From Candidatus Ancillula hodotermitis (GTDB taxonomy: Bacteria; Actinomycetota; Actinomycetes; Actinomycetales; Bifidobacteriaceae), in the NCBI GenBank assembly GCA_031262545.1, contig JAISHP010000091.1:1-43918 (forward strand): a stretch of DNA of 43,918 bases. Direction: 5' to 3'. Below the pieces are notes generated by a model, which saw only the letters and a program-made list of their open reading frames with translations, searched no databases and was not told the DNA's origin. Shown here piece after piece: positions 1 to 43,918 of the stretch. The translations under genes were made by a program, and so were the position numbers. Within the stretch, counting starts at the first letter, position 1. Every line of letters begins with the position of its first letter.

Positions 1-41
1 TAATTCTCAAATTCAATGTGAATATAGTATGATAAATTATC

Positions 42-66
42 AAAACCCAGGGTAGCCTGGGTTTTG
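42..66. terminator. Intrinsic-terminator-like hairpin (AAAACCCAGG-GTAG-CCTGGGTTTT)
   Basis: 10-bp perfect inverted repeat with 4-nt loop and T-rich 3' arm, directly upstream of the first promoter. Confidence 0.7.
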
Positions 67-82
67 TTATATAATGTAGTTT

Positions 83-1558
83 ATGGGTATAAAAAAGAAT
101 CAAAATAATTCAATAAAAATTCAAGGGGCTGAGGTTAATCTTGACCCAACAAAAAATCAAGTTAAACTTAAAGAAAGACTGTCATATGCAATGTCTGATT
201 TTGGTTGCAATACAGTTTTTCAAATTCTAGGAACATATTTTTTAGTTTTTGCAACAGATACTTTTGGAGTTGCAGCAGCTGCTATGACCGGCCTATTTGC
301 TTTGACGGCAGTGATCGATTCGGTAGATGGTGTTTTTTGGGGTCAATTTATAGATAGAACCCATACAAAATGGGGCAAGTCCCGACCTTATTGGTTGTGG
401 TTCTCAATTCCTTTTGCGTTTTTCTGTGTTATGGCTTTTACAGCACCTCCATTTTTAGCAAATAATCAAATCGGGAAAGTTGTTTGGGTTTATATTGCTT
501 ATATTTGTGCTAAAGTTTTATATTCAGCAATTAATATTCCTGTAACATCAATTTTGCCATCTCTTACTTCTAATCCTAAAGAGAGAGTAACCATTTCAAC
601 AATTCGACAGTTTTTTGGTAATTTCGGGGCAGCAATTTTCTTGCCTTTAACCTTGCCAGCTGTTATGTTAATTGGCGGTTGGTTTGGAGACTCTGCTTCT
701 GGAAATAAATCAGCTATTGGTTGGTTCCTTTGGGCTTTGCTATTAGGAATTGTGACAGTTATATGTATGATGATCGCGTTTAAGGGAACAAGAGAAAGGG
801 TTATAACAAAAGATTCTCAACGTTCTGTTCCTATGCGTGAATCTATCAAGGCACTTAAGGGCAATTATCCATGGGCAATTATTATTTTCATTAATTTTGT
901 TTATTGGGGTGGCTTTGCAATTCGTTCAAGTTCTTTACCTTATTATTTTGAGTATAATCTACATCGTCCAGAATTAGGGTCGCTAACATTAGTTGGAACA
1001 GTGCTTACATTATTGTCAACTGCTGCGATTCCTTTCTTTGCTGGTAAAATAGGTAAGCGAAATACAATGATGACAGGTATGGTTATGATTATTGTTTCGC
1101 AATTAGGTTTAGCAGTGGCAAACACTATGTTTGGAGATATTCAAATTGCTATAATTTTGGTATCGGTTGTTGTGTTCTATCTTGGTTATGGTTTAGTTGG
1201 AGCTTTGATTGCAGTTATGCTTTCAGATGCTGTTGATTTCGGAGAGTGGAAAAACGGAGTTAGAGCAGAAGGCTTTGTGACTTCATTTAGCTCATTTTCG
1301 GCTAAATTAGGTATGGGCTTGGGTTCTATGTTACTTACAGCAGTTTTGACAGCTGGAGCTTATATTTCTTCAACTGCTGGTTCAGAAACAGTAACACAAC
1401 CAGATTCTGCTCTTAATGCTATTTCTATGGGCTTTATTTGGATCCCATTTGTTGGCTTTTTGCTTTCTGCAATTGCTCTTTGGTTTAACGATATTGATAA
1501 AAAAGAAAAGCAGATGATGAGTGATTTAGAAGAAAAACACAAAAAAGAGCTTGTGTAA
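83..1558 (+). CDS. GPH-family glycoside/pentoside:cation symporter (MelB/YicJ/XylP-like)
   Basis: 12-TM MFS-like protein, LSYAMSDFGCN N-terminus typical of the GPH family; next to a GH31 alpha-xylosidase. Confidence 0.85.
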   Translation: MGIKKNQNNSIKIQGAEVNLDPTKNQVKLKERLSYAMSDFGCNTVFQILGTYFLVFATDTFGVAAAAMTGLFALTAVIDSVDGVFWGQFIDRTHTKWGKSRPYWLWFSIPFAFFCVMAFTAPPFLANNQIGKVVWVYIAYICAKVLYSAINIPVTSILPSLTSNPKERVTISTIRQFFGNFGAAIFLPLTLPAVMLIGGWFGDSASGNKSAIGWFLWALLLGIVTVICMMIAFKGTRERVITKDSQRSVPMRESIKALKGNYPWAIIIFINFVYWGGFAIRSSSLPYYFEYNLHRPELGSLTLVGTVLTLLSTAAIPFFAGKIGKRNTMMTGMVMIIVSQLGLAVANTMFGDIQIAIILVSVVVFYLGYGLVGALIAVMLSDAVDFGEWKNGVRAEGFVTSFSSFSAKLGMGLGSMLLTAVLTAGAYISSTAGSETVTQPDSALNAISMGFIWIPFVGFLLSAIALWFNDIDKKEKQMMSDLEEKHKKELV

Positions 1559-1596
1559 TTATTAAATATTATTAAAAAAATAAAGGAGAAGATAAA

Positions 1597-3837
1597 ATGA
1601 AATTTACAGATGGTTTTTGGTTAAATAAGGAGAATTTTGTCACAAGAAATCCTTCTGAAGTTTATCAAGCAAAAAAAATCCAAGGAGAAAATGGGCAACC
1701 TGAATTAGAGGCTTATGCGACTTTTAAACGGATTACTCAAAGAGGAGATACTCTTAATGTTGGTAATATTAAAATCAATGCTTGGGCTCCTATGGATGGA
1801 GTAATAGGTGTGAAATTAACTCATTTTGATGTAGATGATAAAAATCCACTTTATCCTTTATATTCTGATTGGCAAGCTCAGGCGCAAGTTGAAATTGATC
1901 CAGGTGAGGTTGATGGACAAGGAGTTGGAGTACGCACTGGTTCAGCAAAGATTAAATCTGGTAAACTAGAATTTCAAATACCTCTACATGGAGGATATCG
2001 AGCAACTTTTAATTGGACAGATAAAAAAGGAAACCAAAGAGAATTGACAGCTTCTGAATATAAATCACAAGCTTCAATTGATGATATTTCAACTGGATCA
2101 ATGTATCCTGAATCGGTTTCTGGTGCTCAAGGGAATCTTTTAGAAGGTCGTCAAACTGGAATGAAGTTCCAAAGACCAACTCATTATATGCGTGAGATGT
2201 TGAATATTGATCCGGACACTAAAATTTATGGTACAGGTGAAAGATTTACTCCTTTTGTAAAAAACGGTCAGTCTTTAAGAATAATAAATATGGATGGGGG
2301 AACCGGTTCTGAACAATCTTATAAAAATATTCCTTTCTATTTAGCTTGTAAACCTGGTCTGGGGGATTCAGATGGTCTATACTATGGTGTTTTTATTAAT
2401 GAATCTCAGCCTATAGATTTAGAAATTGCTTCAGAAAATGTTGATAGAGTTCAATTTTCAACTGAAGGTGAAAGTTTAGAATATTATATTTTCGCTGGAG
2501 ATTCTGTAAAAGAAGTCTTAGGTAAATTTAATAAGTTTACAGGAGGAGGAGCCTTGCCTCCTGCTTGGACTTTCGGACTTTGGCTTTCAACATCTTTCTG
2601 CACGGACTATAAAGAAGAGACTGTGATGAAATTCATAGATGGGATGTTTGATAGAGGAATTCCATTAGATGTTTTTCATTTTGATTGTTTTTGGATGGAA
2701 GGATTTGAGTGGTGTAACTTTATTTGGGACAAGGAGTCTTTTCCTGACCCTAAGGGCTTAATTCAGAGATTGCATGATAAAGGTCTAAAGGTTTGCGTTT
2801 GGATTAATCCTTATATTGGGCAAAAATCACCTTTATTTAAGGTCGGTAAAGATAATGGCTACTTTATCAAGCATAAGGATGATTCTGTTTGGCAGTGGGA
2901 TCTTTGGCAGGCTGGAAATGCGATTGTTGATTTTACAAACCCTGAAGCTGTTCAGTGGTATCAAAGTCTTTTAAAGAGACTTATTGATATGGGTGTTGAT
3001 TGTTTTAAGACAGATTTTGGTGAGAGAATTCCAATGCATGATGCAAAATTTTTTGATGGCTCAAATCCAGAAGGTGCGCATAATTTTTATACCGGAATTT
3101 ATAATAAGGCTGTTTTTGATTTATTAAAACAAGAAAAAGGAGAAGGTGAAGCTGTTTTGTTTGCGCGTTCAGCAACTGTTGGCGGGCAACAATTTCCTGT
3201 GCACTGGGGCGGAGATAATGTCTCTAAGTATATCTCTATGGCCGATACTTTAAGAGGTGGATTGTCTTTGTTGCTCAGCGGATTTAATTTTTGGAGTCAT
3301 GATATTGGTGGGTTTGAAGATGAGACTGCTGATGATTTGTATAAGCGCTGGACTCAATTTGGTTTGCTTAGTTCACATTCAAGATATCATGGTAATATTC
3401 AATACAGAGTCCCATGGCTTTTTGGGGACGAAGCAGTTGAGGTTACAAAGAAATTCACAAAATTAAAAATTTCTTTAATGCCATATCTTTACCCTCAAGC
3501 TAAGAAGGCTGTTCAAGAAGGTATTCCTTTGATGCGCCCAGTATTTATGGAATTTCCGAATGATCCAACAACCTATACTTTAGATTTGGAATATATGTTA
3601 GGAGATGCAATTTTAGTTGCTCCTGTATTTAACAAAGAAGGTGTTGTGCGTTTTTATCTTCCAAAAGGAAAATGGACCCGTTTGGTAAAAGATGAGGGTA
3701 TGGATGATGTCGTTGAATCAAATGGTGAATGGTTTGAAGAAACACATTCATTCTTGTCTTTGCCAGTTTTCAAACGTGAAGGATATGATGTTCCACAAGA
3801 TTTGACTTTACAACGCGCTGGAGATTATCAAGAATAA
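1597..3837 (+). CDS. yicI: GH31 alpha-xylosidase (YicI-like)
   Basis: GH31 motif CFKTDFGERIP; full-length 746 aa; SD AAGGAG upstream; paired with GPH symporter as in yicJI. Confidence 0.88.
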   Translation: MKFTDGFWLNKENFVTRNPSEVYQAKKIQGENGQPELEAYATFKRITQRGDTLNVGNIKINAWAPMDGVIGVKLTHFDVDDKNPLYPLYSDWQAQAQVEIDPGEVDGQGVGVRTGSAKIKSGKLEFQIPLHGGYRATFNWTDKKGNQRELTASEYKSQASIDDISTGSMYPESVSGAQGNLLEGRQTGMKFQRPTHYMREMLNIDPDTKIYGTGERFTPFVKNGQSLRIINMDGGTGSEQSYKNIPFYLACKPGLGDSDGLYYGVFINESQPIDLEIASENVDRVQFSTEGESLEYYIFAGDSVKEVLGKFNKFTGGGALPPAWTFGLWLSTSFCTDYKEETVMKFIDGMFDRGIPLDVFHFDCFWMEGFEWCNFIWDKESFPDPKGLIQRLHDKGLKVCVWINPYIGQKSPLFKVGKDNGYFIKHKDDSVWQWDLWQAGNAIVDFTNPEAVQWYQSLLKRLIDMGVDCFKTDFGERIPMHDAKFFDGSNPEGAHNFYTGIYNKAVFDLLKQEKGEGEAVLFARSATVGGQQFPVHWGGDNVSKYISMADTLRGGLSLLLSGFNFWSHDIGGFEDETADDLYKRWTQFGLLSSHSRYHGNIQYRVPWLFGDEAVEVTKKFTKLKISLMPYLYPQAKKAVQEGIPLMRPVFMEFPNDPTTYTLDLEYMLGDAILVAPVFNKEGVVRFYLPKGKWTRLVKDEGMDDVVESNGEWFEETHSFLSLPVFKREGYDVPQDLTLQRAGDYQE

Positions 3838-3882
3838 TTATTTTGACGATTTAAATTATCTCACTTGTGGGATAATATAAAT

Positions 3883-5592
3883 ATGACTGATATTGAGATT
3901 GCTAATAGTGTAGAAATGCAACATATTAAAAATGTTGCTGAAAAAGTTGGAATCACAGAAGAGAATTTAGAATATTACGGTAAGTATAAAGCTAAAATTG
4001 ATAATTTTTCAGATTTAATTTCAGATGAGACTGTTAAAAATTCTACTGCTAAATTAGTCTTAGTAACAGCAATTAATCCAACTCCTGCAGGTGAAGGGAA
4101 AACGACCACAACTGTAGGTTTGAATGATGCCCTGAATAGGTTAGGTAAATCATCAATGGCAGCTTTAAGAGAGCCAAGCTTGGGTCCTGTTTTTGGAATC
4201 AAAGGAGGAGCAGCAGGTGGCGGTTACGCTCAAGTTGTTCCTATGGAGGATATAAATTTACATTTTACAGGTGATTTCCACGCTATTGGAGCAGCAAATA
4301 ATCTTTTAGCAGCTATGCTTGATAATCATATCAAACAAGGAAATGCTCTTAATATAGATCCTATGAATATTGTGTGGAAACGTGTTGTAGATATGAATGA
4401 TCGTCAACTTAGAAACGTAATTGATGGTGTTGCGGGGGGTGGAAATGCGACAGTTAATGGAGTTACTCGTCCAGATGGATTTGATATTACAGTAGCTTCT
4501 GAAGTTATGGCTGTATTTTGCTTGGCGAATTCTTTGCAAGATCTAAAAGAGCGACTAGGGAAAATGGTAGTAGCTTATACTTTTGATAAAAAACCAGTTA
4601 CTGCAGCTAAATTGCAAGCAAATGGGGCAATGGCAGTTTTATTGAAAGATGCTATTAAGCCTAATTTAGTTCAATCTTTAGAACATAATCCTGTTATTAT
4701 TCATGGTGGACCTTTTGCTAATATCGCACATGGATGTAATTCGGTTATAGCTACAAAATCAGCTTTAGGATTAGCTAAAGATTATGTTATCACAGAAGCA
4801 GGATTTGGTGCCGACCTTGGAGCAGAGAAATTTTTAGATATTAAATGCCGTCTTTCTGGTCTTTATCCTGATTGTGTTGTATTGGTTGCAACAGTTAGAG
4901 CTTTAAAATCTCACGGAGGTGTTGCTAAGGCAGATTTGAATAATGAGAATTTAGAGGCTCTTGAAGCTGGTTTGCCTAATTTACTACAACATGTAGAAAA
5001 TATGAAAAATGTTTATGGTTTACCTGTTGTTGTGGCTTTGAATAAGTTCCCGACTGATACTGAAGATGAAGTTAAATTAGTAGAGTCTAAAGCAGCAGAT
5101 TTAGGTGTTGATGTAATTCTTTCTGATGTCTGGGCAAAAGGCGGAGAAGGCGGAGAAGATTTAGCAAAGAAAGTTATTGAACTTTGCGATCAATCTTCTG
5201 TGCAGTCTTTAACTAAAGAAAATCAATTTGCTTATGATTTAAATATATCAATTGAAGATAAGTTAAATGAAATTGCGAAAAAGATTTATCATGCTGATGG
5301 GGTAGTTTTGACTCCAGGCGCTCGCAAGAAAATGGTTCAATTAGAAGAGCAAGGCTTTAGAGATTTACCTATTTGTGTTGCTAAAACTCAATATTCTTTC
5401 TCTGATGATGCCAAGAAGATTGGAGCACCAAAAGGCTTTAAAGTTACTTTCAAAGATATTAAAGTTTCGGCAGGAGCTGGATTTTTAGTTGCTTTGACGG
5501 GGTCAATTATGACTATGCCGGGATTGCCAAAAGTTCCGGCGGCGAATAGTATAGATATAGACTCAAACGGACACATCACCGGCCTCTTTTGA
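3883..5592 (+). CDS. fhs: Formate--tetrahydrofolate ligase
   Basis: Motifs [49 protein letters not shown] at 3883 preferred over the TTG at 3865 because GATAAT (3871-3876) lies between them. Confidence 0.93.
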
Positions 5593-5692
5593 GTTTACTT
5601 GTCGTTATTTACTGCTTTTCGAAAAGTGCAGTGCCTAAGCACAGCCCTCTTTTCTTCAAAGCTAGTAACTAACTTCCAAATAATTCTCAAAA
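5587..5692 (+). repeat. Hairpin element copy 1 (~106 bp)
   Basis: Ends TTTTGAG/CTCAAAA; arms 5604-5618/5658-5673 pair; GAAAAG(5621-5626)/CTTTTC(5649-5654); apex GTGC-CTAA-GCAC; shares tip and ends with 34414-34518. Confidence 0.75.
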
Positions 5693-5694
5693 GC

Positions 5695-5790
5695 TTTTGA
5701 GTTTATTTGAACGAACTTCTTCGTTTTCGAAAAGTGCAGTGCTTAAAGCGTAGCTAAGCTGTGCTTTAAATATCGAACTTCTGTCTCTTT
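5695..5790 (+). repeat. Hairpin element copy 2 (degenerate, tandem with copy 1)
   Basis: Starts TTTTGAGTTT, contains TTTTCGAAAAGTGCAGTGCT as in copy 1, but a different apical hairpin (AAAGCGTAGC/GCTGTGCTTT) and no recognisable right end. Confidence 0.5.
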
Positions 5791-5934
5791 ATTTTGGTTC
5801 CTCCTTGGGTGTGGTTATAAATTATTTGTTTAGTGTTAAAAACTTACTAATTAACATTTATATTTTATTTTTTTGAAAGTTTTTGAATTTCAAAGTATAT
5901 TATATATAGCAAATATAAACTATGAAAGGAAACT

Positions 5935-6699
5935 ATGAAGACAAAAAAAATAAAAAATCAAATCGGAAGTGTTTTTGGTATTTTGTTATTGACACTGGCA
6001 ATTAGCTTGACAGGAGGTTATGTTTCTAATGCTGATGATAATTTAACAAAAGATAAGATAGATAAAAATAAAATATCAAGTTATATGAAAAAAGCCTTTT
6101 CTGATCCTGATTTTGTTCCTCAACCGGGAAAAACTGTTAGTACACAAGTAAATAAAGATGTCAGAGCAGAATTTAAATTAAATGCTGTCGATAGCGATAA
6201 AGTGGGAGAAAAACGTGCTTTAACTTGTGGTTCAAATAACCGAAAAGTATATACTGGAGAGCACAATATACGAATAGATGGAACTTTTACGCTTTATGAT
6301 GGTAACAGAGCTTTAGCAAGGCTAGTTTTTGCAACGAGAGCAGACTATAATGGTTGTGAAACTTGGATTGAACACAATGATCAGCATATTGAAGGCGTAG
6401 TTTCAGGTGTGTACTTAGACAATATGTCAAATAATTTCAAAAGAGGATCTGATTCTGATGCTACATGGACAAAAGGTAAATGGGTTTTAAGAACTGATCA
6501 TCAGATATCTGTAAGTGTTGGGTTTTCTCATTTTTTATCAATAGGAATAAGTACTCCGATATTTACAACAACATGGTTAGATACTGAAGTGTCAGTTTCA
6601 ATAAATACAGGTGGAACGTTTAGGATTATTACTAAAATTAATGGACAAGATGTCCAAGGGGTTAGATGCCCTTCAGACATGCCTTGTTACAAATTGTAA
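5935..6699 (+). CDS. Secreted protein of unknown function
   Basis: N-terminal signal peptide (KKIKNQIGSVFGILLLTLAISLTGGYVSNA); SD GAAAGGAA; no family recognised. Confidence 0.7.
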   Translation: MKTKKIKNQIGSVFGILLLTLAISLTGGYVSNADDNLTKDKIDKNKISSYMKKAFSDPDFVPQPGKTVSTQVNKDVRAEFKLNAVDSDKVGEKRALTCGSNNRKVYTGEHNIRIDGTFTLYDGNRALARLVFATRADYNGCETWIEHNDQHIEGVVSGVYLDNMSNNFKRGSDSDATWTKGKWVLRTDHQISVSVGFSHFLSIGISTPIFTTTWLDTEVSVSINTGGTFRIITKINGQDVQGVRCPSDMPCYKL

Positions 6700-6727
6700 G
6701 AAAGCAAGAAAAGAGAAAGGTAAGATA

Positions 6728-7054
6728 ATGCAATTAATAGAGCCAATAAGTATGATTCAAAATATAATTGTAGGTATTATAGTTGTAATGGTAATTTTTA
6801 TAGTTGTATTAACGATTGTAATTCGTAAAAGAAAAAAAGAAGAAACAGAACAAGAAAAAAAATTCATTAGATATATGTGGTCAATAATTTTAAGAATTGG
6901 ATTAGTTATTTCAAGTATTATTTTGATATTTCTTGCAGTGCAATTGTTTGGCTTGAATACTATGAATAACAAGATCAGTCCAACAAATGAGCAGCCAACT
7001 AAATCACAGATGAATAATGGATGGTATCGTGATGGAGCAGTTTGGGGAAATTAA
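6728..7054 (+). CDS. Small membrane protein, unknown function
   Basis: ORF frame 6611..7054; start at 6728 avoids overlap with the upstream gene and has AAAGGT upstream; two predicted TM segments. Confidence 0.6.
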   Translation: MQLIEPISMIQNIIVGIIVVMVIFIVVLTIVIRKRKKEETEQEKKFIRYMWSIILRIGLVISSIILIFLAVQLFGLNTMNNKISPTNEQPTKSQMNNGWYRDGAVWGN

Positions 7055-7070
7055 AATAACTAAAATTAAT

Positions 7071-7103
7071 AAAACCCGAGGTTAATAAAAACCTCGGTTT
7101 TTT
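7071..7103 (+). terminator. Intrinsic terminator
   Basis: CCGAGGTT (7076-7083)/AACCTCGG (7090-7097) stem followed by a T run. Confidence 0.85.
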
Positions 7104-7145
7104 ATTATTAAATAAATTGTTCCTAATGGTGCGTATAATATTAAA

Positions 7146-8297
7146 GTGGTTGAAGCAAAAAATAAAAAAGTAATTAATAAGCCAAAGGTTGCGATCGTTT
7201 TTGGTGGAAAATCTGAAGAACACTCAATTTCATGCTTAACTGCTAGTAAAATTTTGCAAGCAATTGATCGCAATAAATATGATGTTAGTGCGATTGGAAT
7301 TACTAAAAAAGGTGAGTGGTATCGAGTTTCTAGTGATTTTAAAGAATGGGAGCCGCGGCAAAATAAAAAAGGGGAAATTATTTTTCCAGAAGTCAAAGCT
7401 CCAATTACAAATTTTAAGAAAAATCAATCACTTGTAAAATTAAAAATGAATCCGGAAGAAATTAAAAAAGTCGATATTGTTTTTCCAGCTTTGCATGGTG
7501 TCTATGGCGAAGATGGAACAATTCAAGGTCTTTTAGAATTATTAGATATTAGTTATATCGGATGCGGGGTAACGGCTTCAGCGATTGGGCAAGATAAGGA
7601 TTCTACAAAGAAATTAGCTGTGGAAGCCGGGGTAAATGTTGCTCCTTGGGTATCATTTAGAACGCCACCAATTATGGCTGATGATTATCAACTGCCAAAT
7701 AATTTAGACAAACAAGTTAGAGAGATGAGCGGAAGTTGGAAACAGTCATTGTTTGTTAAGCCAGCAAGATCTGGTTCAAGTATAGGAATTTCTAAAGTTG
7801 ACAATAATGAACAGCTGATTTTAGCGATCAAAAAAGCTTCAAAATATGATTCTAAAATTATAATTGAGCAAGAGATAGTTGGCAGAGAAATTGAGGTTGG
7901 ACTGTTAGGTTCTAGATACGGAATGAGAGTATCAACTTTTGGAGAGATAAAAATAAAGGATACTGATTTTTATAATTTTGAAGCCAAATATATGGATTCA
8001 GAAAAGGCACAATTGATAATTAATCCACCAATTGATCCTGAAATTAAAACAAAAATTCGAGAAAACGCACTAAAAATTTCAAATTCTTTTGATTTAGAAG
8101 GGTTGTCTCAAGAAAGTTTCTTTTTAACACCAGCTGGTAAAATATATTTTAATGAGGCCAATACATTACCAGGGTTTACTTCAATTTCCTTATTTCCAAA
8201 ACTTTGGGAACACGATGGAATAAATATTACTAGTTTAATTTCTGAATTGATAGATGAAGCTTTAGCTAGACCTAAGAAACGTGGAATTTTAAGATAA
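7146..8297 (+). CDS. ddl: D-alanine--D-alanine ligase
   Basis: VFGGKSEEHSIS, FPALHGVYGEDGTIQGLLE, FVKPARSGSSIGI, NEANTLPGFT motifs; GTG start 6 nt after TATAAT. Confidence 0.93.
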   Translation: MVEAKNKKVINKPKVAIVFGGKSEEHSISCLTASKILQAIDRNKYDVSAIGITKKGEWYRVSSDFKEWEPRQNKKGEIIFPEVKAPITNFKKNQSLVKLKMNPEEIKKVDIVFPALHGVYGEDGTIQGLLELLDISYIGCGVTASAIGQDKDSTKKLAVEAGVNVAPWVSFRTPPIMADDYQLPNNLDKQVREMSGSWKQSLFVKPARSGSSIGISKVDNNEQLILAIKKASKYDSKIIIEQEIVGREIEVGLLGSRYGMRVSTFGEIKIKDTDFYNFEAKYMDSEKAQLIINPPIDPEIKTKIRENALKISNSFDLEGLSQESFFLTPAGKIYFNEANTLPGFTSISLFPKLWEHDGINITSLISELIDEALARPKKRGILR

Positions 8298-8300
8298 ATA

Positions 8301-9143
8301 CTAATTAGAAACAATTACACTTGTTGAAGCGAAATATCGTAAATTTGGTTGGCGAGTAACATCAAGGCTAATACCGTAAGCATGAGTTAATTTTTCTGAT
8401 GTAAGATTCTGTCTAATATCTCCTTGATAAAGGATTGTCCCTGTTTGTTCATTTAAATATCCCATAAGTGCTATTTTATCAAAGCTAGGAGGAATTTCTT
8501 CAACGTTGTGATTAACAAGTATTACTGCTCTCTTACGATCTTCATCACGGTCGTAGCTAGAAAGTCTAGTTAAAGTATTGATTACATATTCTCTACCAGC
8601 CAAGTCAAGACCGGCAGTGGGTTCATCAAAAAGAAGTAAATCTGGGTCTGTCATTAATGTTCTTGCCATCTGAACTCTTTTGCGCTCGCCTTGACTTAAA
8701 ACACCCCAAGGACGATTAATAATTTTTTTTGCTCCAAACATAATTAATAATTCTTCAGCTTTATCATAGTCTTTTTGTTCAAAAATATTTTTGTCACGTT
8801 CATCTCCCCAGCTCCCCATCATTCCTTTGGCTGCTGAGAAAACAATTTCGTGAGCTGATAGAGAATTAGGAAAAGCATTGTCTAAATCATTTGAAAGAAT
8901 GCCAATTTTTTGGCGAAGTTTAAAAACATCAATTTTACCAAGTTCAGATCCAAGTATTGTGACTTTACCTTTTGTTGGAAAACGTCGAGCAGCTATGATG
9001 TTAATTAAAGTTGATTTACCGACACCATTTGGGCCAAGTAAAACCCAATTTTCACCAGAATTAACGGTCCAATTAATATCTTGAACAATGATATTACGAT
9101 TTCTGACTACTTTAACATCTTGTAACTTCAACATTTCGTACAT
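8301..9143 (-). CDS. ABC transporter ATP-binding protein
   Basis: Walker A LLGPNGVGKSTL, signature LSQGERKRVQMAR, Walker B LLLFDEPTAGLD. Confidence 0.9.
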   Translation of the reverse strand: MYEMLKLQDVKVVRNRNIIVQDINWTVNSGENWVLLGPNGVGKSTLINIIAARRFPTKGKVTILGSELGKIDVFKLRQKIGILSNDLDNAFPNSLSAHEIVFSAAKGMMGSWGDERDKNIFEQKDYDKAEELLIMFGAKKIINRPWGVLSQGERKRVQMARTLMTDPDLLLFDEPTAGLDLAGREYVINTLTRLSSYDRDEDRKRAVILVNHNVEEIPPSFDKIALMGYLNEQTGTILYQGDIRQNLTSEKLTHAYGISLDVTRQPNLRYFASTSVIVSN

Positions 9144-9233
9144 ATAGATATTATCCCATTAACAAATACCAAAATAAGAGGTTATTTGTAGGGAATGTAA
9201 AATTATTCTTTAGTTAATGTGATAATATAAATA

Positions 9234-10139
9234 ATGTTTGATATATTTGAAGATGAGAGTTCTGATTTTTTTGTTCCACAGAAATTACTTTTAGTTGATG
9301 GCTCATATTCAATGTACCGGTCGTATTTTGGTTATGATGTCGAGCACTTTAGAAGAGATGGTGATTGTCCAACGAATTGTATCTATGGAATTGCGAGACA
9401 GATAATTCAATTAGTTAATACGTTTCATCCAACTTACTGGGCTTTTGTTTATGATTTGGGACGGGCAAATTACAGAATGGATTTAATGCCAACATATAAA
9501 GGCGGACGTGAAAAAACTCCAGATGAATTAAATCAACAAAGAGAGCCAGTTAAAGAAATGTTGAGATTGGCAAATATTCCGATTGTAGAACAAGAAAGAT
9601 TGGAAGCAGATGATATTATAGCGACGCTTTCCAAACAAGGACGAGAAAAAGGTTGGAAAGTTAAAATTTTCTCTTCAGATAAAGATATGTTTCAACTGGT
9701 TGAAGAAGATGTCACAATAGTTCGTCCGAAGTTCCATAAATCCGGTTTAGAAGTTTTGGATGCTGAATATATTGTGAATAGATTTGGTTTGCAACCAAGA
9801 CAATATCCTGATTTAGCGGCTTTGGTTGGCGAAGGCGCAGATAATATTCCAGGTGTTCCGGGAGTTGGTCCTAAAACTGCAGCAAAATGGTTGCAGAGAT
9901 ATGATAATTTAGATAATCTTTTGGTTCACGCTGATGAATTAACAGGAAAAGTCGGAGCTGCTTTACGAGAAGATATTGAGCAAGTTAAATTGAACAGAAA
10001 GATAAATAATTTAATTCGTGATGCAGATTTAAACACCTCGCTCGACAAACTTGAAATCAAAAGTCCAAATTTATCATCTTTAAATAACTTTTTTATCAAA
10101 AATCAAATCCCAAGCTTAGTTGATAGCTTCAAGTGGTGA
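9234..10139 (+). CDS. 5'-3' exonuclease (Pol I N-terminal-like / FEN family)
   Basis: LLVDGSYSMYRSYF, EADDIIATL, SSDKDMFQLV, GEGADNIPGVPGVGPKTAAKWL. Confidence 0.9.
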   Translation: MFDIFEDESSDFFVPQKLLLVDGSYSMYRSYFGYDVEHFRRDGDCPTNCIYGIARQIIQLVNTFHPTYWAFVYDLGRANYRMDLMPTYKGGREKTPDELNQQREPVKEMLRLANIPIVEQERLEADDIIATLSKQGREKGWKVKIFSSDKDMFQLVEEDVTIVRPKFHKSGLEVLDAEYIVNRFGLQPRQYPDLAALVGEGADNIPGVPGVGPKTAAKWLQRYDNLDNLLVHADELTGKVGAALREDIEQVKLNRKINNLIRDADLNTSLDKLEIKSPNLSSLNNFFIKNQIPSLVDSFKW

Positions 10140-10280
10140 CTTGGCGAAATTTCCAAAGTTAGTAATTTTAGCTAATTAGATAATAAATTTCTTTTATTGA
10201 CAACTTTGAAATTTTATTTGGTCAAGGAGAATTTCCGGAAATGTCAAGATGTATCTGTATGTAATCGGTATAATATTATT

Positions 10281-10487
10281 ATGGCTGATAAAAAGAATTA
10301 TTGGTTTTTGGTTTTTGTTTTGCGTATTGTTGCTGAGAGGTGTTTTGGTAATAATCAAGTGTTAGCTTATCAGAAAATGAAAGATTCTGGCGCATTTAAG
10401 CATTTTGCTGATAATTATGATGTTCTCCATACTCAAGGTGAGGAATATCTAATGGATATTGTTCAGAAATTTATAAAGGTAGTTTAA
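10281..10487 (+). CDS. DUF3791-like protein (putative antitoxin-like partner)
   Basis: YDVLHTQGEEYLMDIVQKFI typical of DUF3791; TATAAT at 10269-10274 supports ATG 10281 rather than 10197. Confidence 0.65.
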   Translation: MADKKNYWFLVFVLRIVAERCFGNNQVLAYQKMKDSGAFKHFADNYDVLHTQGEEYLMDIVQKFIKVV

Positions 10488-10489
10488 CA

Positions 10490-10990
10490 ATGAAACTTTA
10501 TCACGGTAGTAATATTGAAGTTTCTAATCCTGATTTGAATAAGGGGCGTAAGCGAGTGGATTTTGGACCTGGATTTTATTTAACAACCTTACCAGAGCAA
10601 GCCGAAAAGTGGGCTAGACAAAAATCTGGTGAAAATAAGTCTAAGTCTATTGTTTCAGTTTATGAATTTCATGATTCTGATGAATTGTTTCATAAAATTT
10701 TTCATGGTTATACGGAAGAATGGTTAATGTTCGTTGTTGATAATCGTCGTTCAGATTTTCCTCTTGTTAATTACGGCTATGATGTTATATTTGGTAATAT
10801 TGCTGATGATAAGGTTATCAGAGTGGTTAATGATTTTATTGAGAGGTTAAAAGAAGGTAGGGTTGACGACATTCAAATTGTTGCAACTTTAAGAGATCTT
10901 TCCTATCAAGAAGAAAATAATCAATATTGTTTTGCAACTAAAAAATCGTTAAAATATTTACAATTTAAAAGATCGTATGAGGTGAAATAG
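10490..10990 (+). CDS. DUF3990-family protein, ADP-ribosyltransferase-like putative toxin
   Basis: KLYHGSN...DFGPGFYLTTLPEQAEKWA...QYCFATKKSLKYLQF, resembling an ART H-Y-[Q/E] arrangement; coupled to the DUF3791 gene. Confidence 0.7.
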   Translation: MKLYHGSNIEVSNPDLNKGRKRVDFGPGFYLTTLPEQAEKWARQKSGENKSKSIVSVYEFHDSDELFHKIFHGYTEEWLMFVVDNRRSDFPLVNYGYDVIFGNIADDKVIRVVNDFIERLKEGRVDDIQIVATLRDLSYQEENNQYCFATKKSLKYLQFKRSYEVK

Positions 10991-11178
10991 TGACTGTTCA
11001 AGATTCATTAATAAATATGCTGATTGATGAGGTTGTTAATAAATTTGGAATATCTTACCAAGAAGCCTTTGACAGGGTATATTCTTCAGATGTCGTTGGA
11101 AAGATTTCCGATCCTAACACAACTTATTCGACTTGGGCAACAGATGACCTTTTGAATTTGGTTCCAAAATCGTGCTAA
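10990..11178 (+). CDS. Small helical protein, third gene of the DUF3791/DUF3990 triplet
   Basis: Starts in the stop of the upstream gene (taGTG, 1-nt overlap); 62 aa. Confidence 0.55.
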   Translation: MTVQDSLINMLIDEVVNKFGISYQEAFDRVYSSDVVGKISDPNTTYSTWATDDLLNLVPKSC

Positions 11179-11363
11179 GGTCCAGTTTCAAGTGTCCAGC
11201 TTCAAGCTGAATATTTTGTTTAATTGTTAATATATGGTCTTCTATTGAAAATTTTCAACCCTTAGATGATTAAATTTTTGTCAAGTTATGCGATGGTTAA
11301 TTCGGCTTGTATTTTGATTTCGGGGATTGATACGAGGTCTATAGAAAACGGTATAATGTAAAA

Positions 11364-13634
11364 GTGGTTGCAACTACAGCAAAAAATAAAAAAAATGAGA
11401 GTTATAACGCCTCGGATTTAACTGTCCTTGAGGGTCTGGAAGCCGTTCGCAAAAGACCTGGAATGTACATTGGAACGACAGATTCTCGTGGTCTAATGCA
11501 TTGTTTGTGGGAAATAATTGATAATTCAGTTGATGAGGCTTTGGCTGGATTTTGTAATGAAATTTTAGTAACTTTACATGATGATAATTCAGTTGAGGTA
11601 GAAGATAACGGACGTGGGATTCCTGTTGATATAGAAAAAAAGACTGGATTGAGCGGTGTCGAAGTTGTAATGACGAAGTTGCATGCTGGTGGAAAGTTTG
11701 AAAATAATGCCTATGGAGCTTCTGGAGGGTTGCATGGGGTAGGAGCATCGGTTGTTAATGCTCTTTCTGAATGGCTTGAAGTTCAAGTGACTCGCGAAGG
11801 GAAAATTTACGAAATGAAGTTCGAGCGAGGAAATCCAACTGAGAAATTGACTGAAGTTGGAAAAGCAGACAAGAAAAAAACTGGAACGAGAATTAGATAT
11901 CAAGCAGATAGGGAAATTTTTATGAAAACTGCTCAATTTTCGTATCGTGATTTGGAAAATAGAGCACGTCAAACAACATTTCTTGTTCCGGGATTAAAAA
12001 TTGTTGTAGTTGATAATCGTAAAGATGAAGCTGGTGAATCTCTGGCTATTGTTGAAAAACATCCTCAGACACAAGAATTTTTGTCAACTGGTGGATTAGT
12101 TGATTTTGTTGATTATTTAGCAACTGATGAAAAAGTTAGCGATATTTGGCACATTGAAGGTGAAGGAACTTTCATGGAGACAGCCCAAGAGCTAGACAAA
12201 AATACTGGTCATTTGGTTACGCAAGATGTCGAGCGACTTTGCAAAGTTGATGTAGCTTTACGTTGGGGGACCGGTTTTGAAAATACTTTTCGCTCTTTTG
12301 TTAATATTATTGCTACTCCATTCGGAGGAACTCATCAAGTTGGTTTTGAAAATGCTTTAGTTAAAGTTTTACGTAAGGAAGTTGAGAATAATTCAAGAAA
12401 ACTTAAGATTTCGGCTAAAGAATTAGCTAATTTAAAGCTTGAAAAAGATGATATTTTAGCCGGCATGACTGCAGTTGTGACTGTTCGTTTTCCTGAGCCA
12501 CAATTTGAAGGGCAAACTAAAGAAACTTTAGGAACAGGACCTGTTCGACAAGTTGTCCAAAAGGTTGTTACTGAAAAATTGAAAGAAATTATTTCATCTA
12601 GCAAGCAGCCATATAAACAACAATCTTTTACAGTTTTAGAAAAAGTTGTTGGTGAGATGCATGCTAGAATTCAGGCTCGTAAACAAAAGGATATTGCTCG
12701 GCGGAAAAATGCTCTTGAGTCTTCAACTTTACCAACAAAATTAGTTGATTGTAGGAGTAATGATGTTGATCAAACTGAATTATTTATTGTGGAGGGAGAT
12801 TCTGCTTTAGGAACAGCAAAGTTGGCTCGTAATTCAGATTTCCAAGCTCTATTACCAATTCGTGGAAAAATTTTGAATGTTCAAAAAGCTTCAGTTACAG
12901 CTATGTTGAATAATGCTGAATGTGCTTCAATTATTCAGGTTATTGGTGCTGGTTCTGGGCGCAATTTTGATGCTGATGCTTCAAGGTATTCTAAAATAAT
13001 TATGATGACTGATGCTGATGTTGATGGGGCACATATTAGAACTTTATTACTAACATTATTTTTTAATTATATGCGTCCTCTAATCGAGTCGGGTAAAGTT
13101 TATGCTGCCGTTCCTCCTCTTCATAGAATTGAATTAGTAGGTAAAAAATTATCTGATGATGAAAAATATATTTATACCTATTCAGATGATGATTTAGCAT
13201 CCACTTTAGAACGATTGAGAAAAGAAAAGAAAAAATATAAAGATGATATTCAGCGCTATAAAGGTTTGGGAGAAATGGACGCAGATCAGCTAGCAGACAC
13301 AACTATGGATCCAAATAAAAGATTGCTTAGACGTGTAACTTTAGAAGATGCAAATGCTGCTCAAAAACATATTGTTGAAAAATTAACTAATGAAATAAGT
13401 GAAGTTGGAGAGATCCAAGAAAATCAACAACTAGACAATAAACAACTAGACAATCAAGAAGCAGAAGAAATTTTAGCCGCAGCTTTGGCAGACGGGTATG
13501 ATTCTGAAGCTGAAGAGGCACTAGAAACGGCTAAAAGTACATTTAATTTGTTGATGGGAAATGAAGTTGCCCCAAGAAAAGACTTTATTGTTGAAAATGC
13601 TGATAAATTTGATAGGAATAATATTGATGCCTAA
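11364..13634 (+). CDS. parE: DNA topoisomerase IV subunit B (GyrB/ParE family)
   Basis: VLEGLEAVRKRPGMYIG, DNGRGIPV, EGDSALGTAKLARNSDFQALLPIRGKILNVQKA, MTDADVDGAHI; resembles actinobacterial ParE. Confidence 0.85.
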   Translation: MVATTAKNKKNESYNASDLTVLEGLEAVRKRPGMYIGTTDSRGLMHCLWEIIDNSVDEALAGFCNEILVTLHDDNSVEVEDNGRGIPVDIEKKTGLSGVEVVMTKLHAGGKFENNAYGASGGLHGVGASVVNALSEWLEVQVTREGKIYEMKFERGNPTEKLTEVGKADKKKTGTRIRYQADREIFMKTAQFSYRDLENRARQTTFLVPGLKIVVVDNRKDEAGESLAIVEKHPQTQEFLSTGGLVDFVDYLATDEKVSDIWHIEGEGTFMETAQELDKNTGHLVTQDVERLCKVDVALRWGTGFENTFRSFVNIIATPFGGTHQVGFENALVKVLRKEVENNSRKLKISAKELANLKLEKDDILAGMTAVVTVRFPEPQFEGQTKETLGTGPVRQVVQKVVTEKLKEIISSSKQPYKQQSFTVLEKVVGEMHARIQARKQKDIARRKNALESSTLPTKLVDCRSNDVDQTELFIVEGDSALGTAKLARNSDFQALLPIRGKILNVQKASVTAMLNNAECASIIQVIGAGSGRNFDADASRYSKIIMMTDADVDGAHIRTLLLTLFFNYMRPLIESGKVYAAVPPLHRIELVGKKLSDDEKYIYTYSDDDLASTLERLRKEKKKYKDDIQRYKGLGEMDADQLADTTMDPNKRLLRRVTLEDANAAQKHIVEKLTNEISEVGEIQENQQLDNKQLDNQEAEEILAAALADGYDSEAEEALETAKSTFNLLMGNEVAPRKDFIVENADKFDRNNIDA

Positions 13635-14805
13635 AAATTTTGCCCCTCAGTTGATAAAAAAAACATTTGCATTAGTTTTGGTTGCTCTATTTTGCTGTTG
13701 TTATTTTGTTAAAATAAATTGTGTAGCTAGGGCAGATCAGCCAGTAAAGATGACAACGCAAGTTGTGGATGATAAAAACGCACTAGGTGATATTAAAATT
13801 CAATTACTTGATAAAATAAATGAAGTAAAAAAAAGCACAGGAATTAATGTTTGGATGGTATTTGTTCCAACATTTAATTTACCAAGTGAAGATTTAAATA
13901 ATGATGGGAAAGTTGACACTAATGATTGGGTGAAAGATACAGCTCAAAAAAGCGGTTTAGGGGCTAATGATATTCTTTTTGCGGTTGCTACAACTGCTCA
14001 CGATATGGGTGTTTATGTTCCTGATAATTCTAAATTTTCAAAGAGGGATCTAGAAGCAATATCTAATTCAGTTATGGTTTATTTGCGAGATGGTGACTGG
14101 GGGAATGCGGCTTTAACTTTCTGCTCTTCAGCACAGAATCAGGCAAATGCTGGGAATTCAACTTTAGTTTATGTTTTTGTTTTATTATTAATTGTGGCAT
14201 TAATTATCTTTTTGGCATATTCTTCATTAAATCATGGGCTTTCACCAGAAGAGGTAAAATATAAACGCCAATTAAAACGGGCACAAAGGGAGAATAGGGT
14301 AAGTTTAAGAGATCGGAAAAATGCTCGTAAAGTTGAGGCTGCCGTTGGGTCGGTTGGAGCTGCTGATGTATTGGGAGATGCTATAAAACAACTTGATTCA
14401 AATGCGAAGTCATCTAAAATATTAAGAGGATTTGGTTTTAGAAGTAGTGAGTCTATAAAACGTAGTAATGCTATTACTGATGAGATTCCAACCGTCCGTG
14501 AACAAGTTAATCAAGCTTTTGATTCAAATTCAAATAATTCAGAGGAATTATTTGTTCCGAATAATTCATCAAGAGATATTTATGGTGATTACTATAAAAG
14601 AAGTAGTTTGAGAGAAGTTTATGGCAGTTATTACTATAGTGATGACAATGCTAAGCATGATGCTCAATTAAATCATCAACAGGATTTAGAGGAAGAAAAA
14701 CAGACGGGGATTCAAGCGTCTCAACAAAAAATTAACGTTCCTCAACCTTGGGAAGTAAAAGACAAAAAACATAAATTAAATATTTCGAAATATTTAAAAA
14801 AATAA
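13627..14805 (+). CDS. TPM-domain (TLP18.3/Psb32/MOLO-1-like) membrane protein
   Basis: Signal peptide, TPM-like domain, one C-terminal TM then a charged region; ATG 13627 (MPKNF) overlaps parE by 8 nt. Confidence 0.65.
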   Translation: MPKNFAPQLIKKTFALVLVALFCCCYFVKINCVARADQPVKMTTQVVDDKNALGDIKIQLLDKINEVKKSTGINVWMVFVPTFNLPSEDLNNDGKVDTNDWVKDTAQKSGLGANDILFAVATTAHDMGVYVPDNSKFSKRDLEAISNSVMVYLRDGDWGNAALTFCSSAQNQANAGNSTLVYVFVLLLIVALIIFLAYSSLNHGLSPEEVKYKRQLKRAQRENRVSLRDRKNARKVEAAVGSVGAADVLGDAIKQLDSNAKSSKILRGFGFRSSESIKRSNAITDEIPTVREQVNQAFDSNSNNSEELFVPNNSSRDIYGDYYKRSSLREVYGSYYYSDDNAKHDAQLNHQQDLEEEKQTGIQASQQKINVPQPWEVKDKKHKLNISKYLKK

Positions 14806-14817
14806 GTAAAGGACATT

Positions 14818-15918
14818 ATGAAAAAGAAAAAGAAAAAAGGTTTTTCAGCTTTTTTTAGTACTATTGATATTAATAACCCTATTACTTGGCTACCAAAAGC
14901 TTTGTTTATTGTTTGCGCTTTTGCATTTGCTTTTTTAGCTATTCTAGCAATCTGGCCTAAAGTTTCGTATATCTGCACAATTCTTTTAATTGCATTTTTT
15001 ATAGCTTTAGCCTTGGAGCCAGTTGTTGATTGGTTGGAAAAGCATAAAATCAATCGGAAAATTGCAGCTTTAATTTGTGTTTCTGGTGTAATTATAATAT
15101 TTGTTGTAGTTGTAGTTCTTTTTGGTGGATTATTTATTACTCAAGGTGTTGAGTTGATTCATAATGCTCCTAGTGTTTATGCTGATGGGAAGGTTTGGTT
15201 AAATGATACTTTCCATTTAAGCTTACCAGCCGGTTCAGCTTTAATTAGCACAGCTATAGATAAGTGGGGCGCAGCTACTGCTTCAAAAGCATTAGATATT
15301 GGTGCTTCAGTTGTGACTGGATCGCTTAGCGTTATGGGGATAATTTTGGTTACTTATTATCTTTGTGTTGATGGAGATCATGTTAGAAGAATAATTGCTG
15401 GGATGTTAGAGCCATCAAAACAAGAAGGTATGATTGAATCAATTTCAATAGCTCAAAGTAAAATAGCCAGTTTCTTGGCTTCAAGATTAATTTTGGCTCT
15501 TTGTTCAACTATAGTGACATCAACTTATTTAGGAATTATGCATATTCCATATTGGTTTGCTTTAGCTGTATTTATGGGGTTAATTTCACAATTTATTCCG
15601 GTTGTAGGAACATTTATCGGTGGCGCTCTACCTGTTATAGTCACTCTTACATCTCCAGGACATGGTATTGTTGAGGCTTTGATTGTGTTGGCTTTGTTGA
15701 CTATTTATCAACAATTAGAAAACGCTTTTTTGGTTCCAAAAATCTCTGGTGACGCTTTGGATATTAATCCAGCTTTAGCTTTTGTGGCTGTTTTAGCTTT
15801 CGGGTCGATATGGGGTGCACTAGGAACTTTTTTGGCTTTGCCGACTGTTGCGACAATTACAGCAATTATAAAAAACATTGTTCAACCTTATGCGGTTGAT
15901 GAGTCGCTATTTGAATAA
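14818..15918 (+). CDS. AI-2E transporter family (PerM-like) protein
   Basis: Multi-TM; FIPVVGTFIGGALPVIV and QQLENAFLVPKISGDALDINPA motifs. Confidence 0.88.
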   Translation: MKKKKKKGFSAFFSTIDINNPITWLPKALFIVCAFAFAFLAILAIWPKVSYICTILLIAFFIALALEPVVDWLEKHKINRKIAALICVSGVIIIFVVVVVLFGGLFITQGVELIHNAPSVYADGKVWLNDTFHLSLPAGSALISTAIDKWGAATASKALDIGASVVTGSLSVMGIILVTYYLCVDGDHVRRIIAGMLEPSKQEGMIESISIAQSKIASFLASRLILALCSTIVTSTYLGIMHIPYWFALAVFMGLISQFIPVVGTFIGGALPVIVTLTSPGHGIVEALIVLALLTIYQQLENAFLVPKISGDALDINPALAFVAVLAFGSIWGALGTFLALPTVATITAIIKNIVQPYAVDESLFE

Positions 15919-15940
15919 TTTCGCTGTATAATATAGTAGT

Positions 15941-18025
15941 ATGTCAAATATTGAAGAAAAAACTATTAAAAAGTTTTATGATGTGATGAATTTGGTTTTT
16001 CCAAATGATTCTGATCCTTCTGTTTTACCATTGTATGTAGAAGAAGGTGGCGTTCAAGCGGGAGGGACTGTTACTGTCAGGATAGATAATTCAGGTTTAG
16101 GTTCAAATGGAACTATTTCCGAATCAGAGCAAGCTCATTTAGATATGGAGGCACAAACACCTAAAAAAGTTTTTAGAGCTTATCACTTTTTTGATCAAGT
16201 CGATCGCCATTCTGCGGTCATCAAAGCAAATCGAGCAGTTTCATTTTCAACTTTTATGAACATTTTTCCTGCTAGTTTGTGGAAGGAACATACTATTGCT
16301 AAGTCTGTTCGTTTGGTTTTAGAACTTGAGGGAGAGTGTGCGGTAGACATTTTTCGCTCAACAGCTAGAGGAACTTGGAACAGAATTGCTGGTGATTATG
16401 ATGCTGGAGTTGGTGAAAAAACCACTGTAAAGTATGATTTACCTTTAGATAGTTTTGGAGACGGAGGATTTTTATGGTTTGAAATAGCAACCAAAACTGA
16501 ATCTGTCAAGATTAATCGTGGAGTTTGGCAAGTATTGGTTGAAGAAAAAGCAAACCAGATTGATTCAAAAAGAACAAAAGCTTCAATTGCAATTACAACA
16601 TTTAATAATCCCGAGGAATGTGTAAAGCAGATGAATCGGTTCATCTCAGCACCAGAAACACTTGAAAGAATTGATAAAGTAATGATTACTGATCAAGGAA
16701 ATAAATTGGTTGAAGATGCTGATGGATTTAAAGAAGCATCAGAAAATTTAGGTAAGCAATTTAAATATATCAAACAACCTAATTTGGGTGGCTCTGGTGG
16801 ATTTTCAAGAGGGATGTATGAAGGAATCCGTAATCCTGATTCAGATTATGTAATGCTTTTGGATGATGATGCTATAATTGAACCTGAATCAATTTTAAGA
16901 TCAATTAATTTTGCGGAATTTTGTCGGAGACCTACTATTGTTGGAGGTCATATGTTGAATTTGTATGAACGTTCAACAGTGCATAATTTTGGTGAAAGAA
17001 TTGATAAATGGGATTGGATGTGGGGACCTGTTACCCCTCCACCTGAAGGATTAGATTTTGCTAAATATTCATACAAACAAATTCCGAGTTTACATCGTAG
17101 AATTGACCCTGAGATGACAGGGTGGTGGATGTGTTTGATTCCAAGAGAGATTATCCAGAAAATTGGACTTTCTTTGCCTGTGTTTATTAAGTGGGATGAT
17201 TGTGAATATGGTGTTCGTGCTGGTGAAAACGGCTATAGAATTGTTCATTTAACTGGCGCTGCGGTTTGGCATATGCCTTGGACAGAAAAAGATGATCGTC
17301 TTGACTGGCAAGCATTTTATCATCAGCGTAATAAATTGCTAGCTGCTATGTTACACTCTCCTTTCAAAAAAGGTGGACATTCAATTCAACATTCATTCTT
17401 GGCTGATGTTAAGCATTTGTTCTGCTATCAGTATGGGGCAGTTGAGTTAAGACATCAAGGGATTAGAGATTTGTTATCTGGTCCCGAACATCTTCATAAA
17501 ACAATTTTTGAACGAAATCAAACAATTCGTAAGACTTTAAAGACTTTTCATGATGGCCAAATCATCAAAAATGTAGAGGATTTCCCAGCTGTTATAAATA
17601 CACAAAAGCCTCGTAAAAAACCAGTTGAATATCCTAAAGGTAAGATTTCACTAGCTGTTCGTTTGGCAAAAACTGGTTTGAAGAATTTACTTAAGCGCTC
17701 ACCTTATCAAGCTGGGCAAAATCCTCAAGTTCGTCTGCCTTCTGTTGATGCGCAGTGGTTTAAGCTTGGACCTGTAGATTCAGCCCTTGTTTCAGTTGCT
17801 GATGGTAAAGGTGCTATGTTTTATGTTAGAAGCAGAAAAATATTTGTTCATCAACTTATGGAATCAATTAGCTTACATAGAAAACTTAAACATAATTGGA
17901 ATAAATTGCAAGTTCAATATAAAGAGCAACTTTCTAGAGTGGTTTCTGAAATTGAATGGTCAAATACATTTGGTGTAAATGAAGCAAAAATGGTGGAAGA
18001 AAGAGAAATCAAAGGAGAATTTTAA
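15941..18025 (+). CDS. GlfT2-like galactofuranosyltransferase (GT2)
   Basis: ITTFNNPEEC, GGSGGFSRGMYE, LLDDDAIIEPES, GWWMCLIPREII...FIKWDDCEYGVRA, VWHMPW. Confidence 0.85.
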   Translation: MSNIEEKTIKKFYDVMNLVFPNDSDPSVLPLYVEEGGVQAGGTVTVRIDNSGLGSNGTISESEQAHLDMEAQTPKKVFRAYHFFDQVDRHSAVIKANRAVSFSTFMNIFPASLWKEHTIAKSVRLVLELEGECAVDIFRSTARGTWNRIAGDYDAGVGEKTTVKYDLPLDSFGDGGFLWFEIATKTESVKINRGVWQVLVEEKANQIDSKRTKASIAITTFNNPEECVKQMNRFISAPETLERIDKVMITDQGNKLVEDADGFKEASENLGKQFKYIKQPNLGGSGGFSRGMYEGIRNPDSDYVMLLDDDAIIEPESILRSINFAEFCRRPTIVGGHMLNLYERSTVHNFGERIDKWDWMWGPVTPPPEGLDFAKYSYKQIPSLHRRIDPEMTGWWMCLIPREIIQKIGLSLPVFIKWDDCEYGVRAGENGYRIVHLTGAAVWHMPWTEKDDRLDWQAFYHQRNKLLAAMLHSPFKKGGHSIQHSFLADVKHLFCYQYGAVELRHQGIRDLLSGPEHLHKTIFERNQTIRKTLKTFHDGQIIKNVEDFPAVINTQKPRKKPVEYPKGKISLAVRLAKTGLKNLLKRSPYQAGQNPQVRLPSVDAQWFKLGPVDSALVSVADGKGAMFYVRSRKIFVHQLMESISLHRKLKHNWNKLQVQYKEQLSRVVSEIEWSNTFGVNEAKMVEEREIKGEF

Positions 18026-18027
18026 TT

Positions 18028-19968
18028 TTGGGAAATAAAGAGGTGTGGACAAGAGTTGAACGTTTAGTTTTTCCGCTAGACGACCAAAAGAAATCTCCAA
18101 TGTTTTTGGAGACAAAAGATAGATATAAACTTTGGAAAGATTTTGATTTTGAGCCAATTAATCGTTTTAAAGTTAAATTTCCAGCAAAAACTGGAGTTGA
18201 TTTCGCAAACTTTTTTAATTTGTTTCCGGCTAGTCATTGGAATCACTGGACAGTATCAAAAAATGTAAAATTATCCTTGAATTTGCAAGGTAAAGGTAAA
18301 GTCTCACTATGCAAATCTAATTTAGATAATCCTGAAGCAACTTCTATTACAAAAGAAATTATAGCTGTGGCTGATTTCGATAATACTCAAGAAGGAAGTA
18401 TATATTTTGAATACTCTTTGGAAGAGTTTGTTGATGGTGGTATACTTTGGTTTGAGTTAGATTGTGAAACTGAGGTTATTCTTTCTGGAGATTGGTCGGT
18501 AGATGGGGATCCAAAAAAGCAGAATGATATTTATAAGGCAAATTTAGGAATTACTACATTTAATAATTCTGATGAAGTTATTATTCAATTAAATCGTTTG
18601 GCTAGTGATGCTGAACTTTTGAAATATGTTAATAAAATTATTGTTGTTGATCAAGGAACAGACAAAGTTGTTGACAATAAAGGATATACTGATGCTGCTA
18701 AACCGTTAGGAGATCAATTACAATTAATTAAACAAGGTAATCTTGGCGGAGCTGGTGGATTTTCAAGATCCATGCTTGAGACTTTAAACGATAAGAATGC
18801 CGATGCTGTTCTTTTGATGGATGATGATATTTTAGTTGAAACTGAATCAATTTTGCGCTCAATCTTATTTCAGAGTTTTTGTAAGGACACAACGATCGTT
18901 GGTGGACATATGATGAATTTGCATTTCCCGAATCGTCTGCATAATTTCGGCGAATATATGGATGATAATCTCTGGGAATGGAAGCCACTGTTCCCGAACC
19001 CAGAAGTTGATAAGGACATTTGGAAGTTTTATGCAATTGATTTTTCTAAGCGTAACTTTTTGAATGAACCAAAAATGCATAAACGTTATGACCCAGATTT
19101 TAATGCTTGGTGGATGTGTTTAGTTCCTCGTGAAGTTATTGAAAAACAGGGATTGGCTTTACCTGTATTTATTAAGTGGGACGATGTTGAATATGGAATT
19201 CGTGCTAAAAAGAATGGTTTTCCAACTTGCACATTGTTAGGGGTTGGTGTTTGGCATATGCCTTGGACTGATAAGCCTGATGAATATTTAACTTGGGCAA
19301 GCTATTATCTTGAGAGAAATAAACTTGTGACAGCTTTGATTCATCAAGAAACTCCTCATTCAGGACCACAAATTGATGGATCAAGGATTACTGATTTGCG
19401 TTTCCTAACTTGTATGCAGTATTCACCAGTGGAAATTCGTTTACAAGCGTTAGAAGATATTTTGGCTGGTCCTGAACACCTTCATAAAACATTAAGCGTT
19501 CGCAATCCAGAAGTTCGTTCAAAAATGAAGAATGCAGCTGATACTAAAATTTATTCAGAAGATGAATTACCAGAAGTTATTTTGAATCCTGAACTTTCTG
19601 ACCCTTCAAAAGCTTTAGAGCCAAAAACATGGCAAAAAGCTCGTAAGCTAGAAAAGAAGGCGATTAAATATAGTGAAAATGCTAATTGTTCTATAGGTGA
19701 TTTTAAAACTGCTGAAGTTCGTTATGAGAATTTTGCTCAATATGAGTGGTTCCGTTTTTGGAATTTCAATTCTGTTCTTGTCAAAGGTGCTGCTTTGGAT
19801 GGCTATTTCTGGTATCGTCGTGATTCGAAGAAATTTAGTGAACTCTATTCTAAATCGGTTAGATTGCATAAAGAGTTGGATGAGCGTTGGGAAGAGTTAC
19901 AGAGAATCTATAGAAATGCTTTAGATAAGGTGACTTCACCAGAAGAATGGGAAAAGCATTTTAAATAA
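18028..19968 (+). CDS. GlfT2-like galactofuranosyltransferase (GT2), tandem paralogue
   Basis: ITTFNNSDE, GGAGGFSRSMLE, LMDDDILVETES, WWMCLVPREV...FIKWDDVEYGIRA; TTG start with AAAGGAG upstream. Confidence 0.85.
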   Translation: MGNKEVWTRVERLVFPLDDQKKSPMFLETKDRYKLWKDFDFEPINRFKVKFPAKTGVDFANFFNLFPASHWNHWTVSKNVKLSLNLQGKGKVSLCKSNLDNPEATSITKEIIAVADFDNTQEGSIYFEYSLEEFVDGGILWFELDCETEVILSGDWSVDGDPKKQNDIYKANLGITTFNNSDEVIIQLNRLASDAELLKYVNKIIVVDQGTDKVVDNKGYTDAAKPLGDQLQLIKQGNLGGAGGFSRSMLETLNDKNADAVLLMDDDILVETESILRSILFQSFCKDTTIVGGHMMNLHFPNRLHNFGEYMDDNLWEWKPLFPNPEVDKDIWKFYAIDFSKRNFLNEPKMHKRYDPDFNAWWMCLVPREVIEKQGLALPVFIKWDDVEYGIRAKKNGFPTCTLLGVGVWHMPWTDKPDEYLTWASYYLERNKLVTALIHQETPHSGPQIDGSRITDLRFLTCMQYSPVEIRLQALEDILAGPEHLHKTLSVRNPEVRSKMKNAADTKIYSEDELPEVILNPELSDPSKALEPKTWQKARKLEKKAIKYSENANCSIGDFKTAEVRYENFAQYEWFRFWNFNSVLVKGAALDGYFWYRRDSKKFSELYSKSVRLHKELDERWEELQRIYRNALDKVTSPEEWEKHFK

Positions 19969-21612
19969 ATGAAAATCTTATTAGATCATTCGGAATTAAT
20001 TAGCATTGAAATTAATTCTGATTTATTTAGTTTAGTAATAAAGATTTGCTCGACCTATCCAGATGAAGTTTTCTGCATTCATAATTTTAAAATTGAAAAA
20101 AATGAATTACCTTCAAATTTAAAAATATTAAGCACAGATCCAGCTTTTTATCAGTTTAATGATTTTGATTCTAGATTGTTGTTAGAATCACTAAACGTTG
20201 AAATTATAAGTAATAAAAAAGAATTTAAACGTTTAATTCAAAAATCTCTAATGCCTAAAAATATAATGGATTATTATAAGAATTATATTCCTGATGGGTT
20301 TAATCCTAAAAAACCATTAGTTCTAATTATGGGTTGGAAGCCGCCAGAAGCTCAAACTAAAAGAAATTCTTATCACCATCGTGAGGCGCATATTGAAGAG
20401 ATATTACTTCGATTTGGTGCTAAAGTTGTCTATATTGATCAGCTACATACTCTTGAGGAGCAATTTTTCTACATTAATAAATCAAGTATGATTGTTGTCG
20501 AGAGTGCTAAAAATGTATTACCTTTGTTGTCTGCATTGAAATATCATAAGAATAAAGTTATTATCGATTTTCACGATATAGCAAAATTGAATTTTCCACT
20601 TCCATTTGAACCTGAATATGCAAGTTTGAAAACAAAAGAAAATTTTGGATCAACTTCGCCCGAAGCCACTAGAGAAGGTCTTTGGCGATTACAGATGGAA
20701 TTTGATATTGCTGAACGCTTTGCTTATTTAAATTTTGATAAATTTATTTATACGACTAACACATTAAAAAGGCATGTTGAAGAAGTAAATGGAGCTGAAG
20801 AAAGTCAGAAAAAAACTTGGATTCAGCTTCCAATATTTTATGAAAAATCTTCAAAAGATCAAATAAAAAATAAAACTGATAAAATTGTTTATTCTGGAAC
20901 GGTGGATTCTGTTCTAGAAAATATTGATTTGATGATGGATTTAGTGGAATTAAAATCAAAATATCAATATAAATTTTTTGGACCTCAGCCAAATCAGTTT
21001 TCAAGAATTTTTGAGAGTGATAAAAGTTATGATGTTTTTGTGGGCAGAGTCGCAAGACAAGAAGTAATCACGAATTTATTAGATGCTAAATTTGGATTAA
21101 TTTTAAGGGATGATTTGGCAGTAAATCGAGCAGCAAATCCTACGAAACTTATTGAGTTTTTGATGTTTGGGGTAATTCCAATTGTAAAAACTCCTTATTT
21201 GGGAGATTTTTACGATATGGGCTACTCTTATATTGAATATAAAGATTTTATAGCCGATAATTTTGCTGAGAAATATTCTGATGAAAAATTACAAGAAATG
21301 CGTAATAATAATTTGCAGATAGTTGATAGAATAACAGCTGTTTTTAATGATGGAAATAAAAAAATTGAGAATCTATTTAATCAGGTTTTAGATAAAAAAA
21401 ATATTACTGATATCTATCCAGATGAGGTTTTGGCAGGATTAGAATTTTATGCAAAGCAAAATAAAATTAATCGACTTGAAAGAGATTTTAATAATTTGTC
21501 TGCTAATTACGAAAATCTAAAGAGAGAATACAATCTAGCTTTATCAACTAAAGCTATGAGATTAAATAATAAATTGGCTGAATTAAAGAATAAATTGAAA
21601 GGTGAAAAATGA
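19969..21612 (+). CDS. Glycosyltransferase, GT-B like, with C-terminal coiled coil
   Basis: Gene context; LILRDDLAVNRAANPTKLIEFLMFGVIPIV resembles a GT-B acceptor/donor region. Confidence 0.65.
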   Translation: MKILLDHSELISIEINSDLFSLVIKICSTYPDEVFCIHNFKIEKNELPSNLKILSTDPAFYQFNDFDSRLLLESLNVEIISNKKEFKRLIQKSLMPKNIMDYYKNYIPDGFNPKKPLVLIMGWKPPEAQTKRNSYHHREAHIEEILLRFGAKVVYIDQLHTLEEQFFYINKSSMIVVESAKNVLPLLSALKYHKNKVIIDFHDIAKLNFPLPFEPEYASLKTKENFGSTSPEATREGLWRLQMEFDIAERFAYLNFDKFIYTTNTLKRHVEEVNGAEESQKKTWIQLPIFYEKSSKDQIKNKTDKIVYSGTVDSVLENIDLMMDLVELKSKYQYKFFGPQPNQFSRIFESDKSYDVFVGRVARQEVITNLLDAKFGLILRDDLAVNRAANPTKLIEFLMFGVIPIVKTPYLGDFYDMGYSYIEYKDFIADNFAEKYSDEKLQEMRNNNLQIVDRITAVFNDGNKKIENLFNQVLDKKNITDIYPDEVLAGLEFYAKQNKINRLERDFNNLSANYENLKREYNLALSTKAMRLNNKLAELKNKLKGEK

Positions 21613-23066
21613 GTAAAGAAAAAGATTTATCACCAAAAAGTTTTGGAGAGATTGAAAAATTATTTAATCAAAAATTAGAAGAAAAACTTGATGCTAAATT
21701 TTTTCAACATTTTAATGGTAAAATAGATGATATCATTTTTGCTGTAAATCGTAATAATGATAATTTGCAATTACAAATGAGGAATAGTCCTGCACCAAAA
21801 ACTGTTGATGGAAAATATAAAGTGATGTTTTTGATTCATAATATAAGCTCTTTTGCAAATGTTATTGAGCCTTTGATTAAAGAAGCTCAAACAAGACCAG
21901 AACTGGATGTTATAGTTGCTTCAATTCCTCATTGTTTTCCAGGTGAACTTGATATTTTGACTGAGGCTGAAAGAGAAAAGACACCTGAAGGGATTGAAGA
22001 GGATGTTCACTTATATTTAAATCAAAAAGGAATAGAACATATTCGCTTGAATGATAAAAATTCTCGTGATTCACTTTGGACTTTGAAAATCATTAACCCT
22101 GCAATAATTTTTAAGCAATCGCAGTGGGATGCAGATGTTCCTTTTGGATTTAATGCTTATAACTTATCTTGGACTAGATTATGTATTTTACCCTATTCTG
22201 GTGTGTTAATTACAGATGTTCCTGGTCCGGATCCTGAAAATCCGGCTCTTGGAGGAGTGGATGATCAGCTTTATACAAGAGAATGTTGGAAATTTTTTAC
22301 TCCAAATAAATATGTCAAAATGGAGCTCAAAAATACACCTCTTCAAGGAAAAAATTGTGTAGAAACAGGGCATCCTATCTTGGAAACAATTCAAAATGCT
22401 AAACCATTTTGGCCAAATAATGAAAAAAATATAGGTAAAAGCAAATTGAAAGTTATTCTTTCTCTTCATCACTCGTTGACTGATGATTGGTTTAATTTTG
22501 GAGTTTTTCACTATGCGTATAAACAAATATTAAAGCTTATTAAAGATACCCCAGATGTGGAGTATTTACTATCAATGCATCCAACACTAGTTTCTCATTT
22601 GATGGCTGGTCACAATAAAGATATTTCATCAGCAGAATTTAAAACTTGGCTATCAGATTTTGAGAATTTACCAAATACAATTATTCAAAATGGAGAGGCG
22701 TATGAAAGTCTCTTTCAAGCTTCAGATGTGCTTCTTACGGATGGAATTTCATGGCTAGCACAATATCAAATTGCCGGAAAAGAAAAAGGTAAGCCAATTC
22801 TGTATTTAGAGCGACCAGATCATTGTCCATTTAATCGCTGTGGGGAAGTTGCAATTCAGGGAGTCCAGCGAATCGGGTGTTCAAAAGATAATGTTGAACA
22901 AGCTTTCGAAAATATTAAAAATGAGTTGTTGGATTTGTCACAAGGTGAAATCTCAGCATCAATTCAAAAAGAATTACAAAAACAGCCAAAAATTGTGCAA
23001 GATGTGTTTGGCAAACCAGGTTCTGCTCAAAGAATCGTTGATGAGTTGGTCAAGGTTGCGATATAA
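21609..23066 (+). CDS. CDP-glycerol glycerophosphotransferase-like protein
   Basis: FLIHNISSFANVIEPLI..., LLSMHPTL, ASDVLLTDGISWLAQYQIAGKEKGKPILYLERP. Confidence 0.65.
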   Translation: MSKEKDLSPKSFGEIEKLFNQKLEEKLDAKFFQHFNGKIDDIIFAVNRNNDNLQLQMRNSPAPKTVDGKYKVMFLIHNISSFANVIEPLIKEAQTRPELDVIVASIPHCFPGELDILTEAEREKTPEGIEEDVHLYLNQKGIEHIRLNDKNSRDSLWTLKIINPAIIFKQSQWDADVPFGFNAYNLSWTRLCILPYSGVLITDVPGPDPENPALGGVDDQLYTRECWKFFTPNKYVKMELKNTPLQGKNCVETGHPILETIQNAKPFWPNNEKNIGKSKLKVILSLHHSLTDDWFNFGVFHYAYKQILKLIKDTPDVEYLLSMHPTLVSHLMAGHNKDISSAEFKTWLSDFENLPNTIIQNGEAYESLFQASDVLLTDGISWLAQYQIAGKEKGKPILYLERPDHCPFNRCGEVAIQGVQRIGCSKDNVEQAFENIKNELLDLSQGEISASIQKELQKQPKIVQDVFGKPGSAQRIVDELVKVAI

Positions 23067-23073
23067 TATTTAT

Positions 23074-23772
23074 ATGGCTAAAAAGAGTAAAAGAGATAAA
23101 AATATAGCATACAATATTGAAAAGCAAATCAATTGGCAGGTTTCTCAAGACAAAAAGAAGAAGAAGCGGAATATTATTGTTATTATAATAGTTTCAGTTG
23201 TCGTTCTAGCTTTTGTTGTTACCCTTGCTTTAGCAGCTATGAATATAGCAGATAAGAATAAGTCTAATACGCCTGCAAGTGATACTTCAACAAGTGAAGA
23301 TAAAGATAAGACAGATACTTCAAAAGATACATCAGCTCATAATACACCTGCAAATGATGGAATTACAACTGATGATGGTCTTCCAAAAGTCACCTTTGCT
23401 GATGACAGTGTAAAGACACCTTCTATTGAGATGCCTTCAAACTTTAAGACACCAACTGAACTAGAAACAAAAGTTTTGGAGCAAGGAACAGGTGCTGAAA
23501 TTAAAGCAACTGATACAATCTCAGCTTTCTATTCTGGTTGGACAGTTGATAAGAATCAGTTTGATTCATCATACGCTCGTGGTTCAGCAACATCTTTCTC
23601 ACTTTCAAGTGTTATTAAAGGGTGGACTCAAGGTTTAACTGGAAAACATGTTGGAGACACTGTTGAGCTAGTAATTCCTTCTGATTTAGGATATGGAGCA
23701 ACAGGTTCTGGTGACACAATTCCAGCTAATGCGCCATTAATCTTTGTTGTAAAGATTGAAAGTGTTAAATAA
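23074..23772 (+). CDS. Membrane-anchored FKBP-type peptidyl-prolyl isomerase
   Basis: TM then Ser/Thr/Asp linker, FKBP domain (VIKGWTQGLTGKHVGDTVELVIPSDLGYG); ATG 23074 follows TATAAT by 6 nt. Confidence 0.88.
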   Translation: MAKKSKRDKNIAYNIEKQINWQVSQDKKKKKRNIIVIIIVSVVVLAFVVTLALAAMNIADKNKSNTPASDTSTSEDKDKTDTSKDTSAHNTPANDGITTDDGLPKVTFADDSVKTPSIEMPSNFKTPTELETKVLEQGTGAEIKATDTISAFYSGWTVDKNQFDSSYARGSATSFSLSSVIKGWTQGLTGKHVGDTVELVIPSDLGYGATGSGDTIPANAPLIFVVKIESVK

Positions 23773-23802
23773 AACCGGGAACCCATATTTTAAGGAGTTA
23801 AA

Positions 23803-24768
23803 ATGAATGTAAAAGAGCTAGATGAAGCAAGATTCAAAGAAGCTAGTAAGTTTGGTCGGATTGATCAAGAGGGACGAGTTTTTGTTCAACTTGGGACTGG
23901 AGAAAAGAATGTCGGTCAATATTCAACTGGTGAAATTGATAAAACCATGGATCTTTACATTCGTAGATTTGTTGATTTTGAAGAAAAATTAGACATTTTT
24001 GAACAACGTCTAAAAAGTGATACTGTTTCTTTGACTGCGCCAGCAATTGACATAGCAATGAACAATTTTAAGTCATTCTTGCAAATGAAAAATGCAGTTG
24101 GAGATTTTTCTAAGATTGAAAAGAGAGTAGAAGAACTTGCAAAACTTGGAGAAGAAAGAAAAGAGCAAAATCGTATTCAACGTAAAGCACAAATTGAAGA
24201 GGCTTTAAAAACTTTGAATACTTGTGTAACTAATGTAGAGAGCGTTATTTCTGGTGATTTGGAAAGAGTAAACTGGAAGCATGCCTCAGATGTTCTTGAT
24301 CAAAACTTTGATAAATGGAAGGAAGTGCGAGGTAACTTGCGTCTTCCAGAAAAACAAGCAGATGAGCTTTGGACAAGGTTTAAAGTTGCTCGTGATGTAA
24401 TTATTAATAATCGTCGCGAATTCCAAAGAAAGTTTAGAGATAATGCTAAGAGAGTTAAGTCTCGCAAACAAGTTATTATTGATGAGGCAAACAAAATTAA
24501 AGAATCTGAAAATTTTGATGTGACTAAAAAAACTTTCCAAAGATTATTGAAGACTTGGAAAGAAATTGGGCGTGGTGGAAGAAAAGATGATGATAAGCAA
24601 TGGGCACAATTTAAAGCTGCTCAAGATTATTTTTATTCTCGTTTACCAAAGAAAGAATTTACTCCTAAAGCAGAACGTCCAAAGTGGGATAATGATTTAT
24701 CAGAAATGAAAGCAGATATTACTGGTTTAGATGCTTTGGCAGCTTTGAAAGAAAAACTTTCTAAATAA
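23803..24768 (+). CDS. DUF349-containing protein
   Basis: Repeated W-K-[ED]-x-[RG] helical units, LWTRFKVARD, QWAQFKAAQDYFYSR; SD AAGGAG. Confidence 0.8.
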   Translation: MNVKELDEARFKEASKFGRIDQEGRVFVQLGTGEKNVGQYSTGEIDKTMDLYIRRFVDFEEKLDIFEQRLKSDTVSLTAPAIDIAMNNFKSFLQMKNAVGDFSKIEKRVEELAKLGEERKEQNRIQRKAQIEEALKTLNTCVTNVESVISGDLERVNWKHASDVLDQNFDKWKEVRGNLRLPEKQADELWTRFKVARDVIINNRREFQRKFRDNAKRVKSRKQVIIDEANKIKESENFDVTKKTFQRLLKTWKEIGRGGRKDDDKQWAQFKAAQDYFYSRLPKKEFTPKAERPKWDNDLSEMKADITGLDALAALKEKLSK

Positions 24769-24801
24769 ATTAATTAGAACAGGATAAAGAAAGAAACAAT
24801 T

Positions 24802-26712
24802 ATGTCGATTAGAATACAAGATGACTTATTTAGGGCAGTTAATCAAGATTGGTTAGATAATAATGAAATACCTGCAGATAAACCAAGATGGGGAAGTTTT
24901 GATATTCTAAATGAAGAATCTTTGAATATTCAAAAAGAGCTACTTGAAGATAAAAGCTTAAATGAGCAAATGCCACTAGCTCAGACGTATTATAATTCAT
25001 TTATGAATAAAGATGCTATTGAAGAGGCTGGAGCTAAAAGAGTAGTTGAGATTTTGGAAGAAGTTGAAAAAATCGATAACTGGGATTCTTTAGTTGAAAT
25101 TTTAACAAAGAATTATGCTGAATGGAGATTGATGCCTTTTAGGGCTGGTCTTGGTAATGATTTAGATAATCCAGATTATTACACTTTGCATATCGCTCAA
25201 GGTGGAATTCTTTTACCTGATGAGTCATATTATAAAGAGGAAAGTAAACAGCAATTACGTCAAGCTTATGTTAATCTCCAACAAGGATTATTTGATATAA
25301 TTTGTCGTGATACTGAAATCAAAATTAACGCTAAGCAAGTTGATGAGTTTTGTGCAAAAATTGCTAACTTGCATAAATCTTCAGTTGAATTACGTGATGT
25401 TCAAGCAAATCATAATCCAATTAAATTTAGCGAAGCTGTTCGAAAGTTTGGTAATTTGCAGTTGAGTAAATGTTGGAATTTGAGTGATGATTTAGTAATT
25501 GATGTAAATCAACCTGATTTTATTGCAGGAATTCTGGAATTCTGGAATTTTGAAGAATTTGATAATTGGAAGAATTGGGTCAAAGCAAATATTGCAGGAG
25601 CTTTTACACCTTATTTAAATCAAGAGATTGAAGACCAGTCGTTTAAAATGGGACAGCTTTTTTCTGGTGTCCAAAAGCAACCTGATCGTTGGAAGCGTGG
25701 AGTATCTTTTGTCTCTGCTGTAGTCGGCGATGAAGTTGGAAAAGTTTATGTTGATAAATATTTTGGAGAAGAAGCTCGTAAGCAAATGAAAGAATTAGTT
25801 GATAATTTAATTAAGGCTTATCATGTTTCTATTTCAAAGGTTGGGTGGCTTTCTGAAGAAACTAAAGAAAAAGCTTTGGTCAAGTTGTCTAAGTTTAGAG
25901 CTCAAATCGGATTTCCTGAACATTGGCATGATTATTCTGGACTTGAATTTGGTGATGATATATTTGATAATAATTTAGCGTTATTAAATTTTGCATATCA
26001 TAGAGATATTAAGAAAATTGGTAATTTGGTAGATAAAAAAGAGTGGTTGATGACACCGCAAACCGTGAATGCATATTATAATCCTCCTGAGAATGTAATT
26101 GTTTTTCCAGCTGCAATTTTGCAAAGTCCATTTTTTGATCCTAGCAGAGATCCTGCTGAAAATTATGGCGGAATTGGTGCAGTAATTGGGCACGAAATTG
26201 GACATGGTTTTGATGATCAAGGTTCCCAGTTTGATGGAGATGGAAATTTGAAGAATTGGTGGACAGAGCAAGATAATGTTGAATTTAAAAAACTTACTGA
26301 TAAATTAAATAATCAATTTGATAAATTTATTCCTCAACAGCTTGAAAACGATGAAAATGCTAAAGATCTTCATGTTAAAGGCGCTTTGACTACTGGAGAA
26401 AATGTTGGAGATGTTTCAGGATTAAAAATTGCTCTATTGGCATATGCTCTTTCCAGAGGATTTTCAGATATTGAAGAGTTGCTTCAAAAAGATGTTGAAG
26501 AAATTAAGAAATTTTTTATTGCCTTTGGGGTAATTTGGCGTGGAAAATCAACTGATGATTTTGCTAAATTGTTGTTGACTATCGATCCTCATTCACCTGC
26601 AGAATTTAGGGCAAACACAGTTCGTAATCTTGATGCTTTCCAAGAGGCATTTGATGTTAAACCTGGGGATGGGATGTATTTGGATAAATCAGATAGGGTA
26701 GATATTTGGTAA
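24802..26712 (+). CDS. pepO: M13-family (PepO/neprilysin-like) metallopeptidase
   Basis: VIGHEIGHGFDDQGSQFDGDGNLKNWW (HExxH), ENVGDVSGLKIAL, AEFRANTVRN. Confidence 0.93.
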   Translation: MSIRIQDDLFRAVNQDWLDNNEIPADKPRWGSFDILNEESLNIQKELLEDKSLNEQMPLAQTYYNSFMNKDAIEEAGAKRVVEILEEVEKIDNWDSLVEILTKNYAEWRLMPFRAGLGNDLDNPDYYTLHIAQGGILLPDESYYKEESKQQLRQAYVNLQQGLFDIICRDTEIKINAKQVDEFCAKIANLHKSSVELRDVQANHNPIKFSEAVRKFGNLQLSKCWNLSDDLVIDVNQPDFIAGILEFWNFEEFDNWKNWVKANIAGAFTPYLNQEIEDQSFKMGQLFSGVQKQPDRWKRGVSFVSAVVGDEVGKVYVDKYFGEEARKQMKELVDNLIKAYHVSISKVGWLSEETKEKALVKLSKFRAQIGFPEHWHDYSGLEFGDDIFDNNLALLNFAYHRDIKKIGNLVDKKEWLMTPQTVNAYYNPPENVIVFPAAILQSPFFDPSRDPAENYGGIGAVIGHEIGHGFDDQGSQFDGDGNLKNWWTEQDNVEFKKLTDKLNNQFDKFIPQQLENDENAKDLHVKGALTTGENVGDVSGLKIALLAYALSRGFSDIEELLQKDVEEIKKFFIAFGVIWRGKSTDDFAKLLLTIDPHSPAEFRANTVRNLDAFQEAFDVKPGDGMYLDKSDRVDIW

Positions 26713-26718
26713 TTAAAA

Positions 26719-28161
26719 ATGGCGAAAAGGGTAAAGACTGAGGAAGAACAGGCCGCCAAACAGGTAAAAAAATTATTTAGAAAAACCTTCCTAGAAGAAA
26801 AACATCCTGATAAGGAAAAACACGCTCAAAATCTTTCAAGGCGAAAAATTTCAATTGCGATAATTTTGGCAGCTTTGCCTGTTTTAATCCAAAATGCTTC
26901 GGGGCCGCTTTATGTTATGTTTGATTCAGCTGTGGTTGGGCATTTCTTAGGAACTGAACAGTTGGCAGGACTGAATGTTGGAGGTTCGGTTGTTAATGCT
27001 ATTTGCGGGATTTGTGTTTTTATTTCATATTTAACCAATGCACAAGTTTCTAAGGCAATGGGGGCAGGAAATCGTAAAGGAGCGGCTGAGTATGGCCGAA
27101 ATGGGGCTTATTTAGCGATTATCCTTGGTTTGTTTTTTGTTGCAGTAATGTTAGTTTGGACTGAAAATATCGCTGATTTTTTTAGTGACGATCCTAAAGT
27201 TATTCATTACGCAAGCTTGTATTTAAAAGCAGCATCACCGGCTATTTTAGGTATTTTATTAACAATGGCTTCTAATGGTCTACTTAGAGGTTTTAAAATG
27301 TTCAAGATTCCTATGTATATTGCTCTCGCCGGCGGTGTTTTAAATGTATTTTTGAATATATTATTTGTATTAATTTTAAAGATGGGGATTTTTGGATCAG
27401 GATTAGCAACTGGAATTGCTATGCTTTCTGCCGGAATAGTTTGTTTTATAATTGTTATGATCAAAGTTCACAGAGAAAACGTTTCAAGAAAAATAGATTT
27501 TAAAGGACTTCTTGAACCGCTTGTAGATAGTATTCCATTTTTGATTAGAACTTTAGTTCTTTGGTTTGCAATTTTGATGATGACAAAATCAGTAGCTGGT
27601 GTTGGTGCTAATTTTGAAGCAGCATATCAAGTGATAAATTCACTTTGGGCATTTGAAGAAATAGCTATTGAGGCTATTGAAATTCCGGTCCAGACATTTA
27701 TCGCTGAGCAATTGGGCGCAAAAAATATTGAAAAAGCCAAGTTTATTTTGCGCTGTGCTTTGAGAATTGGCTTTGTTCTAGCAGGAATCTTATCTTTGTT
27801 TAGTTTAGTAATCTCACCTATTGCCCCCTTTGTTTTCACCAGTGATCCTACTGTTTCTTCTTTAGCAACATGGGGATTAGTTTGGAATGCTTTCATATTT
27901 TTCCATGCATCTTTTGCTTTTGTCATGGACGGAGCTTTTGTTGCAGCTGAAGACACAAAGTTTATGGCCTGGATGTGTGTTGTTTCAGCGCTAATATATT
28001 TACCATTCAATATTGTTCTTTCGCCTTTGATTCCAAATTCTGGGCCGGGAATGTTTTTAGCTTTAGCCTCTTATGATGTTGTTTTCCTAGGCGCAAGAGC
28101 TCTTTTGGCATTATGGAGATATAGAAAAGATCGTTGGTTAAAGGTCGCTCTAAAAGCATAA
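26719..28161 (+). CDS. MATE-family efflux transporter
   Basis: 12-TM; PVLIQNASGPLYVMFDSAVVGHFLGTEQLAGLNVG. Confidence 0.9.
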   Translation: MAKRVKTEEEQAAKQVKKLFRKTFLEEKHPDKEKHAQNLSRRKISIAIILAALPVLIQNASGPLYVMFDSAVVGHFLGTEQLAGLNVGGSVVNAICGICVFISYLTNAQVSKAMGAGNRKGAAEYGRNGAYLAIILGLFFVAVMLVWTENIADFFSDDPKVIHYASLYLKAASPAILGILLTMASNGLLRGFKMFKIPMYIALAGGVLNVFLNILFVLILKMGIFGSGLATGIAMLSAGIVCFIIVMIKVHRENVSRKIDFKGLLEPLVDSIPFLIRTLVLWFAILMMTKSVAGVGANFEAAYQVINSLWAFEEIAIEAIEIPVQTFIAEQLGAKNIEKAKFILRCALRIGFVLAGILSLFSLVISPIAPFVFTSDPTVSSLATWGLVWNAFIFFHASFAFVMDGAFVAAEDTKFMAWMCVVSALIYLPFNIVLSPLIPNSGPGMFLALASYDVVFLGARALLALWRYRKDRWLKVALKA

Positions 28162-28165
28162 AATT

Positions 28166-30295
28166 ATGATTAATGTTGAAATAATTCTGTTTTTATTAGC
28201 TTTAGTTGCAATATCCACAGTTTTAGATCAATTTCTTAGGTCTTGTGCAAAAGGATACAGTGTTTTAATTCCGATAATTCTGGGAATCGTTTCGACTTTT
28301 TTCCTAAACTGGCTTGGTTTTATAGAAAATTATAAAATTGTTGTGGAACCAGACCTTTTTTTCTGCGTTTTTATAGCACCTTTGCTATTTATAGAGGCTA
28401 AAAATTCAAAAAAACAAGAATTAATAAAATACAAAAGGTCAATCTTATTGTTGGCTTTTGGGTTAGTTTTTTTGACAGTTCTGATTGTAGGTGGAGTATT
28501 AAACAGTATGATTTCTACTTTCCCTTTGGCTATTTGCTGTGCTTTGGGGGCAGCTTTGGCTCCAACAGATGCAGTCTCTGTTGAGGCAGTTAGAGCTAAA
28601 GTTAGGATTCCAAAAAGAATTGAACACATTTTGGAAGGAGAAGCTTTAATTAATGATGCTTCCGGGCTTGTTACCTTTTCGTTTGCTCTTCTAATGGCAA
28701 AACAAGCGAACGATATTGGTTTTACTTGGTTAGGAAAATCAGCTCTTGATTTTACTTTAATGTTTCTGTATGTAGTTATAGTCGGAGTTTTAGTTGGATT
28801 GGTCTTTACTTTTTGTAAATCTTTTATTCAAAACATCTTTCGCAAAAGAGGAATTGAAAATCCGGCTCTATATGTTCTTCTTGAAGTTATGACACCATTT
28901 TTAATTTATATTATTGGCGAGAATTTAGAAGCATCAGGAATTTTAGCTGTTGTAACTTCAGGAATAATACATTCCTTCTTCTTAAGACAAACTAATCCGG
29001 AAACTGCTAAAATTAAAATGACTACTAAAACAACATGGGAGATGATTTCTTATGTTTTAAATGGAATGGTATTTATTTTACTTGGCTTGCAGATTCCATA
29101 TATAATTAGAGAGGTTTGGCTGGCTGATACAAAAATAGTGGTTCTACTAGCTATTGGGTTAGTCATAGCTTTGGTTTTGTATCTACTCCGATTTGTTTGG
29201 TCATTTGTTACGGTTCGTCCTAAAATTAGTAAGAATCAAGGTAAACCAACAATCAAAGAACACGCAAAAAATTCGCTAATTGTGACACTTTGCGGTGCAA
29301 AAGGTGCTGTTACTTTAGCAACTATAATGTCATTGCCTCTAAGCTTAGAAATGACTACTGGCGCGACAAGTGCTATTATTGGTGGAACTTCTGGGGCGAT
29401 TGTCCACCGTGAGCAAATTATATTTTTAGCAGTTTGGATAATTATAATATCTTTGCTAGTTGCAAATTATATTCTTCCTTTAATCGCCCCTGCAAAACCT
29501 CAAAAATTGAATACAGAAAAATCAATTGAGTTGGATATTCTAGTCAAAGTAATGAGAGAAATGCAAAAAGAAAATAGGTTTTCTCAGGAAATTTGTGAGA
29601 TATTATTGGCTAACTATCGCTTAAGAATAAGTAGACTAAATAGAGAAGTAAAACAAGAGAGATTTCAAAATTCAAGTTTACAGAAAAGGGTCATGAATTG
29701 GCAAAAAAATGAAATAATTAAACTTGTGGAAAGTGGTAATTATCCACCTCGTGCTGCTCTCCAGACGATTCGTAGGTTAGATAAAGAATTATCAAAATCT
29801 ATGTTTAAAGATTTAAAGAAAATTTATCGGCATAGGAAAAAGGGTAAATCGTTAAAATTTAGATCAAATCGAATACAATTTGCTCAAGAAATTCATGATG
29901 GTCAAATTGAAATTGATAAATATGTTCTTAAAAAATTAGAGAATTTAGCAAGAACTTGTGAAATACCTCAAGATGCACCTAAAACTCATTTAACTATGGG
30001 CTCAGATCCTGATGAATTAGATTTAGAAGAACTTCAAATTTTAATTGATGAGTATAGAATTAGAGTTCAAGAAAATGGTGAGCTTAACATAAATAAAAAA
30101 ATAAATGCAGATTCAGAATTGAGAAAAGAGTCAGAAATTGACTTAGGAAATGAATACAATAGTGCATTTATGTTTAGTTTGCAAATAGAAAGAAATATTA
30201 TTGGTAAAGAATTAACAAATGGAAAAATAAGTTTGGAACACGCTCATAGGTTATTTAAAGAAATAGATATTATGGAGTATTCATTAAGTTTATAA
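28166..30295 (+). CDS. Na+/H+ antiporter (CPA1/NhaP-like) with long cytoplasmic C-terminus
   Basis: LGAALAPTDAVSVEAV, EGEALINDASGLVTF, GAKGAVTLA motifs. Confidence 0.88.
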   Translation: MINVEIILFLLALVAISTVLDQFLRSCAKGYSVLIPIILGIVSTFFLNWLGFIENYKIVVEPDLFFCVFIAPLLFIEAKNSKKQELIKYKRSILLLAFGLVFLTVLIVGGVLNSMISTFPLAICCALGAALAPTDAVSVEAVRAKVRIPKRIEHILEGEALINDASGLVTFSFALLMAKQANDIGFTWLGKSALDFTLMFLYVVIVGVLVGLVFTFCKSFIQNIFRKRGIENPALYVLLEVMTPFLIYIIGENLEASGILAVVTSGIIHSFFLRQTNPETAKIKMTTKTTWEMISYVLNGMVFILLGLQIPYIIREVWLADTKIVVLLAIGLVIALVLYLLRFVWSFVTVRPKISKNQGKPTIKEHAKNSLIVTLCGAKGAVTLATIMSLPLSLEMTTGATSAIIGGTSGAIVHREQIIFLAVWIIIISLLVANYILPLIAPAKPQKLNTEKSIELDILVKVMREMQKENRFSQEICEILLANYRLRISRLNREVKQERFQNSSLQKRVMNWQKNEIIKLVESGNYPPRAALQTIRRLDKELSKSMFKDLKKIYRHRKKGKSLKFRSNRIQFAQEIHDGQIEIDKYVLKKLENLARTCEIPQDAPKTHLTMGSDPDELDLEELQILIDEYRIRVQENGELNINKKINADSELRKESEIDLGNEYNSAFMFSLQIERNIIGKELTNGKISLEHAHRLFKEIDIMEYSLSL

Positions 30296-30322
30296 AAAGT
30301 TTATAAATATATAATGTAAAAG

Positions 30323-31165
30323 ATGATAAGCAAAAACGAAATAAAAAAATTCCGAGGATTATTGCAAAAAAAACAAAGGGAGCAAACTGGTTTATTATTA
30401 GTTGAGGGAGTTAATGCTGTTGAGCAATTAGTAAAAAATTCTGTTTTTGCTTTAGATTGTTTGATTGTGGATCAAAGATTGACAAGTCAGAGTAGAATTT
30501 TAGCAATTTTAGATTTGGCGGAACAAGCAGGAAAAAGAGTTGAAACTACCTTACGTTCAGAAGTTGATAAGATTAGTGAAGATGCAGCTGGAGTTTTGGC
30601 AGTTGCTAAATGTTTAGTTGAAGATTCTGTAGTCCGTGCCGGTGGAGAAAGAAAATGGTGGGAATCGGAAAAGGGTGAATTAAAAACCGTAGTAGTTTGC
30701 AAGCAAATTTCTGACCCTGGAAATGCAGGAACTATTATTCGAGCAAGTGTTGCTTTAGGCGTAGACCATATAATATTTACTGATAATTCTGTTGAACACT
30801 GGAATCCGAAAGTTGTTCGCTCAAGTGTTGGGGCAGTTTTCCAGACAACAGTTCAGTCTCTATCTGATTTACAAAAAGCAGTAGATTATTTACATGATTT
30901 GGGTTTTCAAATAATTAGTGCAGATGGGTATGGGACTTCTGAAAATCCTGCCTTAGAATTAGGTTCAGATAAAGTGAATAAAATATTGAGCGAAACGCCA
31001 AAGCTTGCTTGGGTTTTTGGGAATGAAGCACACGGATTAAGTGATGATGAGATTGACTTAACTGATTTTTGTACGAAAATTCCATTAAGCAAAAATTTTG
31101 AATCACTAAATTTAGCGGGAGCTGCAAATATTTGTCTTTGGGAACGTAAAAAGTTATCAAAATAA
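30323..31165 (+). CDS. TrmH/SpoU-family RNA methyltransferase
   Basis: SDPGNAGTIIRASVALGVDHIIF, FGNEAHGLSDDEI, IPLSKNFESLNLAGAANICLWE. Confidence 0.92.
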   Translation: MISKNEIKKFRGLLQKKQREQTGLLLVEGVNAVEQLVKNSVFALDCLIVDQRLTSQSRILAILDLAEQAGKRVETTLRSEVDKISEDAAGVLAVAKCLVEDSVVRAGGERKWWESEKGELKTVVVCKQISDPGNAGTIIRASVALGVDHIIFTDNSVEHWNPKVVRSSVGAVFQTTVQSLSDLQKAVDYLHDLGFQIISADGYGTSENPALELGSDKVNKILSETPKLAWVFGNEAHGLSDDEIDLTDFCTKIPLSKNFESLNLAGAANICLWERKKLSK

Positions 31166-31203
31166 AATTTTACAAAATATTTACTTATAAATTAACGTAA
31201 TAA

Positions 31204-31232
31204 TTGACATTAAATATTTAATTACCTATAAT
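31204..31232 (+). promoter_or_regulatory. Consensus sigma70-type promoter TTGACA-N17-TATAAT
   Basis: TTGACA 31204-31209, 17-nt spacer, TATAAT 31227-31232, upstream of the surface protein gene. Confidence 0.85.
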
Positions 31233-31277
31233 ATTGGTAGGTAAAAGTAAAGGTTAAGAAATAAAGGGTAGATAAAA

Positions 31278-34200
31278 ATGTATTTAAAGGATAAACTGAG
31301 TTCATCTCAAAAGATTGTTTTGTCTTTTTGCGGTTTATTCTTTTGCCTTGTTTTAGCTTTGCTAATTAAAATTAATGCCAATGCAGATGGAGATGTTGCT
31401 ATTGCTGATGCTAATCTTTATGACTGTATTTATGATGAGTATTCTACAATATCATCGGAGTGGAATCAGGCAAGTAAGTTAATTCCTGCTGATGATTTAG
31501 CTGAAATTAAAGATGTTACTTGTGATGCGACAAATATGGGAGCCAGGATTGATTCGGCTTCTGGTCTTGAAAAATTACCTGCTCTAAAAACATTGACATT
31601 AATACATGGGGATGCAAATGCGGGGTGGACTTTTCCAAACTTTCCAAATCTTGAGTCTTTAACTTTAAAAGATTTTATGTTGGAAGGTCAAGATGAATTT
31701 GTGACTAATTATACTCAAGTTGATATGATATTTAATGATCGTGATCATACATTTGCTTCATTAAAGACCTTCGATTTTTCCGATAATTCTATTACTCAAT
31801 TTGGTTACATTCCGTTAAATGTTACAAGTTTTACTTTGTTGAACCAAACCATAGATGAAGGTGATATAGCGACAAATAAATATTCAATTTCGGGTTATTT
31901 TCCAGGAATGTGTATGCATAAAACCTTAGAAATTAAATATGCGGGGATTGATTTTTCGGAATATGATGACGATGATGATACGGCAGTTGCAGTTCCTCAT
32001 CTTGTTCGGAGCGATTTACAAAACTTAACTGAATGTACTAAAGATGTAGACGGTCAAGTGACAAAAGATGAAAGTATTAGTGCAAAGACTGGACCTGGGA
32101 CACTTTCTTATAATTTCAGCTCAAATGGACCAATAACTACATCGTTTGATAGTCAATACGGGAATTTTGATGCTTTGACAATGAATATTTCAGGGTCCTA
32201 TTCTGCAAATGTTGTAAATCCAAATGTGCCAATAACTAGAGCACCAACTCTTGAGCCAATGAGTAACAGTGGATTATTCGAAACTCCTTTTACGATTGAT
32301 GGTGATGCAATAAATCTTCAGTCTATTGATGAGGGCGCTGAGGTTTATATTATGGATAGTGTTGATCCATCTACTGCCAATAAGCAAAATATAACAAGTA
32401 GTTGCACTCCTTGGGTAAGTAATTTTGGGCAGATTGATTCAGGTGGTGGAACGGGATCAATGGTTGATTTAAATTGTAAAATACCTAAGCTTTCAGATTT
32501 GGCAATTACTCCTCAAAATAATCAAGTTTGGGTTGATTTTTCAAATAATGTTGGGGGAGTTGAATATTTTGCAGTTGGAACTGGATGTCCAAGTCAATTT
32601 AATTTTACATATGTTCCAGATGACCTTCCTTATTTAGTTAGTCCTACAACTGATTTTATAAAATATTTGTCACTTGACGGATCTGCTCCTTTAGCCAATA
32701 CCGTTAATACTTGGGATGTGACAGGTGTGAATCTAGATAAAGTAGCCGAAATGGCAATAGGAACATACAGCCCTTCTGATGGTTATTTGAACTTAAATTG
32801 CTCGCAAACGGCATATGATTTAGAATCGGAGATAGAAACATATTCTTGCACATTTGATCCTGAAAAATTTGCTTCCATATTTAGTTCAAGTATTTTTAAT
32901 TCAACGAATCAGCAAAACAAGAATCTTTATTTCTATCTTTGTCAGAACTCTGATTGTTCTTCGTTGTACAAAACTGGTGCCGCGAGTGAATCGACAGGTT
33001 ATTGGTATGAGATAGAAAATGGGGTAGTTCCAAATTTAGATTCGGAAACGTTTTCAGATCAGGACCAGCAGATAAATTCGCAATTAACTTTTCTAGAATT
33101 AGATGGTGATTCCGAAAACGGCAATATTTCAGACTCTTATAATTCTTGGTTTCAAGCCGATACAAAATTTTATATGAAAACAAATAACGGCGATTGGGGA
33201 GAAATCTCAGGTTGTGATGGTGCAAATGCTTCTTATGGACGTGTCGATTGTGATGGAAATTATTTTGCGAATAATCAACCTGGTGATAAAGTTTATATAA
33301 AAGTTGTTAGTGATTTTGGGACTTATACTGGGACAGATGGTAATGGTGGATATTGGGAAATTTTAACACCTCCATTTATAGGATTAAAGCCAAATTCATC
33401 TTCGATTACTGATGGCGAAGGGGCTTCAGGAACTGTTGATGAGAATACAGGAGATTTGACTTTAAATTCTGGTTTTGCTTTTTATTTTTCTCAGTCTCAG
33501 CTTATTTCGGCAATAGAAGATTACAACTGGGATTCTGATGGAATGGGATTAAGTGTAAAATTTGGAGCAACAAGTGCAAAAATATTAGAAACAAATGGAG
33601 ATAAGGGTGCTTTAGAAGGTGGAGATTTTTCGTTTTCTGATGGTTGTGCAATGTGGGAAAGCGGGAATGGTTCTTTTGCTCTAGTTTGTGCTTTGCCTGG
33701 TGAAGCAGCAGCAATTGGAAGAACTCGTTCTGTTGGTGTTCAAACGTCATTAGATTTTGATAATTCAGGAACGGTTGTTTATTCAATTGATGGTGGGATT
33801 TTTACTTTTACAAAAGATTTACCAGATTCAGATCCTGAACTTTGCGATGGAACTTTAATTTATGGAATTGATGGGGTTGCTGAGTGTGATATTGAAATTA
33901 ATTACACAATTAATCAACAAATTACTTTGCAAGTTAACAAAGGCGTAACGACGATTACTCCTCCAGCTGATGGCGGTGCTGCTATTGATGATGGGGATCT
34001 TTGGGCAGAGGTAAAGACTAATGCTGATAAAGGATACTTGTTGTCAATTGAAGGGGAAAGAGATACTGGAGCTGGGTGTGCAACAGATAATTTACTTTGT
34101 ACAGGAACAGCAACAGGAGCTGAAACTATTTCAACTTTAGGAACAGCAGGAACACTTCAAGATAACACTTGGGGATATTCTGCTTTGAGAGCTGACTCTC

Positions 34201-34406
34201 AAACTAAACCAGATGCAGATTCAGCAACTTTCCAACCTATCCCAACGACTGAGACAACAATGGTGACTTCAAACAGTGTTGCTTTTTCAAATCAACCAAC
34301 TGCAGGAGAAAGAACATGGTTATTCTTTGGAGCCAAGGACAATGGAGCGACCCCTGCCGGTGACTACTCGGGGAAAGTACGAGTTATAGCAACTGCTCAA
34401 ATCTAA
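31278..34406 (+). CDS. Large secreted/surface protein with LRR-like N-terminal region
   Basis: Signal/TM segment, LRR-like segment (LPALKTLTLIHGDAN...NLESLTLKDF...SLKTFDFSDNSI), conserved-looking C-terminal domain (NTWGYSAL...PAGDYSGKVRVIATAQI). Confidence 0.7.
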   Translation: MYLKDKLSSSQKIVLSFCGLFFCLVLALLIKINANADGDVAIADANLYDCIYDEYSTISSEWNQASKLIPADDLAEIKDVTCDATNMGARIDSASGLEKLPALKTLTLIHGDANAGWTFPNFPNLESLTLKDFMLEGQDEFVTNYTQVDMIFNDRDHTFASLKTFDFSDNSITQFGYIPLNVTSFTLLNQTIDEGDIATNKYSISGYFPGMCMHKTLEIKYAGIDFSEYDDDDDTAVAVPHLVRSDLQNLTECTKDVDGQVTKDESISAKTGPGTLSYNFSSNGPITTSFDSQYGNFDALTMNISGSYSANVVNPNVPITRAPTLEPMSNSGLFETPFTIDGDAINLQSIDEGAEVYIMDSVDPSTANKQNITSSCTPWVSNFGQIDSGGGTGSMVDLNCKIPKLSDLAITPQNNQVWVDFSNNVGGVEYFAVGTGCPSQFNFTYVPDDLPYLVSPTTDFIKYLSLDGSAPLANTVNTWDVTGVNLDKVAEMAIGTYSPSDGYLNLNCSQTAYDLESEIETYSCTFDPEKFASIFSSSIFNSTNQQNKNLYFYLCQNSDCSSLYKTGAASESTGYWYEIENGVVPNLDSETFSDQDQQINSQLTFLELDGDSENGNISDSYNSWFQADTKFYMKTNNGDWGEISGCDGANASYGRVDCDGNYFANNQPGDKVYIKVVSDFGTYTGTDGNGGYWEILTPPFIGLKPNSSSITDGEGASGTVDENTGDLTLNSGFAFYFSQSQLISAIEDYNWDSDGMGLSVKFGATSAKILETNGDKGALEGGDFSFSDGCAMWESGNGSFALVCALPGEAAAIGRTRSVGVQTSLDFDNSGTVVYSIDGGIFTFTKDLPDSDPELCDGTLIYGIDGVAECDIEINYTINQQITLQVNKGVTTITPPADGGAAIDDGDLWAEVKTNADKGYLLSIEGERDTGAGCATDNLLCTGTATGAETISTLGTAGTLQDNTWGYSALRADSQTKPDADSATFQPIPTTETTMVTSNSVAFSNQPTAGERTWLFFGAKDNGATPAGDYSGKVRVIATAQI

Positions 34407-34413
34407 TTTGAGT

Positions 34414-34518
34414 TTTTGAGTTTCTACATCAATATTTTAGTGTTTTTGAAAAGTGCAGTGTCTAAGCACAGCCTTCTTTTCTTTAAACACTAAACTATTT
34501 GATGCATAATTCTCAAAA
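34414..34518 (+). repeat. Hairpin element copy 3 (~105 bp)
   Basis: TTTTGAG/CTCAAAA ends; arms 34427-34445/34485-34504 pair; GAAAAG/CTTTTC; apex GTGT-CTAA-GCAC; tip near-identical to copy 1. Confidence 0.75.
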
Positions 34519-34621
34519 CATTGTCTCTATATCTAATCAATATTTTACGAGCCTATATATAATGTATATGTAGGTTCGTTTAATTTAATGAGAAAAGTAT
34601 AGTTTAAGTAAAAGGAGAAAA

Positions 34622-35854
34622 ATGAGGATTGAAAAAAAGATTTCTATTGTATTAATAGTTTTTGCTTTAGTATTATCTCTTAGTTTTGCATTCCAATCAA
34701 TTGCTAAGGCTGATACTAAGACTGATTCTCAAGATAGTATTTCTGTGACAGTTTCTCCGGCTACAAATGAAATTAACTTAACTCCTGGGGTTGATTATAC
34801 TGCAAAATTAAAAGTTACAAATACTGGAGCAACCCCTTTTAAGATTTATGTTTCAGCAGCACCATACCGAATTTCTGATGAGGGGTATGATGTTGATTTT
34901 GAAACAAAGGATAAATTCTCTCAGATGGCTGATTGGTTCAGTTTCGAATATGATAAAGACAGAGTTTTAGCACCAAAAGAAGATATGGAAGTAACTTATA
35001 TTATTCATGTTCCAGAAAATGCGGAAGTTGGTGGTCAATATGCTGCAGTATTTGTTGATACTGAAGATACAGATTCAGCAAATGGAGATTCAGTTCAGGT
35101 TGCTAAGCGTGTTGGGTCATTAATTTTTGCCAATTTAGGAGGAGCAAAGAAATATGGTGGTGACGTGCGTCAAGATATTAAATGGTGGTATATGTATCCG
35201 TTTATAAATGACGATCAGGCTCGAGAACAAAATATTGATATTGATAAAGATGGAGCAAAAACTTTCGCTTATATTACTAATTCAGGTAATATACATAATT
35301 ATGCCACCTATCAGCTAAAAGTAAGTAGTCTTTGGAATGAATGGTTTGGGAATGGATATACATGGCAATCTGATCCTGTATCAAAACTAGTTTTACCAGG
35401 AACAACTCGTAAATTTGTTATTCCTTGGGAAAATGATAAATTTGGAATATATTTTTTCACCCAAACAGTGCAATTCGGAAATGGAAGTAACGGGATCCCT
35501 AGTCGCTTCCAAGATACGAGTTGGACTTTTGTCTGTCCTTTACTATGGGTAATTATAGCAATTGTAATAATTGTATTACTGATAATCTTACTTATTGTCC
35601 GTCACTATCAAAAGAAGAAAAAACAGCAAAAGAAACTAAAAGAGGCAGAAAAGCAACTTGCAGAAGAAGATGCTGAAGTGAAAGAATTTTTAGATTCTCA
35701 TAAAGAACAATTAAAGAAAGAACTTTTAGCAGAGCTAAAAGGTGAAGAAGGTAAAGATAATTTAGAAGACAAAACTGGAGATAAAGAAAAACTAGACTCT
35801 AAAAAAGAACAAAAAATAGTTGATAAAGATGATTTGATGTCAAAATATTTGTAG
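34622..35854 (+). CDS. DUF916/WxL-accessory-like single-pass membrane protein
   Basis: Signal peptide; VSPATNEINLTPGVDYTAKLKVTNTGATPF; Ig-like region; C-terminal TM and charged tail; SD AAAAGGAG. Confidence 0.65.
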   Translation: MRIEKKISIVLIVFALVLSLSFAFQSIAKADTKTDSQDSISVTVSPATNEINLTPGVDYTAKLKVTNTGATPFKIYVSAAPYRISDEGYDVDFETKDKFSQMADWFSFEYDKDRVLAPKEDMEVTYIIHVPENAEVGGQYAAVFVDTEDTDSANGDSVQVAKRVGSLIFANLGGAKKYGGDVRQDIKWWYMYPFINDDQAREQNIDIDKDGAKTFAYITNSGNIHNYATYQLKVSSLWNEWFGNGYTWQSDPVSKLVLPGTTRKFVIPWENDKFGIYFFTQTVQFGNGSNGIPSRFQDTSWTFVCPLLWVIIAIVIIVLLIILLIVRHYQKKKKQQKKLKEAEKQLAEEDAEVKEFLDSHKEQLKKELLAELKGEEGKDNLEDKTGDKEKLDSKKEQKIVDKDDLMSKYL

Positions 35855-35891
35855 TTAAAAGATTCTTTGAAAGAGGTGAGATAATATAGAC

Positions 35892-36545
35892 ATGAGTTAT
35901 AGCGATTTGGAATTCGGTGTTGAATCGGATTTTGTGACTGAAAAGTATGAAAAAGATTTATTGGCTGGAAGAGAGTTTATTCAGACTGTTCCTAGTGGTG
36001 TAACAATTTTTGGTTCAGCTCGGACTGTTGAAGGTAATTCTGATTATGAACAAGCTCGTGCTTTAGGATCTGCGCTTGCAAAAAATGGTGAAACTGTAAT
36101 TACAGGCGGTGGCGGCGGGATAATGGAGGCTGCTAATCGCGGTGCTTTGGAAGCAATTCAGGAGAGAATTACTAAATCAGAAGTAGAATCTGTGGGAATG
36201 AATATAGTTCTACCGAAAGAACAACACTTGAATGAGTTTACTACAAAATCACACACATTTCATTATTTTTTCTCTCGTAAAACTTGTATGCTTAATGCGG
36301 CTAAAGCATATGTTTATTTCCCAGGTGGTTTTGGGACTTTAGATGAATTAACAGAAGCCGCTGTGTTGGTTCAAACAAAGAAGATTCCTCCTTTGCCATT
36401 GATTTTGTTTGATACTCATTATTGGGGACCTTTGATAAGTTTGATAGATGAAACTTTACTGGTTAATCAAATGATTTCAGCAGGAGATCAAAATATATTT
36501 CAAAGAGCTGACACAATTGAAGAAGTGTTGAAATTGATAAAATAA
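35892..36545 (+). CDS. LOG-family protein (lysine decarboxylase-like PGGxGTxxE)
   Basis: GGGGGIMEAANRGA and FPGGFGTLDELTEA motifs. Confidence 0.9.
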   Translation: MSYSDLEFGVESDFVTEKYEKDLLAGREFIQTVPSGVTIFGSARTVEGNSDYEQARALGSALAKNGETVITGGGGGIMEAANRGALEAIQERITKSEVESVGMNIVLPKEQHLNEFTTKSHTFHYFFSRKTCMLNAAKAYVYFPGGFGTLDELTEAAVLVQTKKIPPLPLILFDTHYWGPLISLIDETLLVNQMISAGDQNIFQRADTIEEVLKLIK

Positions 36546-36572
36546 TCCATTTACAAATTGTAAGGAGCAAAA

Positions 36573-37403
36573 ATGCTAAAAACACAAAATGAGGAATTGA
36601 ATAAAATTCTTGAGAATTCAAAAAAGATAGTATTTTTTGGAGGTGCTGGGGTTTCAACAGAAAGCGGAATTCCTGATTTTCGCTCACAAGATGGGCTATA
36701 CAATCAAGAGTATGACTATCCTCCTGAAACAATTCTTTCTTGGACTTTTTTTCGTGATAACCCAAAAGAATTTTATAGATTCTATCGTGACAAAATGTTG
36801 GGCATGGACCACCCCGTCAGCTCCGCTGCCACCCCTCCAGAGGAGGGGAACTTTGGTTATCAGCCGAATAATGCTCATAAATGGTTGGCAGAAAATAAGA
36901 TTCCGGTTTTGACACAAAATATAGATGGACTTCATTCAATAGCTTTAGGAGTTGATCCAAGTGAGAATCAATTGAAATATGATATTTGTGAGTTGCACGG
37001 ATCAATTTGGCGTAATCATTGTTCTAAATGTGGGAAGTTTTACGGATTGGAAAAGATTGAAAAATCGGTAAACGAAAAAGATGGAATTCCGAGATGTACT
37101 AATACGGGAATGTCGGGTTTGGAATGTAAAGGAATAATTAAACCTGATGTGGTTCTTTACGAAGAGGGGTTACCAAGCGATGTTTGGAGCAGAGCAGAGC
37201 AGTTAATTGCTGAAGCTGATACCATGATTGTTGGTGGAACTTCGCTAATCGTCTATCCTGCTGCAGGTTTAGTTCGTCTTTTCGCTAGTAAAGAAATTGG
37301 AGGGAAATCCAGAAAATTAGTCGTGATCAATCGTGATCAATCACCGGCTGATTCTTGGGCAGATTTATCCATTCATGGGTCTATTGGGGAAGTTTTAAAT
37401 TAA
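36573..37403 (+). CDS. NAD-dependent protein deacylase (sirtuin, Sir2 family)
   Basis: FFGGAGVSTESGIPDFR, LTQNIDGLH, ELHGSIWRNHCSKC, C-x2-C zinc motif; contains an in-frame GC-rich insertion. Confidence 0.92.
   Translation: MLKTQNEELNKILENSKKIVFFGGAGVSTESGIPDFRSQDGLYNQEYDYPPETILSWTFFRDNPKEFYRFYRDKMLGMDHPVSSAATPPEEGNFGYQPNNAHKWLAENKIPVLTQNIDGLHSIALGVDPSENQLKYDICELHGSIWRNHCSKCGKFYGLEKIEKSVNEKDGIPRCTNTGMSGLECKGIIKPDVVLYEEGLPSDVWSRAEQLIAEADTMIVGGTSLIVYPAAGLVRLFASKEIGGKSRKLVVINRDQSPADSWADLSIHGSIGEVLN
36807..36854. repeat. GC-rich palindromic unit inserted in frame in the sirtuin gene
   Basis: CCACCCCGTCAGCTCCGCTGCCACCCCTCCAGAGGAGGGGAACTTT: hairpins CAGC-TCC-GCTG and CCCCTCC-AGA-GGAGGGG, much more GC-rich than its surroundings. 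Confidence 0.7.
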
Positions 37404-37428
37404 GAAACTAGATTAAAATTTCTCTAGA

Positions 37429-38304
37429 CTAGAATTCATGAAGTGTTGAAATTGATTTGACTAATTTGTCAACGACTTTGAAATTATTTCTAGTGCCAAT
37501 TTCAAATGCTTGACTATCAGATTTTGAAGAAACATAAGCACTAATTTCTTTAGTTGGAGAATCGTAGTTAGATATATCTCTAATGCAAAGAAGATGATTT
37601 AAAAGGTTAAAGCGATTCAAGACAGTTGCAATTGCATTATCTTCGCATTGAGTTGATTTGTAAAAACCTTGAACATTTTGTTTACGGTGAGAAAAAAGGT
37701 GCTTTGCTGTATTAACAACAACATCTGCGCGTTTAGACATGTGTTCTCCGTGCCAAAAATCATCGCCTGTTACGCTGATCCCAGTTTGTATTTTAGCTAT
37801 TTTTTCAGGAAGATCAATTGGATCTTCAAGTTCTAAGTCTTCAGTTGTATCTAGTGCCCAGTTGACAAGTTTTGGGTTAAGTTGCCAAATTGCAAAATCA
37901 TCAAAATCGGGGAAGCGTAAAAACACTTCTTCAGTTTCCAAATCTAAATTAATATCTTTTGGTGAAAAGTGGTGTCCAAGCTCAAAATCGACAACTGCAT
38001 TAGCTATAATTACATCTCCGAGGGAAACACGCCGAAAAGGCCCACCGGCACAACCTACTGAAAAAATTAGAGCTTTTTCAAAATCTAAATCAGGTTGGGA
38101 AAGAACAAGAGTCATTGACATGGCTGAATTAGCTTTACCCATATTACCGTAAGTTCCAATAATTCCATCTTCTCGGATATAAAGTGGATTTTCTAAACCT
38201 TTTATATCACGAACTTCGGTTGTATTTTCTGAGAAATAGACCTTTTTAAAGAGTTCGAATTCAGGTTCAAATTGTGCCATAATTAATATCTTTACATTCT
38301 TCAT
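37429..38304 (-). CDS. Purine nucleoside phosphorylase/permease-like protein (nucleosidase superfamily-like)
   Basis: IGTYGNMGKANSAMSMTLVL, IFSVGCAGGPFRRVSLGDVIIANAVVDFELG; ATG at 38304 has TATAAT (minus strand) 6 nt upstream, so preferred over 38361. Confidence 0.7.
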   Translation of the reverse strand: MKNVKILIMAQFEPEFELFKKVYFSENTTEVRDIKGLENPLYIREDGIIGTYGNMGKANSAMSMTLVLSQPDLDFEKALIFSVGCAGGPFRRVSLGDVIIANAVVDFELGHHFSPKDINLDLETEEVFLRFPDFDDFAIWQLNPKLVNWALDTTEDLELEDPIDLPEKIAKIQTGISVTGDDFWHGEHMSKRADVVVNTAKHLFSHRKQNVQGFYKSTQCEDNAIATVLNRFNLLNHLLCIRDISNYDSPTKEISAYVSSKSDSQAFEIGTRNNFKVVDKLVKSISTLHEF

Positions 38305-38350
38305 ACTATTATTATACAGGAAAAAATGGTAAAGTATATATAATATATAT

Positions 38351-38547
38351 ATGAGTAGCAACGAATCATTTACAATAAATCCTGATGAGAGTTCTAAAGA
38401 ATTCAGGAGTCATATTATGGATCGTGTTGCGATGGCGGGTGACCGTAATAATAGAATACCTGTCGATGTTTTTTAAAAGAAGAAACGAAAGAAGATTGGC
38501 AAGATTGTCGGGAATTGAAAGAATATAACAGAGGACAATTTCAGTGA
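38351..38547 (+). pseudogene. RelB-type antitoxin reading frame interrupted by a -1 frameshift at T6A4
   Basis: Frame 1 38351-38476 (MSSNESFTINPDESSKEFRSHIMDRVAMAGDRNNRIPVDVF*), continuing in -1 frame as LKEETKEDWQDCRELKEYNRGQFQ* to 38547, abutting the toxin start. Confidence 0.6.
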
Positions 38548-38548
38548 T

Positions 38549-38902
38549 GTGAACTATTCGGTTCAACTGCTTGATGAAGTAGATCGTGACATCGATGAGC
38601 TTTCCGACTTTTACCGCGATATGGTAGATGATGCATCTGCAGAGAGGTTTGAAGGCGCATTTGAAGAGATGATCAAATCGTTAGGTTACTGGTCTCGAAG
38701 CAATAAGATGTTTGAAAATGATGATCGAGTCCGAAGAAGAGATATGGCTAGCCACAAGGTGGCGGTAATATATGTTATAGATGATGAAGTGTGCGAAGTC
38801 ATTGCTGTAAAGGCTTTTCATTTTTTGTCAGATGACATAGCTTTAAGAAAAATGGTTGATGAAAGATTGGAACTTCTTCAAGAACGCAAAAAAACAACAT
38901 AA
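38549..38902 (+). CDS. RelE/ParE-superfamily toxin
   Basis: YSVQLLDEVDRDIDELSDFYRDM..., HKVAVIYVIDDEVCEVIAVKAFHF; GTG start directly after the antitoxin frame. Confidence 0.7.
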   Translation: MNYSVQLLDEVDRDIDELSDFYRDMVDDASAERFEGAFEEMIKSLGYWSRSNKMFENDDRVRRRDMASHKVAVIYVIDDEVCEVIAVKAFHFLSDDIALRKMVDERLELLQERKKTT

Positions 38903-38913
38903 GTAACCTGTGC

Positions 38914-38990
38914 TACAATTGATATGCTTAGCCGGAGATGAGGGCAGTGAGGATTCACGACAAGTCATTTTTTTCTGTGCTTGTTTTTTT
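38914..38990 (+). ncRNA. Candidate short transcript / leader with terminator-like end
   Basis: TACAAT at 38914-38919, ACAAG(38960-38964)/CTTGT(38980-38984) hairpin followed by T7; no long ORF. Confidence 0.3.
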
Positions 38991-39080
38991 ATTCTCCTTT
39001 TTTTAAAGGGAGTAGACACGAAGTTGTGAGGTTTTTTGACTTAGATGGAATAAATTTTCAAAATCTACGTTTTAGATATT

Positions 39081-39491
39081 ATGAGTAAGGTTATAAATGT
39101 AGCAGGGGCTGTAATTGTCAATAAAGATGGTAAAATTTTGTGCGCTCAGAGAGGTGATATAAATCGTGAGTTAGCAGGAATGTGGGAATTTGCTGGAGGG
39201 AAAATTGAAGCCGGTGAAACTCCTGAGCAGGCTTGTAAACGTGAGATTCAAGAAGAGTTAAAGATTGAGATTGAAGTCGGAGAGAAAATCGTGACTTCTA
39301 GTTATGATTATGATTTTGGAACTGTTGTTATGACTACTTTTTATTGCAAGATGGTTGATGACGAGGCTGAACCAAAAAGGACAGAGCATGCGGAGTTTCG
39401 ATGGCTAAAACCTGCTGAACTAAACACTTTAAATTGGGCTCCTGTTGATAAAGAAGCAGTTGAAATAATCGCTAAGAGAGGCGTAAAATAA
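39081..39491 (+). CDS. NUDIX hydrolase (MutT-like (d)NTP pyrophosphohydrolase)
   Basis: Nudix box GGKIEAGETPEQACKREIQEELKIEI. Confidence 0.92.
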   Translation: MSKVINVAGAVIVNKDGKILCAQRGDINRELAGMWEFAGGKIEAGETPEQACKREIQEELKIEIEVGEKIVTSSYDYDFGTVVMTTFYCKMVDDEAEPKRTEHAEFRWLKPAELNTLNWAPVDKEAVEIIAKRGVK

Positions 39492-42400
39492 TGAATGACC
39501 TGAAAAGTGGAATCTACGAGATGCCAATTACTGAAAAATTGAAATCAAAAATTGATAATACTCCGCAAGAATATATAAAAAAAGTAAAAATTGATAAAGA
39601 TGAGCAAGCTGGTATTTTAGCAGATTATATTCGTAGTAAAGTTTACGCAAAACTGTCAGACTTACAAGATGAAGAGAAGGCTGAGGAGAAAATATATCAA
39701 GAAGCAAATCAGATCCTCGAACTTATCGATAATGACTCGAAAATCATTCCTGAAGATAAGAACGTTCTGCGGAGCATTAGTTCTTCAACAGAACATTATA
39801 GTATTTTTCCAGAATCATCTCTTGTTGAGCCGACCTTGTTTTGTGCAAACAATAATAAAATCCCGAACTTGTCTGAAGAATTCAAAAAAGAGATTGCCAG
39901 TTCAGACAAACTTCTTCTTTTAGTTTCATTTATCAAGACTGGGGGAATATCTATACTTATTGAAACTTTGAAAAATTTCACCGAAAACGGAGGTAAGTTA
40001 AGGGTGATAACTACAACTTATATGGGTGCTACTGATGCTAAAGCAATAAAACAACTTTCCAAGTTGCCCAATACCCAAATCAAAATTTCATATGATACTA
40101 AAGCGACAAGGTTACATGCGAAGGCATATATGTTTGTAAGAAAAACAGGGTTCTCGACAGCCTACATTGGTTCTTCAAACCTGTCAAAAAGTGCCATAAC
40201 TAGCGGAAAAGAATGGAATGTGAAAATTACTGCCAAGGGTCTTCCTGATTTGTATAGGCAAACAACATCCCAGTTTGAGGTTTTATGGAATTCTCCAAAT
40301 TTTGAAACTTACAATGATGATGACGATTATAAAAAACTTCTTTCTTGTTTGAAAAGTGAGAACGCGCCAACTGAAACATTTCAATTGGATTATTTCTTCA
40401 ATGTTCAGCCATATCCCTATCAGCAAAAGATATTAGACGATATTGAATATCAAAGAACAGTAAAAAACAATTATCGTAATTTGGTTGTTATGGCAACTGG
40501 AACAGGAAAAACTGTTATTTCGGCTTTGGACTATGCTCGATTTAGAAAAGAGCAATTATCAAATGGAAGGACTGCCAGGCTTTTATTTATTGCTCATAAT
40601 GTTGATATCCTAAGTCAAAGTCTTAAGTGTTTCAGGTCTGTTTTGAGAGATCAGAATTTTGGTGGATTATGGGATGGTAATAATGATCCTTCGGAGAAAA
40701 ACTATGTTTTTGCCACAGTTCAAACTTTTAGTAATGAGATCTCTAAGTTTGATACTAAATACTATGATTACATTGTCGTTGATGAGGTTCACCATAGTGG
40801 TGCGAGTTCTTATTACGATTTACTTACTCGATTGGCTCCAAAAATTGTTCTAGGTCTGACTGCGACGCCTGAGAGAATGGATAATTTTGATATTCTAAAG
40901 TTCTTCAATGGAGCTGTTTCTGCGGAACTGGATCTATTTGAGGCAATAAACGAAGAGCACTTATGTCCCTTTCATTATTTTGGGATATCAGATGTTGTTG
41001 ATTTGGATGATGTAGAATTCCGACAAGGAGATTATGTAACAAGTCAACTAAGTAAAAAAATGCAAACAGACATCAGAACGAAATGTATAAAAAATGCTAT
41101 CGATAGGTATTGTTTGGATTTATCTCAAATCAAAGGTATTGGATTTTGTGTTGATAAAGATCATGCTCAATTTATGGCTAGTGAATTTAATAGAATTGGA
41201 ATCAAATCAGATTATTTGATTAGTGGAGATAGAAATTTAGAGAAGAGAAATAGCCTTCCCAAACGTCTTGATTCTGGTGAAATTCAATTTATTTTTACTG
41301 TAAATATGTATAATGAAGGTGTTGATATTCCCAGTATCAATACAGTTTTATTCTTAAGACCAACAAAAAGTAAAACAATATTTCTTCAGCAACTCGGGAG
41401 AGGACTCAGGAAAGAAGAGGATAAAGAATGCTTGACAGTTCTTGATTTTGTTGGGAATCAGAATCAAAAATATCGTTTCGAGAACAAGTTAAAATGTCTT
41501 GTCACAAAAGGAACAGTTAAGAAAGCTGTAGAAAATGGATTTTCTTATGTTCCCTCAGGGTGTGTCGTTCAATTAGAAAAAGTAGCTCGCGAAAAAATTC
41601 TGAAAAATATCAACCAGCACTCTACGGGAAGGAAGTGGTTTTATGATGAGGTTAGGGAATTCAGTGACAATTACGAAAAAGAGCCAACATTGGAAAACGT
41701 CACTTCTGAACTGGAGCTAACTGCTGAAGAAATTTACGGTGAGGTTCTTAAAAAGGACAAAACGCTCACTTCTCTAAGAAATGAAAATTTTAAAGACCAA
41801 AACGAATCTTTGTATCGCAAGATGCTGACAAATGTTAGTAAAATGAATTCTCAGATTCTTTTGGATATAGTGAATGAAATTCTTGAGAATCAGTCGATAA
41901 ATATAGCTAATATGACAGACGAATTTTTGAGACTATTATATTTTACTTGGGGTGGCAAAAAGATCGAAGATATTGAGGTTGTGAAATTAGAGCTTTCATC
42001 TCTACTTAGTTCTAGAGAGCTATTGGAAGAATTGAAGGAACTTATTGAATACAATTATAGGCATGTTCAAATTGAATCTGATTTGTTTGCTGTAGATAAT
42101 TTGATTTTGAACAGATATGCACAGTACACAAGAGGGCAAATTAAAGGCATGTTAGGCTATGGTGGTATAAATCAACTTGAGGGAGTTTTTTCTCCTAAAG
42201 ATACCAATATAACGATTCTTTATGTAACTCTTGATAGAACAGAAAGAGATTTTTCGCCATTGACAATGTATGACGATTATATTATTGATCAAGATTTTTT
42301 TCATTGGCAAAGTCAACCTAGAGATAGGATTGGCGGCAGCAATTATTCAAAGTACACTGATGATAATCGTAATATTTTACTTTTTGCTAGACGAAATAAG

Positions 42401-42538
42401 AAAACAATTCACTATACATTTTTGGGTCGAGCGAAGCTTGAAAGTATCAAAGATGAAGCACCATTTAATATAGTGTGGAAATTAGACAAACCATTAAAAC
42501 AAAGAACCATAGACTGTCTTGGCGGTTTAGTGGCGTAA
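39491..42538 (+). CDS. PLD nuclease-like + SF2 (DEAD/DEAH) helicase + DUF3427 protein
   Basis: PLD motif HAKAYMFVRKTGFSTAYIGSSNLS; MATGTGKTVIS, VVDEVHHS, LGLTATPERMD, QQLGRGLRK; C-terminal region resembling DUF3427. Confidence 0.88.
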   Translation: MNDLKSGIYEMPITEKLKSKIDNTPQEYIKKVKIDKDEQAGILADYIRSKVYAKLSDLQDEEKAEEKIYQEANQILELIDNDSKIIPEDKNVLRSISSSTEHYSIFPESSLVEPTLFCANNNKIPNLSEEFKKEIASSDKLLLLVSFIKTGGISILIETLKNFTENGGKLRVITTTYMGATDAKAIKQLSKLPNTQIKISYDTKATRLHAKAYMFVRKTGFSTAYIGSSNLSKSAITSGKEWNVKITAKGLPDLYRQTTSQFEVLWNSPNFETYNDDDDYKKLLSCLKSENAPTETFQLDYFFNVQPYPYQQKILDDIEYQRTVKNNYRNLVVMATGTGKTVISALDYARFRKEQLSNGRTARLLFIAHNVDILSQSLKCFRSVLRDQNFGGLWDGNNDPSEKNYVFATVQTFSNEISKFDTKYYDYIVVDEVHHSGASSYYDLLTRLAPKIVLGLTATPERMDNFDILKFFNGAVSAELDLFEAINEEHLCPFHYFGISDVVDLDDVEFRQGDYVTSQLSKKMQTDIRTKCIKNAIDRYCLDLSQIKGIGFCVDKDHAQFMASEFNRIGIKSDYLISGDRNLEKRNSLPKRLDSGEIQFIFTVNMYNEGVDIPSINTVLFLRPTKSKTIFLQQLGRGLRKEEDKECLTVLDFVGNQNQKYRFENKLKCLVTKGTVKKAVENGFSYVPSGCVVQLEKVAREKILKNINQHSTGRKWFYDEVREFSDNYEKEPTLENVTSELELTAEEIYGEVLKKDKTLTSLRNENFKDQNESLYRKMLTNVSKMNSQILLDIVNEILENQSINIANMTDEFLRLLYFTWGGKKIEDIEVVKLELSSLLSSRELLEELKELIEYNYRHVQIESDLFAVDNLILNRYAQYTRGQIKGMLGYGGINQLEGVFSPKDTNITILYVTLDRTERDFSPLTMYDDYIIDQDFFHWQSQPRDRIGGSNYSKYTDDNRNILLFARRNKKTIHYTFLGRAKLESIKDEAPFNIVWKLDKPLKQRTIDCLGGLVA

Positions 42539-42565
42539 AGAGATAAAAAAGATAAGGAGAAGAAA

Positions 42566-42778
42566 ATGACATATGATGAATTGGTAAAAGAACTAAAAAA
42601 GATGTATCAACAGTATGGAGGTCCATATCCAGCATTGCATTTATTCGGGATAAAATATTCAGAATTCTTGGAGAATAAAAATAAAGCTGAGATAGCAGAG
42701 CGTGCAACAGGTCATAAATCTTATGGATCTGAGATTTCAAAAGGTACGAGAATCGCTCCTTATGTTACGATAAGGTAA
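42566..42778 (+). CDS. Small HTH-like hypothetical protein in the helicase operon
   Basis: 70 aa, SD AAGGAG, 27 nt downstream of the helicase gene. Confidence 0.55.
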   Translation: MTYDELVKELKKMYQQYGGPYPALHLFGIKYSEFLENKNKAEIAERATGHKSYGSEISKGTRIAPYVTIR

Positions 42779-42931
42779 AATGAATTTATTTGTAAAAAGC
42801 GTCGAAAGTTTAATAGTTTATTGGGTGTAATAAGGTGACTAAACACTGTTTGGTCTAAAAAAGTCCCAAATGTAAAAAAATATCAACATTTCATTTTATT
42901 AATGTCGTGAATTTTATGCTATAATGTTTAC

Positions 42932-43657
42932 ATGGATAAGAATGTCGGAAGTCGAATACAGAATGTGCGAAAAGGTCTTGGGTTGAGTCAAGATGTCGTT
43001 GCCGGAAAGTTGGGTATTTCGCGGCAGAGTTATATTCAGACTGAAAAGGGTGAGAGGGAAATCAGCGTGAATGAACTTGAAAAACTAGCACAGATTTTTA
43101 ATGTCTCAATTTATGATTTTTTTGAAGAAAAGGGAAACGAGAACAAATTTAAGGAAATGTATCTTTTTGTTTTGTCTAAATTTAAAGAATACTATCAAAG
43201 TGGCGAGATTGAATCTGAAGGTATTGCAAAAACAAAGCTAGCCAAACTTCTTTATCTTTGCGATTTTCGCAATTTTTACGAAAAGCTAGAGCCAATTACT
43301 GGTGTTCAGTATATTCGCAGAGAATACGGTCCAGTTCCTGATTTATTTTTCAGGATTACTGATGAAATGTCAGACTCTGGTGAGATCATCGAAAAAGAAG
43401 AGGTCGTGATTGATTATGCAACAAAGCGTATTTCACTTCCTGAAATTGGCGAAGATTATGATTATAAAGAATTGTCAAAAGAAGAAAAAGATGAGATCTC
43501 TGAGATATGTGATTTGTGGAAGGGGAAAACGGTTCGCGATATTGTCAATTTTACTCATGCCCAGAAGCCTTGGAAGTCTTGCCTAAACGGCGAGCCGATC
43601 CCTTATGAGTTGATAATTCAGGAAGATCCTAAATATGTTTACAAACCTACTGCTTGA
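42932..43657 (+). CDS. HTH (XRE) + Panacea/SocA-like (DUF4065) antitoxin
   Basis: XRE HTH (GSRIQNVRKGLGLSQDVVAGKLGISRQSYIQTEKGEREI) followed by KLAKLLYLCDF...YIRREYGPVPDLF. Confidence 0.85.
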   Translation: MDKNVGSRIQNVRKGLGLSQDVVAGKLGISRQSYIQTEKGEREISVNELEKLAQIFNVSIYDFFEEKGNENKFKEMYLFVLSKFKEYYQSGEIESEGIAKTKLAKLLYLCDFRNFYEKLEPITGVQYIRREYGPVPDLFFRITDEMSDSGEIIEKEEVVIDYATKRISLPEIGEDYDYKELSKEEKDEISEICDLWKGKTVRDIVNFTHAQKPWKSCLNGEPIPYELIIQEDPKYVYKPTA

Positions 43658-43918
43658 CGATTTAATTTTTACTGTATCATTCACTAAATTCGCTGAAACC
43701 CATTTTCTTAAAAAATTCCGCAAGAAACATAAAGGAAAAAGATGGGAGATTACTGAGAAATCAATTTGTGACGATTTAGCTAGAATTGCAAATAATCTTC
43801 AAAAGACTCAACAAGTCGATCAGCTTTATCATAGCGAAAATTTGTGGGTATTTAAATATGACTTCAGAGTTGCACAAACGAATGAGTCGCCAAAATCTTC
43901 TGGAAATAGGTGCGTTTG
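43635..43918 (+). CDS. Partial small putative toxin overlapping the Panacea antitoxin gene (runs off the window)
   Basis: Open frame from ATG 43635 (MFTNLLLDDLIFTVSFTKFAETHFLKKFRKKHKGKRWEITEKSICDDLARIANNLQKTQQVDQLYHSENLWVFKYDFRVAQTNESPKSSGNRCV), 23-nt overlap with antitoxin. Confidence 0.65.
   Translation, partial: MFTNLLLDDLIFTVSFTKFAETHFLKKFRKKHKGKRWEITEKSICDDLARIANNLQKTQQVDQLYHSENLWVFKYDFRVAQTNESPKSSGNRCV

Follow-up and report, generated by a model that had tools for sequence, protein, structure and literature searches.

A dispersed two-hairpin palindromic unit lies in frame in a sirtuin gene of 'Candidatus Ancillula hodotermitis' and recurs within genes of other phyla

Rickettsia provides the best-known examples of palindromes that code for protein, and intragenic REPs have been listed for some other genomes. 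In fungal mitochondria, GC-rich double-hairpin elements occupy both coding and noncoding DNA of AT-rich genomes. Rickettsia palindromic elements (RPEs; Ogata, Claverie) are 105 to 146 bp long and have been described as Rickettsia specific, and a gmk gene carrying one is translated and active (reviewed in PMC2229807). Some GTAG and CGTC REPs are intragenic, and many of their host genes function in DNA repair. GTAG REPs end in GTAG and are associated with a Y1 (RAYT) transposase. No dedicated transposase accompanies CGTC REPs, in which a terminal CGTC adjoins a stem of 8 to 9 bp with A-T first pairs, a loop of 4 to 5 nucleotides (nt), and a CCA-like tail (Di Nocera et al. 2013, PMC3733652). Actinobacteria, Firmicutes, and Clostridia are unmentioned in that paper.

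The window analyzed here is the whole 43,918-nt contig JAISHP010000091.1 of 'Candidatus Ancillula hodotermitis', a bacterium with a 1.51-Mb genome of 34.5% GC from a lineage of flagellate endosymbionts (PMC11707648). The source is a draft MAG (1.52 Mb in 163 contigs, 90% complete), the GC content of the window is 34.2%, and the host of the insertion is a probable termite-gut bacterium. A sequence-only reading had placed a GC-rich palindromic unit at 36807 to 36854, inserted in frame in an otherwise AT-rich sirtuin gene. Its sequence and its end were upheld, but the repeat begins at 36809, giving the 46-nt unit CCACCCCGTCAGCTCCGCTGCCACCCCTCCAGAGGAGGGGAACTTT. The segment is 67% GC, compared with 37% for the remaining gene and 34% for the window, and the open reading frame (ORF) is intact at 276 amino acids. 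Only 0.04% of the 48-nt windows across the whole stretch are as GC rich, and all of them overlap the sirtuin site. RNAfold returned exactly the two hairpins that had been proposed, with a folding energy of -16.6 kcal/mol, and five of the six frames of the unit are stop free. The window contains a single exact copy of the unit, and no chance match arose in shuffled windows. Rfam returned nothing above gathering for the sirtuin gene, its one chance match lying elsewhere in the gene. Coordinates are collected in Table 1.

Table 1. Features at the sirtuin locus, in positions of the window
Feature	Position	Strand	Basis
SIR2 family NAD-dependent deacylase (sirtuin) gene, host of the insertion	36573..37403	+	Pfam PF02146, 2.8e-36
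Palindromic unit CCACCCC-[hairpin 1]-CACCCCTCC-AGA-GGAGGGGAACTTT, 46 nt	36809..36854	+	42 genome matches at E<=1e-4; aligned copies
Hairpin 1, CAGC-TCC-GCTG	36818..36828	+	RNAfold; sequence variable across the family, complementarity kept
Hairpin 2, CCCCTCC-AGA-GGAGGGG	36832..36848	+	RNAfold; best-conserved portion of the unit across copies
Net coding insertion, 48 nt, residues H80 to G95, HPVSSAATPPEEGNFG	36810..36857	+	16-residue gap in 29 homologues; congener DNA

Related sirtuins lack the insert. About 18 extra residues had been proposed; the net insertion is 16, and these are missing from all 29 aligned homologues, which were drawn from the same genus, family, and order as the source and include four close relatives. 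Orthologues at 55 to 58% identity read FYRDKM-ILTTAQPN, FYRNKM-LFLDAKPN, and FYRSKM-LIFNAKPN, where the window protein reads FYRDKM-LGMD[16]YQPN, so that the alignment check suggested in the earlier reading came out as anticipated. Sirtuins from viral contigs (n = 22) likewise lack the insert. The 48-nt net gain exceeds the 46-nt repeat by 2 nt, the ends of the insertion are ambiguous by ~3 nt, and no clear target-site duplication was found when copies and congener DNA were aligned.

The protein keeps GAGxS, QNIDGLH, the catalytic His, and two Cys pairs, as expected for a member of the SIR2 family. An AlphaFold model built from an alignment of 23 sequences had a mean pLDDT of 87.8 and a pTM of 0.86, and its best Foldseek matches were Sir2Tm structures 2h59 and 2h2i (TM score of 0.85 by target), with SIRT5 also matched. 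In this model, the SIR2 fold is retained despite the insert and the core is unaffected. The insert, which lies in the linker joining the small module to the Rossmann domain, between helices EFYRFYRDKM and PNNAHKWLA, was modeled with low confidence; residues 81 to 92 within it form the sole stretch of at least 3 residues with a pLDDT under 50. It is predicted to be a hydrophilic, Pro/Gly-rich, disordered loop.

Nor is the unit unique in its genome, so that neither of the two findings named in the earlier reading as refuting was obtained. A search of the source genome with a dimer query gave 42 family matches at an E value of <=1e-4, whereas the same search gave none in 38 relatives (including three congeners), and a search of 297 other Actinomycetota at an E value of <=1e-5 also gave none. 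Most copies other than that in the sirtuin gene are intergenic, many as inverted pairs a few tens of bases apart, and the closest intergenic copies share 96% identity with the one in the sirtuin gene. Among the 41 distinct units recovered, the sirtuin copy is the only one in a recognizable conserved gene. Hairpin 1 varies in sequence yet stays complementary (a stem of at least 4 bp is retained in 60 of 77 distinct forms, compared with 8% in shuffles), which indicates that the palindrome is kept rather than its exact sequence. As a side observation, the SecD tail in the same genome (locus L060, 2058 to 2300) holds two diverged copies, read as TTPSAKADTPSKKGN and TTPSAKVDTPS, the second at a contig end; this is a weaker second case, since the low-complexity tail there varies in congeners too.

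The family was also present in at least 13 other genomes, from Clostridia, Beta- and Gammaproteobacteria, Acidobacteria, Planctomycetes, and Fibrobacteres, with 1 to 61 matches per carrier genome. A scan of a species-genome collection for the hairpin 1-hairpin 2 pattern found 29 stretches in MAGs of Beta- and Gammaproteobacteria, Clostridiales, Oscillospiraceae, Planctomycetaceae, Fibrimonadales, and Acidobacteria. Several carrier MAGs bear isolate names of what we take to be a termite-gut series. The earlier suggestion that the unit resembles repeats scattered in intergenic DNA of diverse bacteria agrees with copies in the source genome and in other phyla, often intergenic. The unit was not found in plasmids or, as an exact pattern, in viral contigs, and text searches of the literature for the DNA motif or the peptide returned no paper describing the family. 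Tandem head-to-tail arrays were seen in a betaproteobacterial locus (L108, 660 to 786 and 2681 to 2758, 49-bp period) and in an acidobacterial one (L112, 1624 to 1880, period of ~57 bp).

Copies within genes were numerous in the termite-gut Clostridiales Family XIII MAG Hs463_bin27 (here G039), where 35 of 40 distinct units lie within ORFs of at least 150 amino acids. By frame, 21 of these are in sense and give TPPxEGN, 7 are antisense and give FPS..., and 7 are read otherwise. Pfam-supported hosts are MetH, an M50 (RseP-like) protease, Mfd, AddA, MutL, a Cu-type P-ATPase, RecJ, ComEC, an MFS transporter, FtsK, an Orn/Lys/Arg decarboxylase, and an ACPS-like protein; 11 relatives lack the M50 insertion. 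A 41-nt variant encodes DHPVSFAATPPxEGN in the frame that the window sirtuin uses, and a 43-nt variant encodes QPPRQAxPATPPxEGN, in which the 5' peptide is altered and the 3' frame retained. A short 37-nt variant lies antisense to genes (L126, L127, L128, L136, L143, and L247) and gives FPSxGGVxEGRGG or a near form. In a Rhodoferax MAG (G082), hosts are PurL (two units), MutL, MmeI, an M16 peptidase, UvrD, a YgiQ-like radical SAM protein, and GyrB. No unit splitting a long ORF out of frame was found in either MAG or in the source genome. Long ORFs at two GC-rich betaproteobacterial loci (L103 and L104) were excluded from the gene counts.

Several further observations concern these genes. The linker before MutL_C holds a unit in both the Clostridiales (L121) and the Rhodoferax (L098) MutL, apparently through independent insertions. 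An AddA-like protein (L120, ORF 3 to 1925) contains three copies, and in two of these another insert, HPVSFAATTWVPIRSTPPPEGN, divides the unit, resembling an insertion into the repeat itself. The Family XIII MAG also has CGTC-like REPs (GTCATTGCGGGC..GACCCGCAATCC; L116 to L143 and L241 to L247), 23 of 35 in ORFs of at least 150 amino acids and recurrently translated as WIAGQARND or VIASDAKQSND, so several palindrome families decorate proteins in that genome.

Like RPEs, the unit is palindromic, dispersed intergenically, has stop-free frames, and occurs in an apparently host-restricted bacterium, in frame in conserved genes whose orthologues lack it. It differs in size and form (~46 nt with two hairpins, compared with 105 to 146 bp [PMC2229807]) and in spanning several phyla; by size it falls outside the RPE description. 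The parallel with Rickettsia drawn in the sequence-only reading extends to in-frame, stop-free insertion, which recurs in two other phyla, but not to element size. By analogy, the unit most likely works like RPEs. It also resembles CGTC and GTAG REPs, which are short palindromes with many inverted dimers, some of them intragenic and often in repair genes, and it shares with CGTC REPs the inverted pairs and, as judged from Y1 searches of four carrier genomes, the lack of a dedicated transposase. Its stems (3 to 6 and 7 bp) fall outside the CGTC REP definition, and CGTC is replaced in many copies; copies also lack the GTAG end of GTAG REPs. By description, the double-hairpin elements of fungal mitochondria are similarly GC rich, but they are organellar.

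No Y1_Tnp/RAYT transposase (PF01797) was found in four multi-copy draft carrier genomes (the source genome, G000, and three others, G039, G085, and G087), and the copies can thus be explained without a resident RAYT. Mobilization of the unit by a RAYT thus found no support in these four genomes, where such a gene may nevertheless have been lost or overlooked. Other carrier genomes do have Y1 transposases, with no established link to the unit. Since the source genome is a 90% complete draft, a source of mobilization could have been missed there.

Together, these data indicate that the sirtuin segment is very probably a single copy of a dispersed, nonautonomous, two-hairpin palindromic element that inserted recently and is likely tolerated as a disordered loop. 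A hairpin DNA element would have moved into the sirtuin gene, which remained open with a stop-free unit and a gain of 48 nt, a multiple of three. The insert would then be transcribed and translated as a 16-residue loop. Because the loop is predicted to be disordered and the modeled enzyme core is unaffected, the insertion most likely has a near-neutral effect and is tolerated, and selection would remove insertions that break the frame.

The location of the loop, in the linker of the small module and the Rossmann domain, and the recurrent frame in the Family XIII MAG (21 of 26 sense insertions) would suit a functional, selected addition to the sirtuin that arose from a repeat, for instance one that binds a substrate or partner. 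We consider this unlikely: the sirtuin copy is near the family consensus DNA and 96% identical to intergenic copies and is therefore young, unrelated enzymes carry the same peptide, congeners do without the insert, and disorder is predicted. Very unlikely is an artifact of assembly or binning in which a repeat was wrongly joined into the gene. The MAG is fragmented and many unit copies lie close to contig ends, but a false join would hardly leave the two halves of the gene intact and separated by exactly 48 in-frame nt, and independent MAGs repeat in-frame copies in conserved genes. It is extremely unlikely that the unit is skipped or removed during expression by translational bypassing or RNA processing, as with byp and mitochondrial double-hairpin elements, which a GC-rich double hairpin within a coding region does resemble. 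A skipped element need be neither stop free nor a multiple of three, whereas all intragenic copies in conserved genes are read through in frame and no frame-breaking copy was found.

The frame bias bears on how far the tolerated-insertion reading extends. In the Family XIII MAG, 21 of 26 sense insertions share one of three frames (binomial P of 9e-7 for p = 1/3), where all three sense frames are stop free in the consensus and secreted paralogues among the 26 are not independent. Among Pfam-supported sense hosts (with OKR_DC, FtsK, and ACPS counted), 8 of 11 use that frame (P of ~0.009). Bias of this kind was absent from the units of the Rhodoferax MAG. These counts are suggestive of selection acting on the peptide, or of copying between genes, in the Family XIII MAG; a peptide of no consequence at all would not be expected to show such a bias, which counts against a near-neutral reading. 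A bolder proposal, which we regard as possible but doubtful, is that these palindromes invade proteins and have a sequence adapted to coding DNA, colonizing genes rather than merely surviving there and moving between distant gut bacteria across phyla. On that proposal, colonization would follow from the length variants (41 and 43 nt in sense, 37 nt antisense), which keep a single hydrophilic reading, TPPxEGN or, on the other strand, FPSxGGVAEGRGG.

One sequence family is thus open to being read as protein in Actinomycetota, Bacillota, and Pseudomonadota. Most of its units in one clostridial genome are within genes, and mostly in one frame; the spread across phyla and the gene-rich carrier genome are surprising. 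The unit is apparently a DNA element that has drawn little notice and that alters proteins in several phyla. Identical or related peptides form matched insertions in MutL, RecJ, RseP, PurL, UvrD, and the sirtuin, which makes protein creation by selfish palindromes, and their mobilization, testable outside Rickettsia in genes with laboratory orthologues.
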